A stretch of 64,000 nucleotides of DNA, taken from assembly GCF_007655485.1 (NCBI RefSeq), contig NZ_VJXQ01000003.1:179742-243741 (forward strand), in the 5' to 3' direction. The stretch is from Halobellus captivus (GTDB lineage Archaea; Halobacteriota; Halobacteria; Halobacteriales; Haloferacaceae). The position numbers and the translations under genes are program-made. The notes under the pieces were generated by a model. It saw only the letters and a list, made by a program, of their open reading frames with translations, did not search any database and had not been told where the DNA came from. Within the stretch, counting starts at the first letter, position 1. The number at the start of each line of letters is the position of its first letter. Positions 1 through 64,000 of this stretch are shown in pieces.

Positions 1-11
1 ACCTCCTGGTA

Positions 12-73
12 TTTGCACGGTGGGTTCCCGCAGCGAACGAAGTGAACGAGAAAACCCACCGTGCAAAAAGGTG
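12..73. repeat. Hairpin repeat element, copy A, beyond the sufU stop codon
   Basis: An imperfect inverted repeat: a TTGCACGGTGGGTT arm at about 13-26 and the matching AACCCACCGTGCAA arm at about 53-66. The loop carries the GCGAACGAAGTGAACGAG-type sequence common in haloarchaeal DNA. It lies just past the minus-strand sufU stop and begins, on that strand, with a T-run, so it probably marks the transcript 3' end. A near-identical copy in the same orientation lies at 2747-2808. Similarity between the two continues upstream of the hairpin. Confidence 0.7.
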
Positions 74-75
74 AG

Positions 76-495
76 TCAGTCTTCGGTCGTCGTCTCGTCG
101 ATGTCGATATCCCCATCGTAAATCTTCGCGCCGTCCTGCGCCACCTGTCGGGCGAGCACGGCGCACTTGATCCGCATCGGCGAGATATCGACGCCGAGCA
201 TTTCCGTGACGTCGTCGGTGTCCATCGCGTCCAGTTCCGAAAGCGTCAGCCCGCGAAGCTTTTCGGAGAGCATACTGGCGGACGCCTGGCTGATCGCACA
301 CCCGTCGCCGGTGAACGTCACGTACTCGATCGTTTCGCCGTCGTCTTCGAGCCTGACGTTCACCGTGATCGTATCGCCGCAGGACGGATTCTCCCCGGTG
401 TGTGAGAAGTCCGGTTCGGACATCTCGCCCTTGTTCCGGGGGTTCTTGTAGTGATCCAGAATCTGCTGCCGATACATGTCCGAGCCCATTCCCAT
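76..495 (-). CDS. sufU: SufU/IscU-type iron-sulfur cluster assembly scaffold
   Basis: This cytoplasmic scaffold receives sulfur from SufS and holds nascent Fe-S clusters (family knowledge). From the chosen start the protein is 139 aa. It has the family's three ligand cysteines: C39 in NPSCGD with the neighbouring Asp, C66 in GDGCAISQAS, and C111 in RIKCAVL. The start MGMGSDMYRQ matches the usual haloarchaeal N-terminus; a start ten codons further upstream is possible but adds unlikely residues. The gene lies downstream of the MscS gene and sufS on the same strand, which supports the SufS-SufU partnership. A hairpin element follows the stop. Confidence 0.92.
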   Translation of the reverse strand: MGMGSDMYRQQILDHYKNPRNKGEMSEPDFSHTGENPSCGDTITVNVRLEDDGETIEYVTFTGDGCAISQASASMLSEKLRGLTLSELDAMDTDDVTEMLGVDISPMRIKCAVLARQVAQDGAKIYDGDIDIDETTTED

Positions 496-552
496 CGTTG
501 CCGGTGCTACGTCAGTCCCGCGCAAAAGGGTTCCGCCGCGCGGCGCGGACGC

Positions 553-1209
553 TCACGCCGTATCGGTCGCGTCGGTGTTGTTGCCCTCCGTTTCCGGCGT
601 CGACACGTCGGTGTTGGAACCCGTGTCATCGGGATCGACGTCGGAACCCGACTCAGCGTCACCGTCGGCGATCTGCGTCCACTTCTTTTCGACGTCGCGG
701 TTCGCGACGACGACCGTGCGACCCTCCTCGTCGCGGAACCGGGTCTTCCGTAGTTCGATCGCCGTGACAACGCCGGTCACCGGATCCGATTTCACCTCGT
801 CGCCGGGGTTGAAGTCCGGATCGCGGAGGAGATACACGCCCGCGACGGTGTCGGCGATCATGTTCGAGAGCGCGTAGGAGACGCCGAGCGCGACGAAGCC
901 AGCCGCGGTCCCGAGGCTCGCCGCGATCTCGCCCATCCCGAGGATGTTCAACAGCGCCAGCGCGGCACCGAACCACAGGAAGACCGCGACGACCGTCACG
1001 CCGAGATCGACGACGAGTCCCTGCTCTTCCGAATAGAGTGCGGCCAGCGTCCCCCGGAGCACGCGGGTCACTACTCGAATCGAGACGTACGCCAGCGCGA
1101 GGAACACGATTCCGGTCAGGAGCTTCGGTGCGGCCTCCTGTATCCCTCCCGCGAACTCATTGACTGTTCGTTGAATCGTGTTGCCGAGGAATTCGCCGAC
1201 TGTGGGCAT
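553..1209 (-). CDS. mscS: MscS-family small-conductance mechanosensitive channel
   Basis: A 218-aa membrane protein with three hydrophobic segments (about residues 28-48, 68-90 and 94-122) followed by the MscS beta domain. The pore-lining helix region (GTAAGFVALGVSYALSNMIADTVAG) and the downstream motif DPDFNPGDEV are characteristic. It should release solutes when membrane tension rises after osmotic downshock, relevant to a salt-loving cell. The last 50 residues are an acidic, Asp/Thr-rich tail. A further in-frame ATG lies six codons upstream. It sits between sufS and sufU on the same strand, an unexplained insertion into the suf pair that may simply share transcription. Confidence 0.85.
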   Translation of the reverse strand: MPTVGEFLGNTIQRTVNEFAGGIQEAAPKLLTGIVFLALAYVSIRVVTRVLRGTLAALYSEEQGLVVDLGVTVVAVFLWFGAALALLNILGMGEIAASLGTAAGFVALGVSYALSNMIADTVAGVYLLRDPDFNPGDEVKSDPVTGVVTAIELRKTRFRDEEGRTVVVANRDVEKKWTQIADGDAESGSDVDPDDTGSNTDVSTPETEGNNTDATDTA

Positions 1210-1288
1210 CGGTGCGTATGCCCTCACGTATCAGGAACTAAGCGTTTTGGGCGTGGGGCCCCCGCGAGGTCGCGAAAGCTGAGTGAAC

Positions 1289-2566
1289 CTAGGCGAACAG
1301 CTGTCGGGCGTCGTCGACGGCGTCGACGAGGGCATCGATTTCAGACGTCTCGTTGTAGATGTAGAACGATGCGCGGGTGGACGCGGGTACGCCGAGTTTG
1401 TCGTGCAGCGGTTGCGTGCAGTGATCGCCCGCGCGGATCGCGACGCCGTGGTCGTTGAGGATGCTCGAGAGGTCGTGAGCGTGGACGCCGTCGAGATTGA
1501 ACGCGACGAGGCCGCCGCGATCGTCGCCCGGCGGCCCGTAGATCTCGATGTCGTCGAACGCCGTCAGTTCGTCGTAGGCGTATTCAGCGAGCAGTTCCTC
1601 GTGGGCCTGCACGCGGTCCATCCCGATCTCGTCGAGGTAGTCGATCGCCGCGTGGAGGGCGATTCCCTGCGCGATGACCGGCGTCCCGGCCTCGAACTTC
1701 CAGGGCAGGTCCTCCCACGTCGAGTCCTCGTAGGTGACGCTGCGGATCATCTCGCCGCCGTAGAGGTACGGCTGCACCGATTCGAGGATGTGCTCTTTCC
1801 CGTAGAGGACGCCGATCCCCGTCGGCCCGAGCATCTTGTGCCCCGAGAAGGCGAGGAAGTCGGCGTCGATTTCCTCGACGTCGACCGGTCGCGTCGGAAC
1901 CGACTGCGCGCCGTCGACGAAGATGTACGCGTCCTGTTCGTGTGCCAGGTCCGCGAGGTCGGCGACCGGCGCGACCGTTCCGAGCGTGTTCGAGACGTGA
2001 ACGACGGAAACCATCGCCGTCGAGTCGTCGATCAGCTCCGCGGCGTGGTCCATATCGAGGTATCCGTCGTCGTCGACGCGGATGTACTCGACGCTGGCAC
2101 CGGTCTTCTTCGCGATCTGCTGCCAGGTGACCAGCGACGCGTGGTGTTCCATCTCGGTGAGGACGACCGTGTCCCCGGGACCCAACTCCGCGAGCCCCCA
2201 CGCGTAGGCGACGAGGTTCAGCGATTCGGTCGTGTTCTTCGTGAAGACGATCTCTTCGCGCCCGTTCGCGCCGATGAAGTCGGCGACGCGGTCGTGGGCC
2301 GCCTCGTAGGCGACGGAGGCCTCCTGACTCAGGTGGTGGATGCCACGATGAACGTTCGAGTTGTAGCCGTAGTAGTAGTCGACGATGGACTCGACGACGG
2401 GTTTCGGCGTCTGCGTCGTCGCCGCGTTGTCGAGGTAGACGAGCGGGCGGGTGTCGTCGGGGCCCTCGCCCGGCGTCTCGATGTCGCCGCCGACCTTCCG
2501 CTCGAGGATCGGGAAGTCCTCTCGGACGGCGCCGACGTCGATCGGGTGCGATTCCTGCGTTCTCAT
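1289..2566 (-). CDS. sufS: Cysteine desulfurase SufS
   Basis: A PLP-dependent group II cysteine desulfurase of 425 aa that takes sulfur from L-cysteine and passes it to the Fe-S scaffold. Visible motifs: the PLP lysine K244 in SGHKMLGPTG, the catalytic cysteine C383 in RAGDHCTQPL, the cofactor-binding His pair in EMEHHASLV, and DGAQSVPTRP. Length and motif order fit SufS rather than NifS/IscS. The partner scaffold sufU lies downstream, with mscS between. The upstream gap contains an imperfect inverted repeat about 60-90 bases before the start codon. Confidence 0.95.
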   Translation of the reverse strand: MRTQESHPIDVGAVREDFPILERKVGGDIETPGEGPDDTRPLVYLDNAATTQTPKPVVESIVDYYYGYNSNVHRGIHHLSQEASVAYEAAHDRVADFIGANGREEIVFTKNTTESLNLVAYAWGLAELGPGDTVVLTEMEHHASLVTWQQIAKKTGASVEYIRVDDDGYLDMDHAAELIDDSTAMVSVVHVSNTLGTVAPVADLADLAHEQDAYIFVDGAQSVPTRPVDVEEIDADFLAFSGHKMLGPTGIGVLYGKEHILESVQPYLYGGEMIRSVTYEDSTWEDLPWKFEAGTPVIAQGIALHAAIDYLDEIGMDRVQAHEELLAEYAYDELTAFDDIEIYGPPGDDRGGLVAFNLDGVHAHDLSSILNDHGVAIRAGDHCTQPLHDKLGVPASTRASFYIYNETSEIDALVDAVDDARQLFA

Positions 2567-2626
2567 TGGGGACCGATAGTGGCCGGAGCACTAACACGGC
2601 TTCGGTCTGGACGGGAAAACGAAACC

Positions 2627-2658
2627 GGTGGTGGTTACGAATAGTTGAAACCGCCACC
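2627..2658. promoter_or_regulatory. Imperfect inverted repeat upstream of sufS
   Basis: Arms GGTGGTGGTT (2627-2636) and AACCGCCACC (2649-2658) pair at nine of ten positions around a 12-base centre. It lies 60-92 bases before the sufS start codon and could be an operator or a leader hairpin. Only the symmetry is seen; no regulator is identified. Confidence 0.35.
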
Positions 2659-2746
2659 GTAGAGTCGCCATCTCACCTTTTGTTCCAGGAAATTCTACCG
2701 CGAGCGAGGCCGAAGGCCGAGCGAGCGGCCTTTTTCCCTCCAGGTT

Positions 2747-2808
2747 TTTGCACGGTGGGTTCCCGCAGCGAGCGGAGCGAGCGAGGAAACCCACCGCTGG
2801 AAAAAGGT
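2747..2808. repeat. Hairpin repeat element, copy B, beyond the DUF424 stop codon
   Basis: Second copy of the element at 12-73. It has the same left arm (TTGCACGGTGGGTTCCCGC), a loop of GCGAGCGGAGCGAGCGAG type, and a right arm AACCCACCGCTGG with some drift. As with copy A, it lies just after the stop codon of a minus-strand operon, and T-runs are present on the transcribed strand. A likely 3'-end or terminator structure. Confidence 0.65.
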
Positions 2809-2819
2809 GGGGGTGTTTT

Positions 2820-3122
2820 CTACATCCAGAGTAACTGCGCGTGCAACGTGCCGTCGACCGAGAGCACGCGCTCCTCGTCGACGATGCCCGCATCGACGGC
2901 GACGGAGACGGACCGTTCGCCGACGAGGTTGGCGACGCTGGCGCGGGTGAGACTGTCGACGACGGCATCGGCGTCGACTTCTTCGGCCTCCTCGCCGCCG
3001 TAGAACGCTTCGGTCACGTCGAGTTCGATCTCGCCCTCGACGTACGTCTCGCCCAGGCATTCGGGATCGCAGACCGAGACGAGAAGGCCCTCTCCGGTCT
3101 GCCGCTCTCGGAGGAGCATCAC
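2820..3122 (-). CDS. DUF424 family protein
   Basis: A 100-aa protein matching the archaeal DUF424 family by its N-terminus (MLLRERQTGEGLLVSVCDPE) and the internal EGEIELDV segment. The family has no firmly assigned function. Its start codon overlaps the stop of the upstream TPR gene by four bases (ATGA), so the two are probably translationally coupled. It ends just before hairpin element copy B. Confidence 0.8.
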   Translation of the reverse strand: MMLLRERQTGEGLLVSVCDPECLGETYVEGEIELDVTEAFYGGEEAEEVDADAVVDSLTRASVANLVGERSVSVAVDAGIVDEERVLSVDGTLHAQLLWM

Positions 3123-3880
3123 CGGCGCTGTTGCTGGGGCTGCCCCTGCTGATTCAGCAGCTCCTGTTCGCGTTCCTGGCGCAGCTCTTCGGCCTGCTGT
3201 TGGACCTCCTCCGCCTGTTCGTCTTCGCCGAGTTCTTCGAGCGCGGCGGCCTTCTCTTCGAGGACGTCAGCGGTGCGCATTCCCAGCCGCATCGCGTTGT
3301 CGAAGGCGTTGACGGCCTCCTCGTTGAGGCCGCGCTCGCTCAGGAAGAAGCCCCGGTTGTACCACGCCTGCGGGAACCGCGGGTCGATCTCGACGGCCCG
3401 CTCGGCGTGGTGCAGCGCGGCTTCGATCTCGCCCGCGTTCCAGAGCGCGTACGCGAGGTTCGTCTCCGCCGACGCCGCGTGCTCGGAGTCGTCGTCGATG
3501 CGCAGCGCCTCCCGATAGGCGCCGATCGCCTCGTCCCACTCCTCCAACTCGGCGTGCGCCGCGCCCTCGTTCACCCGCGCCTCCTGGGCTTCGAGGGAAT
3601 CCTCCTCGGCGAAGCGCGCCGCGCGCTCGAACGTCTCGGTGGCCTCCTCGAAGCGGTTGATCTGCATGTAGGAGAGTCCCACGTCGACGAGCTGTTCGAC
3701 GTCGACCTGGTCGGAGGCGACGTTCCGCTTGTCCAGTTCGTCCGTGAGGACGCGCGTGTCGACGGGATCGACCTTCGTCGGATCGACCTTCAGCTCCGGC
3801 GGGTCGAGTGTGAACTCCTCGTAGTCGTCCGAGAAGCCCTGTCCCGAGGAGAACTCGTGGTCGTCTGGCTCGCCGTCTGT
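3119..3880 (-). CDS. Tetratricopeptide repeat (TPR) protein
   Basis: A 253-aa cytoplasmic protein with an acidic N-terminus (about residues 1-80) and three to four TPR units from about residue 80 to 215. Repeat signatures include GLSYMQINRFEEATETFERA, EEWDEAIGAYREAL and AWYNRGFFLSERGLNEEAV. The C-terminus is a Gln-rich coiled tail (QQQAEEL to QGQPQQQRR). TPR arrays mediate protein-protein contact; the partner is unknown. The start MTDGEPDD is preferred over one 12 codons upstream because the longer form would leave almost no intergenic space from the divergent thpR gene. Confidence 0.85.
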   Translation of the reverse strand, partial: TDGEPDDHEFSSGQGFSDDYEEFTLDPPELKVDPTKVDPVDTRVLTDELDKRNVASDQVDVEQLVDVGLSYMQINRFEEATETFERAARFAEEDSLEAQEARVNEGAAHAELEEWDEAIGAYREALRIDDDSEHAASAETNLAYALWNAGEIEAALHHAERAVEIDPRFPQAWYNRGFFLSERGLNEEAVNAFDNAMRLGMRTADVLEEKAAALEELGEDEQAEEVQQQAEELRQEREQELLNQQGQPQQQRR

Positions 3881-3964
3881 CATACCGCCGGATTGGGTGT
3901 GAGGACGGTTAAGCACTGCGTCACGGGGACGAATTTCTTGGTCGATGCGCGCCTACGACCGCAT

Positions 3965-4525
3965 ATGCGACTGTTCGTCAGCATCGACCTCCCCGACGCC
4001 GTCATCGACGCCGTCGCCGATGTCCAGGAGCGCTTCGCGGACGCGGAGGGCCTCCGCTTCGTCGATCCCGCGCAGGCGCACCTGACGCTGTTCTTCCTCG
4101 GCGACACCGACCCCGACCGACTCGAAGCCATCGAGTCCGCGCTCTCGCGCGCCGCCGACGACGCCGACGTTGATCCCTTCGAACTCCGCGTCGGCGGCTT
4201 CGGCGTCTTCCCCTCGATCGAGTACATCAGCGTGGTCTGGACCGGAGTCCGCGACGGCGGCGGCGTCGCGGAGACGACGCGGCTGCACGAGGTCGTCGAG
4301 GCCGAACTGACCGCTCTCGGCTTCGAGGCCGACGACCACGAGTTCACACCGCACGTCACGATCGCGCGGATGGACGACGCACGCGGCAAGGATCTGGTCC
4401 AACGCGTCGTGCGCGAGACCGATCCGGATCTCGGGGCGTTCACCGTCGAGGAGATCCGGCTGAAAGAGAGTGTGCTGACGGCCGACGGCCCCGAGTACGA
4501 AACGATCGCCTCGTTCCCGCTGTGA
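3965..4525 (+). CDS. thpR: RNA 2',3'-cyclic phosphodiesterase (ThpR, LigT family)
   Basis: A 186-aa 2H phosphoesterase with both catalytic HxTx motifs: H39-L-T41 in AHLTLFFLG and H130-V-T132 in PHVTIARM. The family opens 2',3'-cyclic phosphates on RNA ends and was first noted for tRNA ligation in vitro. The reading frame is open far upstream, but MRLFVSIDLP at 3965 is the family's standard N-terminus and the earlier part is antisense to the TPR gene. It is transcribed divergently from the TPR-DUF424 pair. Confidence 0.92.
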   Translation: MRLFVSIDLPDAVIDAVADVQERFADAEGLRFVDPAQAHLTLFFLGDTDPDRLEAIESALSRAADDADVDPFELRVGGFGVFPSIEYISVVWTGVRDGGGVAETTRLHEVVEAELTALGFEADDHEFTPHVTIARMDDARGKDLVQRVVRETDPDLGAFTVEEIRLKESVLTADGPEYETIASFPL

Positions 4526-4612
4526 GACGTCCAACATCGGCCCAGCCATCCGGCGCCATTCGTTCCGTCATCCGGCGCTAACTGCGGATCGATCTCGGCG
4601 GGCCGCTCGTCG

Positions 4613-5551
4613 TCAGTCCGCACGCTGTGCTTGTGGCTCCGGCCCCTCGTGCCACTGCCGGAGTTCGGCCCGTATCGTCCGGCGCTTCACGAGGACGAAC
4701 CCCGTGAAGATGATCGCGAATCCGAGTACGGTCCGTGGCGCGAGCGACTCCTGGAGGGCGATCCACCCCGAGACGGCGGCGAAGATCGGGATGACGTATT
4801 CCAGGAGGCTCACTTCGACGGGGCCGACGCGGCGCAGGAGCCAGAAGTACAGCGCGAACCCGCCCGCTCCGGCGACGACCGCGAGATACACGAGCGAAAG
4901 CATCGCCTCGCCCGTCCACACGACCTGCGCCAGCGACTCGCCGGGCAGGAGCGCGCTCGTCGTATGCAGCACGACCGCGCCGACGAGCATCATCCACGCC
5001 TGTTCTGTCACGAACGGCATCGTCGCCTGCGAGTCGTGCGTCAGGACCGCGCCGACGGCGAACGCGAGCGCCGATCCGAGCACGAGGCCGATTCCGCGGA
5101 GGTCCGAGCCGACGAGGTTCGATGGATCCGGGTTCGCGATCGTGATGACGCCCAGAAAGCCGAGCCCCACGCCGAGGACGCCGATCGGCCCGAGTCGCTC
5201 TCGTGTCGCCGACAGTCGCGTCAACGCGGGCGTGATGATCGGGATGAGACCGAGGAGCACGGCGGCGACGGCGCTCGTGACGTGCTGCTGCCCGGCGAAG
5301 AGCAGCGCGTGATGGACGCCGATGAGGAGGACGCCGCCGGTCGCAATCGGTCGCCACTCGCGGCCGTCGACGGGGCGGAGCCTGTCACCGCGCCAGACGG
5401 CGAGTCCGAAGAGGAGAACCGCGGCGAGATCGAATCGGAGCGCCGCGAAGAGCGCGGGCGGGAGCCATTCGAGGCCGACCTTCGTCACCATAAACGCGGT
5501 GCCCCAGACGGCGGCCACGCAGAGAAAGACGAGCGCGGTTCGATAACGCAT
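4613..5551 (-). CDS. EamA/DMT-family transporter
   Basis: A 312-aa protein with about ten hydrophobic helices arranged as two EamA halves. Characteristic motifs are [20 protein letters not shown] at the N-terminus and [19 protein letters not shown] in the second half. It is a drug/metabolite-superfamily exporter of unknown substrate in the cytoplasmic membrane. The start [10 protein letters not shown] is used because the 30 extra upstream residues are Arg-rich and not membrane-like. It is divergent from the rpl39e operon. Confidence 0.85.
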
Positions 5552-5655
5552 CGACTCTTCGGAGGCGACAGGTCGTGTTGAACATCTCGACTTCGACGCG
5601 CGGCGCCGAAGGATCGCGAAGCGCGTGCGAACTGCTCGCACGTTGGCGGAGGCGA

Positions 5656-5672
5656 AGGAACAAGATTTTATG
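5656..5672 (+). promoter_or_regulatory. Promoter of the rpl39e operon
   Basis: A purine-rich BRE-like stretch followed by the TATA-like box GATTTTAT lies about 30 bases before the rpl39e ATG. The spacing is right for a nearly leaderless archaeal transcript. Confidence 0.45.
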
Positions 5673-5697
5673 CGGCCCCGAGGTACAGAAGAGCACT

Positions 5698-5850
5698 ATG
5701 AGCAAGAAGTCGAAGGCCAAAAAGAAGCGCCTGGCCAAACTGGAGCGCCAGAACACGCGCGTTCCGGCCTGGGTGATGATGAAGACGGATATGGAAGTCA
5801 CGCGAAATCCCAAGCGTCGCAACTGGCGACGGAGTGACACGGACGAGTAA
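5698..5850 (+). CDS. rpl39e: Large-subunit ribosomal protein L39e
   Basis: A 50-aa, very basic protein ([19 protein letters not shown]), full length for archaeal L39e, with the conserved PAWVMMKT and [10 protein letters not shown] segments. L39e lines the peptide exit tunnel of the 50S subunit. First gene of a translation/secretion operon; the L31e gene starts two bases after its stop. The basic charge contrasts with the acidic proteome, as expected for an rRNA-buried protein. Confidence 0.95.
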
Positions 5851-5852
5851 CG

Positions 5853-6131
5853 ATGAGCGCCAGCGACTTCGAAGAGCGAGTCATCACGGTACCGCTTCGA
5901 GACGTCAAAGCCGTCCCCGGGCACGAACGCGCCGGACGGGCGATGTCTCTGATCCGATCGCACCTCGCAAAGCAGTTCTCGGTCGACGAGGATGCCGTCC
6001 GCCTGGACACCTCGCTCAACGAGACGGTGTGGGCGCGCGGCAAGCAGAAGCCGCCGAGCAAGCTCCGCGTGCGCGCAGCCCGGTTCGACGAGGACGGAGA
6101 GTCCATCGTCGAAGCGGAGCCCGCCGAATAG
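5853..6131 (+). CDS. rpl31e: Large-subunit ribosomal protein L31e
   Basis: A 92-aa 50S protein located near the tunnel exit. The family core is clear: [12 protein letters not shown] at the start, [13 protein letters not shown] in the middle, and [13 protein letters not shown] near the end. It has an acidic C-terminal tail typical of haloarchaea. It lies between rpl39e and eif6 with two-base and one-base gaps. Confidence 0.95.
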
Positions 6132-6132
6132 C

Positions 6133-6798
6133 GTGCTCCGCGCATCCTTCGCCGGGTCGCCGTACGTCGGCGTGTTCGCCCGCGCGACGGATCACGTTCT
6201 GATCGTTCGCTCGGACGCCGAAGCCGACGTCGTCGACGCGATGGCCGAAGAGCTCGGCGTTCCGGCAGTCGCGACCACCGTGGGCGGCTCCGGCACCGTC
6301 GGCGCGCTCGCGACCGGCAACGAGAACGGCATCCTCGTGACCAGCCGCGCGACCGAGCGCGAGAAGGAAACCATCGAGGAGGCGGCCGACCTCCCGGTCG
6401 CCGAACTCCCCGGTCGAATCAACGCCGCCGGAAACGTCGTTCTCGCGAACGACTACGGCGCGTTCGTCCACCCCGACCTCTCGGATGCGGCGGTCGACGC
6501 CGTCGAATCCACGCTCGGCGTTCCGGTCGAGCGCGGCGAACTCGCCGACGTCCAGACTGTCGGGACTGCGGCAGTCGCGACCAACGAGGGCGCGCTCTGT
6601 CACCCGAAATCCCGGGAACCGGAACTCGAAGCCCTCGAGGCACACCTCGACGTCCGCGCCGACATCGGCACGGTCAACTACGGCGCGCCGCTCGTCGGCT
6701 CCGGACTCGTCGCCAACGAGACCGGCTACGTCGCCGGAGAGGAGACGACCGGTCCCGAACTGAGTCGGATCGAAGACGCGCTCGGCTACTTGGAGTAG
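6133..6798 (+). CDS. eif6: Translation initiation factor IF-6
   Basis: A 221-aa protein of the aIF6/eIF6 family, which binds the 50S subunit and stops premature joining with 30S. It shows the five-fold pseudo-repeat: [63 protein letters not shown] and [17 protein letters not shown]. It starts with GTG one base after the rpl31e stop; no ATG in frame gives a plausible N-terminus. Part of the conserved archaeal cluster with L39e, L31e, LX, prefoldin alpha and FtsY. Confidence 0.93.
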
Positions 6799-6809
6799 GC
6801 CTTCTTCTC

Positions 6810-6881
6810 TCGCGGGTTGCGGACGCCTTTCGCGGGTTGTGGACGCTTTCAGGTGTCTCGTGGATGCCTTTCACGTGTGAC
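6810..6881. repeat. Degenerate short tandem repeat between eif6 and rplX
   Basis: Three to four units of about 20 bp: TCGCGGGTTGCGGACGCCTT (6810-6829), TCGCGGGTTGTGGACGCTTT (6830-6849), then decayed units reading GTGTCTCGTGGATGCCTT and TCACGTGTGACG. It fills the first part of the 200-base gap between eif6 and rplX. No coding sense is seen. Confidence 0.65.
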
Positions 6882-6998
6882 GTCGGAGATTTCGCTCTCA
6901 TCGGGCACCCCACGAAAACGGTTCTCACGGCGCGATTCGGCGCATTTCTACGATCCCGAGTAGGAAGATACTTCCCGCTCGCTCAGGAATTTACGGCT

Positions 6999-7184
6999 AT
7001 GAGTCAGTTTACTGTGAGCGGCCGGTTCCAGAGCCGCGAGGGATTCAGCGAGTTCGAGACGAGCGTCGAGGCACCGAACGAGAACGTCGCCCGCGAGCGC
7101 GTGTACGCCAACATCGGGAGCCAACACGGCCTGAAGCGCCCGCAGATCGAACTCGACGACGTCGAGGAGGTGTCGGCGGCATGA
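6999..7184 (+). CDS. rplX: Large-subunit ribosomal protein LX (L18Ae/L20a)
   Basis: A 61-aa 50S protein of the archaeal LX (L18a) family. It has the typical start MSQFTVSGRFQ and the NENVARERVYANIGSQHGLKR core. The stop overlaps the prefoldin alpha start by four bases (ATGA), so the pair is probably translationally coupled. A longer in-frame upstream extension is rejected because it covers the tandem repeat region. Confidence 0.92.
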   Translation: MSQFTVSGRFQSREGFSEFETSVEAPNENVARERVYANIGSQHGLKRPQIELDDVEEVSAA

Positions 7185-7648
7185 TGGGTGGTGGCGGTCA
7201 ACAGCAGCTTCAGCAGCTCTCCCAGGAACTGCAGGCGATCGACGAGGAGATCGAGGCGCTGGAATCCGACATCGACGAGCTTCAGAACGAGCAGAGCGAG
7301 ATCGACGAGGCGATCGAAGCGATCGGAACGCTCGACAGCGGCTCGACCGTGCAGGTCCCGCTCGGCGGCGGCGCGTACGTCCGCGCCGAAGTGCAGGACA
7401 TCGACGAGATCATCGTCAGCCTCGGGGCCGACTACGCGGCCGAGCAGTCCGCCGACGACGCCGTCGACGCGCTGGAGACGAAGCGAGACGCCCTCGACGA
7501 CCGCATCGCCGAGGTCAGCGAGGAGGTCGACGAGTTGGAAGACGAGAGCTCCGACCTCGAACAGCAGGCACAGCAGATGCAACAGCAGATGCAGCAACAG
7601 CAGATGCAGCAGATGCAGCAGATGCAGGAAGACGGCGACGGCGAGTAA
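7181..7648 (+). CDS. pfdA: Prefoldin subunit alpha
   Basis: A 155-aa coiled-coil chaperone subunit. Two alpha and four beta subunits form a jellyfish-shaped hexamer that delivers unfolded proteins to the thermosome, which is also encoded in this window. Long helices at about residues 5-50 and 95-140 flank the hairpin segment with VQVPLGGGAYVRAEV, the family signature. The C-terminus is a Gln/Met repeat (QQMQQ-type units) encoded by repeated cagcagatg. Overlaps rplX by four bases. Confidence 0.93.
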   Translation: MMGGGGQQQLQQLSQELQAIDEEIEALESDIDELQNEQSEIDEAIEAIGTLDSGSTVQVPLGGGAYVRAEVQDIDEIIVSLGADYAAEQSADDAVDALETKRDALDDRIAEVSEEVDELEDESSDLEQQAQQMQQQMQQQQMQQMQQMQEDGDGE

Positions 7649-7686
7649 CCCGACCGCCGAAGAACGTTTACGCGTAGCAGACACCA

Positions 7687-8985
7687 ATGTTTGACGGACT
7701 GAAAAAGAAACTCGACAGCTTCCGGGAGGACGTCGAGGAGACGGCCGAAGAGAACGCACCGGACGACGCCGACCTCGACGACCCCGGCGCGGCCGACACC
7801 GACGCGGTCGATGCTGAGGAGGTCGACACCGACGCCGAAGTGGCCGACGCCTCCGAACCCGAATCCACGGACCCGTCTACGGCCACCCCCACTGACGTTT
7901 CCGGAGCCGCAGAAACGGCCGAGTCGGCGGCTCGCGAGGCCGAACCCGTTGCTGAAGATGACGGGTCGATCGTCGAGGACGACACTTCGGATACCGAGGA
8001 CGGCACTCCGGATACCGAGGACGACAGACCGGCGTCTCTCGCGTCGGAGGAAGCCGCCGCTGCACTCCGAGAAGAAGAAGCGGAGGAGTCGGGGCCCGGC
8101 CGACTCAAGCGCGCGGCGGCCTTTGCCACCGGGAAGATCATCATCGAGGAGGAGGACCTCGAAGACCCGCTGTGGGAACTGGAAATGGCGCTCTTAGAGA
8201 GCGACGTCGAGATGAACGTCGCCGAGGAGATCCTCGACACTGTCCGCGAGAAGATGATCGGGGAGACGCGAGCGCAGGTCGAAACGACGGGTGAACTCGT
8301 CGAAACGGCGCTTCACGACGCCCTTTACGACGTGATCAGCGTCGGGCAGTTCGATTTCGACGGTCGCGTCGCCGAGAGCGAAAAACCGGTGACGATCATC
8401 TTCACCGGCGTCAACGGCGTCGGCAAGACGACGAGCATCGCGAAGATGGCGCGCTACTTCGAGAATCAGGGCCTATCGGTCGTCCTCGCGAACGGGGACA
8501 CCTACCGCGCGGGTGCGAACGAGCAGATCCAAAAGCACGCCGACAACCTCGGAACGAAGATCATCACCCACGAACAGGGCGGCGATCCGGCGGCCGTCCT
8601 GTACGACGCCGTCGAGTACGCCGAGGCGCACGACATCGACGTCGTCCTCGGCGACACCGCGGGTCGGCTCCACACCTCGAACGACCTGATGGCTCAACTC
8701 GAAAAGATCGACCGCGTCGTCGGACCCGATATGACGCTGTTCGTCGACGAGGCCGTCGCGGGCCAAGACGCCGTCGAACGCGCGAAGACGTTCAACGACG
8801 CCGCTGAGATTGACGGGGCGGTGCTGACGAAGGCCGACGCCGACTCCAACGGCGGCGCGGCCATCTCGATCGCCTACGTCACGGGCAAGCCGATTCTCTT
8901 TCTCGGAACCGGTCAGGGCTACGACGACATCGAACGCTTCGACCCCGAGCGGATGGTCGCGCGACTGGTCGGCGACGACGAGTAG
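7687..8985 (+). CDS. ftsY: Signal recognition particle receptor FtsY
   Basis: A 432-aa SRP receptor GTPase that docks SRP-ribosome complexes at the membrane. Residues about 15-135 form a very acidic A domain. The NG domain follows, with the P-loop GVNGVGKTTS near residue 241, DTAGRLH near 324, TKAD near 380, and the closing GTGQGYDD. The partner srp54 lies 200 bases downstream, and pfdA 38 bases upstream on the same strand. Confidence 0.95.
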   Translation: MFDGLKKKLDSFREDVEETAEENAPDDADLDDPGAADTDAVDAEEVDTDAEVADASEPESTDPSTATPTDVSGAAETAESAAREAEPVAEDDGSIVEDDTSDTEDGTPDTEDDRPASLASEEAAAALREEEAEESGPGRLKRAAAFATGKIIIEEEDLEDPLWELEMALLESDVEMNVAEEILDTVREKMIGETRAQVETTGELVETALHDALYDVISVGQFDFDGRVAESEKPVTIIFTGVNGVGKTTSIAKMARYFENQGLSVVLANGDTYRAGANEQIQKHADNLGTKIITHEQGGDPAAVLYDAVEYAEAHDIDVVLGDTAGRLHTSNDLMAQLEKIDRVVGPDMTLFVDEAVAGQDAVERAKTFNDAAEIDGAVLTKADADSNGGAAISIAYVTGKPILFLGTGQGYDDIERFDPERMVARLVGDDE

Positions 8986-9050
8986 GCCGCGCAGTTGATC
9001 GACGGGGCGGCCGACTCGGTCGTCGCGGTCGATCCCGCTTCCCTCCGCAG

Positions 9051-9140
9051 TCACTCCGCGGCAAGCGCCAGCCCCAGCGTGATCAGCGCGACGGCGGCGC
9101 AGAAGGCGAGATAGGTGGCGCGGGCGGGAACGAACGTCAC
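9051..9140 (-). CDS. Putative 29-aa single-span membrane peptide
   Basis: In the gap between ftsY and srp54, the minus strand encodes a 29-residue frame starting with GTG: a short polar start (about residues 2-7), a hydrophobic run TYLAFCAAVALITLGLALA, and a stop after AAE. The frame is closed upstream by TAA, and no ATG is available. Codon use is typical of the region (GCC, CTG, GTC). It could be a real small membrane protein or chance. No family is recognised. Confidence 0.35.
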   Translation of the reverse strand: MTFVPARATYLAFCAAVALITLGLALAAE

Positions 9141-9162
9141 AGCCGACGATGCTCGGGCTCGC

Positions 9163-9178
9163 AGAAAAAGCCTTTACC
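9163..9178 (+). promoter_or_regulatory. Promoter of srp54
   Basis: AGAAAAAGCCTTTACC, with a purine-rich BRE-like part and the TATA-like CCTTTACC, centred about 30 bases before the srp54 ATG. Confidence 0.4.
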
Positions 9179-9202
9179 CGCGCGGTGGCGTAGAGACGGG
9201 TA

Positions 9203-10609
9203 ATGGTACTCGATAATCTCGGGAGTTCCCTCCGCAGCAGTCTCGACAAGCTGCAGGGGAAGTCCCGCCTCGACGAGTCGGACGTCGAGGAAATCGTCAA
9301 GGAGATCCAGCGCTCGCTGCTCTCCGCCGACGTCGAGGTCGCACTCGTGATGGACCTCTCCTCGTCGATCAAAGAGCGCGCGACCGAGGAAGAACCGCCC
9401 GCGGGAACGTCCGCCCGGGATCACGTCCTCAAGATCGTCTACGAGGAACTCGTCGGTCTCGTCGGCGAATCGACCGACCTCCCGCTGGAACCGCAGACAA
9501 TCCTCCTCGCCGGGCTGCAGGGATCCGGTAAGACCACGAGCGCCGCGAAGATGGCGTGGTGGTTCTCGAAGAAGGGGCTTCGCCCCGCCGTCATCCAGAC
9601 GGACACGTTCCGCCCCGGCGCGTACGATCAGGCCAAGCAGATGTGCGAGCGCGCCGAGGTGGAGTTCTACGGCGACCCAGACGAGTCCGATCCCGTCAAA
9701 ATCGCCCGCGAGGGCCTCGAAGCGACCGAGGACGCCGACGTCCACATCGTCGACACCGCCGGTCGGCACGCGCTCGAAGACGACCTCATCGCCGAGATCG
9801 AGGAGATCGAGTCGGTCGTCGAACCGGATCGCTCGCTGCTCGTCCTCGACGCCGCGATCGGACAGGGTGCGAAGGAGCAGGCTCGCGAGTTCGACGACGC
9901 GATCGGCATCGGCGGCGTCGTCGTCACCAAACTCGACGGCACGGCGAAGGGCGGCGGCGCGCTGACCGCCGTCAACGAAACCGGCTCCTCGATCGCCTTT
10001 TTGGGCACGGGCGAGACCGTCCAGGACATCGAGCGCTTCGAGCCCAACGGCTTCATCTCCCGGCTGCTCGGGATGGGCGACCTCAAGCAGCTCTCCGAGC
10101 GCGTCGAGCGCGCGATGGCCGAGACGGGGGACGAAGACGACGACTGGAGCCCCGAGGACATCATGGAGGGGTCGTTCACCCTCAAGGACATGCAGAAGCA
10201 GATGGAGGCGATGAACCGGATGGGGCCGCTCGATCAGGTGCTCGATATGATCCCGGGCCTCGGCGGCGGCTTCAAAGATCAGCTTCCGGACGACGCGATG
10301 GACGTCACGCAGGACCGGATGCACTCCTTCGACGTCGTGATGGACTCGATGACCGAGGACGAACTGGAGAACCCGCGCTCGATCGGCGCCTCCCGCGTCC
10401 GCCGGATCGCCCGCGGATCCGGAAAGAACGAGGAAACCGTCCGCGAACTCCTCGAACAGCACAAGATGATGGAGCAGACCATCCAGCAGTTCCAGGGGAT
10501 GGGCGACGGCGATATGCAGCGGATGATGAAGAAACTCCAGAACCAGGGTGGTGGCGGCGGAATGGGCGGTCTCGGCGGCGGCGGTGGCGGTCTCGGGCCG
10601 TTCGGCTAA
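9203..10609 (+). CDS. srp54: Signal recognition particle protein SRP54
   Basis: A 468-aa SRP GTPase that binds signal sequences of nascent membrane and secreted proteins. Visible: N domain (residues 1-90), G domain with the P-loop [13 protein letters not shown] near residue 106, DTAGRH near 182, and [13 protein letters not shown] near 242. A Met-rich M domain runs from about residue 300 ([20 protein letters not shown]). The extreme C-terminus is a glycine-rich tail ending GGLGPFG. Its membrane receptor FtsY is encoded just upstream. Confidence 0.96.
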
Positions 10610-10721
10610 GCACGACGTTCGGTTCGATTGAGTAGGGCGCTCGTCCGACTGACTCGCCCGCTGATTGCGCGACTGTCCGAGACACGTCCGATTTTTCACC
10701 CCTCCGGTCGTCGGTCGTGGT

Positions 10722-11303
10722 ATGACCGTCCGGGACGTGGCTCGCGAGGCCTACCGCGAGGCGCTCCCAGCCCTCGCTGCGAGCCTTGTCGGGGGCCTCG
10801 TCGCGGGCGTTATTCTCAGCGGAATGCGTGCGGAGCTACGAGCCGTGCCGGGGCTCTTGGTTCTCGTCCCGGCGCTGCTCGCGACGCGCGGAAACGTCTA
10901 CGGCTCGCTCGGCGCGCGCATCTCGACGGCGCTTCATCAGGGTCTCATCGAACCGCGGGTCCGCGGCGGCGACGAGCGGCTTCGAGCGGCGGTGGCCGCG
11001 GCGCTCGCGAACGGCCTGTTGGTGTCGACGTTCGCGGCCGCCGCGGCGTTCGCCGTCCTCACGCTCCTCGGTGACACGGTCGCGCCGTTTCCGATCCTCG
11101 TCGCAACCGCGCTCGTCTCCGGGATCCTCTCCGGCGTCGCGCTCGCGGGTGTCGTCGTCACCGCGGTGTTCGCCGGATACCGTCGCGGACGGGATCCGGA
11201 CACGCTCGTGGGGCCGCTCGTGACGACGACCGGGGACCTGTTCGGGATGCTCTTTCTGCTCGTCGCAGTCAGGTTCGTTCTGGCCGTCGCGGGGGTGCTC
11301 TGA
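10722..11303 (+). CDS. MgtE/SLC41-type transporter half, first of pair
   Basis: A 193-aa membrane protein consisting only of one MgtE-type integral membrane domain with about five helices. The SLC41/MgtE signature is seen as VPALLATRGNVYGSLGARIS, where GN and the following small/Arg residues line the Mg2+ path in MgtE. It lacks the cytosolic N domain and CBS pair of bacterial MgtE. The next gene is a second half-sized copy starting at the base after this stop, so the two probably form a heterodimeric divalent-cation channel or exporter in the cell membrane. Substrate unproven. Confidence 0.8.
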   Translation: MTVRDVAREAYREALPALAASLVGGLVAGVILSGMRAELRAVPGLLVLVPALLATRGNVYGSLGARISTALHQGLIEPRVRGGDERLRAAVAAALANGLLVSTFAAAAAFAVLTLLGDTVAPFPILVATALVSGILSGVALAGVVVTAVFAGYRRGRDPDTLVGPLVTTTGDLFGMLFLLVAVRFVLAVAGVL

Positions 11304-11861
11304 GTGCCGACCGAGTGGACCGTCCGCGCGATCACGCGCGCGATGCTCCCGGTGTTGCTCGTCCTCACGCTCGTCGAGATCGGCAGCGGGTTGGTGTTGG
11401 GGCAGTTCGAGGCGCAGCTGTTGCGGTACCCCTCCCTGCTGGCACTCGTTCCGGTGACGATCGGCACCGCGGGGAACCTCGGGAGCGTCCTCGCGGCGCG
11501 GCTCTCGACGTCGTTTCACCTCGGGACGCTCTCGTTCGATATCGACGACGAGCACCTCGTCGGCAACGCGGCCGCCACGTTCGCGCTCGCGCTCTCGATC
11601 TTCCCGATCGTTGGCGTGGGCGCGTGGGGCCTCACCGCGCTCGTGAGCGGCGTTCGTCTGTCGCTGTGGACCGTCGTCGCGATCTCGGTCGCCTCGGGCA
11701 TCGCGCTGGCGGTGCTCGTGATCGTCGTGACGCTCTCGGCGACGTACGTCGCCTACCGGTTCAGCCTCGATCCCGACGACGTCGTGATCCCCGTCGTCAC
11801 CAACACCTGCGACGTTCTGGGCGTCGTGGTCCTGTTCGCGACGGTCCAAGCGTTGCTCTGA
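11304..11861 (+). CDS. MgtE/SLC41-type transporter half, second of pair
   Basis: A 185-aa single MgtE membrane domain starting with GTG directly after the stop of the first half. The signature segment is VPVTIGTAGNLGSVLAARLS, and DPDDVVIPVVTNTCDVLG near the C-terminus mirrors DPDTLVGPLVTTTGDLFG in its partner. The mirrored motifs suggest an ancient duplication giving two unequal halves. No regulatory CBS or N domain is present, so gating by cytosolic Mg2+ would have to differ from classical MgtE. Confidence 0.8.
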   Translation: MPTEWTVRAITRAMLPVLLVLTLVEIGSGLVLGQFEAQLLRYPSLLALVPVTIGTAGNLGSVLAARLSTSFHLGTLSFDIDDEHLVGNAAATFALALSIFPIVGVGAWGLTALVSGVRLSLWTVVAISVASGIALAVLVIVVTLSATYVAYRFSLDPDDVVIPVVTNTCDVLGVVVLFATVQALL

Positions 11862-11941
11862 GCGATTGTCCTTCCACGGGGGCGAGACGTGCGGAGCTAC
11901 TGAACCGACGCCGATTAGTCGGTCGCCGCCGAAAGATCGCT

Positions 11942-13021
11942 ATGGAACTGGGGGCCGTTGCCGGGACCGTGTGGCCAGTCCTCGCAGAGGTCGCACCCCG
12001 AGTGGCCCGTATCTCTGTTTTCATCGCGGTCGGCGTCTTTCTCGCGAACGTCACCGTCGAATTCGGCCTCGTCGAGCGGATCGCGACGGTGTCGACGTAC
12101 CTCACGCGACCGGCGAACCTCCCGGACGAGGTGGGTGCCGCGATCGTCACGACAGCGGCGTCGACGACGGCGGGCTACGGGATGCTCGCCGAGTTCCGCG
12201 AGTCCGGTCGGTTGGACGACACGGAGACGCTCGTCGCCGTCACGATGAACACGTTCTTCGGCTTCGTCCAGCATATTTTCACGTTCTACGCGCCGGTGTT
12301 GATCCCGATTCTCGGCCTCGAAGTCGGTCTGCTCTACGTCGGCGCGCGCGCCGCGATCGCGCTCGGAATCACGGTTGCCGGGGTGGTCGCGGGCGCGGTG
12401 TTGCTCTCGGGGCGGTCGGCGGCAGCCGAACCGGACGGTGAAGCCCCGACGACCCCAGACGGCGGGACCGAAGCGAGCGCAGGAGACGGATCGGCCTCAC
12501 CGACTCCCGACGCCGAGACCGGTGACGCCACCCCCAAGACCGTTCGCGCCGACGCCGACGAATCCGATCCACCGGGTTCGGTACTCCGGACCGCCGCGGA
12601 GAAGACGTGGCCGAAGCTGCGGCGCATCGTGCCGCGGCTCGCGATCGTGTACGCGCTCGTCACGCTCCTCGTCCGGACGCAGGATCTGGAATCGGCCACG
12701 GCGTCGGCCGAGCCCCTGACGGCGCTGCTCGGGCTTCCGGGGGCGTCGCTGCCGGTGATCGCGGTCTTCGCGTTCGACACCACCGCGGGTGCCGCGACGA
12801 TCGCGCCGATGATCGGCTCGACGTTCACCCCGCGAACCGCCGTGGCGACGATGCTCCTCGGCGGTATCATCTCCTTCGCGGTGTCGACGTTCAAGCGCTC
12901 GATCCCGTTTCAGTACGGCATCTGGGGACCGGCGTTCGGCTCGAAGGTCATCGCGGTCAACACGGCGCTGAAGGTCGTGTTCATCGCCGCCGCGCTGGCC
13001 GTGCTTCTCGTTCCCGTTTGA
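11942..13021 (+). CDS. Gate-domain (nucleoside recognition) membrane protein
   Basis: A 359-aa protein with two hydrophobic Gate-like halves (about residues 8-155 and 215-358). A hydrophilic, acidic, Pro/Thr/Asp-rich linker of about 60 residues joins them. Motifs such as VTTAASTTAGYGMLAEF and AFDTTAGAATIAPMIGS mirror each other in the two halves. The family is described as nucleoside recognition or spore-maturation-like; the substrate is unknown. It follows the two MgtE halves on the same strand after 80 bases, which hints at ion or metal traffic. Its last codons and stop lie inside a tandem repeat. Confidence 0.75.
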   Translation: MELGAVAGTVWPVLAEVAPRVARISVFIAVGVFLANVTVEFGLVERIATVSTYLTRPANLPDEVGAAIVTTAASTTAGYGMLAEFRESGRLDDTETLVAVTMNTFFGFVQHIFTFYAPVLIPILGLEVGLLYVGARAAIALGITVAGVVAGAVLLSGRSAAAEPDGEAPTTPDGGTEASAGDGSASPTPDAETGDATPKTVRADADESDPPGSVLRTAAEKTWPKLRRIVPRLAIVYALVTLLVRTQDLESATASAEPLTALLGLPGASLPVIAVFAFDTTAGAATIAPMIGSTFTPRTAVATMLLGGIISFAVSTFKRSIPFQYGIWGPAFGSKVIAVNTALKVVFIAAALAVLLVPV

Positions 13022-13085
13022 GCGTCGGGGACGGCGTTCTGTCTGAGCGTCGGGGACGGAGTTCCCGTCTGAGCGTCGAAGGCGA
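13010..13085. repeat. Tandem repeat that copies the 3' end of the Gate-protein gene
   Basis: Three units of 25-26 bp: 13010-13035, 13036-13060 and 13061-13085. Each reads roughly GTTCCCGTCTGAGCGTCGGGG plus ACGG. Unit 1 contains the real last codons and TGA stop of the Gate-domain gene at 13019-13021; units 2 and 3 repeat that TGA in the same context. The array fills the space before the convergent UPF0201 gene. Confidence 0.85.
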
Positions 13086-13093
13086 AGAGTGCG

Positions 13094-13513
13094 CTACTCG
13101 CGCTCGTCCGGATCGATCGGTCGTCCGTCCTCCGTCGGCGGCGCGACGTGGTCGATGTACGACTCGACGTCGGGCTCGGTGACGGTGACGTGCACCTGGA
13201 TGTCGCCGAGTTCGTCGGGGTTCCCGACCGCGAAGTTGATGACGCCTTTGAACGCCGCCTGCTTCTTCAGCGCGAACGAGAATCCCTCGTCGTCCACGCG
13301 CTTGAAGAACTCCGTCCGGGCGGTTTCGAGAATCGCCTGTTGGTGTAACCGCTCGGAGAACCGCTCTAACGAGTGCGTCTCCCCGACGAGTTCGCCGGGC
13401 CGGTGTTCGAAATCGACGTTCGGAAAGAGGTTCCGAACGGCGTCCTCGACGCGGTCGGTCACTTCGGTGTCGCGGACCGGGACGACGATCTGGGCCTCGA
13501 CGCGGTAGATCAT
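13094..13513 (-). CDS. UPF0201 family protein (RNA-binding-like)
   Basis: A 139-aa protein of the archaeal UPF0201 family. The N-terminus MIYRVEAQIVVPVRDTEV and the segment FALKKQAAFKGVINFA are typical. The fold has been likened to RNA-binding ribosomal protein L5, but function is unproven. Its start overlaps the stop of the upstream UPF0200 gene by four bases; the two are neighbours in many archaea, suggesting a shared role. Confidence 0.85.
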   Translation of the reverse strand: MIYRVEAQIVVPVRDTEVTDRVEDAVRNLFPNVDFEHRPGELVGETHSLERFSERLHQQAILETARTEFFKRVDDEGFSFALKKQAAFKGVINFAVGNPDELGDIQVHVTVTEPDVESYIDHVAPPTEDGRPIDPDERE

Positions 13514-14154
13514 CGCGACTCACCGGCGTCGGCCTCGGGGGCCGAGTTGTGGTCGTGGTCGTTTCCCGGACGCTCGGCGATTTCGACGTACTCGTCGTGC
13601 GTGAGGCTCTCGATATTGTCGGTGAGAACCGCTCGGATGCGCTCGCGGAACGCAGACAGCGTGTCGGTGTTTTCGACGACGACGTCGGCGTCGGCCATCA
13701 CGTCTCCCATCCCGAACCCGAGTTCGCGCTCCTCGCGCTCGCGGAGGGCCGCTCGATCGACGTCGGAGTCGTCGCGGTCGCGTTCCAGAAGCCGCTCGGC
13801 GCGGGTCTCGAACGGGGCCTCGATGCTCACGAGCAGGAACTCCTCGCCGAACGCCTCGCGGAAGCGATCGAGTTCGACGCCCGAGCGGAGGCCGTCGACG
13901 AGAACGACGTCGTTCGTCTCCAGTTCGGACTGGATGAGGGGGAGTGACTGCTCGGCGATGGCCGCAGGCCCGCCCTCTTCGCGGAGCGTCCGCGCCATCT
14001 GACCGTGATGCTCTGCGGGGTCGAGGCCGCGTTCGCGGCAGGCCTCGCGGATCACGTCGCCCATCGTGACGACCGGAACGCCGATCTCGCGGGCGACGGC
14101 GGCGGCCTCGCCCTTGCCGCTGCCGGGCAGTCCGACGGTGCCGATGACCTTCAT
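13510..14154 (-). CDS. UPF0200 family P-loop kinase-like protein
   Basis: A 214-aa P-loop protein resembling dephospho-CoA or nucleotide kinases. The Walker A sequence GLPGSGKGEAA is near residues 7-17, followed by VVTMGDVIREACRERG and a VDGLRSGVELDRFRE motif. The C-terminal 25 residues are an acidic/His tail. It may phosphorylate a small molecule, but the substrate is unknown. MKVIGTVG is chosen as start over one eight codons upstream because it places the P-loop at the usual distance. Coupled by ATGA overlap to the UPF0201 gene. Confidence 0.83.
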   Translation of the reverse strand: MKVIGTVGLPGSGKGEAAAVAREIGVPVVTMGDVIREACRERGLDPAEHHGQMARTLREEGGPAAIAEQSLPLIQSELETNDVVLVDGLRSGVELDRFREAFGEEFLLVSIEAPFETRAERLLERDRDDSDVDRAALREREERELGFGMGDVMADADVVVENTDTLSAFRERIRAVLTDNIESLTHDEYVEIAERPGNDHDHNSAPEADAGESR

Positions 14155-14286
14155 TACGCGTCGATTCACGGCACCCAACCTTACGCGTTGCGCTCGGCGC
14201 TCCCGTTGTCCTCTGACGTCTCGGTACTCCGCTCCCGACGCGAAACCCGTACGCCTTTTTACCCGCCGCCGAGTTGACAGTGCCGA

Positions 14287-14360
14287 GGGCGCGTAGCTCA
14301 GTCGGACAGAGCGTCGGACTTCTAATCCGATGGTCGCGGGTTCGAATCCCGTCGCGCTCG
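14287..14360 (+). tRNA. tRNA-Arg (anticodon UCU)
   Basis: A 74-base cloverleaf without intron. Acceptor GGGCGCG (14287-14293) pairs with CGCGCTC (14353-14359, one G-U). D stem GCTC/GAGC; anticodon stem TCGGA/TCCGA with loop CTTCTAA giving anticodon TCT at 14321-14323; T stem GCGGG/CCCGT with loop TTCGAAT. No CCA is encoded. A T-rich TATA-like stretch (CCTTTTTACCC, about 14254-14264) sits about 25-30 bases upstream. It reads AGA/AGG, rare codons in this GC-rich DNA. Decayed copies of its 3' half follow downstream. Confidence 0.95.
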
Positions 14361-14620
14361 TTCGGCCTTCGGCCTCACTCGCGCGACGTACTCCCGATCG
14401 CTTCGCTCTCGGGAGTCCCGTCGCGCTCTTCTACACGGCGGCGAGCGGAGCGACCAGCGAACCGACATATGAGACTCGAATCAGAGAGGAGCCTCGCTCC
14501 GACTGTGGTTCGAATTTCACCGCACTCGTGAAATCTCCGATTTCACTCACGAGGCGATTTCCCGCTCACTTCGTTTGCGGGGATCCCGTCACGCTCTCCC
14601 CGATCCGTCCCTATGAGAGC
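14361..14620. repeat. Degenerate copies of the tRNA-Arg 3' end
   Basis: A 300-base gap after tRNA-Arg with no convincing gene. It holds three decayed versions of the tRNA T-arm/acceptor sequence GGTTCGAATCCCGTCGCGCTC: at 14411-14428 (GGGAGTCCCGTCGCGCTC), at 14505-14528 (GTGGTTCGAATTTCACCGCACT plus CG) and at 14577-14596 (GCGGGGATCCCGTCACGCTC). They are spaced 70-95 bases apart. This is what repeated integration or excision at the tRNA 3' end would leave. Confidence 0.7.
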
Positions 14621-14636
14621 GCCAAAGCGTTTAATC
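14621..14636 (+). promoter_or_regulatory. Promoter of mdh
   Basis: GCCAAAGCGTTTAATC: a BRE-like CCAAAG next to the TATA-like CGTTTAAT, centred about 31 bases before the mdh ATG. Confidence 0.5.
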
Positions 14637-14662
14637 GACCACAGCGGCAACTCTCACCCGTT

Positions 14663-15577
14663 ATGACGAAAGTCAGCGTGGTCGGTGCGGCCGGAACTGT
14701 CGGCGCGGCGGCCGGGTACAATCTCGCGCTCAGGGACGTGGTCGACGAACTCGTCTTCGTCGACATCCCCGACAAGGAGGACGAGACCGTCGGGCAGGCG
14801 GCCGACGCGAACCACGGGGTCGCCTACGACTCCAATACCGAGGTCGTCCAGGGCACCTACGAGGACACGGCCGGGTCCGACGTCGTCGTCATTACCGCGG
14901 GAATCCCCCGCCAACCCGGACAGACCCGGATCGATCTGGCGGGCGACAACGCGCCGATTATGGAGGATATCGGCTCTTCGCTCGCGGAGTACAACGACGA
15001 CTTCGTCTCCGTCACCACCTCGAACCCCGTCGATCTGCTGAACCGCCACCTCTACGAGTCGGGCGAGCGCGACCGCCACACGGTAATCGGCTTCGGCGGC
15101 CGCCTCGACTCCGCGCGCTTCCGGTACGTACTCAGCCAGCGCTTCGGTGCGCCCGTAAAGAACGTCGAGGCGACGATCCTCGGCGAGCACGGCGACGCGC
15201 AGGTCCCCGTCTTCTCGAAGGTCCGGATCAATGGCGCGGATCCGGAGTTCTCGGCCGCCGAGCGCGAGGAGATCCTCGGCGACCTCACGAAGTCTGCGAT
15301 GGACGTCATCGAGCGGAAGGGGGCGACACAGTGGGGTCCGGCGACGGGCGTGGCCCATATGGTCGAGGCGATCCTCCGCGACACCGGCGAGGTGCTCCCC
15401 GGTTCGATCGTTCTCGACGGCGAGTTCGGCTACGAGAACACCGCCGTCGGCGTGCCGCTGAAACTCGGCTCCGACGGCGTCGAGGAGGTCGTCGAGTGGG
15501 AACTCGACGAGTACGAGGCGGACCTGCTGGACGACGCCGCGGAGAAACTGTCCGAGCAGTACGAGACGCTCTCGTAG
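14663..15577 (+). CDS. mdh: Malate dehydrogenase (LDH-like)
   Basis: A 304-aa NAD-dependent malate dehydrogenase of the LDH-like tetrameric type known from haloarchaea, catalysing malate/oxaloacetate interconversion in the TCA cycle. Rossmann motif [11 protein letters not shown] at residues 8-18; the Asp of FVDIPDKE after beta-2 favours NAD. Active-site loop [13 protein letters not shown] carries the substrate arginines, [10 protein letters not shown] the second arginine site, and [12 protein letters not shown] the catalytic His. The long upstream open frame is rejected because it runs through the tRNA remnants. Confidence 0.95.
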
Positions 15578-15584
15578 CTGGGAG

Positions 15585-15983
15585 TTACACGCTCGCTGGC
15601 TGGAACCGCGAGAGGTACGATGCCAGATCGGTCGTCGTCACGATGCCGATCACGGTCCCGTCGTCGTCGACAACGGGCACGTGGTGGATGCGGTGTTCGA
15701 CCATCGATTCGGCGACGTCGGCGATCGGGATCTGCGCACCCGTCGTCACATCGACCGGCATCATGTACGCCGACACCGGCGTCTGGTCCTTCGGCTTCCG
15801 CTCGGCGACGATCTTCACGAAATCGGTGTTGGTCAGGATACCCACCAACTCCCCGTCGTCGACGACCACGACCGATCCGATCTCGGCGTCCAGCATCTCT
15901 TGGGCGGCCTCCTCGACTAACGTGTCGGGAGAGACGGTGTGTACCGGCGAGGACATCACTCGTGCGACAAAAATATCGTCCAT
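15585..15983 (-). CDS. Two-CBS-domain protein
   Basis: A 132-aa protein consisting of two CBS domains (about residues 8-60 and 73-130), each with the typical end motif: EIGSVVVVDDGELVGILTNTDF and IHHVPVVDDDGTVIGIVTTTDL. Such stand-alone pairs bind adenosyl nucleotides and act as sensors; the controlled partner is unknown. Convergent with mdh, seven bases apart. A TATA-like CCTTAATAG on the minus strand at 16007-16015, about 28 bases from the start, supports the chosen ATG. Confidence 0.9.
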   Translation of the reverse strand: MDDIFVARVMSSPVHTVSPDTLVEEAAQEMLDAEIGSVVVVDDGELVGILTNTDFVKIVAERKPKDQTPVSAYMMPVDVTTGAQIPIADVAESMVEHRIHHVPVVDDDGTVIGIVTTTDLASYLSRFQPASV

Positions 15984-16006
15984 AGTACGATGTCGTGTGT
16001 TAACTA

Positions 16007-16015
16007 CTATTAAGG
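16007..16015 (-). promoter_or_regulatory. TATA box of the CBS-protein gene
   Basis: On the minus strand, CCTTAATAG lies about 28 bases before the CBS-protein ATG, the spacing expected for a leaderless archaeal transcript. Confidence 0.45.
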
Positions 16016-16040
16016 ATTTGGCTCGCGGTGGTCGATGTCG

Positions 16041-16056
16041 GGCGAACGTTTATACC
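16041..16056 (+). promoter_or_regulatory. Orphan promoter facing an intergenic region
   Basis: GGCGAACGTTTATACC fits a haloarchaeal BRE-TATA core promoter very well but is not followed by an open reading frame on this strand. The expected transcription start is near 16078. Confidence 0.45.
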
Positions 16057-16077
16057 CGGAGACGAGGCCAGCACCGC

Positions 16078-16220
16078 CGTGACGTAAGTCCTGCCCCGCG
16101 TCGTGCAGCGGTTGTTCGGCACGGCGACGCGGGTCGATACGTGATGACGATGCCACGGGCGAGGCCGTCGTCGCGAGTCGCAAGCGTGTGCCGACTGTTT
16201 GCCTCATACGTTACCGGTAG
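16078..16220 (+). ncRNA. Candidate structured small RNA
   Basis: Downstream of the orphan promoter is a non-coding stretch with a strong hairpin. Arm CCCGCGTCGTGC (16095-16106) pairs with GCACGGCGACGCGGG (16119-16133), allowing a small bulge. A perfect C-box-like GTGATGA follows at 16141-16147. I see no clear D box or complete H/ACA layout, so the class cannot be assigned. The 3' end is a guess. It lies between the CBS gene and the 3' end of uvrC; transcription is inferred only from the promoter-like site. Confidence 0.3.
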
Positions 16221-16241
16221 CGATGCATCGGTCCGCGTCGC

Positions 16242-17975
16242 TCACAACCGCTCGCATATCGTCTGCGCCGTCCCCTCGCCGACGCCGGGGACGTCGGTCA
16301 GGTCCGCGGTCGACGCCTTCCGGACGTTCTCGACGCTTCCGAACCGTCGGAGGAGGGCGGTTCGGGTCTTCTCGCCGACGCCGGGGACGTCGTCGAGGAC
16401 CGTCCGGACGTCGTCGCGGAGCGTCTGGTGGTACTGGACGGCGAAGCGGTGTGCCTCGTCGCGGACGCGCTGGAGGACGTGCAACGCGGGGTCATCGCGC
16501 TTCCAGTCGCGGACGCCGGTAGGGGTGATGACGAGCTCTCGCTCCTTCGCGAGCGCGACGACCGGGACGTCCCAGCCGGTCTCCGCGAGCGCGTCCTGCG
16601 CCGCCCCCAGCTGTCCCTCGCCGCCGTCGATGAGCAGCAGGTCCGGATCGGGTCTGTCGTCGCGGCCCTCGACCGCGCGTTCGGCGCGCCAACGGACGAG
16701 GTCGCGCATCCGCGCGTAGTCGTCGTTGCCGTCGTCGAGCCGCTTGCGGCGGTAGTCGGACTTCGCGGCGGAACCGTCGACGAAACAGACGTTGCTGCCG
16801 ACGACGGCCGTCCCCCCGGCGTGGCTCACGTCGAACCCCTCGATTCTGGAGACCGACGACACTCCGAGCGCGTCCGCAAGCTTCCCGAGACCGTCTCCTC
16901 GGTCCGGGCCGCTACGGGCGTTCTTGAGCGCGAGCTCGACGAGCTTCGACTCCCGTCCGGCACCGGGAACCCGGACGTCGACGCCCTCGGTGTTCAGCCA
17001 CGCGGTGACGTCAGAACCGTCCGGGCGTTCCGAGCAGAGGATCGCGTCCGGTAGCTCGCGTTCGGCGTAATACTGGGTGAGAAACGCCGTGAGCACCGCG
17101 GCCGAGCGCTCGCCGCCCTCGGGGGCGTCGAGATGGTGACGCGAGCGGTCGACGAGCTGTCCGCGCTCGCTGTGCAGCCGCGCGACTGTCGCCGCGTCTC
17201 CCTCGACTGCGACGCCGAGGACGTCGATCGCCCGCTCGTCTGTTCGCGTGGAGACGGCCTCCTCGCCCGCGCCGTGGAACGATTCGACAGCGTCGAGTCG
17301 ATCGCGGAGGTTCGCGGCCCGCTCGAACTGCTCGGACTCGGCCGCCTCGTCCATCGCCCGCCGGAGCGGATCCGCCAGTGCGCCGGTCTCCCCCTCGAAG
17401 AAACGGATGACCGACTCGACGTCCTCGCGGTACGCCTCGGTGTCGATCGCGCCGGTACAGGGAGCGGTGCACAGCCCCATCTCGTAGTCGAGACAGGGCC
17501 GATCGCGGTTCGCGTACTTGTGGTCCGAACACCCCCGGAGCCCGTACGTTTCCCGAAGGGCCTTCACTACGACGTCGACGCGGCCCTTGTCTGTGAACGG
17601 GCCGAACACCGTCGCCCCCGGGTCGGGGTCACGAGTGACTTCGATCCTCGGGATCGGATGCGCCGTGAGTTGGACGAGCGGATAGGACTTGTCGTCCTTC
17701 AACCGGACGTTGTACCGCGGCTGGTGGCGCTTGATCAGGTTCGCTTCGAGCAGCAGCGCTTGCGTCTCCGTGTCCGTGACCGCGATATCGATCGAGTCGG
17801 CACGCTCGACCATCTGGCCGATGCGCTCGCTGCGCGGATCGGCGTAGGAGCGGACGCGGTCCCGGATGTCGACGGCCTTGCCGACGTAGACCACGTCGTC
17901 GCCGTCGAGGAACTGATAGACCCCGGGATCGGACGGTAACTCCGCGGCCCGGTCGCGAAGTTCGCTGCGTTCCAT
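16242..17975 (-). CDS. uvrC: Excinuclease ABC subunit C
   Basis: A 577-aa nucleotide-excision-repair endonuclease that, with UvrA and UvrB, cuts on both sides of bulky lesions. Domains in order: GIY-YIG nuclease (about residues 12-90, [20 protein letters not shown]), a Cys-containing segment ([18 protein letters not shown] region), a UVR motif near residue 200, the RNase H-like nuclease with [14 protein letters not shown] and [10 protein letters not shown], and two helix-hairpin-helix motifs at the C-terminus ([20 protein letters not shown]). The start [10 protein letters not shown] is used; the 48 residues upstream are Arg/Ser-rich and unlike the family. Confidence 0.94.
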
Positions 17976-18103
17976 TACTTCGACGTAGCGGCGCGAGCGG
18001 CTTGAGCGTGACGCGACGAATCGCTCTCGTATTCTCTCACTCACGGAGAACCCCCTTGTAACAGGGACGGCAGCTACAAACCGTTCGATCGACGAGTTCA
18101 GGT

Positions 18104-18430
18104 ATGCACGATGACGCACCCGACGGAGGACACCCGGACGACGCAGACAGCGGAGACGACACCGACGAGACGGTTCGCTGCTGGCTCGTCGAACGCACCT
18201 ACACGGACCGGGGGCTCGTCGATACGGTGTACGCCACGCCGGATGGCTCGAAAGCGCACCGAAAGCAGGTCTCGACGACGATTATGCGTCAGCGCGGCGT
18301 CGGTACAACCGCCGCTGTCGACGTCGACGCCTCGGATCTCGAACCCGTCGATGACGGGGAAACGAGAGACCGTTACGCGAGCGAAGTCGAGCGAGTCCGC
18401 GAGCAGTACGGCCCCGACGACGAGGTGTGA
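18104..18430 (+). CDS. Conserved haloarchaeal hypothetical protein
   Basis: A 108-aa acidic protein. Residues 1-24 are disordered and Asp-rich. The core has a beta-rich look: [20 protein letters not shown], then a basic stretch [19 protein letters not shown] and an acidic end. No family with known function is recognised. It is divergent from uvrC with about 130 bases between the two starts. The reading frame and codon use look genuine. Confidence 0.65.
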
Positions 18431-18500
18431 GTTTCCGGTCGGTACGTTCGTTGATCGCACCGGTTCGACGCGGCATCCGAGTCTCAGCGCTGATTTTCTC

Positions 18501-18516
18501 ACCAAACGCTTTATGC
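18501..18516 (+). promoter_or_regulatory. Promoter of the ABC transporter operon
   Basis: ACCAAACGCTTTATGC with the TATA-like GCTTTATG centred 27 bases before the ABC ATPase start codon, matching a leaderless transcript. Confidence 0.5.
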
Positions 18517-18538
18517 GCCGACCTGACAACCCTCGCCT

Positions 18539-19543
18539 ATGGCTGCTATCGAACTCGACGGAGTGACGAAGCGGTTCGAGGACGTCACCGCCGTCTCGAA
18601 CCTCTCGCTCACCGTTGAGGAGGGGGAAATATTCGGGTTCCTCGGCCCGAACGGGGCGGGGAAGTCGACGACCATCAATCTCCTGCTCGACTTCGTTCGC
18701 CCGACGTCCGGAACGGTGACGGTGCTCGGCAACGACGCGCGCGAAGAGAGCGTCGCGGTGCGGGATCGGACCGGCGTGCTTCCGGAGGGGTTCGACGTCT
18801 ACGATCGGCTGACCGGTCGCGCACACGTGGCGTTCGCGATCGACTCGAAGGAGGTCGACGCCGATCCCGACGCCGTCTTAGCGCGAGTCGGACTCGCCGA
18901 CGCCGCGGACCGACAGGCCGGTGGTTACTCGAAGGGGATGCGCCAGCGACTCGCGCTCGCGATGGCGCTCGTCGGCGAGCCCGACCTGCTGATCCTCGAC
19001 GAGCCCTCCTCGGGGCTCGATCCGGCCGGAGCGAAAGAGATGCGTGAAATCGTCCTCGAAGAGGCCGAACGGGGGACGACCGTCTTCTTCTCCAGTCACA
19101 TCCTCGAGCAGGTCGAGGCGGTCTGCGACCGCGTCGGGATCCTCCGAGCGGGGGAGCTCGTCGCGGTCGACTCCATCGACGGACTGCGAGCGGCCTCGGA
19201 CGCCGACGCGACGCTTCGGGTCACGGTCTCCGAGCGAGTCGACGACGGGGTCCTCGCGGCCGTCCGTGCGCTCGCGGGCGTTCAAACCGTCGAGCGCGAC
19301 GGCGACGACGCGCTCCGCGTGGCCTGCGACAGCGACGCCAAGACGCGAGTCGTCACGGAACTGGAGGATCGCGGCGTCAGCGTCACCGACTTCACCACCG
19401 AGGAGGCCTCGCTCGAAGATCTGTTCCTCGCGTACACCGAGCGCGACGAGGACGCGAATGCAGACGGTACAGGAGCCAGCGACGAGGAAACCGACGAAGC
19501 GGAGGCCCACGCCGCGGCCGAAGACACGGAGGTGCCGCGATGA
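18539..19543 (+). CDS. ABC transporter ATP-binding protein
   Basis: A 334-aa ATPase of the NatA/CcmA-like ABC-2 exporter group. Walker A GPNGAGKSTT is near residues 37-46, the signature loop reads GGYSKGMRQRLALAMAL, Walker B is LLILDEPSSGLDP, and the switch His is in SSHILEQ. Residues about 215-300 form the usual C-terminal domain of this group. The last 30 residues are an acidic, Glu/Asp/Ala tail. Its stop overlaps the permease start by four bases, so both subunits are coupled. Substrate unknown. Confidence 0.9.
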   Translation: MAAIELDGVTKRFEDVTAVSNLSLTVEEGEIFGFLGPNGAGKSTTINLLLDFVRPTSGTVTVLGNDAREESVAVRDRTGVLPEGFDVYDRLTGRAHVAFAIDSKEVDADPDAVLARVGLADAADRQAGGYSKGMRQRLALAMALVGEPDLLILDEPSSGLDPAGAKEMREIVLEEAERGTTVFFSSHILEQVEAVCDRVGILRAGELVAVDSIDGLRAASDADATLRVTVSERVDDGVLAAVRALAGVQTVERDGDDALRVACDSDAKTRVVTELEDRGVSVTDFTTEEASLEDLFLAYTERDEDANADGTGASDEETDEAEAHAAAEDTEVPR

Positions 19544-20460
19544 GCTGGCAGGCGGTCGCCAACAAGGAGTTCCGCGACGCTATCCGCTCGCGGTGGCTCC
19601 ACGGCTCGACGCTGTTTTTCGCGCTCTTCATCGGCGGTGCCGCGGCGCTGTTCTTCGGCGTCCTCCTGGGACCGGGCGCCCGACAGGTCTCGAACCTGTT
19701 CGGCTTCTTCGCCAACCTGGGCGTGTTCAGCTTCTCCTTCCCGGGACTGCTCGCGTTGGTGCTGGGTTTCATCGCGCTCTCGACGTCGCACGGATCGATC
19801 ACCGAAGAGCGCGAGAGCGGTTCGATCAAGCTGTTGCTCTCACTGCCGAACTCCCGGCTCGACGCCGTCCTCGGCAAGCTGGTCGGCCGCTCCGCGGTCG
19901 TCGTCGTCGCGCTGCTCGTCGGCTTCTTCGTGACGTTTCTCACGCTTCTGGCGACCGGGACGCGGCTGGAACTCGGGTCGTTCGTCCCGCACATCGCGCT
20001 CACCGCGCTCTTGGGGGTCGCGTTCGTCTCCATCGGATTGAGCCTCTCGGCGCTCGCCGACTCGAACCGCGAGGCGACGCTCGCGACGATGGGGCTGTAC
20101 CTGGTCTTCGCCGTTCTCTGGGGGTCGATCTCAGAGGGAATCCCCAAGCTCCTGAACTACACGGCCGAACAGGTCGGTATGGGCAGTCTCTCGGAGGTGC
20201 TGCGGGTGAAGATTGGGGTGTTCCTGAAATATCTGAATCCGCTGAAGACCTACGAGACGCTCGCGGCGCAGTTGTACTATCCCGCGGAACAAGCACGTCT
20301 CGTGAGCACCGCATTCGGTGAGCAAGCGGTCCTGACGCCGGTTCTGCAGGAGTCGATCCCGTTCTATTTCTCGGGGTGGTTCCTCTTTTTGATCCTCCTG
20401 GCGTGGATCGTCGTCCCCGTCGCCGTCGGATACTGGGCGTTCGAGCGCGCAGATCTGTGA
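19540..20460 (+). CDS. ABC-2 type transporter permease
   Basis: A 306-aa integral membrane protein with about six helices, of the NosY-like ABC-2 permease family. The N-terminus MSWQAVANKEFRDAIRSRW and the ERESGSIKLLLSLPNSR cytoplasmic motif are typical. Together with the upstream ATPase it forms an exporter or membrane-maintenance complex. The periplasm-facing part contains a loop near residues 195-245 with NPLKTYETLAAQLYYP. No nos genes are nearby, so a nitrous-oxide role is not supported. Confidence 0.88.
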   Translation: MSWQAVANKEFRDAIRSRWLHGSTLFFALFIGGAAALFFGVLLGPGARQVSNLFGFFANLGVFSFSFPGLLALVLGFIALSTSHGSITEERESGSIKLLLSLPNSRLDAVLGKLVGRSAVVVVALLVGFFVTFLTLLATGTRLELGSFVPHIALTALLGVAFVSIGLSLSALADSNREATLATMGLYLVFAVLWGSISEGIPKLLNYTAEQVGMGSLSEVLRVKIGVFLKYLNPLKTYETLAAQLYYPAEQARLVSTAFGEQAVLTPVLQESIPFYFSGWFLFLILLAWIVVPVAVGYWAFERADL

Positions 20461-20547
20461 GGACTCCAATTCCGTTACGGTCCGCTGGGCCGCCAGTTAT
20501 GTAGGCGGGAAATCGCGCTCGCGGTTCGCTTCGATTTTACTGTTGCG

Positions 20548-21435
20548 TTAGTCGTGTCCTCGTCTGCGACCGCGTTCGTGTCCTCGTCCGCGCCCTCGTC
20601 CGCGCCCTCGTCCGCGCCCTCGCTTGTCGTCTTTCTCCTCGTCGTCCTCGTCTTTCTCCTCGTCGTCCTCGTCGCTCGGTTCTGACGCGGGGTCCTCACA
20701 GCTCCCAGTCGCGATTCGGAGCGCATCCTCCAACGCGAGCGAGATGCGCTCTTCGCCCTCTGCGCCGGAGACGAACTCCCAGTCGGTGACGATCCCCTCA
20801 TAGTACTCGTCGTAGAGGTAAGCGGCCTCGTTGAACGCCGGAACCACCTCGATATCGAAGTCCTCGCCGAGGCCACCGAACGCACCGCCGTCGGTGCCGC
20901 TGCTGCCCCACGTCCAGTCGATCGTATGGTCCGCTTCCTCGATGTCCCAGTGGTCGTAGTTCGTCGAGGCGATCTCGCCGGTGTCTGGGTCTCGGTAGAG
21001 GTCGTCCTTGACGGTCCACTCGCCGCCCTCGGGGAGCCCGGAAATCTCGAACGTCACCGAACCGCCGTCGTCGGTTTCCACGTTCCCGTGGACGACGACG
21101 AGGCTCAGTTGCTCCGGCCCCTCATAGAGGAACGCGATGCTCGTCTGCGCTCGTTGCCACTCGGTAGTCCCTCCCGACGAGTACGACGGACCGTCACCGG
21201 TGACCGCTCCGTTCTCCTCGGAGACGTACTCCTCCGGAAGCGTGTACTCGTAGAAGGTTTCGACGGGCACCTCTCCCCGAATCGGTTCGATCGGAACGCA
21301 TTCGCCGTTCTGCTCGAGGACGTAGTCCGTGTCCTCCTCGCCGGTCACGCCCGTTCCGACGGCCCCGGCGGCAATTCCGGCACCGACGGCGGACAGCACG
21401 GTTCTACGGGTCAGCGCGGCGGTCTCTTTTTGCAT
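20548..21435 (-). CDS. Tat-exported hypothetical protein with RG-rich C-terminus
   Basis: A 295-aa secreted protein. A twin-arginine signal is clear at the N-terminus: LTRRTVLSAVGAGIAAGAVG (about residues 8-27). The mature part, about residues 35-230, is an acidic beta-rich domain with TVKDDLYRDPDTGE and EVVPAFNEAAYLYDEYYEG; no known family is recognised. The C-terminus changes to an acidic repeat (EEKDEDD units) and then a run of Arg-Gly pairs ending RRRGHD. The start MQKETAALTRR gives a standard Tat n-region. Confidence 0.8.
   Translation of the reverse strand: MQKETAALTRRTVLSAVGAGIAAGAVGTGVTGEEDTDYVLEQNGECVPIEPIRGEVPVETFYEYTLPEEYVSEENGAVTGDGPSYSSGGTTEWQRAQTSIAFLYEGPEQLSLVVVHGNVETDDGGSVTFEISGLPEGGEWTVKDDLYRDPDTGEIASTNYDHWDIEEADHTIDWTWGSSGTDGGAFGGLGEDFDIEVVPAFNEAAYLYDEYYEGIVTDWEFVSGAEGEERISLALEDALRIATGSCEDPASEPSDEDDEEKDEDDEEKDDKRGRGRGRGRGRGRGHERGRRRGHD
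20572..20684. repeat. Short in-gene repeats coding the acidic and RG tails
   Basis: Units around CCTCGTCCGCGC (about 12 bp) and TCTTTCTCCTCGTCGTCC-type units are repeated inside the 3' end of the Tat-exported protein gene. They code the EEKDEDD and (RG)n C-terminal stretch. Copy number could vary by slippage. Confidence 0.65.
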
Positions 21436-21702
21436 CGGTCGAAGATGGCGCTCCGACGAGTTTGTTACCAAGCGCTTACCACCGACAGCCGTTACAATCG
21501 CCCAAAGCGCGGTTAATCGGCGTTTGAAGTGGCTATCGAACGCGAAACTCTCTCTCTCAAGCGGCAGTAATGAACTGAAAAATACACCGCCGCTCAGAGC
21601 GCAGCCAACGGCAGTCGAGACGGCGATTCAACGAGCAGTTCGACCGACCGGAAGTCAGTACGGCCGTCAGTATGCAGACGTTTGCAACGATATGGTGTCA
21701 CC

Positions 21703-23883
<2,181 letters not shown>

Positions 23884-24020
23884 TTAGGTGCTTCGTCGGA
23901 CGCCGGGGACGTGTCAGGGGGACGGAGACGGAGACGTCGAACTCGGGTGTACGCCGTCGAGCGCCCGCAACGTCGGCGGAAACCCGTATCGCTTATCCCT
24001 GCGGACCGCAATCGCCGCGT

Positions 24021-25205
24021 ATGGAAGAGGACTTCCTTCTCCTCAACCCCGGTCCGGTGCCCATCACCGACGAGGTGTCGGCGGCGATGGACGAGCCGAT
24101 GGTTTCGCACCGGTCCGCGGCGTTCGAGGCGGTCTATGAGCGTGCACAGGACGGTCTCGACTACATCTTCGAGCAGTCGACGCTCGACGGGTCCTCGACG
24201 GCGACCGCCGGGGGCGGAACCTCGCTCATCCTCAACGGAACGGCTTCGATGGGAATGGAGGCGTCCGTCGCCAACCTCGTCGGGGACGGGGGACACGTCG
24301 TCGCGCTCGTCAACGGGAAGTTCGGCCGACGCTTCGCGCGGATCGCCGAGCGCTACGCCGACGTCACGCGCGTCGAGGTCCCGTGGGGCGAGTCGATCCC
24401 GCTGGAGGACGTCCACGCCGTCGTCACCGAGGAGACCGACGTCGTGACGATGGTCCACAACGAGACGAGCACGGGGCTGCTGAACCCCGTCGCTGGCGTC
24501 GGCGAGGTCGCCGAGGCGTACGACGCGCACTTCGTCGTCGACGGCGTCACCTCCATCGGCGGCGACGCCTTCGCGCTCGACGCGTGGAACGTCGACATCG
24601 CGATCACCGACTCCCAGAAGGCGCTCGCGGCCCCGCCCGGAATCAGCGCGATGTACGTCACGAGCGAGGTCGAGGAACACCTCGACGGCGAGTCCGCGCC
24701 GTTCTATCAGGACCTCGAATGGCACCTCCGGAAGGCCGGGGATCACCAAACGCCCTTTACCAGCGCCGTGCCGCTGTTCCGCGCGATGGCCGTCGCCGTC
24801 GAGGACATCGTCGAGGAGACGATGCCGACCCGGATCGCCCGGCACCGCCGACAGGCCGCCGCGTTCCGCGCTGGTTTCACGTCGATGGGACTGGACCTCT
24901 TCGCCGCGCCGACGGGCGAGACGGAGCTATCGAACACCGTCACGGCCGTGGCGCTGCCGGGGGACGTCTCCGGCGACGACGCCGACGCGTTCTTCGACGG
25001 CGTCGACGCGAGAAACGTCAGCATCTCCGGTGGGCAGGGTCACCTTGGAGGGACGATCTTCCGCGTGAGCAATATGGGCGGCCTGCCCGACGAGGCCGTC
25101 CTCCGCGGTGTCCGGACGGTCGGCGAAGCGATGGCCGACGCGGGCGTCGACGTCGACGTCGAGGCCGGTCTGGAGGCCGCCGAAGACGAACTCGACGCCG
25201 AGTGA
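24021..25205 (+). CDS. Class V aminotransferase (serine/alanine-glyoxylate type)
   Basis: A 394-aa PLP enzyme of the alanine-glyoxylate/serine-pyruvate aminotransferase family. The N-terminus LLNPGPVPITDEVSAAMDEP is typical, the cofactor Asp is in FVVDGVTSIGGD, and the PLP lysine is in ITDSQKALAAPPG. It probably moves amino groups between small amino acids and glyoxylate or pyruvate; the exact pair cannot be read from sequence. Start at MEEDFLLLNPG; the frame is open upstream but the extension is antisense-like to the ligA promoter region. Confidence 0.87.
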   Translation: MEEDFLLLNPGPVPITDEVSAAMDEPMVSHRSAAFEAVYERAQDGLDYIFEQSTLDGSSTATAGGGTSLILNGTASMGMEASVANLVGDGGHVVALVNGKFGRRFARIAERYADVTRVEVPWGESIPLEDVHAVVTEETDVVTMVHNETSTGLLNPVAGVGEVAEAYDAHFVVDGVTSIGGDAFALDAWNVDIAITDSQKALAAPPGISAMYVTSEVEEHLDGESAPFYQDLEWHLRKAGDHQTPFTSAVPLFRAMAVAVEDIVEETMPTRIARHRRQAAAFRAGFTSMGLDLFAAPTGETELSNTVTAVALPGDVSGDDADAFFDGVDARNVSISGGQGHLGGTIFRVSNMGGLPDEAVLRGVRTVGEAMADAGVDVDVEAGLEAAEDELDAE

Positions 25206-25331
25206 ACCACGGCGCGAGCGACTGACCCCGACTCTGCAGTTTCTCTTCTCCGCCGGACGTCTCGACCGAGAGCGTTGCGACCGCAGTGTCGCATCCGAGC
25301 GAGAAATGATATCACGTGTCGCCGCGGGCCG

Positions 25332-25349
25332 TAACCGCTGGTTATAAGT
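25332..25349 (+). promoter_or_regulatory. Promoter of the sulfhydrylase-metX operon
   Basis: TATA-like GGTTATAAG at 25340-25348, about 36 bases before the chosen ATG. Between it and the gene lies AATATGCGTATT, whose AATA/TATT ends are inverted and could be a small operator. Confidence 0.45.
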
Positions 25350-25379
25350 CTGCGAACGAATATGCGTATTATACATAGT

Positions 25380-26774
25380 ATGGTCGATGGCTTCCACACC
25401 CGGAGTCTGCACGCCGGTCAGGAGCCGGACGAGGCGACAGGCGCGCGAGCGCCGCCGATCTACCAGACGACTTCCTACGCTTTCGACGACGCCGACCACG
25501 CCGCCGATCTGTATGCGCTCGCGGCCGACGGCGACGTCTACTCGCGGATCTCGAACCCGACGACGCGGATTTTGGAGAACCGGCTCGCGGCGCTCGAAGG
25601 CGGCGTCGCGGCGGTCGCGACCGCGTCGGGGATGGCCGCGCTGGACTCGGCGACGAGCATTCTCGCGAGCGCGGGCGACAACGTCGTCGCCTCGTCGGAT
25701 ATGTACGGCGGGACGGCGACGTACCTCACGAAGATGGCGGCGCGCAGGGGCATCGACATCCGGGTCGTGGACACCCTCGACTACGATGAATACGGCGAGC
25801 AAATCGACGAGAACACCGCGTTCGTCCACGTCGAGACGATCGCGAACCCTTCGCTGAAGACCCCCGATTTCGAGCGCCTCGCCGAGGTCGCTCACGCCAA
25901 CGCCGCGCCGCTCGTCGTCGACAACACCTTCGCGACCCCCTACCTCTGTCGGCCGCTCGAACACGGCGCCGACATCGTCTGGGAGTCGACGACGAAGTGG
26001 ATTCACGGCTCGGGGACGACAATCGGCGGGATCCTCGTCGACGGCGGCACCTTCCCGTGGGAGCACGCCGACTACGACGAGCTTTCCGGAACGAACCCCG
26101 CGTTCGGCATCGACTTCGTCGAGCGCTACGGCGAGGCCGCGTTCGCGAACGCCGCCCGCCAGCGCGCGCTCCGGACGCTCGGCAACCAGCAGTCGCCCTT
26201 CGACGCGTGGCAGACGATCCAGGGGTTGGAGACGCTCCCGCTGCGGATGCAGCGACACTGCGAGAACGCCCGCGGGGTGGCGACATTCCTCGAAGCGCAC
26301 GACGACGTCGCCTGGGTGTCGTATCCGGGCTTTGCGGAACACCCGACACACGAGAACGCGTGTCGGTACCTGGGATCCGGAGACCGGAGCGCCGACACGG
26401 GCGACGGCGAGTTCGGCGGAATGGTCACGTTCGGTCTCGCGGCGGGCTTCGAGGCGGCCAAGCGGACCTGCGAGGAGACCCAACTCGCCTCGTTCCTCGC
26501 GAACATCGGCGACGCGAAGACGCTCATCATTCATCCGGCGTCGACGACGCACGCCCAACTTTCGGAAGACGAACAGCGCGCCGCGGGGCTCTCCCCCGAG
26601 ATGCTTCGCCTGTCGGTCGGCATTGAGGACGTCGACGACGTGATTTCCGACCTCGATCGGGCGATTCGAACGGCGAGCCGAAACGATTCGGAGGGGGAGA
26701 ATCGGAACGGTTCGGAAGCGGCGAACCGGTACAGTTCGGAATCAGACACCGAAAACGGGGCTGAGACACGATGA
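25380..26774 (+). CDS. O-acetylhomoserine sulfhydrylase (copy 1)
   Basis: A 464-aa PLP enzyme of the Cys/Met metabolism family that makes homocysteine from O-acetylhomoserine and sulfide. The N-terminus [20 protein letters not shown] is typical, and the PLP lysine is K206 in [15 protein letters not shown]. Compared with the second copy at 28613 it has an insertion around residue 340 ([11 protein letters not shown] region) and a polar 35-residue C-terminal tail of repeated NGSE/SSES-like units. It overlaps metX by four bases, so substrate-making and substrate-using enzymes are coupled. A start six codons upstream is possible. Confidence 0.92.
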
Positions 26775-28021
26775 AGGCCGACAGCGGCACGGTCGAGATC
26801 GGTCGTTTCGACTTCGCCTGCGGCGACGAGATCGAGAACCTCGAGGTCGCCTACGAGACCTACGGCGAGTTCGACGGGGACAGCGCGGAGCAAAGCTCCG
26901 CCAGCGACCGGGCGCAGTCCGGGAGCAACGCGGTCCTCGTCTGTCACGCGCTCACCGGCAGCCAGAACGTCGCGGGCTACGGCTCCGAGACGGCCGGACA
27001 GGCCCGCGCGTGGTGGAACGACATCGTGGGACCGGGAAAAGCGATCGACACCAACGAGTACTACGTCGTCTGTGCGAACATCCCCGGATCGTGCTACGGG
27101 ACGACGGGTCCCGCCTCGGAGGACCCCGAGGGCGAGATCTACGGCACGGACTTCCCGCCGGTCACCGTCGGCGACTGGACGCGCGCGCAGCGACTCCTCC
27201 TCGACGAACTCGGCGTCGGCCGCCTCCACGCGGTCGTCGGCGGCAGCGTCGGCGGGATGAACGCGCTCGACTGGGCGAAGCGCTATCCGGACGACGTCCA
27301 TCGCGTCGTCTCCGTCGCATCGGCCGCTCGGCTCGACGCGCAGTGTCTGGCGCTCGACGCCATCGCGCGCCGATCGATCACGACCGATCCGAACTGGAAC
27401 GGCGGGAACTACTACGACCAAGAGAACCCACCGACCGACGGCCTCGCGCTCGCCCGCCAGATCGGCCACGTGATGTACCTCTCGAAGACCTCGATGGAGC
27501 AGAAGTTCGGCCGCCGGGCCGCCGGTCGCGACGCCCGCCGGGACTCGTTCCCCTCGGATCCCGCGGCGGCGTTCTTCCCGTACCGCGACGTCGAGTCGTA
27601 CCTCGACTACCAGGCCGAGAAGTTCGTCGACCGCTTCGACGCGAACTCGTATCTGTACCTCACCCGCGCGATGGACGACTACGACCTCGCGGAGGGCTAC
27701 GAGGACGACGCCCGCGCGCTCGCGGCCTACGAGGGCGAGGCGCTGTTGCTCTCTTTCACCGGCGACTGGCACTTCACCACCCAGCAGTCCGAATCGCTCG
27801 CGAGCGCGTTCCGCGCGAACGACGTCCCGGTGGCCCACCACGTCATCGAGTCGGACCACGGCCACGACGCCTTCCTCGTGGCACCGGAGAAGGTCGGCCC
27901 GCCGCTCCGGGACTTCATCGACGCGGGCGTCGAAGGACGCGCCGTTCACGACACCGACGACCCCGACCCCGACACCGGCAACGACTTCGCGCCCGTGCAC
28001 GCGTCCCTGTTCAGTCAGTGA
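26771..28021 (+). CDS. metX: Homoserine O-acetyltransferase
   Basis: A 416-aa alpha/beta-hydrolase-fold enzyme that acetylates L-homoserine with acetyl-CoA, the activating step for methionine synthesis. The nucleophile is S159 in [15 protein letters not shown]; the catalytic Asp is in [10 protein letters not shown] and the His in [10 protein letters not shown]. Typical motifs [16 protein letters not shown] and [10 protein letters not shown] are present. A polar insertion near residues 37-57 is unlike bacterial forms. Translationally coupled to the upstream sulfhydrylase. Confidence 0.93.
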
Positions 28022-28097
28022 GGGCGTGCGTTCGTGCCGCTCCACGGAGAGCGCGCAAACCCGAACACACTTTTCGATCCGCCCCGTCCGCTGGCGT

Positions 28098-28514
28098 ATG
28101 TCTCCCGCCGACCTCCTGGCACGACTCGTCGGTCTCGCGGTCGCCATCGCGGGCGGCGCGCTCGCGTGGGTCAGCCTGTTCGCGCCGCTCGCGTTCCGCG
28201 ACGGTGCTCGCGGCGTCGATCTCCTCGCGTCGGGCGCGGTGGTGAGCGTCGCTTCCGCGGGCGCACTCGTCGGAGCGGTCTTCGTCCTCGGCGGCGTCGC
28301 CGTCCTCCTCGGGCGGGGGCGCTCGCTCGCTGTATCCGTCGGTGGCGTCGTCCTCGTCTGTGTCGTCGCGGTCCTCGCACTCGGTGTCGACGGCGCACTC
28401 GGACAACCCGTTGCGGCTGGCGGCGTCGGAAACGTCGGCATACTCGGCGTCGGCATCGTCGCGCTCGGACTGTTGTTCGCGGGCGCGTGGATCGGCGACC
28501 GATCGGTCCCCTGA
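28098..28514 (+). CDS. Small four-helix membrane protein of unknown function
   Basis: A 138-aa protein that is almost entirely hydrophobic, with about four membrane helices (residues 10-32, 45-70, 80-100 and 112-132) joined by short glycine-rich loops. No family is recognised and no catalytic residues stand out. It sits between metX and the second sulfhydrylase gene on the same strand, but nothing in it suggests a sulfur role. Confidence 0.6.
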   Translation: MSPADLLARLVGLAVAIAGGALAWVSLFAPLAFRDGARGVDLLASGAVVSVASAGALVGAVFVLGGVAVLLGRGRSLAVSVGGVVLVCVVAVLALGVDGALGQPVAAGGVGNVGILGVGIVALGLLFAGAWIGDRSVP

Positions 28515-28612
28515 GCGGCCCCTGTTCGAACGTTTCTGGATGTCCGTCGCAGATAGCGGCGGAATTTGCTCACGTCACGTCGGTTAGGCCGTTCCTCTGA
28601 GAAGGCCCGTGT

Positions 28613-29917
28613 ATGTCAGACGAAGAAAACGACACGCCGCTCGGATTCGGGACGCGAAGCCTCCACGCGGGGCAGGAACCCGATTCGGCGACCGGAGCGC
28701 GCGCACCGCCGATCTATCAGACGACCTCGTACGTCTTCGACGACGCGGAGGACGCGGCCGGGCAGTTTGCACTGGAAAAGGAGGGGTTCATCTACAGTCG
28801 ACTGATGAATCCGACGGTCGCGACGCTGCAGGAGCGACTCGCGTCGCTCGAAGGCGGGATCGGCGCGGCGGCGACGTCGTCGGGGATGGCCGCGCTCGAC
28901 CTCGCGACGTTCCTCCTGGCCTCGGCTGGGGACAACATTGTCACGGCGTCGTCGCTGTACGGCGGCACATACACGTACTTCACGCACACTGTCGAGCGCC
29001 GCGGCGTCACGACCAAGTTTGTCGACACGCTCGATTACGAGGCGTACGAGGAAGCGATCGACGAGGACACCGCCTACGTTCACTTCGAGACGATCGGCAA
29101 TCCGGCGCTCGTCACGCCCGACATCCAGCGGATCGCCGACATCGCGCACGAGCACGACGCTCCGCTGCTCGTCGACAACACGTTCGCGACGCCCTATCTC
29201 TGTCGGCCGATCGAGCACGGCGCCGACCTGGTGTGGGACTCCACGACGAAGTGGATCCACGGCGCCGGGACGACGATCGGCGGTGTCCTCGTCGACGGGG
29301 GCTCGTTCCCCTGGAGCGAACACGCCGAAAAGTATCCGGAAATCGGCGCGTCGAACCCCGCTTACCACGGCGTCAATTTCTCCGAGCGCTTTGGCGACGC
29401 GGCGTTCACGTACGCGGCCATCGCGCGCGGCCTGCGCGACCTCGGGAACGCCCAATCGCCGTTCGACGCGTGGAACACCATCGAGAAACTCGAGTCGCTG
29501 CCGATGCGGATGGATCGGCACTGCGAGAACGCGATGGCCGTCGCGGAGTTCCTCGAAGACCACGACGCCGTCTCGTGGATCAACTACCCCGGCCTGGAGA
29601 GCCACGAGACCCACGAAGAGGCAAGCGAGTACCTCGACGGCGGCTACGGCGGGATGATCACCTTCGGTCTCGAAGCGGGGTACGACGCCGCCCGCGACAC
29701 CGTCGATAACGTCGAACTCGCCTCGTTGCTCGCGAACGTCGGCGACGCGAAGACGCTCGTGATCCATCCGGCGTCGACGACGCACCAGCAGCTCACCGAA
29801 GCGGAACAGGAAGCGGCGGGCGTGACGCCCGATATGGTTCGCCTGTCGGTCGGCATCGAGGACGTCGGCGACATCATCGCCGACCTGGAGCAGGCGATCG
29901 AATCGGCGACGAACTGA
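28613..29917 (+). CDS. O-acetylhomoserine sulfhydrylase (copy 2)
   Basis: A 434-aa paralogue of the enzyme at 25380, similar throughout: [20 protein letters not shown] at the N-terminus, PLP lysine K213 in [15 protein letters not shown], and [11 protein letters not shown] near the end. It lacks the insertion and polar tail of copy 1 and keeps the compact family length. It may use a different activated homoserine or thiol (methanethiol, cystathionine-type chemistry), but sequence alone cannot decide. Its own gap and start suggest separate transcription from metX. Confidence 0.9.
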   Translation: MSDEENDTPLGFGTRSLHAGQEPDSATGARAPPIYQTTSYVFDDAEDAAGQFALEKEGFIYSRLMNPTVATLQERLASLEGGIGAAATSSGMAALDLATFLLASAGDNIVTASSLYGGTYTYFTHTVERRGVTTKFVDTLDYEAYEEAIDEDTAYVHFETIGNPALVTPDIQRIADIAHEHDAPLLVDNTFATPYLCRPIEHGADLVWDSTTKWIHGAGTTIGGVLVDGGSFPWSEHAEKYPEIGASNPAYHGVNFSERFGDAAFTYAAIARGLRDLGNAQSPFDAWNTIEKLESLPMRMDRHCENAMAVAEFLEDHDAVSWINYPGLESHETHEEASEYLDGGYGGMITFGLEAGYDAARDTVDNVELASLLANVGDAKTLVIHPASTTHQQLTEAEQEAAGVTPDMVRLSVGIEDVGDIIADLEQAIESATN

Positions 29918-30034
29918 GTTGCGGGACGGGCGGGCGGTGGCTCACCGTCACTATCGCTCTCACCCCTGATCTTACATTCCTCCGGATCGGCATTCGTGCC
30001 GACGCTGCGCTAATAGTGACGCTTTTTTCCCGGT

Positions 30035-31210
30035 ATGGTAAACGGTTCACCCGTGGTCGAAACACTCCTCGTCGTCGGCCTGCTGGTGGCGGTCTTCGTC
30101 GGGTTCAACATCGGCGGCTCCTCGACCGGCGTCGCCTTCGGCCCGGCGGTGGGGAGCGACCTCGTCTCGAAACTGGCCGCGGCGGCGCTGATGACCGCGT
30201 TCGCGCTCTTGGGCGCGTGGACCGCCGGGCGGGAGGTCATCGCGACGATGGGCGGTCGGATCGTCCCGCAGAGCGAGTTCACGCTCGCCGCGAGCGTGGC
30301 CGTCCTCTTCTTCGTCGGCCTCGCGCTGCTCGTCTCGAACACCTTCGGCGTCCCGGCGTCGACGTCGATGACCGCCGTCGGCTCTATCGCCGGGCTCGGC
30401 ATCGCCTCCGGGACGCTGAACGAGGCGGTGATGCTCGAAATCATCTCGTGGTGGATCGTCGCCCCGGTGATCGCCTTCTGGATCTGCGCGGTGATCGGCC
30501 GTTACGTCTACCCGCACCTCGATGCGAGGTTGAAACTCGACCGCTCTCCGGGTCCGATCGTCGTCTTCGACCGCGAGGGCGCGGTCCCGCGCCCTCGACT
30601 CGGTCCGAACACGACGCCCAGAGAGCTCGGTAGCGTCGTGCTCGTCGTCGTCATCGCCTGTTATATGGCCTACTCGGCGGGTGCGTCGAACGCGGCGAAC
30701 GCCGTCGCTCCATTGGTCGGCAACGGGGCGGTGTCGATGAACGGCGGGATCTTTCTGGCCGCCGGTGCGATCGGACTCGGCGCCTTCACCATCGCCAGAC
30801 GGACGCTCGACACGGTCGGAAACGACCTCACGGAGCTGCCGATTTTGGCCGCGCTCGTCGTCGAAACGGTGTCGGCGTCGCTGATCACGATGCTCTCGTA
30901 TCTGGGTATCCCGGCGAGCCTGGCGGTCTCAGCGACGATGTGCATCGTCGGATTGGGGTGGGGAAGGGCGACGCGGACGGTCACTATCGGGGAAGCCATC
31001 GGCGGCAACGCGCCGGAGATGTCCGTGGACGCGTTGACGACGGAAACCAGCGAGACGGTCCCCCGCGTCGGCGAGGAATCCGCGCGGGACCTCGGCGGAA
31101 CGGATCTGTTCGATCCCGGGACGACCGGTCGCGTGATCTTCTTTTGGCTCCTCACGCCCAGTCTGTCGGCCGTCGCCTCCTATCTGCTCTTTGCGACGAC
31201 CGCTCTTTGA
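30035..31210 (+). CDS. pitA: PiT-family inorganic phosphate permease
   Basis: A 391-aa membrane protein with about ten helices and the two PiT signature repeats: [21 protein letters not shown] in the first half and [21 protein letters not shown] in the second. In most PiT proteins the first repeat reads GxNDxxNA; here it is altered to NIGGSSTG, while the second is closer to the rule. It should import phosphate with H+ or Na+ in symport. No PhoU is next to it. Confidence 0.87.
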
Positions 31211-31350
31211 GTCCCCTGAAGAATCGACGGACCATCTTTCGCATTGTAGCGTGGTTTCGGCCGAAACCAGACAGTCATTTGGTAGTAATCGGCTCACGAG
31301 GGGGAACTGAACAGCAAAGTCTAATGGGATGGCATACAAATCGGATGCTG

Positions 31351-31740
31351 ATGCCTACCGTAGAATACCTCAATTACGAAGTGCTGGATGACCAGGGCTG
31401 GGATATGGACGACGACGACCTCTTCGAGAAGGCCTCGGACGCCGGACTCGACGACGAGGATTACGGTTCCCTCGAAGTCAACCAGGGCGAGTATATCCTC
31501 GAAGCCGCCGAGGCGCAGGGCTACGACTGGCCCTTCTCGTGCCGCGCCGGTGCCTGTGCGAACTGCGCGGCGATCCTCACAGAGGGCGAGATCGATATGG
31601 ATATGCAGCAGATCCTCTCCGACGAGGAAGTCGAAGAGAAAAACGTCCGCCTGACCTGCATCGGGTCGCCGGCGGCCGACGAGGTGCAGATCGTCTACAA
31701 CGCGAAGCACCTGGACTACCTCCAGAACCGCGTCATCTAA
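31351..31740 (+). CDS. 2Fe-2S ferredoxin, haloarchaeal plant-type
   Basis: A 129-aa acidic ferredoxin with the cluster cysteines C64, C69, C72 and C103 ([10 protein letters not shown] and LTCIGSP). The N-terminal acidic insertion (about residues 8-45, [16 protein letters not shown]) is the hallmark of haloarchaeal ferredoxins. It carries electrons for 2-oxoacid:ferredoxin oxidoreductases in these cells (family knowledge). The start [10 protein letters not shown] matches known haloarchaeal ferredoxins; the upstream ATGs at 31324 and 31345 are less likely. Confidence 0.96.
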
Positions 31741-31926
31741 CAACCGGCGTACGCCGCCGGTTAGCTTCTCGTATCGCTGCGGATTCGATCAGAAACTTGT
31801 TGGGATATCATCCCGATTCCCGGATACTCATCCGTTAGGTGGCCTCGATCCTCGGTCTCTTTGCGTTGATTCTCAGTCTCCCCGATTTGATGAGGAATCT
31901 TTCGGGGGAGAGCGCCGCGCCGTCAG

Positions 31927-33237
31927 CTATCGCTCCGCGCGAGCGACGAGGTCGACAGCGCGCTGTCGCGCCGTCTCGACGACCGCCCGTTCGTCGAGGG
32001 TGAGTACCTCCCGATCACGCATCAAAATCTGTCCGTCGCAGACCGTGTGCCGGACGTCGGAGCCGCGGACGGCGTACGCGAGGTGACTGACGAGGTCGTG
32101 GGCGGGTGCGAGGTGCGGGGCGTCGAGGTCGACGACCGCGAGGTCCGCGGCGGCACCGACTTCGACCCGTCCACCGGGAAGTGACAGCGCCGCCGCGCCG
32201 CCCTGCGTCGCCATATTCACCGCCGCTTCGGCGGGCACCGCCGACGCGTCGTCAGCGCCGAGCTTACCGATCATCGCGGCGTCCCGGAGTTCGTCGAACA
32301 GGTCGAGGTCGTTGTTCGAGGCGGCCCCGTCGGTGCCGAGACCGACGGTCACGCCAGCGTCGAGCAGCTTCTGCACGGGCGCGATTCCCGAGGCGAGCTT
32401 CATATTCGACGCCGGACAGTGGACGACTGCGGTCCCGCGCTCGGCGAGGAGGTCGATCTCGCTGTCGTCGACGTGGACGCCGTGCGCGAGAAAGTCGACC
32501 TCCGAGAGCAGGCCGATATCGTCTGCGTACGCGAGCGGTCGCTCCGAGCGGTCCTCGACGATCGGATCTACCTCGTCGCGCGTCTCGTTCGCGTGCGTGT
32601 GTACCGGAATCCCGTCCTCGCGTGCCGCAGCGACTGCCTCGCGAAGGAGCGTCTCGTCGACCGTCGTCAGGGAGTGCGGCATCACGGCTGTCCGGATCCG
32701 CCCGTCCGCTGCGCCGTCGTACTCCCGAGCGACGTCGAGACTCTCCTCGACGTCCGCGCGAGCGGCGTCTTCGTCCTTGCCGACCGTGACGACGCCGTGA
32801 CCGACGCGGGCGCGCATCCCCGCTCGATCGACGGCCTCGACGATTTCGGGCACGTGGAAGTACATATCCGCGAACGTCGTCGTTCCCGAGCGAATCATCT
32901 CGAGGAGCCCGAGCTCCGTCCCGGCGCGAACGTCTTCGGCGGTGAGTTCGGCCTCCGCGGGCCAGATGTCCTCTCGGAGCCACGCGTCCAGCGGTTTGTC
33001 GTCGGCGTACCCGCGGAGCAACGTCATCGCGACGTGCGTGTGCGCGTTCACGAGGCCGGGCATCACGAGACCCCCGGAGGCGTCGAGCGTCCCGCCGATG
33101 TCGTACTCGGCCGCGAGGTCCGGTCCAATCGCCTCGATTCGGCCTCCGTCGCGATCGATCAGCACGTCCGCATCCGTGAGCGTGGCGTCCGGACGCAACA
33201 CCCGGCCGCCGGAGACGAGCAGCGTGTCAGTAGCCAT
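31927..33237 (-). CDS. 5'-methylthioadenosine/S-adenosylhomocysteine deaminase-like amidohydrolase
   Basis: A 436-aa metal-dependent amidohydrolase of the MtaD/SsnA group. Metal ligands are visible: NAHTHVAMTLLRG near residue 60, VHTHANET near 200, DFLAHGVHV near 230 and GTDGAASNN near 290. The family deaminates SAH or MTA to the inosyl form, although some members act on other aminated rings. AhcY at 46431 offers a second SAH route. The start MATDTLLVSGG is used; the 28 residues upstream are Pro/Arg-rich and outside the fold. Confidence 0.85.
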   Translation of the reverse strand: MATDTLLVSGGRVLRPDATLTDADVLIDRDGGRIEAIGPDLAAEYDIGGTLDASGGLVMPGLVNAHTHVAMTLLRGYADDKPLDAWLREDIWPAEAELTAEDVRAGTELGLLEMIRSGTTTFADMYFHVPEIVEAVDRAGMRARVGHGVVTVGKDEDAARADVEESLDVAREYDGAADGRIRTAVMPHSLTTVDETLLREAVAAAREDGIPVHTHANETRDEVDPIVEDRSERPLAYADDIGLLSEVDFLAHGVHVDDSEIDLLAERGTAVVHCPASNMKLASGIAPVQKLLDAGVTVGLGTDGAASNNDLDLFDELRDAAMIGKLGADDASAVPAEAAVNMATQGGAAALSLPGGRVEVGAAADLAVVDLDAPHLAPAHDLVSHLAYAVRGSDVRHTVCDGQILMRDREVLTLDERAVVETARQRAVDLVARAER

Positions 33238-33320
33238 GTCGGCCGCTACCGAGGGGACGCCTATGAGCGTGTCGTCTGGTGGACGGCGGACCGCTCGTGA
33301 TCGGTTGGGGGCGGGCGGCA

Positions 33321-33440
33321 CGAATCGGGATGTACCGAGTGGCAGGAATCAGAACGTACCAAGCCACAGGAATCAGAACGTACCAAGCCGCAGGAACTGG
33401 AACGTACCAAGCCGCGGGAACCGGAGCGTACGGGCGTTTC
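33321..33440. repeat. 24-bp tandem repeat upstream of eif1a
   Basis: Five units of 24 bp. The clearest are 33345-33368, 33369-33392 and 33393-33416, with core GGAATCAGAACGTACCAAGC followed by CRCR. Units at 33321-33344 and 33417-33440 are decayed. Units 1 and 2 differ at one position only, so amplification is recent. The array ends about 15 bases before the eif1a promoter box and could influence it, or be neutral. Confidence 0.85.
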
Positions 33441-33453
33441 GTCGGCTCTCGCA

Positions 33454-33465
33454 GAACTTAAACCG
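33454..33465 (+). promoter_or_regulatory. Promoter of the eif1a-rio1 operon
   Basis: TATA-like ACTTAAAC at 33456-33463, centred 27 bases before the eif1a ATG. Confidence 0.45.
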
Positions 33466-33486
33466 GGGCGCGACGAACGCAGGTCT

Positions 33487-33777
33487 ATGAGCGACGACGA
33501 GAACGGGGGGCGACGTGACCTCCGGATGCCCGACGACGACGAGGTGTTCGCCGTCGTCACGGACATGCTCGGAGCGAACCGCGTGAAAGTCCGGTGTGCC
33601 GACGGCGTCGAACGCACCGTGCGAATCCCCGGTCGGATGCAAAAGCGCATCTGGATCCGCGAGGACGACGTGGTGCTCGTCGAACCGTGGGACTGGCAGG
33701 ACGAGAAGGGCGACATCACCTGGCGCTACGAGAAATCCGAGGCCGACCAGCTACGCGAAGAAGGACACATTCAGTGA
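33487..33777 (+). CDS. eif1a: Translation initiation factor eIF-1A
   Basis: A 96-aa OB-fold factor that binds the A site of the 30S subunit during initiation. Family core: [36 protein letters not shown] and [13 protein letters not shown]. The first 17 residues are an acidic extension. The gene overlaps rio1 by a GTGA junction, so RIO1 is probably translated by coupling. Neighbours (RIO1 kinase, Dim2-like KH protein) all act on the small subunit. Confidence 0.95.
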
Positions 33778-34688
33778 TAGACTCCGACGAGTACGGCTTT
33801 TTGGCGACCGACGACGAAAACGCCCCCGGCGACGAGTGGGAAGAGATCGACGTCTCCGACACCGAGGCCGATCGAATCGCGCGTCGTCGGGACCGCGAGT
33901 TCGACGAGTTTCGCAAGCGGCTGAAAGACGCCGATCAGTTCAAAGTCGAACAGTCGGTTTTCGACGACGCCACGTTCGCGGCGATCTACAAACTCGTCCA
34001 GGACGGTCACATCGAGGCCTTCGGCGGGCCGATCTCGACCGGCAAAGAGGCGAACGTCTACGAGGCGCTCGGCAGCGAGGACGACAGCGAGCGGGACGTC
34101 GCCGTCAAAATTTATCGGATCAACGCCTCGAACTTCCGGCAGATGCGGGAGTATCTGGAGGGGGATCCCAGATTCGAGGGGATCGGCAACGACAAGAAGC
34201 AGGTCGTGCTCGCGTGGACGCAAAAGGAGTTCGCGAACCTCAGCCGAGCCCGACAGGCGGGCGTCCGCGTCCCCGAACCGATCGCCGTCGAGCGTAACGT
34301 CCTCGTGATGGAACTCGTCGGCCTCGTCGAGGACAGAGCGCGCAGGCTGGCCGAAGTCGAGGTGGAAAACCCCGAGACGGCCTACGAGGTCGTCCGCGAG
34401 TATATGCGTCGCCTCCACGCCGCAGGGCTCGTCCACGGCGACCTCTCGGAGTACAATATGATCATCCACGACGGCGAACTCGTCGTGATCGACCTCGGCC
34501 AGGCGGTGACCGTCCACCACCCGAACGCCGAGGAGTTTCTCCGCCGCGACTGCCGCAACGTGGCCGCGTTCTTCGGCCGCCAGGGCCTCGAAGTAACGAG
34601 CGAGGAGTTGTACGAGTTCGTCACTGCGGTCGAAGCGGATCCGAGCGGAACGCCCGATCGGGATGACGGCACCGGCCCGGAGACGTAA
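33774..34688 (+). CDS. rio1: RIO1-family atypical serine protein kinase
   Basis: A 304-aa RIO kinase acting in late 30S maturation. The nucleotide loop [11 protein letters not shown] lies near residue 85, the hinge at VLVMELVG, the catalytic loop is [12 protein letters not shown], and the metal-binding Asp is in VVIDLGQAV, followed by the RIO1-type [12 protein letters not shown]. The N-terminus is acidic. The GTG at 33774 inside the eif1a stop is taken as start because it sits at the natural beginning of the acidic segment; no ATG in frame is suitable. Confidence 0.92.
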
Positions 34689-34753
34689 CGCCGCGTGCTG
34701 TGGAACCGTCTCACGAACAAACGCTTAAACGGCTCCACCGGGTATTCGGCCGT

Positions 34754-35296
34754 ATGAAACACGTGAAGGTCCCGCAGGACCGCATCGGCGTCCTCATCGG
34801 CGAGGGCGGTGAGACGATGCGCGAGATCGAATCGCGGGCCGAGGTTCGCCTCGACATCGACTCCGAGAGCGGGTCGGTCGCGATCGACGACGTCGGCGAT
34901 CCCGTCAGCGGAATGATCGCCCCCGACATCGTCCGGGCGATCGGACGGGGATTCACGCCCGAGTCGGCGCTGTCGCTGCTCGACGGTGAGCTCCGGACGT
35001 TCGAACTCGTCGACCTCGAATCGCACACCCGAAACAAGAACGACCTCAAGCGACAGAAGGGACGGCTCATCGGCGAAAACGGCCGAACCAGAGAGCTGAT
35101 GGAAGAGCTCACGGGCGCGGAAGTCGTCATCAAGGGAACGACCCTCGGCGTCATCGGACAGCCGGAGGAGGTCGAGGCCGTCCGTCGCGCCGTCGGGATG
35201 ATCCTCGACGGCGCGCCGCACGGCGCGGTGTACTCGTTCCTCGAACGCAAGCACAACGAACTCACGAAGGGGTTCGACGTGCGTCAGTCCGGTTGA
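34754..35296 (+). CDS. KH-domain rRNA-processing protein (Dim2/Pno1 homologue)
   Basis: A 180-aa protein with two KH domains (about residues 1-75 and 85-165). The RNA-binding loops are IGEGGETMREIE and IGENGRTRELME. The archaeal homologue binds near the 3' end of 16S rRNA during small-subunit maturation and can contact eIF2 alpha (family knowledge). The ATG at 34754 follows a TATA-like CGCTTAAACG; the one at 34700 adds 18 residues unlike the family. Third member of the eif1a-rio1-dim2 neighbourhood. Confidence 0.88.
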   Translation: MKHVKVPQDRIGVLIGEGGETMREIESRAEVRLDIDSESGSVAIDDVGDPVSGMIAPDIVRAIGRGFTPESALSLLDGELRTFELVDLESHTRNKNDLKRQKGRLIGENGRTRELMEELTGAEVVIKGTTLGVIGQPEEVEAVRRAVGMILDGAPHGAVYSFLERKHNELTKGFDVRQSG

Positions 35297-35313
35297 AACG
35301 GAGACAAACGGAG

Positions 35314-36087
35314 CTATTCTGCGCCGTACTCGGCGGAAAGGTACGCTGCAACCCGCCGGGCGGCCTCGGTGTCGATCACCCAGATCCCGTCCCACTCGAC
35401 GTTGTCGTCGGTGAACGCAATGAGTGCCGCGCCGGTCGCATCGGAGTCTGTCGGGGGAGCGAACACGACGAACCAGCCGCTGCGGAGTTCCGCTACGTCT
35501 TGGTTGTGCACGGTGACGTCGTGTGACGAGAGGGCGTCCGCGTCACCGATTCCGTACACGTGGACGTCGAGGTCGGTCTCCGAGAGCGTCTCGTAGGCGC
35601 GCTCGGTTCCGCGTTCGTCGACGATCCGCGACAGTCGCTGAAACCCCGTGTGGAGTTCGCCCTCGCCGTGGCGAAGCGCCTTCGCCTCGATATACCTGGA
35701 AATTTCGATGAGGAGGAGTTTCCCTTTGGTTCCGGCGGGATAGCCCCGTACGCTGAATTTGATCCCTTCGAGATCGCGGATCACGGCGGGCGTCTCCACC
35801 GCTTTCAGCGGCCGAGAACCGGTGATATAGAGGTCCGAATTGACCGCGAGTACCGAATCGCGGACGTCGCTGAACGCCGACTGGGAAACGACCGTGCCGT
35901 CGCGCCGAAGTTCGACGACGTCCGAATCCGAGAGGACCCGAGCGGCTTCCGAGACGTCGACAGTCTGCTCCTCGAAGAGCGAATTCACCATTCGGGCGAT
36001 CATCGGGGGCTGTTCGCTGTTGACGATCGAGAGGGAGGTTTCCGCGTCTCCCTCGGCGAACTCGTCGATGAACTCCCGAAGTTCCAT
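35314..36087 (-). CDS. DICT sensory domain protein
   Basis: A 257-aa protein of the haloarchaeal DICT type. The N-terminal third (MELREFIDEFAEGDAETSLS) looks like a helical adaptor. The DICT-like core, about residues 80-220, includes VRGYPAGTKGKLLLIEISRY and WFVVFAPPTDSDATGAAL. DICT domains occur in proteins with light- or redox-linked signalling, but no ligand is known here. Alternative starts 18 bases further out (MAMFRAMEL) are possible. Divergent from the thermosome gene, with its own minus-strand TATA at 36145-36154. Confidence 0.75.
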   Translation of the reverse strand: MELREFIDEFAEGDAETSLSIVNSEQPPMIARMVNSLFEEQTVDVSEAARVLSDSDVVELRRDGTVVSQSAFSDVRDSVLAVNSDLYITGSRPLKAVETPAVIRDLEGIKFSVRGYPAGTKGKLLLIEISRYIEAKALRHGEGELHTGFQRLSRIVDERGTERAYETLSETDLDVHVYGIGDADALSSHDVTVHNQDVAELRSGWFVVFAPPTDSDATGAALIAFTDDNVEWDGIWVIDTEAARRVAAYLSAEYGAE

Positions 36088-36144
36088 CGCCCGAAACATC
36101 GCCATTCGGCGTAATAGACCTTTACACACTCGTGGGACAAAACA

Positions 36145-36154
36145 ATATATAAAC
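36145..36154 (-). promoter_or_regulatory. TATA box of the DICT-protein gene
   Basis: Minus-strand GTTTATATAT (36145-36154) upstream of the DICT gene, in the region shared with the thermosome gene. Confidence 0.45.
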
Positions 36155-36220
36155 AGATACTGTGAGAGATGTTAACACCCACATTCGGGAGCATATACCG
36201 CTTTTCGATGCCGCTTGCGA

Positions 36221-36234
36221 TGCCTTTTTATAGA
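36221..36234 (+). promoter_or_regulatory. Promoter of the thermosome gene
   Basis: TGCCTTTTTATAGA with a strong TATA element (36225-36232) centred about 31 bases before the thermosome ATG. Haloarchaeal thermosome genes are heat-inducible; a heat-shock element is not resolved here. Confidence 0.55.
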
Positions 36235-36258
36235 ATCACAAACAATCATTGGGTGATT

Positions 36259-37941
36259 ATGTCTCAGCGAATGCAGCAGGGTCAGCCGATGATCATTCTG
36301 GGCGAAGACTCCCAGCGCACGCAGGGTAAGGACGCACAATCGATGAACATCTCGGCGGGGAAAGCGGTCGCCGAGTCCGTCCGGACCACACTGGGTCCGA
36401 AAGGGATGGACAAGATGCTCGTCGACTCCACCGGATCGGTCGTCGTCACCAACGACGGCGTAACGATCCTCAAGGAGATGGACATCGATCACCCCGCGGC
36501 GAACATGATCGTCGAAGTGAGCGAGACGCAGGAGGACGAGGTCGGCGACGGCACCACGACCGCCGTCGTCGTCGCCGGTGAACTCCTCGATCAGGCCGAG
36601 GAACTCATCGAGCAGGACGTCCACGCGACCACCATCGCGCAGGGGTACCGACAGGCCGCGGAGAAGGCCAAGGAGATTCTCGAGGAGAACGCCATCGAAG
36701 TCGGCGAGGAAGACCGCGACACGCTCGTCAAGATCGCCGAAACGGCGATGACTGGTAAGGGCGCGGAGTCCTCGAAGGACCTGCTCGCCGAACTCGTCGT
36801 CGACGCCGTGCTGGCCGTCGCCGACGACGAGGGCATCGACACGGACAACGTCTCCGTCGAGAAGGTTGTCGGCGGCTCGATCGATAACTCCGAGCTCGTC
36901 GAGGGCGTCATCGTGGACAAAGAGCGCGTCCACGAGAATATGCCCTTCGGCGTCGAGGACGCCAACGTCGCGCTGTTCGACGGCGCCCTCGAAGTCCGCG
37001 AGACCGAGATCGACGCGGAAGTCAACGTCACCGACCCCGACCAGCTTCAGCAGTTCCTCGACCAGGAAGAGGCCCAGCTGAAGGAGATGGTCGACCAGCT
37101 CGTCGACGTCGGCGCCGACGTCGTCTTCGTCGGTGACGGCATCGACGACATGGCCCAGCACTACCTCGCGAAGGAGGGCATCCTCGCGGTTCGCCGCGCG
37201 AAGTCCTCCGACCTGAAGCGTCTCGCCCGCGCGACCGGCGGCAACGTCGTCGGCTCGCTCGACGACATCGAGGCCGACGACCTCGGCTTCGCCGGCTCCG
37301 TCGCCCAGAAGGACATCGGCGGCGACGAGCGCATCTTCGTCGAGGACGTCGAGGACGCGAAGTCCGTCACGCTCATCCTCCGCGGCGGCACCGAGCACGT
37401 CGTCGACGAGCTCGAACGCGCCATCGAGGACTCCCTCGGCGTCGTGCGCACGACGCTCGAAGACGGTCAGGTCCTGCCCGGCGGCGGCGCGAGCGAGACC
37501 GAACTCTCGATGCGGCTCGGCGAGTTCGCCAGCTCCGTCGGCGGCCGCGAGCAGCTCGCGATCGAGGCGTTCACCGAGGCACTCGACATCATCCCGCGCA
37601 CGCTCGCCGAGAACGCCGGTCTCGACCCCATCGAGTCGCTCGTCAACCTCCGCAAGGAGCACTCCGACGGCGACATCTCCGCGGGTCTGGACGCCTACAC
37701 CGGCGACATCGTCAATATGCAGGACGACGGCGTCGTCGAACCCCTCCGCGTGAAGACGCAGGCCATCGAATCCGCCACCGAGGCGGCCGTGATGATCCTC
37801 CGCATCGACGACGTCATCGCCGCTGGCGACCTCAAGGGCGGCGGCAGCGACGACGGCGGCGACGAGGGCGGCGCGCCCGGCGGCGCACCCGGCGGAATGG
37901 GTGGCATGGGCGGTATGGGCGGTATGGGCGGCGCAATGTAA
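36259..37941 (+). CDS. Thermosome subunit (group II chaperonin)
   Basis: A 560-aa chaperonin subunit forming double-ring ATP-driven folding cages, fed by prefoldin. Signatures: [18 protein letters not shown], the ATP motif [17 protein letters not shown], and [16 protein letters not shown] near residue 400. The C-terminus is a Gly/Met repeat (MGGMGGMGG units), inside the folding chamber in relatives. Haloarchaea carry two or three such genes; which paralogue this is cannot be told here. The start [10 protein letters not shown] follows a strong promoter. Confidence 0.96.
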
Positions 37942-38040
37942 GCGCGGCTCCGAACACGCCACACCACACCCACCCCAGTTCCGCACGAACCGCGCGCCGA
38001 ACGCCTGCGACGAGCCGAATTTTTTCGTATGCGAGAGAAC

Positions 38041-38151
38041 ACGCCTACTAGCGGAGAGCTTCACACCTACTAGCGGAGAGAGAGAGTAGTCCCACTAGCG
38101 CGGAGAATAACCCCGCTAGCGCAGGGAATCGCCCCGCTAGGGCGTCGCTGT
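38041..38151. repeat. Degenerate 21-28 bp tandem repeat downstream of the thermosome
   Basis: About five units sharing CCCGCTAGCGCRGGGAATMR or CCTACTAGCGGAGAG. They begin near 38044, 38065, 38091, 38112 and 38133, with the core CTAGCG in most. The last two units are the most alike. It lies between the thermosome and a small zinc-ribbon gene. Confidence 0.65.
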
Positions 38152-38179
38152 CGAAGGAGGGACTCCCCCAGCTAACGAA

Positions 38180-38323
38180 GTGAATTTGTGTCCCGGCTGC
38201 GAACGGCAACTGATGGGAGAGCGAGCCTGTTACCGCGAGTTCTGTCCCGACTGCGACGCGTCGGTGACGATTCTCGATACGCAGTGTCCGGACTGTGGAA
38301 CGTCGTTACGTGAAGATCGGTAG
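38180..38323 (+). CDS. 47-aa double zinc-ribbon-like small protein
   Basis: A GTG-started frame coding a 47-residue Cys-rich protein: C4-P-G-C7, C17, C22-P-D-C25 and C36-P-D-C39. The pairs CPGC, CPDC and CPDC are what rubredoxin-knuckle zinc ribbons look like. A purine-rich AAGGAGG lies at 38154-38160, a little far (about 20 bases) from the GTG. The frame is closed upstream by TAG at 38138. No function is assigned; such mini-ribbons can bind nucleic acid or protein. Neighbour on the other strand is a second small zinc protein. Confidence 0.7.
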   Translation: MNLCPGCERQLMGERACYREFCPDCDASVTILDTQCPDCGTSLREDR

Positions 38324-38382
38324 TGAGATCAGACGGGACGAGTCGCGGTTTCGCAGCGATCGAACGGGTCCGTCGTCGCGAG

Positions 38383-38547
38383 CTATTCGGTTCGGTCGAT
38401 ATCGATCTGCTCGCGGATCGCCGCCAACTCCTCGGAGTCGGCGAGTGCCTCGACCTGCGTCCGGAAGTGCCGCTCGCAGAGGCCGACCTTGATACCGTCT
38501 TTCTCCGCAGCGTACGCCGCGTCCCGGTCACAGTAGTGGCACTTCAT
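38383..38547 (-). CDS. 54-aa zinc-binding haloarchaeal protein
   Basis: A small protein (MKCHYCDRDAAYAAEKDGIK...) with a C3-x-x-C6 and C24-x-x-H27 zinc site and a helical acidic C-terminus. It resembles a conserved haloarchaeal family (I believe DUF6757, not certain). Function unknown. MKCHYCD is chosen as start over an ATG seven codons upstream because the CxxC then sits at the normal N-terminal position. Confidence 0.75.
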   Translation of the reverse strand: MKCHYCDRDAAYAAEKDGIKVGLCERHFRTQVEALADSEELAAIREQIDIDRTE

Positions 38548-38614
38548 ACACGTCCCATACGTTCTCACTGCGGTTTAAGTCTACGCTCGCGGCTATCTCC
38601 ACCGAGAATCGGGA

Positions 38615-39433
38615 TCAGACGGTCGGCAGACGGGAGGCGAACGGTTCGAACGCGGCTGGTGACGGTCCGTCGACGCCGAGCGTCCGACCGTGGGCGTCCG
38701 TCCCACCCGTTCGCAGTAGGTCCGCTTCCTCGGCGACCGCGTCGACCAGCGCGCGGTCTTCGACCTCGGCGCTGGCCCCGGAGTACGGATAGAACCGTTC
38801 GACTGCGTCGAGTTCACGAGCGCGTTGGAGTGCTGCTTCGGGATCCGACGAGCGGAACGGGTGCGCGAGCGCAACGACGGCGCAGGACTCCCCGAGGACG
38901 TCCGCGCCCTCGGAGAACGATGGGACGTAGCGCTCGACGTAACACGGGCATCCGTTGCCGATCAACTGATCGAACGCCGCATCGAAGTCATAGGGGGCGT
39001 CGCTCTCGGCGATGGCGCGGGCGATGTTCGGCCGTCCGATTCCGTCCGTCAATTTGATATCGAGATCGACGCCGAGGCGGTCCTCGACGCGGTCGACGAT
39101 CTCCGCCCCGCGCCGCTTGCGGTTCTCTTGGATGCGTCTCGTCACCGCTTCGATGCCGTCTGTCGCCTCCAGGCCGTAGCCCAGAAGGTCGAGGCGCTGA
39201 TCGCCAGCGTCGACGCGGAGCTCGATACCGCGGATGACCGTCACCCCATCGAGCCGCTGCACCGGCGCGTCGAGTTCGGGATGGATCCGGTCGTGGTCCG
39301 TCACGGCGACGACGTCGACGCCGCCGGTACGGGCTGCGTCCGCGAGTTCCGCGACCGTGAGAACGCCGTCGGACGCGGTGGTGTGGACGTGGAGATCGGC
39401 CGCGGGCGCGTCGCCGTCGCGTTCCCGAGTCAC
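38615..39433 (-). CDS. PHP-domain phosphoesterase
   Basis: A 272-aa protein of the PHP superfamily with all metal-binding motifs: DLHVHTTASDGVL near residue 12, VTDHDRIH near 45, a central RPNIAR segment, an AHPF motif and GTDAHG near the end. Relatives hydrolyse phosphate esters such as nucleotides or histidinol phosphate; the substrate is unknown. A GTG at 39433 gives the compact family length. A longer frame to 39505 would add 24 residues with no PHP similarity. Confidence 0.83.
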   Translation of the reverse strand: MTRERDGDAPAADLHVHTTASDGVLTVAELADAARTGGVDVVAVTDHDRIHPELDAPVQRLDGVTVIRGIELRVDAGDQRLDLLGYGLEATDGIEAVTRRIQENRKRRGAEIVDRVEDRLGVDLDIKLTDGIGRPNIARAIAESDAPYDFDAAFDQLIGNGCPCYVERYVPSFSEGADVLGESCAVVALAHPFRSSDPEAALQRARELDAVERFYPYSGASAEVEDRALVDAVAEEADLLRTGGTDAHGRTLGVDGPSPAAFEPFASRLPTV

Positions 39434-39505
39434 GGCTCTACATCCGCTGCGACGTCTCAAAGCCCTTGCGACCGTGCCAACAGTTCCCGTGACACAGTTC
39501 GACAA

Positions 39506-39568
39506 TTAATGATCATTAAGGAATTTAGCGTGTACATATTCCATCATAGAAAACCATTAAGAATTTGG
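39506..39568. promoter_or_regulatory. AT-rich palindrome and direct repeats before the DUF5789 gene
   Basis: A perfect 14-base palindrome TTAATGATCATTAA at 39506-39519 overlaps a direct repeat: CATTAAGGAATTTAG at 39514-39528 and CATTAAGAATTTGG at 39554-39567. The stretch is sharply AT-rich against the GC-rich background. It lies 20-85 bases before the DUF5789 start, and after the PHP gene start on the other strand. This looks like an operator for one or two dimers. Confidence 0.5.
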
Positions 39569-39588
39569 GGCACATACTCACGGATGCA

Positions 39589-39873
39589 ATGCGCTTGAAC
39601 CACACTGGCGAGCTCATCGACGCTCACGAGTTCCCGGCGACGACCGAGGAACTCATCGAGGCGTACGGCGATCAGACTATCGAACTCCCCAACGGGACGG
39701 CCCGCCTCGGAGACGTACTCGCCCGTGCCGGTTCAGAAACCTACGTCAACGCCGACGACGCGCACTCGGCGCTGCTGTGCGGCCTCGGTCACGAGGCCAT
39801 CGGTCGGCGGTACTACAGCGACCGCGACGCCTACGCGATGGGCGAGGACGGTCCCGAGCAGGTCTCGTTCTGA
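39589..39873 (+). CDS. DUF5789 family protein
   Basis: A 94-aa haloarchaeal protein with the DUF5789 layout: DAHEFPATTEELIEAYGDQT, a TIELPNGTARLGDVL segment and the C-terminal YYSDRDAYAMGEDGPEQVSF. Function is unknown. The start MRLNHTGEL is used; an ATG eight codons upstream is possible. An AT-rich palindromic region just upstream suggests tight control. Confidence 0.82.
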   Translation: MRLNHTGELIDAHEFPATTEELIEAYGDQTIELPNGTARLGDVLARAGSETYVNADDAHSALLCGLGHEAIGRRYYSDRDAYAMGEDGPEQVSF

Positions 39874-39916
39874 GAGACAGCGGCTCAGAACGGCGTTTTT
39901 CAAAGTCGGATAGTGA

Positions 39917-40909
39917 CTAGAACGGCAGCGTGAGCGGAACGCTTCCCTTCGTGTACCCCTCGACCCGCCCGTCCGGTCGGAGTCGGAAGACGACCGCCGG
40001 ACGGTGATGAACCTCCGGCTTCTCGGCGATGACGGACTGCCACTCGTCGTCGGGGAACGACGAGCAGTCGACGAAGAGGGTAACGCCGCCGCCGTGTTCC
40101 TCTAGCTGTCCGTCGGACTTCGTCGCCGCCGTGTCGCGGACGGCTGCGACCGGCGTTCCGGCGCGTCGCTCTCCCGTCGGCGTCGGGCGCGTCACCTCGA
40201 CGAGCACGGCCTCGCTGTCCTGTCCCTCTGCGCGGTAGTCGATGGCGTGTCCGGTCGAAACCTCGATCTCCGGCTCGATCTCGTAGCCCGCCTCCACGAG
40301 CACGTGGGCGACGTTGAACTCGCCCATCGCGGCGGTCATCCGCGTGAGATCCAGATACTCCGAGGTACCCAGTTTCCCGGCCATCACCTCGCGCCACGGG
40401 TCGAGCACCCGGGTCCGGAAGAACGTCTCGTAGAATTCGAGCGCCTCCTCGCGGGTCGCGTCAGGGAACCCCGCGGCGTGTTCGTCGAAGAACGCCAGCG
40501 TGGTCTCGCGACCGTCTTTCGAGAGGAAGACCGGCAGAAAGTACCACGAGAGGTGCGGGTACGGTTTCAACCACGGGCTCTCATCGTGGAGTTGGGCGGT
40601 CAGTTCGCGCGTCGCCCACCGCGAGACGTCGTCGGGAATGTCCTCGAAGCTGTACTTCTCAGTGCGCCAGAGCGCCTCCGGTGTCTCGGTGTTCCCGAGC
40701 CAGTAGGCCTCATCGTCGTTCCACAGAAAGAGCGCGACGTCGCCGTTATCCATCTCGAAGCGCTCGCCGCGGTAGCGAGCGGGCTGTTTGAACCACGGAC
40801 GGCGACGTGTCGCGCCGAGATTGCGGTCTAAATCGCGGTAGATCTGGCCGACCACCCGGTCTTCGGTCCAGCGACCGGGCGCGTGTCGAAAGCGAAGCGG
40901 ACGTGCCAC
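39917..40909 (-). CDS. DUF5784 family protein
   Basis: A 330-aa cytoplasmic protein of a haloarchaea-specific family. The N-terminal part has RFRHAPGRWTEDRVVGQIYR. The C-terminal third has a nuclease-like order of acidic and basic residues: GHAIDYRAEGQD, then VLVEVTRP, and later TLFVDCSSFPDDEW. The Asp and E-V segment recalls PD-(D/E)xK folds, but no proof is visible. GTG at 40909 is used because the longer frame enters the divergent gene's promoter region. Confidence 0.75.
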   Translation of the reverse strand: MARPLRFRHAPGRWTEDRVVGQIYRDLDRNLGATRRRPWFKQPARYRGERFEMDNGDVALFLWNDDEAYWLGNTETPEALWRTEKYSFEDIPDDVSRWATRELTAQLHDESPWLKPYPHLSWYFLPVFLSKDGRETTLAFFDEHAAGFPDATREEALEFYETFFRTRVLDPWREVMAGKLGTSEYLDLTRMTAAMGEFNVAHVLVEAGYEIEPEIEVSTGHAIDYRAEGQDSEAVLVEVTRPTPTGERRAGTPVAAVRDTAATKSDGQLEEHGGGVTLFVDCSSFPDDEWQSVIAEKPEVHHRPAVVFRLRPDGRVEGYTKGSVPLTLPF

Positions 40910-41031
40910 ACGCGCCAGTAGCGCGGCCGTCGGTTTATACTGTCGCCTGATCGATCGCCAATCCGACGCCCGTTTCGGGCCGGGACCGGCGATACATATA
41001 TGTGGGTACCACTCACACGGTAGGTTGTACC

Positions 41032-41205
41032 ATGTCGATGGGCGCATACGACGACGACGAACACGAGCGTCGTGAGCGGAAGAACGGGACGGTCGATACG
41101 GACTTTTCGGACGACAGAAACGTGTATCGAGGGTCTATCGAATACGACTCGGGCGACTCCACGGAGGCGCTCCTCGACCAGTTCAAGCGAATGCAGGGAG
41201 AGTAG
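41032..41205 (+). CDS. DUF5786 family small acidic protein
   Basis: A 57-aa, highly charged protein (MSMGAYDDDEHERRERKNG...) widespread in haloarchaea, with a conserved end STEALLDQFKRMQ. It is probably mostly disordered with one helix at the C-terminus. Function unknown. Divergent from the DUF5784 gene; an ATG ten codons upstream is less likely. Confidence 0.82.
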   Translation: MSMGAYDDDEHERRERKNGTVDTDFSDDRNVYRGSIEYDSGDSTEALLDQFKRMQGE

Positions 41206-41228
41206 CCTTTTTTGACCGGATATCGGCG

Positions 41229-41951
41229 TTAGCGAACCTTCAGCGTCGCAATCGCCGCCAGTGAGACGACGGCTACCGCGACGACGTGACCGGCCACGGC
41301 GGCGAGCAGCACCGGGTGATCAGTCAGGAACGGGACCATCGCGAGTTGCGTCAGCCCGAACCCGATGTTGAACGCGTCCAGACGACGGAGGCGGCGGACC
41401 GTCCCGGCGTCGAACGGGTATCGCCACGACCGCCAGAGCGCGGCGACCGCCACCCACCACGAAGTCCCGATGCGGTAACAGAGGTCCCAGAGGATCAACA
41501 GCGTCAGGAAGACTACCGGGACAGGCGGTTCGGGGCCGAACAGGGCCGTCAGAAGCGGGGCGTCGGCGGTCCGGGGATCGACGACGAACAGGTACGTGAC
41601 GAGGCCGACGAACGCGACGATCCCGAGAACGGTCTCGATACTCGATCCGAACAGGAGGCGTCGATACGGTTCGGGCAGATTGAGCCGACGCGTTCGACGA
41701 CCGAACTGGCGCATCACGCCGCTTCCGACGGCGGCGACGGCCACCGCGACGGTCCCGGGTAACGCGGCCGCCCAGAGGTCGTAGAACCACGCGAGAACGA
41801 GTATACCCGTCTCGAAGAGCAGTACCTGCACCGCGATCGCTTGGCTGTCAGAGAGTTCGAGTCCCGGGATCGCGCCGACGATGCTCTCGTAAACCCACGT
41901 CTCACCGTACAGGTCGACCCCTGACTCGTAGCGGGAGTGTGACCGACTCAT
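41229..41951 (-). CDS. Haloarchaeal multi-span membrane protein
   Basis: A 240-aa protein with about six hydrophobic helices and an N-terminal segment containing YGETWVYESIVGAIPG. The middle has conserved-looking polar residues in WDLCYRIGTSWWVAV, which may line a pocket. No known family function. Its start overlaps the upstream SDR-like gene by four bases, indicating coupled translation and perhaps lipid or quinone work at the membrane, though this is inference. Confidence 0.7.
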   Translation of the reverse strand: MSRSHSRYESGVDLYGETWVYESIVGAIPGLELSDSQAIAVQVLLFETGILVLAWFYDLWAAALPGTVAVAVAAVGSGVMRQFGRRTRRLNLPEPYRRLLFGSSIETVLGIVAFVGLVTYLFVVDPRTADAPLLTALFGPEPPVPVVFLTLLILWDLCYRIGTSWWVAVAALWRSWRYPFDAGTVRRLRRLDAFNIGFGLTQLAMVPFLTDHPVLLAAVAGHVVAVAVVSLAAIATLKVR

Positions 41952-42925
41952 CGGCGTTCGGGCGCTCCGTCCGTCGTTCCGGATTCCGAACGGGAGCCGG
42001 GATGTTCGGCGTCGTCGCTCGCGCGGGACTCTCCACCGCCGTTAGACCCCTCCATGAGGGCCCGCCGAACCGCCTCGTCGAACGGCGTGAGAGCGACGTC
42101 GATCAGCGATTCGATCCGGTGATCGTGCACGACGACCGGATTTTTCAACCCCTCGATCAGCGGCCGAGCGACAGACGCCGGAACGTCGGTGACGAGGCCG
42201 ATCCAGAGCGACGACAGCCTCGGAGAGAGGATCGGAATCGGAACGATCACCGGGTCGTGCCCCTGGAGGTGGCCGATCTGGGTCAGTATTTCCAGATACG
42301 TCAGCACGTCCGGCCCGCCGATCTCGTAGGTCTCGCCCGCCGTCTCGGGGACGTCGAGCACGCCGACGAGATACGCGATGGCGTCGTCGACGAAGATCGG
42401 TTGACAGGGGGTTTTCACCCACCGCGGCGTCACCATCACCGGCAGTCGCGACCCCAGCTGTTCGATCATCTCGAAACTCGCTGACCCGCGCCCGATCAGG
42501 ATCGCCGCTCGTAACGTCGTGAGCCGGTACGCTCCCTCTCCGAGGAGGCGCTCGACCTCCCGTCGCGAGCGGAGGTGCTCCGAAAGGCGGTCGCGCTCCT
42601 CGCCGAGACCGCCGAGATAGACTACGCGTTCGACTCCGCGGTCGGACGCGGCGCGTACGAAGTTCCGCGCCGCGCGCCGGTCCCGCTCCTCGAAATCTGG
42701 ACCGGAGCGCATCGAATGGACGAGATAATACGCGGCCTCCACGTCCAGCGCGGCGTCGAAGCTCCCGGGGTTGAGGAGGTCACCCTCGACGACGCGGACT
42801 GACGAATCGGGGTCGTACTCCCTCGCGTCCCGGACGAGCACCGTCACGTCGTGTCCGGCCGCGAGCAGCTCGGGGACGAGCCGTCGCCCTACGAATCCGG
42901 TCGCACCGGTCACGAGAACTCTCAT
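41948..42925 (-). CDS. Atypical SDR, NAD(P)H-binding (NDUFA9-like)
   Basis: A 325-aa Rossmann protein of the extended/atypical SDR group. The nucleotide loop VTGATGFVGRRLVPELLA sits at residues 4-21, followed by YYLVHSM and VERVVYLGGLG. The middle shows VKTPCQPIFVDDAIAYLVG, typical of NmrA/NDUFA9-like members. Such proteins act as reductases or as redox-sensing subunits. Coupled to the following membrane-protein gene and preceded by the YkgJ gene on the same strand. Confidence 0.85.
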   Translation of the reverse strand: MRVLVTGATGFVGRRLVPELLAAGHDVTVLVRDAREYDPDSSVRVVEGDLLNPGSFDAALDVEAAYYLVHSMRSGPDFEERDRRAARNFVRAASDRGVERVVYLGGLGEERDRLSEHLRSRREVERLLGEGAYRLTTLRAAILIGRGSASFEMIEQLGSRLPVMVTPRWVKTPCQPIFVDDAIAYLVGVLDVPETAGETYEIGGPDVLTYLEILTQIGHLQGHDPVIVPIPILSPRLSSLWIGLVTDVPASVARPLIEGLKNPVVVHDHRIESLIDVALTPFDEAVRRALMEGSNGGGESRASDDAEHPGSRSESGTTDGAPERR

Positions 42926-42995
42926 AGTTGAGTATGGTTCCGTATCCTGTTAAAGCGTGCTTCTCTGTCCTGTTAACGCCCGCTTCCGTGTCGTC

Positions 42996-43910
42996 TCACC
43001 CGTTCTCGCCGAGCGAACCGTCCGGATGCCGCTCGCCCGCGACCGCGTCCCACCCCGGCGTCTCCGGCGCGCCGCGGGCGACTTCCACGGCGTCCGCGTT
43101 CGGCGGGTCCGTCGCGAGCGAGCCCTCGGTCCCGGCCGCGTCGACCCACTCGTCGATCGCGCGGCCAACCCACGAGTCCGCGTCGAGCACCTCTGCCGTC
43201 GCTGCGGCCGTGCGATCCTCGTTCACTGACAGCGAGCCGGGGCTCGATCCGACGGCGACGCCGACGAACGCCGCTCGGTCCGTCGCTGTCAGCGCGTCCC
43301 GACGCATCCGATCGACGGTACCCGCGAGTTCGTCGGGGTCGGGGTAGGCGAACACCTTCGCGCCGATCGCCTGCGGACCGAGGAGCAGTCCGGCGCTTCC
43401 CTCGGGCGCGTCGTCGAGGAGCCGATTGCCCCCGTGTTCGGCTTCGACCCGCTCGCACTCGGTCTCGACGCCGAGATCGAGGTTGTGGCTCGGATACGCG
43501 GCGCACTCGTCGGGGTAGCTATCGGTGCCGTGAATCCGACACTGGAGCGTCTCGGGATCGAGGAAGACGCAACTCCGCAGCCAGTGTCTCTCGGTCTCGA
43601 ACGGGCCGACCGGTTTCGGCGGCTTTCGAAAGCCGACGAAGAACGCGGGTCGACCGTCGACGGCGGCGATCCGAACCCCGTCGACGACGACGCCGGGCGT
43701 CTCGCGGTCGACGCGCCAGAGCCGGGGCGTCAACGCGTCGCCGAACCCGCGTTCGACGAACCGCGCCACCTCATCCCGCGTCAACGGCACGAGGTTGTAC
43801 GCGTCGTCGAGCGGTTCGCCGGGACCCCGACGCTCGTGTTCGGAGGGCGCCTCCGCGAGCGGCCGCCAGTCGATGCAGCAGCCCGCACAGCCCTCGCAGT
43901 TCAGTTTCAT
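42996..43910 (-). CDS. YkgJ-family cysteine-cluster protein
   Basis: A 304-aa protein whose N-terminus MKLNCEGCAGCCIDWRPL is the YkgJ zinc/iron-chelating motif, with further cysteines in RSCVFLDPETLQCRIH and YPDECAAYP. These residues are thought to bind Zn or an Fe-S cluster. The C-terminal third is less conserved. Function unproven. It is the first gene of the ykgJ-SDR-membrane group on the minus strand. Confidence 0.85.
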   Translation of the reverse strand: MKLNCEGCAGCCIDWRPLAEAPSEHERRGPGEPLDDAYNLVPLTRDEVARFVERGFGDALTPRLWRVDRETPGVVVDGVRIAAVDGRPAFFVGFRKPPKPVGPFETERHWLRSCVFLDPETLQCRIHGTDSYPDECAAYPSHNLDLGVETECERVEAEHGGNRLLDDAPEGSAGLLLGPQAIGAKVFAYPDPDELAGTVDRMRRDALTATDRAAFVGVAVGSSPGSLSVNEDRTAAATAEVLDADSWVGRAIDEWVDAAGTEGSLATDPPNADAVEVARGAPETPGWDAVAGERHPDGSLGENG

Positions 43911-44007
43911 TTACATATGATACTCGTTCACACTGTATGAATGGCACGGACGGAAGGGGGGGCGTCTGTGCCGCAGGAGGTATCAGCGTCCCCTCCCTTG
44001 TCCCGAT

Positions 44008-44211
44008 ATGACAAGTGAACCTTGCGAGGGCTGCGGACGTTCCGTGCGAATCGCCGGTGGGATCGGAGATTTCTGGTCGTTCCAGACCGAATCGACGGGC
44101 GGAATGACGCTCGAACTCGATGACGGCGGCGAGTTCTTCCTGTGTCACGACTGCATCGCACAGTTGCCTGAGGACCGCGTCGTAACGAGCGAGGACGTCC
44201 AGTCGCTGTGA
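44008..44211 (+). CDS. Small zinc-finger-like haloarchaeal protein
   Basis: A 67-aa protein with paired cysteines: EPCEGCGRSV near the start and FFLCHDCIAQL in the last third, forming a likely four-Cys zinc site. The region between reads like a short beta sheet. Function unknown. It is divergent from the YkgJ gene and precedes a sensor kinase gene by about 170 bases. Confidence 0.72.
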   Translation: MTSEPCEGCGRSVRIAGGIGDFWSFQTESTGGMTLELDDGGEFFLCHDCIAQLPEDRVVTSEDVQSL

Positions 44212-44383
44212 GGGCCGTCGCCGTGGACGACGAGTGGCGCGTCGGTGGATGAGTGTCGGGTGAGTGATGTCTGTGGGAGCGATTGACGCGTCGTCGTGTA
44301 TTCCGTCGTCGTTCGTGGAGTTTCCCCCGTACAAGCGGCGGATGGCAAGACTAACGACACTGCGAGACCGAACCGCAGAGCAG

Positions 44384-46285
44384 ATGGAACCGGCGTCCGA
44401 TCGGATCCGGGTGCGATACGTCGATAGCGACGAGACCGCTGCGGAACGAACCGCGACGGTGCTCGAACGGTCGGACGACGCGTTCGAGGTGGTGGCGAGC
44501 GGACCACCGGACCCGGTTTCGACTTTCGACGGGACGGCGTGCGACTGCGTCGTCTCCGCGTACGATCTCGGATCGACGACCGGGGTCGAGTTGCTCCGTG
44601 CGATCCGCGCGGACGATCCGGAGCTGCCGTTCATCCTCTATCCGACCGCGGGTTCCGAACGGATCGCCAGCGACGCGATCACCGCGGGCGTGACGGGGTA
44701 CGTCGTTCGGGAGACGGCGGCGACCGATGATCACGAAACGCTCCGGGAGCGAGTGCGAGCGGCGGTCGCCGACCGAAACGCCGAAAATACAGAACCGGGC
44801 TCCGAGCGCGGCGAGACGCGACGACTCCGGACGTTCAGAACGGCGGTTGAGGCCTCCGGGCACTCGATATACTACACCGAACCGGACGGAACCATCACTT
44901 ACGTGAATCCCGCGTTCGAGGCGGCGACGGGCTACACGGCCGAGGAAGCCATCGGCCGCACGCCGCGGATCCTGAAATCCGGCGTGCACGACGAAGCGTT
45001 CTACGCCGACCTCTGGGAGACGATCCTCTCGGGGGATGTCTGGCGGAGCGAACTGACGAACAGCACGAACCGCGGCGAACGGTACGTCGTCGATCAGACC
45101 ATCGCACCGGTCGAGGGTGCGGACGGATCGATCGAAGGTTTCGTCGCGGTCAACGCTGAAGTGACCGACCAGCGGCGACGCGAGCGACAGCTTCACGGGC
45201 TCTACGAATCGATGATCGAGTGGCTCGACGCCGACACCGAAACGGAGCTGTGTTCGCTCGTCGATCGGAACCTCTCGAACCTCCCGGGCATCGACGCCCA
45301 CGCGATCTACCGATACGAGGAACCGGGGGACCAGTTCGTCGTGGTGACGCAGACCAGTCTCGCGACACCGGTCGTGGCGGCGCTCCGTGCCGCGGGGTCG
45401 GATCGCCCGCTGATTCGAGAAGCGTTCGAGAGGGGGCAGTCCGAGCGCTTCGACGCCAGTGCGAGCGACACCGAGATCGAGAGCGGGCTCGTGGTTCCGA
45501 TCGGATCTCGCGGCGTGCTGGTCGTCGGTGGGGCCCGTCGTGACGCGTTCGACGCGTCCGACGAAGCGATTCTCAACGTCCTCACCACCGCGTTGTCGGA
45601 AGTGGCCGATCGGATCGAGAAGGGTCGAGAGTTGCGGGAGCGCAACGACCGGCTTGAGGACTTCGCCAGCGTCGTCTCCCACGACCTGCGGAATCCGCTC
45701 TCGGTGGCGGGGGGATATCTCGAACTGGCGCAGGAGACCGGATCGACGACGCACCTCGAGGAGGTCGAGCACGCCCACGAACGGATGGAGCGGATTATCG
45801 ACGACCTGCTCTGGCTCGCCCACAAGGGGCGGCGAATCGGTGAACTTCGACGCATCTCTCTCGCGAATGTCGTCGCCCGGGCGTGGGAACATGCTGAGAC
45901 GCCAGCCGCGACGCTTGAGGCACACTGCACGGCGGAGATCGCGGCCGATCCCGACCGACTCCAGCAGTTGTTCGAGAACCTGTTCCGCAACGCCAGCGAA
46001 CACGCCGGACCCGACGCCACGGTACGAGTCGGACACATCGGCGACGGCCCGGACTTCTACGTGGAAGACGACGGTCCGGGAATCCCGACGGAAGAGCGCG
46101 GGCGCGTGTTCGACTCGGGATACACGACGGCGGTTGACGGAACGGGATACGGGTTATCGATCGTCGAGACGGTCGTCGACGCTCACGAGTGGGACCTACG
46201 GGTGACAGAGAGCGACGCGGGCGGGGCCAGATTCGAGTTCCGAGACGTCGATAGTGACGCGTTGCGCGCGGGACGCGAGACGTAA
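44384..46285 (+). CDS. Hybrid sensor histidine kinase: degenerate receiver, PAS, GAF, kinase
   Basis: A 633-aa soluble histidine kinase without membrane spans. Order: receiver-like domain (about residues 6-125), PAS (about 150-265, with ITYVNPAFEAATGYTAEEAIG), GAF (about 275-415), HisKA with the phospho-acceptor H433 in SHDLRNPLS, then ATPase with N box ENLFRNASEHAG, G1 VEDDGPGIP and G2 GTGYGLSIVE. The receiver's phospho-Asp position is A59 (CVVSAYDLG), so this domain is unlikely to be phosphorylated there. No partner regulator is next to it. The start MEPASDRIRV is favoured; earlier ATGs exist at 44264 and 44342. Confidence 0.87.
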   Translation: MEPASDRIRVRYVDSDETAAERTATVLERSDDAFEVVASGPPDPVSTFDGTACDCVVSAYDLGSTTGVELLRAIRADDPELPFILYPTAGSERIASDAITAGVTGYVVRETAATDDHETLRERVRAAVADRNAENTEPGSERGETRRLRTFRTAVEASGHSIYYTEPDGTITYVNPAFEAATGYTAEEAIGRTPRILKSGVHDEAFYADLWETILSGDVWRSELTNSTNRGERYVVDQTIAPVEGADGSIEGFVAVNAEVTDQRRRERQLHGLYESMIEWLDADTETELCSLVDRNLSNLPGIDAHAIYRYEEPGDQFVVVTQTSLATPVVAALRAAGSDRPLIREAFERGQSERFDASASDTEIESGLVVPIGSRGVLVVGGARRDAFDASDEAILNVLTTALSEVADRIEKGRELRERNDRLEDFASVVSHDLRNPLSVAGGYLELAQETGSTTHLEEVEHAHERMERIIDDLLWLAHKGRRIGELRRISLANVVARAWEHAETPAATLEAHCTAEIAADPDRLQQLFENLFRNASEHAGPDATVRVGHIGDGPDFYVEDDGPGIPTEERGRVFDSGYTTAVDGTGYGLSIVETVVDAHEWDLRVTESDAGGARFEFRDVDSDALRAGRET

Positions 46286-46430
46286 GGGAACCACCGGTCG
46301 GTGTAACCGCGCAGTCCGCGAGAATACGGATATCGAGACGGCGCGGTTTCCCAGTTCTCGGACCGCGAGAAAACCCACCCGGAAAAGGGAGGTCGGTAGC
46401 GTTTTCTTCCGTCTGTGGTAACCGACGTGT

Positions 46431-47714
46431 ATGAGTGCGTATCCACCGATCAGTGAGCAGCTCGACGAGGTCGAGAGCGCTCGCACGGAGGGGCGGCGAA
46501 AGATGGACTGGGCGCTGCAACACATGCCCATTCTGCGGGAACTCCGCGAGCAGTTCCGGGAATCGAAGCCGCTCGACGGCCAGGTCATCGGGATGGCGAT
46601 GCACGTCGAGGCGAAGACCGCGAACCTCGTCGAACTCCTCGCGCTCGGCGGTGCAGAGGTCGCGATCACGGGGTGTAATCCCCTGTCGACGCACGACGAC
46701 GTGAGCGCGGCGCTCGACGCCAACGACGACATCACCTCCTACGCCAAGCGCGGCGTCGGCGACGACGACTACTACGCGGCCATCGAATCGGTCGTCTCTC
46801 ACGACCCGACGATTACCGTCGACGACGGGATGGATATGGTGTACGCCATTCACGAGGACTACCCCGAACTCATCGACACCATCGTCGGCGGGGCCGAGGA
46901 GACCACGACCGGCGTCCACCGGCTCCGGGCGATGGACGCCGACGGCGAGCTGAAGTACCCCGTTTTCGCCGTCAACGACACGCCGATGAAGCGGCTCTTC
47001 GACAACGTCCACGGGACCGGCGAGTCCTCGCTCGCGACGATCGCGATGACGACGAACCTCTCGTACGCGGGCAAGAACGTCGTCGTCGCTGGCTACGGGT
47101 ACTGTGGGAAAGGTGTCGCGAAGAAGGCCGCCGGGCAGAACGCCGACGTGATCGTCACCGAGGTCGAACCGCGCCGCGCGCTGGAGGCGCATATGGAGGG
47201 CTACGACGTGATGCCGATGAACGAGGCCGCCGAGATCGGCGACGTCTTCATCACCACGACGGGCAACCGCGACGTCATCACCCGCGAGGACTTCGCGGAG
47301 ATGAAAGACGGCGTCCTGCTCGCGAACGCGGGTCACTTCGACATCGAGATCGATCTGGAGGCGCTGTCCGAACTCGCCGTCGACGAGTACGAGGCGCGCG
47401 ACGGCGTCCGAGCCTACGAGATGGCGGACGGCCGTCGTCTCAACGTTCTCGCCGAGGGACGACTCGTCAACCTCGCCTCGCCCATCGCGCTCGGTCACCC
47501 CGCGGAAGTGATGGACCAGTCGTTCGGCATTCAGGCCGTCTGCGTCCGCGAGCTCGTCGAGCACGGCGACGAGTACGACGCTGGCGTCTACGACGTCCCC
47601 GACGATCTCGACAGGGAAGTCGCAGAGATCAAACTCGACGCCGAGGGCGTCGATTTCGACTCACTCACCGACGAGCAGGCGGAGTATATGAGTAGCTGGA
47701 GCCACGGTACGTAA
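46431..47714 (+). CDS. ahcY: Adenosylhomocysteinase
   Basis: A 427-aa NAD-dependent enzyme that splits S-adenosylhomocysteine to adenosine and homocysteine, clearing the by-product of methylation. The NAD loop VAGYGYCGKGVAKKAAG lies near residues 220-236; substrate motifs TGCNPLSTHDDV and NDTPMKRLFDN are present, and NAGHFDIEID follows. The C-terminus is short compared with eukaryotic forms, as in archaea. Homocysteine made here joins the pool from the MetX/sulfhydrylase route. Confidence 0.96.
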   Translation: MSAYPPISEQLDEVESARTEGRRKMDWALQHMPILRELREQFRESKPLDGQVIGMAMHVEAKTANLVELLALGGAEVAITGCNPLSTHDDVSAALDANDDITSYAKRGVGDDDYYAAIESVVSHDPTITVDDGMDMVYAIHEDYPELIDTIVGGAEETTTGVHRLRAMDADGELKYPVFAVNDTPMKRLFDNVHGTGESSLATIAMTTNLSYAGKNVVVAGYGYCGKGVAKKAAGQNADVIVTEVEPRRALEAHMEGYDVMPMNEAAEIGDVFITTTGNRDVITREDFAEMKDGVLLANAGHFDIEIDLEALSELAVDEYEARDGVRAYEMADGRRLNVLAEGRLVNLASPIALGHPAEVMDQSFGIQAVCVRELVEHGDEYDAGVYDVPDDLDREVAEIKLDAEGVDFDSLTDEQAEYMSSWSHGT

Positions 47715-47760
47715 TCGCATCGCCTGCTTTTCGTCGGGGAATCTCGTGGGACCGCTACTG

Positions 47761-48186
47761 CTACTGGCCCCACGTCCACTTCGCATCGAGCACGTAGCGG
47801 TACACGCCGCTGATGACGATGGCGACGGCGTTGGCCGCGAGATACGGAACCGACCGCCACTCGACGAGCAGGTACAGCACCGCCAACTGTATCGGAATCG
47901 CCGTCCCGCGGACGACGTTCGTTTTGAGCAGTCCAGTGAGGAACTCGATCGTCCCCGTGTTCTGGGTCGCCTCGAACGTCCAGGCGTTGTTGAGAACGTA
48001 CGAGAGTATGATCGTGATCTCGATAGCGAACAGCGCGCCGAGTAGGTAAAAGAGGCCCACGATGTCCACGAACAGCCACAACAGCGCCATCTGGATTCCG
48101 GCCGTTACCGCGCCGACCATAACGAACCGACGTAACTGAACGACGAGCGGTCCGCTGTGGAGGTTACGAAGGAAGCTCCGAACCAT
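47761..48186 (-). CDS. GtrA-family membrane protein
   Basis: A 141-aa protein with four membrane helices of the GtrA/DPMS family. It has the typical FVMVGAVTAGIQMALLWL at the N-terminus and YVLNNAWTFEA in the middle. Relatives help flip polyprenyl-linked sugars for glycosylation. It begins at the base before the sulfatase stop on the same strand, so the two form an operon, probably for surface glycans. Confidence 0.87.
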   Translation of the reverse strand: MVRSFLRNLHSGPLVVQLRRFVMVGAVTAGIQMALLWLFVDIVGLFYLLGALFAIEITIILSYVLNNAWTFEATQNTGTIEFLTGLLKTNVVRGTAIPIQLAVLYLLVEWRSVPYLAANAVAIVISGVYRYVLDAKWTWGQ

Positions 48187-49677
48187 CTATCGGTAGCCCA
48201 GTGCCTCCAGCCGAGCTTCCAAGTCCTCGTCGACGCGTTCCGCTGTCTTCCCGTCTTGGGTGGCGTCGCGCTCCGCGTTCCGCAGGAGCTCTGTATGCGC
48301 GTCGACGATCGAGCGAGATTCCTCGACGAACGCCGCGACACCGTCATCGGCGTCTATGGTGTCAATATCCCCGGCGTCAGCGTCATCGACGCCGACCTCG
48401 CTGAGTCGGTTCCGTTGCTGCGTCGGGTCGTCCGGTCGGTAGTACAACTCCGCTTCGTCGTCGTCCACGTTTCGAATGTACGTCCAATCGCGGTTGCGAA
48501 CGCTGACGATGAGGTCGCCGTCGTCGAGCGAGCGGGGGATCGGCTGTGCGGTCACGTCCTCGCCGCGGACGGTGACCGAGACGACTGGCTCTCCCGCTGG
48601 CTCCTCGCCGTCGAGGACGGTCGAGACGAGCGATTCGCCGAGCCACTCCTCGGCCGCGTCGATGCCGAGGAGATCGCCCACCGTCGGCGGGATCGAATCG
48701 AGGGCGACCTGCTCTTCGACGCGTCGTCCCTCCGCGCCCGGCACGTCGACGATGAACGGGACGTGAATCAGCTCGTCGTACAGCTTCGGGTAGTGCGCCA
48801 AGTGGCCGTGCTCCTGGAACTCCTCGCCGTGATCGCCCGCGAGAATGACGGCCGTCTCGTCGTCGAGACCGTTCGCCGACAGTTCCTCGAGGAGTCGGCC
48901 GATACTGGCGTCGACCTGCCTGGCGGCGGCCTGATACAGCGTCCGCAGGTCGTCGAGGGTCCGTTCGCCGACCTCCCAGCCGAGGCCCGTGCGGGTGTGC
49001 GCGTGGAGCATTCGGTGGGTCCCCACGAGTCCGGACGACACTTCGCGAATGTACCGGGGAGCGGGTACGTACGGCGTGTGCGTGTCCATATAATGGACCC
49101 ACAGGAAGAACGGTTCGGAGGCGTCGTCGAGAAAGTCTATCGCGGCGTGTTCGACGTCGAACATCCGTGAAGTGTCCAGAAAGGGTCGATCGTCGGCGTT
49201 GCCAGCGAGCCGCGATTTGATCCGTCTGATCGGCGAGGCCGCAAGCTGGAGCCACGCCTCGACGGTCGGGTGGGTGGCGAGATACTTGCTGTAGATGCTT
49301 GATCCGACGCTGGCGACGAACGGCTCGAACTCGTCGAAGCCGTCGTCGTATCCCCAATGCGAGGTCAGAAACCCGTTCGCCGCATTGAACCCGCCGGTTG
49401 CCACCCCCGCATCGGAGACTGTCCGTGCGAGGGTCGGCACGTTCTCGACGCCGATCTCGCCCGAATCGGCGAACACCGGTCGGGAAGCCAGCATCGAGGG
49501 GAAGGAAAACGGCGTCCAGTTACCGTTGGCGAACGCCCGCTCGAACACGGTCCCGCGCTCGGCGAGTTGGTCCATCACCGGCGTGTGGCGCTCTCGGTCG
49601 TATGCGCCGATCGCGTCCGCTCTGAGGGAATCAACAGTGACGAGAACGACGTTCGAGACTGGTGTATCAGTAGTCAT
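48187..49677 (-). CDS. Sulfatase-like alkaline-phosphatase-superfamily enzyme
   Basis: A 496-aa protein of the sulfatase fold. Metal-binding pieces: LVTVDSLRADAIGAYD at the start, HTPYVPAP and ILAGDHGEEFQEHGHLAH in the centre. The usual formylglycine site C/S-x-P-x-R is replaced by the segment WTPFSFPSMLASRP, where a Ser or Thr may act as nucleophile but the Arg is not at the usual place. A phosphodiester or phosphoglycerol transfer role is therefore as likely as sulfate removal. No signal peptide is evident. Start MTTDTPVSNVV; operon with gtrA. Confidence 0.83.
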   Translation of the reverse strand: MTTDTPVSNVVLVTVDSLRADAIGAYDRERHTPVMDQLAERGTVFERAFANGNWTPFSFPSMLASRPVFADSGEIGVENVPTLARTVSDAGVATGGFNAANGFLTSHWGYDDGFDEFEPFVASVGSSIYSKYLATHPTVEAWLQLAASPIRRIKSRLAGNADDRPFLDTSRMFDVEHAAIDFLDDASEPFFLWVHYMDTHTPYVPAPRYIREVSSGLVGTHRMLHAHTRTGLGWEVGERTLDDLRTLYQAAARQVDASIGRLLEELSANGLDDETAVILAGDHGEEFQEHGHLAHYPKLYDELIHVPFIVDVPGAEGRRVEEQVALDSIPPTVGDLLGIDAAEEWLGESLVSTVLDGEEPAGEPVVSVTVRGEDVTAQPIPRSLDDGDLIVSVRNRDWTYIRNVDDDEAELYYRPDDPTQQRNRLSEVGVDDADAGDIDTIDADDGVAAFVEESRSIVDAHTELLRNAERDATQDGKTAERVDEDLEARLEALGYR

Positions 49678-49796
49678 CTGTATGTGCGGCAACGCTCCGT
49701 ATCTGCCCGACGGAACGACGTATTATCCAACAAGTGGGTTTTAAGACATATATACCCGCGGATTTCTTCTGACGTCGTCGGAAACTGGTGTCGTCC

Positions 49797-49823
49797 GGTT
49801 TAAATCCTTCACTAACCGAGGAG
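49797..49823 (+). promoter_or_regulatory. Promoter and Shine-Dalgarno-like site of hjc
   Basis: TATA-like GGTTTAAATC (49797-49806), centred 26 bases before the hjc ATG, plus a purine-rich GAGGAGAGG just before the start. The two signals would serve leaderless and led translation respectively; which is used is not clear. Confidence 0.4.
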
Positions 49824-49827
49824 AGGT

Positions 49828-50265
49828 ATGTCCGCGAATCGAAAGGGCGACCGCCGCGAGCGAGAACTGGTCAACCGGCTCGACGAGGCCGGATTCGCGG
49901 TGATGCGCGCCCCCGCGTCGGGATCGGCGACAGAGCGGGAGCTCCCGGACGTTCTGGCCGGGGACGGCGACGTCTTCTACGCGATCGAGGCGAAATCCAG
50001 TTCCGGGCGACCGATCTATCTCTCGGGCGAGGAGGTCGAGGCGCTCATCTACTTCGCGCGGAACTTCGGCGCGAAGGCGCGGATCGCGGTCCGCTTCGAC
50101 CGCGAGTCGTGGTACTTCTTCCACCCCGGCGATCTCCACGTGACCGACGGCGGAAACTACCGCGTGAAAAAGGAGACGGCGCTCGCGGAGGGCGAAGACT
50201 TCGATTCGTTCGTCGGCGGTCCCGCTCAGTCACGCCTCTCCGACGTCGGCGACGACGCCGAGTAG
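49828..50265 (+). CDS. hjc: Holliday junction resolvase Hjc
   Basis: A 145-aa archaeal resolvase of the PD-(D/E)xK nuclease fold that cuts four-way DNA junctions in recombination. Active-site parts: [17 protein letters not shown] with the first acidic residue, [10 protein letters not shown], and [15 protein letters not shown] with the E-x-K pair. The C-terminal 20 residues are acidic and overlap, on the other strand, the 3' end of the SWIM gene by 36 bases. The core is full length for the family. Confidence 0.92.
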
Positions 50266-51117
50266 GGTGTGCGTCCCCCTGTCTCTCGCCGCCGATTCAC
50301 TACCATTCGCGTTCCTTCGAGCGTTCCCCGCGTTGTCGCGATCGCTTGTAACGGAGCGGAGCCGGGAGGCCGGAAACAGGTACCGGCGGCTGTCGCTGAC
50401 GTCGTCGACCGGCAGCGAGTCGACGTAGACAACCGCGAACACCGGCTCGTGTCCGCCGTAGGCCGCGTTCGACTCGTAGGAGGAAACGAGCCGTCCTTCC
50501 GTGGTCTGCGTCGCGTCCGCCCGTGTTCCGAGCGCATCGGCGACGACGAGCAGCGATCCCGTCTCCCGATCCCGAACGAGTTCGCCGGGTGCGCGCTCGT
50601 GCCGTTCGCACAACGCGGGGTGATCCGCTGGATCCTCTCGTGACCGCTCGTCGCCGTCGTCTGGGACGAACGCGCGGCCGCCGCAGACCGCACAGACGCG
50701 TTCGCGCTCGTTCGGCCCGGGAACGAGCCCGGCTTCGATTTCGAGCGCGACGCGTCGGCGGTGCTTGCAGCGAACGCCCCTGATCGCGCTGTCCGGACAG
50801 GTACACGTCTCGCGCTCGACGTCGACGACGTAGGTTCCGCCCGCGGTTTCGACGACGTACCGACCGTCTCGAAGCGGTCGGACCGTCATCGGTTCGGTCC
50901 GAGCGCGGTACGCCCGTCCCGTCTGTCCGTCGACCGGAAACGGTCGTTCCGTCGGCGCGTGGGAGCGGTCGTCGGCGGGAGGACGACCGTCCGAGCGACG
51001 ATCGCCAAGCTCGGCGTGTTGGCGTCCGTGTGATCTCGACCCTGTCGAACCGCGTCGCGTAGCGGCTGCTGGTGCCGTTTCTTCGTCTGACGCGGATGTG
51101 TTTCGTGTGTGCGTCAT
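50230..51117 (-). CDS. SWIM zinc-finger protein
   Basis: A 295-aa protein with a clear SWIM motif [15 protein letters not shown] near residues 108-122 and a second Cys pair [10 protein letters not shown] near 142. The first 70 residues are Arg/Ser/Ala-rich and low in complexity, so the true start may be the Met at residue 77 (MTVRPLRDG). SWIM fingers bind DNA or protein; in haloarchaea the role is unknown. The gene's 3' end overlaps that of hjc in the opposite direction. Confidence 0.75.
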
Positions 51118-51250
51118 CAGTGATTGCGAGAGGTCGTCCTCTCGTCGGTATCCCTACGCGCTCGACGGACCTAAACCTTCGTTTCAACTGGAGTATCGGG
51201 ACGTAACGCCGCATCGAAGCCCTTTTAGAACGTCCTCGGGAACCTCGGGT

Positions 51251-51445
51251 ATGGAAATCGATGCGGCGATGCGCCGGAAGATCGTGGTCTCTATCGTCGC
51301 CGTCGGCGCGTTCTTCGCCCTCTTCGTCGGCATCGGGGCGACGTACGGTCCGGATCTGGGCGAGACCGGCGGCCTCGCACTCGTCGGCGCGATCGTACTG
51401 TTTATTCTCGTGATGGCTCTCGTCGGCGTCATTCTCAAAGACTGA
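51251..51445 (+). CDS. 64-aa two-helix membrane protein
   Basis: A small protein with two hydrophobic helices (about residues 8-30 and 40-62) joined by a short GATYGPDLGETGG loop. The pattern resembles a small membrane-protein family conserved in haloarchaea; function unknown. The ATG at 51251 gives a basic first cytoplasmic segment (AMRRK). The longer upstream frame is polar and without similarity. Confidence 0.65.
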   Translation: MEIDAAMRRKIVVSIVAVGAFFALFVGIGATYGPDLGETGGLALVGAIVLFILVMALVGVILKD

Positions 51446-51523
51446 TCTCGTCACCCACTCTCCGTCGAGGAACTTCTGACCGCCGGACAGCGCGTTTGTG
51501 AGTTAGTACCGAGAGCGTGGTCC

Positions 51524-52678
51524 TCAGTCGCTACCGGCGGTTTCGCGCCAGTCGCGGACGTCGCCCGCGTCCCGCAGTGCGTCTGTGTAGTACGATAGCG
51601 GATGCGAGATCGTCTCACAGCGCTCGTCGGGATCGACGCAGTCGCCGTAGGCTTTCATCGTCGCGCACGAGGGCGGCGGGTACTGCGTCCCGTTGCTCTC
51701 CGTGAGGTACTCGACCCGCGATTCGATACGCGCTTTGGCGGAATGCTCTTCGCCGTCACCCGATTCGGCGCCGAGAAGCGTTAGCACGTCCTCACTGTCC
51801 ATCCCGAGCGCCACGAGAAACGAGACGAGGGAGAACTCGGCGTGCGTCGAGAGGGATTCGTCCGCGCGCGCGCGCCGCACCAGCGCCTTCATACACGGGG
51901 GGAACAGCGCGGGGACGACAGTTTCGATTTGGCCGGTACTGGCCGTTTCGGTGTCGTTGAGAAGCGAGCGGAGTTCGGCGACGGCGTCTTCGAGCGCATC
52001 GGCGATTGCGTCGCCGCCGTCGGTCCCGCGCACCTCGAACGGGAGGCCCCCCGCGACCCGCCGCTGCACGGCCGCTTCGAGGAGTCGAAGCAGGCCGTCG
52101 GTGGGTATCCGGACCGCTCCGTCTGCGACTTCCCGGTTGACGAGTCGCCACCGCTCGCCCCAGTCGGCGTCGGCCAATTCCAGATACGGTCCGATGCGGA
52201 TCCAGTAGTGCGTGGGGCCTCGTCCGCCGCGGCGCGAACGACCGTCCCCGGGTCCGTCGATCGGTTCGGGACGCACGGCCGCCGAAAGGTCGAACTCGCG
52301 GAGGACGTCGTCGAGCGACGCGCGGGTGATTCCCGTGCTTTGGAAGTCGTCGTCGGCCGCGAAATCGGCCGCGAAGCGTTCGCGCGCCGTCGACGCCTCC
52401 GCAGTCGCGTACTTTTCGACCGCCGCGGGCGTCTCGATCAGCGAGACGAGGATCCGCGCGATCGGGTAGGAGAGCAGTCGTTCGCGGTCGTCCCAGCGGT
52501 GGGGTTCCTCGGCCGCGACGGTTCCCTCCATCAGCGCCCGCTCGACCCGCTCTGTGGCCCGCTCGACCGCCGGTGCGTCCTCCGCGATGAGCGCCGCTGG
52601 CGAGATATCCGCCTCGCGGACGGCCTCGCGCGCGCCCTCGAAGAACGGGTACCGCGCGTACAGCGGGTCCATCGGCAT
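51524..52678 (-). CDS. priL: DNA primase large subunit PriL
   Basis: A 384-aa archaeal PriL that partners PriS to start DNA strands. The N-terminus MDPLYARYPFFEGAREAV is typical. Four cysteines for the 4Fe-4S cluster are visible: C262 (FPPCMKAL), C338 (PPSCATM), C347 and C354 (GDCVDPDERC). A poorly conserved insertion, about residues 138-155, is Gly/Arg-rich. The catalytic PriS is not in this window. Confidence 0.9.
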   Translation of the reverse strand: MPMDPLYARYPFFEGAREAVREADISPAALIAEDAPAVERATERVERALMEGTVAAEEPHRWDDRERLLSYPIARILVSLIETPAAVEKYATAEASTARERFAADFAADDDFQSTGITRASLDDVLREFDLSAAVRPEPIDGPGDGRSRRGGRGPTHYWIRIGPYLELADADWGERWRLVNREVADGAVRIPTDGLLRLLEAAVQRRVAGGLPFEVRGTDGGDAIADALEDAVAELRSLLNDTETASTGQIETVVPALFPPCMKALVRRARADESLSTHAEFSLVSFLVALGMDSEDVLTLLGAESGDGEEHSAKARIESRVEYLTESNGTQYPPPSCATMKAYGDCVDPDERCETISHPLSYYTDALRDAGDVRDWRETAGSD

Positions 52679-52846
52679 CGCCTTCCCGTTTCCACCGCCG
52701 TCGAATAAACACGACGGTCGGAGATTCGCGCGCCGCGCTCCGACCTGTCGGACGGGGTCGACGGACTCGGGAGTCCGCGATACGTCTCGACACCCCGCGA
52801 CACCGACACCGTATCACCTAAGACGGCGGGTCTCCACTCTCTCCCC

Positions 52847-53437
52847 GTGCCGCAGTTCGACTACCCGTGTCCCGACTGCCGGGCCACGAACAGCCTCCAC
52901 AGCGCCGACTGCGACTTCGAGGGGACGCCCTGGCCGGACGTCGAGAAAGCCTACGTCGACATCGTCGCCCGACTCACGGCGGAACCGACCGGGGAGGCCG
53001 ACCTGTATGACGCGATCGACGGCGAGTGGGGAGCGCTCCACCGATCGGCGCTCGAACGGCTGAAACGCGACGAGCGAATCACGGAAGCCAACGACGTGCT
53101 CCGCCTACGCACGGCCGCGGAGTTCCGCGAACACGTCTCGGAGCCGACGCGCGAGCCGATGCGAACCCTCTACCGCCAGGGGAGTGTTCCGGGCTGTCAC
53201 GACAACGCGGTCTTCGCAATGATCGCGTGGTACGAGATGGTCGGGCTCTCGTGGTCGGAGACGCGCGAGAACGTGATCGAATGGCTGCACGAGAGTGGTA
53301 CGTGGGCCCGTGGCGGTTTCGAGGAATCCTCGCCCGAAGCGCTCGTCGACGCGAAGCGTCACGTCTACGAGGCCGGATACGGTTGGAAGGAGAAAGCCGA
53401 AGCGGCGAAGCGCGTGATCGATCGCCATCACGGGTGA
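52847..53437 (+). CDS. Conserved haloarchaeal protein next to priL
   Basis: A 196-aa protein starting with GTG. The first 25 residues carry a possible zinc site (YPCPDCRATNSLHSADC), followed by a helical region with DAIDGEWGALHRSALERLK that resembles a winged helix, and a C-terminal part CHDNAVFAMIAWYEMVGLSW. It is divergent from priL, a pairing that to my knowledge recurs in haloarchaea, suggesting a link to priming, but function is unproven. The stop codon and last codons lie at the first unit of a tandem repeat. Confidence 0.72.
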   Translation: MPQFDYPCPDCRATNSLHSADCDFEGTPWPDVEKAYVDIVARLTAEPTGEADLYDAIDGEWGALHRSALERLKRDERITEANDVLRLRTAAEFREHVSEPTREPMRTLYRQGSVPGCHDNAVFAMIAWYEMVGLSWSETRENVIEWLHESGTWARGGFEESSPEALVDAKRHVYEAGYGWKEKAEAAKRVIDRHHG

Positions 53438-53573
53438 TCCCGTCGAATATACGACAGAGCATCACCGCGCCTGGCTTGATCGAATACGCGACCGAGATCG
53501 AATACGCGACCGAGCGTCACCACGCGTGAACCGGCCGAATACGCGATCGAACGCCATCGTGGATCGGCCGTAC
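53410..53573. repeat. 37-bp tandem repeat that includes the 3' end of the priL-neighbour gene
   Basis: Four to five degenerate units of about 37 bp, each with a CGAATACGCGACCGAGCGTC-like core and a CACCACGCGTGA-like part. Unit starts are near 53414, 53452, 53489, 53507 and 53544; the third is only 18 bp. Unit 1 contains the last codons (ATCGCCATCACGGG) and the TGA stop of the preceding gene at 53435-53437. The array fills most of the gap before the sulfite-oxidase-like gene. Confidence 0.75.
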
Positions 53574-53604
53574 TCATTAACCGTCTGCGACGCTTGGTAA
53601 CACT

Positions 53605-55116
53605 ATGCATTCGAGGGCTGGCCGACGCGGCGTCGTCGGTGCCATCGCGGGCGCGGCGTGGCTCGTCGGACTGTACGTAGCAACACCGCTCGTCGGTGAA
53701 TTCGCCCCGGTCGCGATCGCGGAGGGGATCATCGTTCGGTCGCCGGGGTGGCTGTCGACGCTCGCGATCGGTCTGCTGGGATTTTCGGCCAAGCCGGTGC
53801 TGTTGGGCGGCGTGCTCGTCGGAATCGTCGCTGTCGCGGCGGGTGCGTGGATCCTCTGGCCGCATAATCGACAAGTGGCGACGCCGCTTGCCGTCGTCGC
53901 GGGCCTCGGGCTGACTGCCACGGCGCTCGCGGTTAGCGGTGGGCGGTTCTCGGCGGGAACGGCGCTGGCTCTCGCCGTCGCTGTCGGGTTTCCGCTCGTT
54001 GCGAGCCGGTTGCTCTCGGCGGCCGACCCGTCCCCGGACCGACGGCGGTTCCTCCGCCGACTCGGTGCGGTCGCCGTCGTCGGGACGGGATCGGCCGTCG
54101 TCCTTCGAGCCGGGTTCGACCGCCTCACGGACCGGGGGAGAAGCGCTGCGGTCGCGGGCGGCGACGCGGGCGGTTCCGCCGGTGGCGCTGCGGACCGATC
54201 GACTCCCTCCGTAGGCGATCCGCGGTTCGACTTCGCGGGGATGCCTCCGGCGGTCACACCCGCCGATGAGCACTACGTCGTCGACATCAATATTCGACCG
54301 CCGAGCGTCGATCCCGACACGTGGACGCTCGACATCGACGGCGCGGTCGATGAACCCTACAGCCTGTCGTACGACGACCTCCGCGGGCACGACGCGAGCG
54401 TCGAGCAGATCACGACGATGCTCTGTATCTCGAACACCGTCGGCGGAAACCTCATCGGCACTGCCCGCTGGACGGGCATCCAGTTGTCCGACCTCGTCGC
54501 GGACGCGACCCCCGCTGGCGGAGCGGTCGACGTCGTCACTCACGCGGCCGACGGGTACAGCGAGGCGATCCCGCTCGGTATCGTCGAGCGCGAGGATATC
54601 CTGATCGCTCATCAGATGGGTTCGGCTCCACTCACGGCGGAACACGGGTTCCCTGCGCGGCTGCTCATCCCCGGGCGGTACGGGATGAAGATGACCAAGT
54701 GGATCACGCGGATCGAGCTCTCGGAGACGGAACACGACGCCTACTGGGAGCAGCGCGGCTGGAACGAAGAGGCCATCGTCAACACGATGTCGTACGTGCG
54801 CGGGGCCGAGCGCGACGGCGACAGGGTGACCGTCGGAGGTGTCGCATTCGGCGGCTTAGAGACCGGCGTCGAGGAGATTGCCGCCGTCGAAGTCAGCGTC
54901 GATGGCGGGAACTCCTGGAGTGAGGCGGAGTTGGAGGAGCCGATCGCGCCGCATGCGTGGCGACGCTGGCGGTACGCGTTCGAGGCACCGGACCGAAACG
55001 AGTTCGAGGTCGTCGTTCGGGCGATCACGCGCGACGGAGACGTACAGAGCGAGGAACGGAGCTCGCCGCGCCCGAACGGTGCGACGGGATGGCACAGACG
55101 CTCGGTGAGGGTGTGA
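53605..55116 (+). CDS. Membrane-anchored molybdopterin oxidoreductase (sulfite-oxidase family)
   Basis: A 503-aa protein. Residues 1-145 hold about four membrane helices. A RRRFLRRLGAVAVVG segment near residue 148 resembles a twin-arginine signal inside the chain. The sulfite-oxidase-type Moco domain runs from about 215 to 400, with Moco ligand C274 in MLCISNTVGGNLIG and GIVEREDILIAHQMG; a dimerisation-like Ig domain follows to the end. It probably faces outward and acts on a small oxyanion or sulfoxide. No heme or MsrQ-like partner is adjacent. Confidence 0.88.
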   Translation: MHSRAGRRGVVGAIAGAAWLVGLYVATPLVGEFAPVAIAEGIIVRSPGWLSTLAIGLLGFSAKPVLLGGVLVGIVAVAAGAWILWPHNRQVATPLAVVAGLGLTATALAVSGGRFSAGTALALAVAVGFPLVASRLLSAADPSPDRRRFLRRLGAVAVVGTGSAVVLRAGFDRLTDRGRSAAVAGGDAGGSAGGAADRSTPSVGDPRFDFAGMPPAVTPADEHYVVDINIRPPSVDPDTWTLDIDGAVDEPYSLSYDDLRGHDASVEQITTMLCISNTVGGNLIGTARWTGIQLSDLVADATPAGGAVDVVTHAADGYSEAIPLGIVEREDILIAHQMGSAPLTAEHGFPARLLIPGRYGMKMTKWITRIELSETEHDAYWEQRGWNEEAIVNTMSYVRGAERDGDRVTVGGVAFGGLETGVEEIAAVEVSVDGGNSWSEAELEEPIAPHAWRRWRYAFEAPDRNEFEVVVRAITRDGDVQSEERSSPRPNGATGWHRRSVRV

Positions 55117-55187
55117 GGTATCGAAAGGAACGGCAAAGTCGCCCGCAGCAGAGTCTGCTATTCGCGCCGAACCGAGCCGCACCGAAC

Positions 55188-55931
55188 CTAGTCGCTCTGG
55201 ATCCGCGGCGCGAGCATATACGTGACGTTGCCCTGTCCCTCCGCGACGGCGTAGTGGATCTTGACGGGGAACTCCTCGCCGAGTTCGACGGTGACCTCGG
55301 CGTCCTTCGGGATCGCCTTGTTCATATCCTTCAGGTAATCAAGCGAGAACAGCGAGTCGGCCGTCCCCGCCGTGAGCGCGATCAGGTCGTCGGCGTCGAG
55401 TTCGAAGTCGACGTCGTCGGTGTCGCCCTCGGCCTCGATGTGGAACGCCTCCTCGTCGGCGTCAACGCGGAGCCGGACGTGGTCCGAGACCATGTCGGCC
55501 GCTTTGATCCCGCGGTCGAGCTGCGCCCCTTCGAGGACGATTTCGGCGGCGAGGTCGAGATCCGGGATGTCGGGCTCCTGTCGGATCGAATCGGGGTCGA
55601 TGAGCGCGAGCGTCGAGGAGAGACCGTCCATTCGGATGTTGAGCTTTCGCGTCTCCTCGTCGAGTTCGAGTTCGACGAGCTGGTCGCCCGTGGCCATCCC
55701 GACGAAGTCCTCGAGCTTCGCGAGGTTGACGCCGATGACGCCGCCGTCGGCCTCGTAGGACTCGAAGGCGGCGGCGTCGAGAGAGAGGTCCACCATTCCG
55801 ACGTTCGCGGGGTCGACGGCCCGGATCGACAGTTCGTCCTCGTTCAGCCGGATCTTGCACTCGTCGACCAGCACGCTCACCGAGTCGAGCGCGTCCTGGA
55901 GCGTAGACGCGCTCACGATGGCCTTGAACAT
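55188..55931 (-). CDS. pcn: DNA polymerase sliding clamp PCNA
   Basis: A 247-aa clamp that encircles DNA and tethers polymerase, ligase and nucleases. Two similar halves are seen: [20 protein letters not shown] and the later [18 protein letters not shown]. The start [15 protein letters not shown] and the end [12 protein letters not shown] are typical for haloarchaeal PCNA. One TATA-like TATTTTTAAG lies on the minus strand 28 bases before the start. It converges with the molybdopterin oxidoreductase gene. Confidence 0.96.
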
Positions 55932-55954
55932 ATGGAGCGTGCTACGGCAGCGGG

Positions 55955-55964
55955 CTTAAAAATA
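55955..55964 (-). promoter_or_regulatory. TATA box of pcn
   Basis: Minus-strand TATTTTTAAG centred about 28 bases before the pcn ATG, right for a leaderless transcript. Confidence 0.5.
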
Positions 55965-56131
55965 CTCCTGATTTTGTGCACGCGCGCGGAATGTCCCGAC
56001 GAATGCGGGCAGCCGCGGTGACTGATGATATCCGATGTGCCTTTCCGGTTCGACAGCGTCAGACCCTGTATGAACGCAGATTCGTCGACGGTTTCGCAAC
56101 TGAAGACGTCGAGAAACCCTGTGAGGAACCG

Positions 56132-56905
56132 ATGACCCGAAAGGACCACTACTACAACAAAGCCAAGCAGGAGGACTATCGCGCCCGTTCGGCGTACAAG
56201 CTCAAGCAACTCGACGCGGAGGCCGGGCTGTTCGGCCCCGGAAACACCGTCGTCGACCTTGGGGCCGCTCCCGGCGGGTGGCTTCAGGTGGCGGCCGAGG
56301 CGGTCGGAGACCGCGGCACGGTCGTCGGCGTCGACTTCCAACGCATCCGCGACCTGGAGATGGACAACGTCGAGACGATCCGCGGCGATATGACCGACGA
56401 GGAGACGAAAGCGAAACTCCGCGAGCGAATCGGCGACGACGGTGCCGACGTCGTCATCTCCGATATGGCTCCGAACATGACGGGCGAGTATTCGCTGGAT
56501 CACGCTCGCTCGGTCCACCTCGCGCGGCAGGCCTTCGAGGTCGCGCTCGAACTCCTCCCCGCGGGCGGCGACTTCGTCGCGAAGGTGTTCGACGGGCAGG
56601 ACCTCGCCGACCTGCGTGCGGACGTCGAACGCGAGTTCGAGTACGTGCGCTCCATCCGTCCCGACGCGTCCAGGGACTCCTCTTCTGAACTCTATCTGGT
56701 CGGGAAACACCGCATCACAGCCCCGGTCCGCGAGGGCGACGAGCTCGACGTCGTCGTCGACGACGTGGGAAGTGAGGGCGACGGCGTCGTCAAGGTCGAC
56801 GGGTACACGCTGTTCGTTCCCGGTGTCGAGACGGGGGATGCCGTCCGCATCCGCGTGACCGACGTCAAGGCGAAGTTCGGCTTCGCCGAAGTCGTCGAGG
56901 AGTGA
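56132..56905 (+). CDS. rlmE: 23S rRNA 2'-O-methyltransferase RlmE with TRAM domain
   Basis: A 257-aa FtsJ-type enzyme that methylates a 23S rRNA ribose near the A loop. The KDKE tetrad is visible: K in RSAYKLKQLD, D in VVISDMAPNMTG, K in DFVAKVFDGQD, and E in SSSELYLVG. The SAM loop is VVDLGAAPGGWLQ. Residues about 200-257 add a TRAM RNA-binding domain (DDVGSEGDGVVKVDGYTLFV), as in haloarchaeal forms. The ATG at 56132 gives MTRKDHYYNK, the family start; the longer frame is rejected. Confidence 0.93.
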   Translation: MTRKDHYYNKAKQEDYRARSAYKLKQLDAEAGLFGPGNTVVDLGAAPGGWLQVAAEAVGDRGTVVGVDFQRIRDLEMDNVETIRGDMTDEETKAKLRERIGDDGADVVISDMAPNMTGEYSLDHARSVHLARQAFEVALELLPAGGDFVAKVFDGQDLADLRADVEREFEYVRSIRPDASRDSSSELYLVGKHRITAPVREGDELDVVVDDVGSEGDGVVKVDGYTLFVPGVETGDAVRIRVTDVKAKFGFAEVVEE

Positions 56906-56989
56906 CTCGGCAGATCCGGCGCGGCTCTCGACGCGGCTTCCGATACGTTTCTTCGTGCAGTGTTCGACGCGGTCCCCCGGGAGTCGCTC

Positions 56990-57703
56990 TCAGTTGGGGG
57001 CCCAGGCGTTGTCGTCGTCATCGATGTTCGATCCACCGAATATCGCCACGACCGCGTACACGAACGGCGTGTCGACGAGCGCGATGAGCAGCTTCAGCAG
57101 GTACTGACCGACGATCAGCGAGAGGATCACCGGGATCTCGAACTGATTGCCCAATCCCAGTACCTGCGGGGCGAGATAAAACGCGACGGTGACGAAAAGC
57201 ACCGTATCGATCGCCTGGCTCGTCGCCGTCGAGACGATGTTCCGCAACCAGAGCATCGACGCGCCCGTGGCGTCGCGAATGCGGTGGAACACGAGCACGT
57301 CCCAGTTCTGGCTGACGAGGTACGCCAGCAGGCTCCCGAGCACGATGTTCGTTCCCGGTGCGAGCACTGCGCGGTACTGCGACGCCGCGTCGGGATTCGC
57401 CGCGGGGGCGAGAATCGTACTCCAGACCAGCGCCAGCAGGACGAAGTTCATCGCGAAGCCGACGTTGACCATCACCTGCGCGGCGCGGCGGCCGTACAGC
57501 TCGGAGTAACAGTCCGACGCGAAGAACGTGAGCGCGTACGCCAGCGCCGCCCCCGGCAGGATGATGCTCGCCCCGGTGACAGGCAACTCGAACGGGAGCC
57601 CGAACGCCAGGAGCTTCGATGCCGTCAACTGCGCCGTCGTCAGCGCGGTCACGAACAGCCCGATGAGTGCGATCTGGCCCGTCTGTGCTCTCGCGTTACT
57701 CAT
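56990..57703 (-). CDS. Queuosine-precursor transporter (YhhQ/VUT family)
   Basis: A 237-aa membrane protein with about six helices of the vitamin-uptake/YhhQ family. It has FASDCYSELYGRRAAQVMV and the IVSTATSQAIDTVLF signature, both typical. Bacterial YhhQ imports preQ0/preQ1. Archaea use preQ0 to make archaeosine in tRNA, so salvage of preQ0 is a reasonable role, but not shown. Its start lies inside the end of the RHH regulator gene (eight-base overlap), so both are co-expressed. Confidence 0.87.
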   Translation of the reverse strand: MSNARAQTGQIALIGLFVTALTTAQLTASKLLAFGLPFELPVTGASIILPGAALAYALTFFASDCYSELYGRRAAQVMVNVGFAMNFVLLALVWSTILAPAANPDAASQYRAVLAPGTNIVLGSLLAYLVSQNWDVLVFHRIRDATGASMLWLRNIVSTATSQAIDTVLFVTVAFYLAPQVLGLGNQFEIPVILSLIVGQYLLKLLIALVDTPFVYAVVAIFGGSNIDDDDNAWAPN

Positions 57704-57869
57704 CGTCGATTCGACCGTGCCGCGAGTCGATTTCGTCCAGCAAGTCCAGCGTCTTGCGGATCGACGCGCGGATCGCGTCGCTCCGGTTGACGAACTTCCC
57801 GCCGTCGCCCACGTGATCGTCGAGATCTGTGAGCAGTTCCTCCGGTATCTCTACGCTTATTTTGGGCAT
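57696..57869 (-). CDS. Ribbon-helix-helix (CopG-like) regulator
   Basis: A 57-aa RHH protein: beta strand MPKISVEIPEELL, then two helices with NRSDAIRASIRKTLDLL. Such dimers bind inverted operator sites. The MPKISVE start is chosen; an ATG 11 codons upstream is less likely. It overlaps the transporter gene start by eight bases, suggesting it controls this small operon or senses the transported base. Confidence 0.83.
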   Translation of the reverse strand: MPKISVEIPEELLTDLDDHVGDGGKFVNRSDAIRASIRKTLDLLDEIDSRHGRIDDE

Positions 57870-58046
57870 ATATTCTCCTAAGAATACCGAGTTAATATAC
57901 AACGTGGATTCGAGTCACCCGTGACGAGCATCATCACACTGCGACAGTTGCGACCCGCGCCAGTCGCCCCGACAACCGCGGAACCAGTCGCTACGGGCGG
58001 TAGCAGTCGGGTTACAAAGTCCTCTCTAGGTGTCAGACTGTACCTG

Positions 58047-58247
58047 ATGACGTGTCCACGACTCGAATACCGAGCGGCCGACGACGAGCACGAGTTCGAT
58101 CACGTGCGGCCCTACTGTACCGTTACGAAGGAGTTCGTCTCACCGATGAAAGCCGACATCTGCAACGATCGCTTCGACTTTCATCACGAGCGTCACTGTG
58201 ACGTGTTCAAAGCGAGGGCCGAGACGCCACCCGCGGACGACGACTAG
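58047..58247 (+). CDS. Small Cys/His-rich haloarchaeal protein
   Basis: A 66-aa protein with Cys at 3, 24, 39 and 51 and several His residues (ADICNDRFDFHHERHCDVF), a likely metal-binding mini-domain. The pattern is common in haloarchaea as an uncharacterised protein. It starts at MTCPRLEYRA; the longer frame runs through intergenic-looking sequence. No known partner nearby. Confidence 0.7.
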   Translation: MTCPRLEYRAADDEHEFDHVRPYCTVTKEFVSPMKADICNDRFDFHHERHCDVFKARAETPPADDD

Positions 58248-58370
58248 AGCGCGACACTCGCGAAGCAGTCGAATCATCGAACGGCTCGACTCCTCCTTCG
58301 ATACCTTCCGATAGCGCGGCTGGGATCAGCCCCCCACGGACAGCGGAACCGTCCGTCTCACCAAACCCCA

Positions 58371-58387
58371 AGTAAACAGGTGTTACT
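58371..58387. promoter_or_regulatory. Inverted repeat upstream of the BKACE gene
   Basis: AGTAAACAGGTGTTACT: arms AGTAA and TTACT separated by seven bases, about 80 bases before the BKACE start. Possible operator; only the symmetry is seen. Confidence 0.3.
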
Positions 58388-58464
58388 CGTGGTAATCTGA
58401 CTAATACAAAGCAGCCGTTCCGCCACGTCACAGACGATTCCGGTGTTCGACTGGATCTGATGCT

Positions 58465-59301
58465 ATGAGTTACCAGGACTATCTCGACGACAAGAAAGTG
58501 ATACTGACAGTGGCGACGACAGGCGGCATTCACGGGAAGAACGTGAACCCGAACCTCCCGGAGCAACCCGAGGAGATCGCAGAACACGTGGCCGCCTGTG
58601 AGGAGCTCGGCGCGGCGATCTGTCACGTCCACGGCCGCGACGAACACGGCGAGAACGACGCCAGCCGCCTACAGGCGGTCAACGACGCGATCAGAGAGCG
58701 CTGCGATGATATCATCATCCAGAACACGACCGGCGGGCAGAGCACGCTCGAAGCGCGGATCGCGGGCATCAGAACGGATCCGGTGCCTGATATGGCCTCG
58801 CTCGATATGGGCCCGTTCAACCGCGGCCAACACATCATCACCGAGCACAACCGTCACAACATCCAGACGCTCGCTCGGGAGATGAAAGAGAAGGGAATCA
58901 AACCCGAACTGGAGGTGTTCAACAACGGCCACCTCAACGAGGTCTACCAGTTGATCGAAACCGGGCTGTTGGAGGAGCCGTACTACATCAACCTCATCTT
59001 CGGCACCGGTACGTTCTCGATCCCGTCTCCAGAGAACGTGCTGAACCTGGTGCGGAACCTCCCGGAGAACAGCGAGTTCAACCTCCTCGCCACCGGCCCC
59101 CACCAACTCCCGCTGACGACGCTGTCGCCGATTCTCGGCGGTCACATCCGCGTGGGAATGGAGGACAATCTCTACTTCCGCCGCGGCGAACCCGTCGAGA
59201 GCAACGCCCAACTCGTCGAGCGGACGGTCGAGATCGTCGATCGGCTCGAATGCGATCTCGCGACGCCCGCGGAGGCCCGCGAGACGCTCGGAATGAACTG
59301 A
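58465..59301 (+). CDS. BKACE (DUF849) beta-keto acid cleavage enzyme
   Basis: A 278-aa TIM-barrel enzyme of the 3-keto-5-aminohexanoate cleavage (Kce/BKACE) family, which condenses a beta-keto acid with acetyl-CoA and splits it. Zinc ligands appear in ICHVHGRDEHGEN, and GGHIRVGMEDNLYF carries catalytic Arg/Glu. The N-terminus VILTVATTGGIHGKN is typical. Family substrates vary (carnitine, lysine or beta-keto acids). With no lysine-fermentation genes nearby, the substrate stays open. Confidence 0.88.
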   Translation: MSYQDYLDDKKVILTVATTGGIHGKNVNPNLPEQPEEIAEHVAACEELGAAICHVHGRDEHGENDASRLQAVNDAIRERCDDIIIQNTTGGQSTLEARIAGIRTDPVPDMASLDMGPFNRGQHIITEHNRHNIQTLAREMKEKGIKPELEVFNNGHLNEVYQLIETGLLEEPYYINLIFGTGTFSIPSPENVLNLVRNLPENSEFNLLATGPHQLPLTTLSPILGGHIRVGMEDNLYFRRGEPVESNAQLVERTVEIVDRLECDLATPAEARETLGMN

Positions 59302-59702
59302 GGTTCCGATCGCGAAGTCGCGTCCCGACCCACTCTCGACGTCCGAGACGGCTTCAACCGACTGTTACCGTCGTATGGGTTCGTTTATCGCCGTGTGCTC
59401 GCCCGCGACTCCGCTGATAATCGTCGGTGTCGCTCTCGCCGAAGCCGACCGGTGGCCGCAGTCTTCAGGTTTCACCGGCTCACAGGCGTCGAGAGCGTGT
59501 CCATCGCGGTGACTGAATCTCGGGGGTCGAACTCGGCGGTTAACGGCACATGCACTGCTTCTTCGGTCCGACTACGGATTCCATACACAGAGCGAAGAGC
59601 CATAGTCCGCTCCATAACAAAGCCCTCTGTCATACCATTTGTAGCCACTATGAGCCGTCCGTTATCCAACGTTCCCGCAAAATCCGGTGGAGGTGACCGA
59701 CT
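59302..59702. other. 401-base gap with a possible gene remnant
   Basis: No complete gene is found between the BKACE and deacetylase genes. The minus strand, 59472 to about 59702, codes a protein-like run (GTLDNGRLIVATNGMTEGF, then MERTMALRSVYGIRSR and VPLTAEFDPRDSV) without a usable start. It could be the decayed end of a surface-polysaccharide gene. I cannot name the family. The plus-strand frame at 59395-59718 looks like a shadow. Confidence 0.4.
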
Positions 59703-60644
59703 GTGGGAACCGTCGTAATCTCGATCGACGCCGAACTCGGGTGGGGGTTTCACGACGTTGTGGACCCACCGACCGACCGCGTCGAGTCCGGACGTGACGG
59801 TTGGCACACGCTGTTGGAGCTCTTCGACCGCTATGACCTCCCGGCGACGTGGGCCGTGGTCGGCCACCTGTTCTTAGAAGAGTGTGACGGCGTCCACGCG
59901 CGACACCCGCTCGCCGGAACGTGGTTCGAACGCGAGCAGACGGAGTGGCTCGACCGACCCGATCTCCGATTCGCTCCCGACCTCATCCGGCAGATTACCG
60001 ACGCCGACGCCGCGCACGAAATCGGCTGTCACACGTTCTCACACGTGCTCTTCGGTCAGGAGTCCACGACGTTGGAAATCGCCCGTGCCGAACTGCTCGC
60101 GGCGCTGGAGGCCGCCGAAAATTCGCCGATCGACTCCGAGATGCGGTCCGTGGTGTTTCCGCGAAACAGCGTCGGCCACCGAGACGTGCTCGCAGAGTTG
60201 GGTTTCTCCTGTTATCGCGGCACCCGCCCCAACTTCGATGCCATCGGACCGGACGCGATACGGAAAATCGGAGCGCCGCCGATCGTCCACCCCACGATCG
60301 ACGAGTTCGGTCTCATCAATATCCCCTCCTCGCTCTATCTGTACGGCTTCGAGGGGTTCGCACGCCGCCTCTGCGAGTGGCTCTGGGAGGATCCGATCGT
60401 CTCTCGGGCGCGGGCTGGCGTCGCGGCCGCTGCTGATGAGGACGGGGTGTTTCACATCTGGCTCCATCCGAACAATCTGATGAGCGATATCGACGTCGAG
60501 CGCCTCCGACGGATCTTCGCGCACATCGCCGAACGTCGTGATCGCGGGGCGATCGAGGTGAAGACGATGGCCGACGTCGCGAAGGCGGTTCGATCACGGG
60601 CCGACGAAATGGTATATGAGTACCCACCGCCTTCGGGTCGCTGA
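59703..60644 (+). CDS. Polysaccharide deacetylase (NodB-like)
   Basis: A 313-aa cytoplasmic-looking carbohydrate esterase that removes N-acetyl groups. The catalytic base motif is VVISIDAELGWGFHD near the start, and metal His residues are in EIGCHTFSHVLFG near residue 115. The start is GTG at 59703; no signal peptide is seen. FPRNSVGHRDVL and the C-terminal IWLHPNNL are typical of haloarchaeal members. It opens a surface-sugar group with the GNAT and flippase genes. Confidence 0.87.
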   Translation: MGTVVISIDAELGWGFHDVVDPPTDRVESGRDGWHTLLELFDRYDLPATWAVVGHLFLEECDGVHARHPLAGTWFEREQTEWLDRPDLRFAPDLIRQITDADAAHEIGCHTFSHVLFGQESTTLEIARAELLAALEAAENSPIDSEMRSVVFPRNSVGHRDVLAELGFSCYRGTRPNFDAIGPDAIRKIGAPPIVHPTIDEFGLINIPSSLYLYGFEGFARRLCEWLWEDPIVSRARAGVAAAADEDGVFHIWLHPNNLMSDIDVERLRRIFAHIAERRDRGAIEVKTMADVAKAVRSRADEMVYEYPPPSGR

Positions 60645-60729
60645 TACTGAATCTGACTTTCGCCACCTCGGGCGGCGGACCCCCCGCTCGTAACTGGTCA
60701 GTCGCTCGGCCCAGTCGTGCGCGTCTGTG

Positions 60730-61938
60730 TCAGAATCCGTTGTGCTCTGCGAACGTGAGTAACCAACTCTCGGGATCGTCGAGTTGCACCCCGTGAAGCC
60801 GCCACGACGGTTCTTCGAGTCCGTCGAACGGGCGCGAGACCAGAACCGTCGGCGTCGCGACCGCCGACAGCGGAAGTCGGTCGTCGAGGAGGAATCCGTA
60901 CCGGTACAGCAGGGACTTCGGGATCGCGCTGGGTGCGGCCAACAGGAGGTCGGCGTCGGTCTCACGCGCCGTGATGTGACTGAGGAGCGCTTTCAGCCCG
61001 CGGATTCGCTCGCCACCGCCGACCAGCGGGACGACGTCGGTGAGCGCGACGACGTCGGCTCCCCCTTGCTCTTGCCGTCCCACGACGATTCCGGCGATCG
61101 GTTCCGCGTCTTCTCGTTCTTTGCTGTCTTCCCACTCCCGCCCGGCACCCCGCTCCCCTTCGGTTCCTCGTCCTTCCTCTTCCCCTCGTTCCCCTTCCGT
61201 TGCCCGCCCGTTGCCGGTTCCACGTCCGTACGCGAGATACGTCTCGTACTCCCAGTCGGGGCGTGCGAACCGCCAGTCGTAGAAGCGCTCATCGCGCAGC
61301 GCGTGAGCGACGTCCGGAACCGATTTCCGATACAGCCCGGCGAGCGTCGCGGCCGGGACGTCGTCGTGGTGGGTCACGTCCACGTCCGTCGGCGGCGACG
61401 TTCGGAGACGCTGGGCTCGCAGTCCGGTGGCGACGAGCGGAGCGGCCGCCCCGGCCACGCGCGAGGCGAGGCCGTCGGTGAGTGCCGCGGGATTTTGGAC
61501 GCGGTACGCCGCCGTGAGCTGCCCCACTTCCCGGCAGCCCAGTTTCAGGTAGCCGGGACGAGACAGCGCGTTCGGCACGCTGAACGTCAGCACGTCCTCG
61601 GCCAGGTCGCCGTAGTACTCGAAGGAGCGCTCCGTCATTCGCGTGAAGAGCCCCCGTCGCTGGTGGTCCGGGTGGACCATCGTATCTCCCGTCTGGAGGC
61701 CCAGCGGCGACGCCTCGCCCATCCGCAGTCGGAACGCCATATACGGCCGCGCGCCGACCAGGTCGCCGTCGTGCTCCGCCACGTACATCGGGACGTGCGA
61801 GACGTACGGATTCTCTAGGTACTTCCACCTGAACCACGCCTCGCTGCCCCCGCCGAACACGTCGTCGAACAACTCGAGAAACGCCGCCCGGTCGCCGGGT
61901 TCGTACAACCGGATCGTGTACGGGTCGTCACTTGTCAT
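60730..61938 (-). CDS. GNAT-family N-acyltransferase
   Basis: A 402-aa protein with an N-terminal GNAT fold (YTIRLYEPGDRAAFLELFDDVF, then GLQTGDTMVHPDHQRRGLFTRMTE for acetyl-CoA binding) and a longer C-terminal part. Around residues 225-270 is a Gly/Glu/Arg-rich low-complexity insert (EGERGEEEGRG, ERGAGREWED) coded by short repeats. Likely transfers an acyl group to an amino sugar, fitting its place between the deacetylase and flippase genes. Confidence 0.82.
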   Translation of the reverse strand: MTSDDPYTIRLYEPGDRAAFLELFDDVFGGGSEAWFRWKYLENPYVSHVPMYVAEHDGDLVGARPYMAFRLRMGEASPLGLQTGDTMVHPDHQRRGLFTRMTERSFEYYGDLAEDVLTFSVPNALSRPGYLKLGCREVGQLTAAYRVQNPAALTDGLASRVAGAAAPLVATGLRAQRLRTSPPTDVDVTHHDDVPAATLAGLYRKSVPDVAHALRDERFYDWRFARPDWEYETYLAYGRGTGNGRATEGERGEEEGRGTEGERGAGREWEDSKEREDAEPIAGIVVGRQEQGGADVVALTDVVPLVGGGERIRGLKALLSHITARETDADLLLAAPSAIPKSLLYRYGFLLDDRLPLSAVATPTVLVSRPFDGLEEPSWRLHGVQLDDPESWLLTFAEHNGF

Positions 61939-62002
61939 AGGCGAATCCCGGCTGGCTCCGCTGTTAGTTATGGACAGATTACGGGTCTCTTTCGACCGTG
62001 GG

Positions 62003-63472
62003 TCACGTGAGAACCGCTCGGATTCGCTTCACATCGAGTAAGCCGCCCAGTGTCGCGAGCGCCGCCCAGACGGCGACGCCGACACCGACGACGAGCAGTA
62101 AGGTGACCAGACCCGTGACCATCGGAAGCAGTACTCGAACCACCGCACCCATCACGACGGCGATACCGGTGGTCGCGACCAGCAATCGGCCGATCGACGC
62201 GACGTTCAATTCGAGTTCTTCGTGGATGATGTACACGTTCGCGACGGTGTAGACGGTGTAGGTGATCACCGTCGCGATGGCGGCACCGACGACGCCGATC
62301 CGCGGGATCAACACCAGGTTCAACAGGAAGTTCGCCACCGCGGTTATCGTCTTCACGATCGCCCGCTCCCGGGCCCGACCGAGAAAGTCGAGGCCGTCGC
62401 TCGTCACCTTGTTGACCGCGTTTACGAGCATAAATCCGGCCATCACCTGCAGGACCGGGGCCGCGCCGTCGTATTCGGGGCCGAACACGTAGGCGACCAC
62501 CGGTCCGGCCACGAGTATGAGTCCGACCATCCCCGGAACGTACAACAACAGGACGTGCCGCAGGGAGGCCTCGTAGACGCGGCGGGCGCGACTCCGGTCC
62601 TCCCTAGCGCTCTGTTCGCCGACGGTCGGCGAGATCGTGTACCCGAGCGACTGCGCCGGGATCGAGCCGAACTCCGACACCTGCTTTGCGATCGTGTAGA
62701 AGCCGACCGCCGCCGGAGTGAGGAATATCCCGACGAGCACCGTGTCGATCCGCTTGTCCAACACGTTGGCCCCGCGGGTCGCGGTGAGCGGCACGCTGTA
62801 CTCTAGGATCCGCCGCCGGAGTCCGTCGGCCATCTCCGTCGTACGCGGAAAGGACGAGTACGACCCCCGGTAGAAGACGACGCCGCCGACGAGCGCCGTC
62901 ACGGCGAATCCGACGACGTAGCCGCCGAGCGCTCCAGCGGCCCCGAACCCGGCGAGCACGAGGCCGATCGCCGCGGTCAGTCTGGTGATCCCGGAAATCG
63001 CCGTGAGACGGCCGCTCCAGGCGACCCGGTTGACGGATTGAAACAGCCGCCCGAACGACGTTCGAAGCGTGTTGCAGACGACGTACCCGGCACCGAGGAC
63101 GAGCAGCGGTGCGAGTCCGGGTTCGTCGAGACGGTCGGCGATGATCGGGCTCCCGACGGCGATCGCCGCGCCGACGATCAGTGAGAGAAGCACGACGATA
63201 CCGAGACTGAACCGGACGACGTGACGCACCTGTCCCGGTGTCGTCTCCGCGAGCTCGGTGACGTAGCGGGCCGCGGACGAGGGCACACCGAGCGTTCCGA
63301 GAATGGCGACGACGCCGATGATCGACAGCGCGTAGTGAAGCAGCCCGAACTCCGACGGCGTCAGTAGATATCGGGCGAGTACGACCATCAGTAGCCCGTT
63401 CGCGAGAGAGTTGACGAGGTTCCCGCCCAGACTGGCCTTGACCCCGGTTGCGATCCGGTCCGTGAGCGACAT
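62003..63472 (-). CDS. Polysaccharide flippase (Wzx/MATE type)
   Basis: A 489-aa membrane protein with 12-14 helices of the MVF/MATE family. It has the N-terminus GGNLVNSLANGLLMVVLARYLLTP, then LGVPSSAARYVTELAETTPGQ and DKRIDTVLVGIFLTPAAVGF, seen in lipid-linked oligosaccharide flippases. It should move a lipid-linked sugar to the outer face for S-layer or exopolysaccharide. Same strand as the GNAT gene, 64 bases upstream of it. Confidence 0.88.
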   Translation of the reverse strand: MSLTDRIATGVKASLGGNLVNSLANGLLMVVLARYLLTPSEFGLLHYALSIIGVVAILGTLGVPSSAARYVTELAETTPGQVRHVVRFSLGIVVLLSLIVGAAIAVGSPIIADRLDEPGLAPLLVLGAGYVVCNTLRTSFGRLFQSVNRVAWSGRLTAISGITRLTAAIGLVLAGFGAAGALGGYVVGFAVTALVGGVVFYRGSYSSFPRTTEMADGLRRRILEYSVPLTATRGANVLDKRIDTVLVGIFLTPAAVGFYTIAKQVSEFGSIPAQSLGYTISPTVGEQSAREDRSRARRVYEASLRHVLLLYVPGMVGLILVAGPVVAYVFGPEYDGAAPVLQVMAGFMLVNAVNKVTSDGLDFLGRARERAIVKTITAVANFLLNLVLIPRIGVVGAAIATVITYTVYTVANVYIIHEELELNVASIGRLLVATTGIAVVMGAVVRVLLPMVTGLVTLLLVVGVGVAVWAALATLGGLLDVKRIRAVLT

Positions 63473-63600
63473 CTGCCGAATTCTCTCCCCGCACGTGGGT
63501 TTGTTAGCCGTCCTATACTCGGAGACTGTCCATCAGTGAGAGACGACGGAGCCGAGGTCCACGTCGCTTACGCGGCGTCAGATATTGGTCTTGAGCAGTA

Positions 63601-63646
63601 TCAGATGTCCGTTCCGCGGAATGTCAGATGTCCGTTCCGCGGGTAG
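63601..63646. repeat. 23-bp tandem duplication spanning the tatC stop codon
   Basis: TCAGATGTCCGTTCCGCGGA at 63601-63620 is repeated as TCAGATGTCCGTTCCGCGGG at 63624-63643, period 23. On the minus strand the TCA at 63624-63626 is the tatC TGA stop, and the copy at 63601 is a second TGA. The last codons of tatC (GTDI) are therefore duplicated after the gene. Confidence 0.85.
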
Positions 63647-64000
63647 GTGCCAGATCCCGTCGTCCGCCGAAGGTGATGACGAAGAGGACCCCCAGACCGA
63701 TGCCGTAGGCGACCATCAGCGGGATCGTCACGAGGAACATCGTAAGGACGTCAGCCGGGGTGAACAGCGCCGAGAACGCGAGGATGCCGACGGTCACTTC
63801 GCGCCAGCGGCCGCGCATCGTGCGGTAGCTGATCCCCGCGCTGTTGAGGAGGATCATCAGGATCGGCACGTCGGCGAGGAGGCCGATTCCCGCGGTCGTG
63901 AAGAAGATGAGCCAGAAGAAGTTCGTGATGCGGTAGGCGATCACCATGTTCGCCATCACGGCGTCGTTGACGAGCCACGAGATGATGCCCGGCGCGATCA
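63624..64000 (-). CDS. tatC: Sec-independent protein translocase TatC (C-terminal part)
   Basis: About 125 codons from the 3' part of tatC; the gene continues past the window end, so the N-terminus is missing. Three to four helices are seen, with the TatC motifs TTAGIGLLADVPILMILL and FSALFTPADVLTMFLVTIPL, and a short tail ending APTRGTDI. TatC is the core receptor for twin-arginine signals; haloarchaea send most secreted proteins by Tat, including the protein at 20548. The stop codon lies in a 23-bp duplication. Confidence 0.88.
   Translation of the reverse strand, partial: IAPGIISWLVNDAVMANMVIAYRITNFFWLIFFTTAGIGLLADVPILMILLNSAGISYRTMRGRWREVTVGILAFSALFTPADVLTMFLVTIPLMVAYGIGLGVLFVITFGGRRDLAPTRGTDI

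Follow-up and report, generated by a model that had tools for sequence, protein, structure and literature searches.

Arrays of hairpins and sense and antisense tRNA 3'-end copies behind tRNA-Arg(TCT) of Halobellus captivus and other haloarchaeal tRNA genes

The spacer behind tRNA-Arg(TCT)

The 64-kb stretch of Halobellus captivus DNA analyzed here (hereafter "the window", to which all coordinates refer) includes one tRNA gene, tRNA-Arg(TCT). An adenylate kinase-like gene lies upstream on the opposite strand, and a malate/lactate dehydrogenase-like gene (mdh), used as the right-hand synteny anchor, lies downstream; both are named by reading only. The 302-nt spacer between tRNA-Arg(TCT) and mdh contains copies of the tRNA 3' end ("tail copies") in both sense and antisense orientation, with a hairpin in every gap. 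Starting from the tRNA's own 3' end (S), the order is hairpin, antisense copy (AS), hairpin, and sense copy S2 (module A), followed by hairpin, antisense copy, hairpin, and sense copy S' (module B), and then by module A again:

14287–14360, plus strand: tRNA-Arg(TCT) (ARAGORN; Rfam RF00005, 73 bits)
14339–14360, plus strand: master copy S, i.e., T-arm, acceptor strand, and discriminator of tRNA-Arg(TCT)
14361–14380, plus strand: module A, hairpin 1 (GGCC-TTC-GGCC), with a conserved CACTC edge
14381–14388, plus strand: AS1, antisense of the tRNA acceptor/T-stem 3' strand (GCGCGACG), whose positions 1–7 track the tRNA in 18 Arg loci
14389–14418, plus strand: module A, hairpin 2
14390–14416, minus strand: GA mini-hairpin with an 8-bp stem, inside hairpin 2 of module A
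14417–14428, plus strand: S2, first sense tail copy (CCCGTCGCGCTC)
14429–14472, plus strand: module B, hairpin 1, decayed (by comparison with the B modules of relatives)
14473–14482, plus strand: AS2, antisense T-arm (GACTCGAATC; pattern GATTYGAAYC in 94 units)
14483–14506, plus strand: module B, hairpin 2 (AGAGAGGAGC..GCTCCGACTGT), similar to the AGGGAGC..GCGACCGT type
14507–14528, plus strand: S', second sense copy, a decayed T-arm and acceptor copy (5/22 mismatches to S)
14529–14586, plus strand: second module A (hairpin 14529–14548, decayed antisense copy 14549–14556, hairpin 14557–14586), with 64/93 identity between the two S + A stretches
14585–14596, plus strand: S4, third sense tail copy (CCCGTCACGCTC)
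14663–15577, plus strand: mdh

An earlier note on this DNA had described three decayed tail copies downstream of the tRNA and no remaining mobile gene. All three copies are real (14417–14428, 14507–14528, and 14585–14596, the one it placed at 14505 being the decayed T-arm and acceptor strand at 14507–14528), and the 302-nt spacer is indeed without a mobile gene; the antisense copies and intervening hairpins were absent from that description. As 16-nt copies of the tRNA 3' end, the first and third lie at 14413–14428 (94%) and 14581–14596 (88%). When the spacer was shuffled 2000 times, the best 16-nt match never reached ≤2 mismatches and reached 3 mismatches in 7 shuffles, compared to one match at 2 and one at 3 mismatches for the real spacer in the same test. 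The middle copy (14507–14528), which as a lone 16-mer has 5 mismatches and is not significant, opens a gapless 93-nt repeat (14339–14431 vs 14507–14599) with 64/93 identical positions, the best of 300 shuffles reaching 44. Ordinary tandem duplication of the tRNA can be dismissed since the 3' arm alone is copied and antisense copies are present, and no Rfam family scored above its gathering threshold in the spacer, the sole such match being RF00005 at the tRNA itself, which rules out a known Rfam RNA.

Hairpin 1 of the second module A is exchanged arm for arm relative to the first (GAAATC..GATTTC vs GGCC..GGCC), and the same hairpin is swapped in relatives for TGAAATC..GATTTCA or TTCGCTTCGCTCA. 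The GA mini-hairpin of module A, on the minus strand, is the sole GA hairpin with a stem >4 bp in the window, and resembles d(GCGAAGC), a very stable DNA mini-hairpin. This spacer belongs, in decayed form, to a class of tRNA-tail hairpin arrays found across haloarchaea.

Unit anatomy and match to the resident tRNA

Reading 90 loci yielded 94 units, 76 of which begin at a tRNA called by ARAGORN. Each unit starts at the last base of the tRNA and consists of a hairpin (hp1), an antisense copy, a second hairpin (hp2), and a sense 3'-end copy, the antisense copy corresponding to the T-arm in type B and to the acceptor strand in type A. Units are stacked in tandem, and the two types alternate behind tRNA-Arg(TCT) in the window. 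S' was identical to S over 12 nt in 65/94 units. One extra T-loop base (e.g., GGTTCACAATCC) was seen in 13/94 sense copies, recurrently across tRNAs and genomes.

The antisense T-arm fit its own tRNA better than in all of 2000 permutations; this specificity comes from two positions, the second and third past the universal T-loop. For A modules, the tRNA's own 8-mer was found in an S-AS-S arrangement at 18/42 Arg loci, compared to 0/1232 tests with foreign 8-mers. Across these 18 Arg loci, positions 1–7 of S1 and AS formed Watson–Crick pairs in 126/126 cells, with two to three different pair types at four positions; the loci had been preselected at ≤1 mismatch per copy, so that the perfection of the pairing partly reflects selection, while the variety of pair types does not. 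The antisense arm thus covaries with the tRNA in tRNA-Arg arrays.

The hairpins carry sequence signatures of their own. An hp1 core of the form GA-NN-loop-NN-GA was present in 45/76 units (vs 10/1520 shuffled), with AC/GT variants in 29 and GC/GC variants in 14, and hp2 falls into conserved sequence types common to different tRNAs. The GAATC end forms a fixed T·G pair in 64/94 units, and the AS-hp2-S' segment is predicted to fold as RNA with an average z of about −4.8 against mononucleotide shuffles. Setting one fixed position aside, the ratio of G·T to A·C pairs on the transcript strand was 6:5 in hp1 stems and 0:13 in inner hp2 stems, unlike tRNA acceptor stems of the same genomes, where only G·T occurred, although this test between RNA and DNA level is weakly informative. 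Its counts are small and dominated by shared ancestry, so that selection at the RNA level may also be at work.

Some of these features would be expected of a functional RNA. The array would then be co-transcribed with the tRNA, and its antisense arms would stop the spare tails from mispairing with the tRNA 5' strand, or it would serve as a processing, termination, or stability structure. Every post-tRNA sense copy does have an antisense arm ahead of it that is able to sequester it, and the folding scores, the compensatory pairs, and the fixed T·G pair on the sense strand all point in the same direction. We nevertheless consider such a role unlikely, as arrays are patchily present among close relatives, the inside of the hairpins lacks a G·U excess, the GA mini-hairpin of module A sits on the opposite strand, and Rfam finds the tRNA alone above its gathering score.

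Distribution across tRNAs, genomes, and integration sites

We next surveyed tRNA genes for their own 17-nt tail (≤2 mismatches) within 300 nt downstream. In the H. captivus genome (43 Rfam tRNA matches), the own tail was found downstream of 13/43 tRNAs and upstream of 0/43, while foreign tails in the downstream spacers reached ≤2 mismatches in 1/1542 tests. Genomes from two other haloarchaeal families, in each of which 30 tRNAs were surveyed out of 45 and 44 found, both had own tails downstream of 16/30 tRNAs (upstream, 1 and 0), and a genome outside the order had 3/30 (of 50 tRNAs found; upstream, 2). Together with the shuffles, the comparison of own and foreign tails rules out chance similarity in GC-rich spacer DNA. 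Modules of both types were found in relatives behind tRNA-Arg(CCT), and A modules behind tRNA-Arg(CCG), each with the arm of the resident tRNA. When all tRNAs of the three haloarchaeal genomes were scanned by the own-8-mer rule, A-type units were scarce (2/43, 1/30, and 2/30), so that type A is chiefly a feature of tRNA-Arg and the more usual type is B.

At a broader scale, the exact S-AS-S pattern was detected in 40/53 genomes of the order and in 0/241 other genomes of the phylum, and a reversed-pattern control gave zero matches in any genome of this phylum sample. Within genome G000, the exact S-AS half-pattern was confined to four tRNAs and the AS-S half-pattern to the same four plus one unrelated chance match, which rules out a genome-wide dispersed repeat. 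At least 120 stretches of a public genome contig set matched the exact pattern, of which 80 were analyzed, yielding 81 matches. Taking record titles as the guide to haloarchaeal status, 35 of the 43 haloarchaeal matches had a tail copy at ≤3 mismatches, and none of the 38 non-haloarchaeal ones did (all ≥5/12 mismatches). The haloarchaeal matches include Halorubrum, Haloferax, Natrinema, Natrialba, Haloarcula, Halobacterium, Halorientalis, and Halobellus, with exact units in Haloferax mucosum and Haloarcula rara. Separately, on two bacterial contigs (L301 and L333), the 3' end of tRNA-Pro and of tRNA-Gln recurs behind the gene as a near-perfect inverted copy, with no direct copy. Overall, the layout of the units, their tRNA specificity, and their confinement, both to tRNA 3' flanks within the H. 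captivus genome and, among the phylum genomes sampled, to a single order, are established by these data.

Within the genus, array modules occur behind tRNA-Arg(TCT) in 12/17 genomes, H. captivus included, the first module being A or B depending on the genome and the two types alternating from there (read by eye). The other five genomes (G001, G008, G010, G012, and G016) have no array adjoining this tRNA; they are also without arrays at tRNA-Phe and tRNA-Leu(CAA), and their spacers are visibly A+T-richer. Across the 12 array-bearing genomes, mdh lies at a distance of 217 to 7846 nt, and the genes in between are not closed off by a tail copy on their right. In the six intervals listed, these genes appear ordinary by eye (surface protein, amidohydrolase, Rieske, DJ-1/PfpI, HxlR), and no integrase was recognized by eye among their ORFs. 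In G002, G005, and G006, the interval from array to mdh includes a Rieske-type ferredoxin and an amidohydrolase-like gene, which are missing in other relatives (by eye).

Comparison at other tRNAs points to turnover of whole units. At tRNA-Phe, a unit lies directly behind the tRNA in 7/17 genus genomes and after a further tail copy in an eighth (G011), the remaining genomes having none (by eye). For one genome with the unit (G006) and one without it (G012), the right flank is 72% identical over 108 nt from about 10 nt past the unit end. Since the flank is common to both from just past the unit, the two appear to differ by one whole unit ending in a tail copy, although orthology of the empty site rests here on this single 108-nt alignment, and the two genomes are not linked by an upstream comparison. 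Turnover at the tRNA 3' end involves whole units, with the tRNA-Phe difference fitting a gain as well as a loss. At tRNA-Leu(CAA), tandem copies extend past S' into hp1 by 11–42 nt (by eye).

The earlier note had attributed the tail copies to repeated integration and loss of mobile elements, i.e., viruses or plasmids would have integrated serially at the tRNA 3' end, each lost insert leaving a tail copy behind. A tail duplicate is the usual trace of tRNA-targeting integrases, as described in a review of archaeal tyrosine recombinases and a Haloquadratum study (PMC8371274, PMC3119063), and tRNA-Arg(TCT) is among the most used archaeal integration targets (PMC8371274). Comparing the locus across relatives, as the note had suggested, did reveal an integrated element: in a genome of the same family (G021), a 2.16-kb insert has tRNA-Arg(TCT) on one side and, on the other, an exact 17-nt tail copy followed by a B module. 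Within this insert are a BAT/HTH_10 gene and, as a weak match that falls below the Pfam cut-off, an N-terminal fragment of an integrase (Phage_int_SAM_4, E 9e-4), so the use of this tRNA by integrases stands. An intact integrase ORF behind tRNA-Leu(CAA) in G002 is likewise in line with serial integration. The reading of the copies themselves as three independent scars does not hold, however, as the same spacing, antisense copies, and hairpins recur behind other tRNA-Arg genes and many further tRNAs. Integration leaves neither antisense copies nor hairpins, the layout is identical in many genera, and the distance to the end of the first copy is narrow (66–177 nt in 45/46 cases across three genomes). 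The ends of the G021 insert are also unlike unit ends, and we regard serial integration as a distinctly improbable source of the arrays.

Searches of mobile elements bear on the same question. The exact B-type pattern had two matches on viral contigs, one probably corresponding to a host tRNA flank beside a provirus and the other unrelated, and one A-type query had no match in phage or plasmid records; no virus- or plasmid-borne unit came to light in these searches, which counts against serial scars. Viral contig L204 (13744–14000) carries tail-virus-like genes (by eye) as far as a tRNA-Glu(TTC), behind which lies a complete unit; this part is probably host sequence bordering a provirus. In G002 (L457, 1559–2847), a further tRNA-Leu(CAA) is directly followed by the intact tyrosine integrase ORF (Phage_integrase, 1.8e-12), an integrated element at a tRNA that carries an array elsewhere. 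Three loci (L037 in G013, L042 in G014, and L045 in G011) hold tRNA-Arg(CCG)-tail arrays with no tRNA alongside, apparently cut off from their tRNA by an insertion. Because an insertion separates array from tRNA both in G021 and at tRNA-Arg(CCG) in three genomes, array and insertion are best seen as different things.

Possible origins and comparison with known systems

Compensatory arms and the gain or loss of whole units are likewise evident in these arrays, and the array in the window is decaying and without a mobile gene. One possible origin is a mobile palindromic family, akin to REP/BIME or integron attC, which would recognize any tRNA T-arm and insert at the tRNA 3' end as folded single-stranded DNA, taking its arm sequence from the target. 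The sharing of hp2 types between different tRNAs, the precise presence or absence of units, their confinement to tRNA ends in the H. captivus genome, and the recurrent one-base T-loop insertion in S' (13/94), as an imprecise junction would give, all speak for such a family. Yet no transposase or recombinase is tied to the units, those found away from a tRNA look like arrays severed by an insert, and tandem copies that enter hp1 by 11–42 nt are unlike the product of simple insertion, making this origin quite unlikely in our view.

We instead favor, at roughly even confidence, that recombination at the DNA level, together with foldback copying, generates and reshapes the arrays at the end of the tRNA, since integration scars alone do not account for the antisense copies, hairpins, and spacing, and the inner stems show no G·T excess. 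Under this DNA-level recombination and copying, the arrays would act and evolve as DNA: direct sense copies would undergo recombination among themselves and with the tRNA end, through which units are lost or multiplied, while exchange or foldback copying between inverted copies would keep the antisense arms matched to the local tRNA, and the stable hairpins may promote foldback or flag the site for a recombinase. The arrays may themselves be neutral or selfish DNA. Several observations count against this reading. Neither a recombinase nor a donor molecule was found for the arrays, and the fixed T·G pair would amount to an ordinary wobble if the array were transcribed in sense. The hp2 types common to different tRNAs count against local foldback copying alone, which yields none. 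This sharing, the T-loop insertions in S' (13/94), and the GAATC end (64/94) are left unexplained by DNA-level recombination and copying.

A bolder proposal, which we put forward as possible but doubtful, is that haloarchaea have an undescribed element or enzyme system by which the 3' arm of a tRNA gene is copied, in inverted as well as direct orientation, into the region behind that gene, with stable DNA mini-hairpins linking the copies, for one-third to one-half of their tRNA genes. Such copies would track tRNA identity and either offer integrases additional or decoy landing sites, or move as folded single-stranded DNA via a tRNA-arm-specific recombinase. If the array reading holds, one unexplained process that duplicates the tRNA end in sense and antisense would shape the DNA flanking a third to half of the tRNA genes in haloarchaea. 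This would bear on why tRNA genes are integration hotspots, and on what lets palindromes persist in archaeal chromosomes with their arms still matched. This reading is testable in culturable haloarchaea, and array sites are easily mistaken for prophage scars or partial tRNAs in annotation.

The closest mention that we found in open-licence PMC text is a passing one of tRNA remnants in Haloferax gibbonsii LR2-5, and no earlier description of the arrays was found there. In this genome, 11 partial tRNAs were reported, several directly adjacent to the full copy, which are possibly the same as the sense copies of the arrays; the portions of the main text available to us do not describe antisense copies, hairpins, tRNA-tracking arms, or a wider distribution (PMC7921747). 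The PATEs and other short elements of Haloquadratum resemble the arrays in being short, palindrome-bearing, haloarchaeal, and with no room for a transposase, and differ in their kinship to IS605-type elements and, in the text available, in having no described tie to tRNA tails (PMC3119063).

Compared to the attL/attR duplications left by archaeal tyrosine recombinases (SNJ2, SSV, and pleolipovirus types), the arrays likewise consist of direct 3'-end copies downstream of an intact tRNA, and integrases of relatives also target this tRNA. The direct repeat is present behind tRNA-Arg(TCT), but the 302-nt spacer has no integrase element between tRNA and copy, and one is found, in decayed form, only in G021. 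Unlike attL/attR, arrays have no element between copies, and they show short regular spacing, antisense copies, hairpins, and tandem stacking; in the three genomes surveyed, they occur at a third to half of the tRNA genes examined. Integron attC sites are folded imperfect hairpins that flank mobile cassettes and are used with an integron integrase; the arrays have hairpins, but the genes past the array are not bounded by tail copies, and no integrase was recognized by eye among the ORFs listed. Finally, REP/BIME and other palindromic extragenic repeats are palindromes of alternating orientation stacked in arrays. The arrays described here share these alternating palindromic units, and differ in that they are not dispersed genome-wide (G000) and in that their arms copy the neighboring tRNA and vary from one tRNA to the next.

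Follow-up and report, generated by a model that had tools for sequence, protein, structure and literature searches.

A survey of prokaryotic satellites and minisatellites reported group medians of 0 to 3 satellites per Mb, many of them coding, and described local arrays that arise in place, many without sequence kin (PMC6749651). In Haloquadratum walsbyi, short tandem repeats differ in copy number between strains, and repeat-associated indels and "polyrepeats" mark sites where haloarchaeal DNA changes at short direct repeats (PMC3119063). In mitochondria, slipped-strand repeats have expanded spacers by tandem duplication in a compact genome, with subsequent decay (PMC5585954). No dedicated study of intergenic tandem arrays in haloarchaea was found in the open-access literature. 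The array that we describe here, from Halobellus captivus, resembles all of these systems. It differs from the H. walsbyi case, which mainly concerns deletions between two strains, in that the net change is duplication and that we compared 3′ ends with starts; it differs from the mitochondrial case in that the latter concerns single spacers between tRNA or nad genes and gives no genome-wide pattern at protein stop codons. As to the satellite survey, our own figure outside gene interiors was ∼130 arrays per Mb; it was obtained with a looser standard that admits arrays of about two or more decayed copies, and the two counts are not directly comparable.

The region in question, 53410-53573, lies in a 64,000-nt stretch of the genome (the window, to whose positions all coordinates refer). 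It covers the 3′ end of a gene for a conserved haloarchaeal protein of unknown function, DUF7474 (52847-53437, + strand; Pfam PF24286, E 6e-110), which is adjoined by priL (51524-52678, − strand). A spacer of 167 bp separates the DUF7474 gene from a sulfite-oxidase-family gene (53605-55116, + strand; PF00174, E 2.6e-40, and PF03404), whose product has a molybdopterin domain and, judging by its sequence, a membrane domain. The gene for PCNA (55188-55931, − strand) comes next. The last 36 nt before the ATG of the sulfite oxidase gene (53569-53604, + strand; ..GTTATCCC..GGTAAC..ATG) could be aligned in four relatives and probably act as a promoter-proximal block; they lie just past the array, whose end is about 31-45 bp from the start codon. 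Coding in an overlapping frame was considered and rejected, as the open reading frame at 53026-53529 had no Pfam or NCBIfam match.

Upon comparison of 53380-53605 with itself, the best matches were found at lag 55 (53443-53495 versus 53498-53550, 40/53), at lag 92 (53413-53467 versus 53505-53559, 38/55) and, as an exact match, at lag 18 (53478-53514). Their ungapped self-alignment scores were 27, 21, and 19, respectively. Across 2000 Markov shuffles, with every lag from 8 to 119 searched in each, the highest score was 19, so the matches at lags 55 and 92 exceed it. These matches confirm the original prediction of a 37-bp array that begins within the 3′ end of a conserved gene, and they place the array at 53413-53559, with decayed sequence as far as 53573. 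The unit comprises the last 18 coding bases of DUF7474, the TGA, and 16 bases of spacer. Unit 1 (53417-53453, + strand; TGA at 53435-53437), the source copy, does hold the last codons and stop of the priL-neighbor gene, as had been claimed, and this gene end is conserved in array-free relatives. The "about four" degenerate units said to follow, one of them 18 bp long, proved to be fewer: two full units, the 18-bp one, and a fading part unit. Unit 2 (53454-53490, + strand) is a decayed copy that matches unit 1 at 20/37 positions and unit 3 at 27/37. The shortened 18-bp part unit (53491-53508, + strand) is the product of an exact tandem duplication, GATCGAATACGCGACCGA x 2.05 (53478-53514, + strand; Tandem Repeats Finder (TRF) score 74, 100% match). 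Unit 3 (53509-53545, + strand), also decayed, matches unit 1 at 27/37 positions and retains a TGA at the equivalent position (53527-53529). Unit 4 (53546-53573, + strand) is partial, with 15/21 matches to the gene end and 22/37 to unit 1; the repeat signal stops at ∼53559-53563, fading near 53563-53573. TRF, which had been proposed as a check, reported only the exact 18-bp duplication in this region, because decay has brought the 37-bp units below its score threshold. The 18-bp duplication, still exact, is younger than the 37-bp units.

The 21 nt of unit 1 that belong to the gene end match units 2, 3, and 4 at 11, 16, and 15 positions, and only 4 of 400,000 random 21-mers from the genome matched these units equally well in sum. 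Among 1167 called gene ends, DUF7474 included, a single one agrees equally well with unit 3, and likewise a single one with unit 4. When we searched the genome with the array, no second copy of it was found; the five other matches were single and 16-23 bp long, with E values of 0.03-0.6, and we rejected a dispersed family or mobile element on these grounds. A CRISPR array was likewise rejected since the units adjoin without spacers and are 43-73% identical. The array is instead of the minisatellite type, with a unit of more than 9 bp and head-to-tail copies beyond chance (27 and 21 against a shuffle maximum of 19), and it arose in place, having no other copy in its own genome and being absent from the spacers of relatives.

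For the comparison with relatives, 80 DUF7474 relatives were kept from a search of genome contigs. The nearest by protein are Halobellus species, and the position of the C-terminus, RVIDRHHG∗, is identical in eight of them. Four Halobellus relatives (rarus, G003, G009, and G004) keep the gene pair with an array-free spacer of 92-111 bp. In three of these the spacer is 92-96 bp, against 167 bp here, an excess of about two units. When each unit was tested against the spacer of each relative, 15 of these 16 tests gave no relic at the 10% level of shuffles, the weak exception being unit 4 in rarus (12/200 shuffles). Units 2 to 4 match the DUF7474 ends both of this genome and of the relatives. The array is therefore absent from the sampled related species, and the gene end found there is the ancestral state. 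Because the four relatives keep the gene pair without the array, the gene end is the source of the copies; and because they keep the gene end, a short spacer, and no convincing traces of the units, the array formed in this lineage by copying of the gene end, with no sign of insertion. The outcome that the original prediction had named as adverse to it, relatives with an unrelated insert and no copied gene end, was thus not what we found.

The same gene carries arrays of its own elsewhere. An array starts at most 120 nt after the stop in 12 of the 80 haloarchaeal DUF7474 loci, with periods of 14 to 28 bp. In one Halobacteriales MAG (L086), 24 bp at the end of DUF7474 are exactly duplicated in tandem (4565-4615), and another locus (L085) has a near-exact 20-bp duplication across the DUF7474 stop. 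These two are early stages of a like process at the same gene in other haloarchaea. In the MAG, the gene now stops at an in-frame TAG that is provided by the joint of the two 24-bp copies.

Arrays outside gene interiors were counted with TRF (period of 14 or more) in 1.2 Mb, sampled in stretches from the 3.35-Mb H. captivus genome, in which a self-trained codon model called the 1167 genes. We found 155 such arrays with differing units, a median period of 22 bp, and mostly 2-3 copies. Isolated intergenic DNA held 130 arrays versus about 6 after shuffling, and 100 kb of E. coli K-12 yielded one array in the same pipeline. The periods outside gene interiors ignore the codon frame (47/49/59 for remainders 0/1/2 modulo 3); arrays within genes follow it, 190 of their 209 periods being multiples of 3. 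The window itself holds a companion array of 25 bp x 2.7 (13010-13078, + strand), which starts in the last codons of the gene at 11942-13021 (+ strand), spans its TGA, and stops before a convergent gene, bearing out the claim of a like arrangement with a different unit. In G003 the orthologous convergent spacer carries an array too, but a different one of 30 bp x 2.8, apparently an independent event at the same place. Further intergenic arrays of the window, whose units are unrelated, lie at 6810-6850, 33342-33431, 38091-38144, and 42938-42992 and have periods of 20, 24, 21, and 23 bp, respectively; for three of these four, orthologous spacers were available in rarus and G003 and lack the unit.

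If the same arrays were placed at random outside gene interiors, 27.2 ± 4.7 would span a stop and 28.5 ± 4.6 would span a start. We observed 30 and 1, respectively. Array coverage was ∼4% over the last 10 coding bases and 12% at 50-90 bp past the stop, and in the 30 bp around a start it stayed below 1%. Copied gene ends, scored at a threshold that was not reached in the shuffled control, occurred downstream of 40 of 766 3′ ends and upstream of 0 of 900 5′ ends in this genome (Fisher p 2e-14), and twelve other Haloferacaceae samples showed the same tendency (25/970 at 3′ ends versus 6/1262 at 5′ ends, p 3e-5). Most of the conserved genes with copied 3′ ends retain the position of their stop. 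The claim that position relative to the stop codon recurs, and not the sequence, therefore stands as a description (40/766 3′ ends versus 0/900 starts), but the stop is not preferred (30 versus 27.2) and the signal is the absence from starts (1 versus 28.5). A mechanism directed at stops was rejected, given that the count of stop-spanning arrays equals random placement in non-gene DNA. The asymmetry between 3′ and 5′ ends seems to arise because arrays avoid starts and promoters, and not because stops attract them.

The arrays are also largely specific to this species. Some 20 of them were tested in the syntenic region, and none had its unit in the orthologous spacers of rarus or G003 (87% median protein identity); in the orthologous spacers of G009, the unit was present for one. 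In four comparisons, array-bearing spacers were longer than the orthologous ones, with median differences of 38, 50, 58, and 82 bp; the corresponding medians for array-free spacers were 0, 0, 0, and 20 bp (p 0.0004-0.004).

We put at roughly 87% the probability that the array is the decayed, lineage-specific product of ordinary short tandem duplication, which survived where it was harmless. A 37-bp segment comprising the end of DUF7474, its stop, and the start of the spacer would have been copied in this lineage on more than one occasion, and the 18-bp piece would have been duplicated later. The first copy would keep the frame and the stop so that the protein is unaltered, and the extra copies would be free to decay as non-coding DNA; a copy across a stop would be harmless because the first copy retains the whole gene end and stop, leaving the protein intact. 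The duplication process would act over all intergenic DNA of the genome, with arrays persisting at 3′ ends and in spacers while selection removes copies that shift the frame or disturb a start codon or promoter, given that duplication across a start would duplicate or displace both promoter and start. Selection is thus the probable cause of the 3′/5′ asymmetry, replication slippage or the fill-in of staggered breaks may be the biochemical cause of the duplications, and the array itself presumably has no function. Taken singly, the array is of an ordinary kind: a lineage-specific tandem duplication that spans a stop codon and has since decayed.

An observation that counts against a neutral reading is the predicted RNA fold of the spacer. 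Over a 195-nt region, the fold is stronger than in shuffled sequences (z −4.0; equaled by 1 of 200 shuffles) and an outlier among array spacers, as might be expected of a structured element, and arrays do recur at 3′ ends. The array could accordingly be a functional 3′ element of DUF7474 (a terminator, an RNA stability element, or a protein-bound 3′ UTR) built by repetition of the gene end. However, the DUF7474 gene is array-free in four relatives, which are without the sequence altogether, and the units of this genome's arrays were not found in rarus or G003. Array spacers generally fold no better than other spacers, Rfam gave no match at the gathering threshold in 52800-54400, and stop-spanning arrays are not in excess over random non-gene placement. 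We therefore regard a functional 3′ element as improbable. The last part of the array (53531-53571) can form a two-part hairpin that is absent in relatives.

Less probable still is that a regulator of the sulfite oxidase gene downstream binds to the direct repeats. Units 2 and 3 and the part unit have a TCGAATACGCGA-like core in common, and the array stops just upstream of the promoter-proximal block. Yet rarus, G003, G009, and G004 have the gene and a similar block ahead of its ATG without the array, the unit comes from the coding end of the neighboring gene, and elsewhere the genome offers only the five single matches noted above. Least likely of all is that foreign or mobile DNA was inserted after the stop, or that the similarity arose by chance in high-GC sequence. 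The spacers of the relatives do bear no relation to the sequence of the array, but unit 1 lies inside the end of a conserved gene, its agreement with the copies is far above chance, and the genome holds no dispersed second copy.

Beyond the single array, the comparison yields a clear rule for a compact genome, in which stops can be spanned by short tandem duplications and starts almost never. Gene 3′ ends are therefore places where coding sequence gives birth to new intergenic sequence. Among the exact two-copy duplications found in 14 stretches, periods cluster at ∼19-23 bp, and 17 of 34 have extensions of 0-3 bp, the rest being longer and some lying within multi-copy arrays. This may hint at a duplication process without need of microhomology.

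Of wider interest is the variation in array density between species. Corrected for spacer length and orientation, array counts in twelve relatives lay between ∼0.1 and 1.3 times the H. captivus rate, a difference that we treat as a lead since each sample covered 100-200 kb with simple gene calls. Within the Haloferacaceae samples (G000, which is H. captivus, and G001-G006, G009, G012, G021, G025, G033, and G039), density differs up to ∼tenfold between related species. Loss of mismatch repair was rejected as the cause of high density because all 17 members of the genus have MutS-family and NucS genes. It is conceivable, though we hold it only tentatively, that a specific process in haloarchaea, both frequent and heritably variable, generates tandem duplications of 15-30 bp, in many cases with no microhomology, at rates that differ up to ∼tenfold between related species through a replication or repair factor, in which case the intergenic arrays would be its fossil record. 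If the density difference holds in whole genomes, the cause of short tandem duplication in archaea becomes testable through comparison of gene content.

Gene order beyond DUF7474 varies as well. The sulfite-oxidase-family gene follows DUF7474 in H. captivus, rarus, G003, G009, and G004; in inordinatus, clavatus, salinus, G006, and Atlit-31R, DUF7474 is followed straight by an apparent PCNA gene end. Second, divergent PCNA homologs (38-59% identity) occur in the family genomes G020, G023, G024, G039, G042, G045, G046, and G048.
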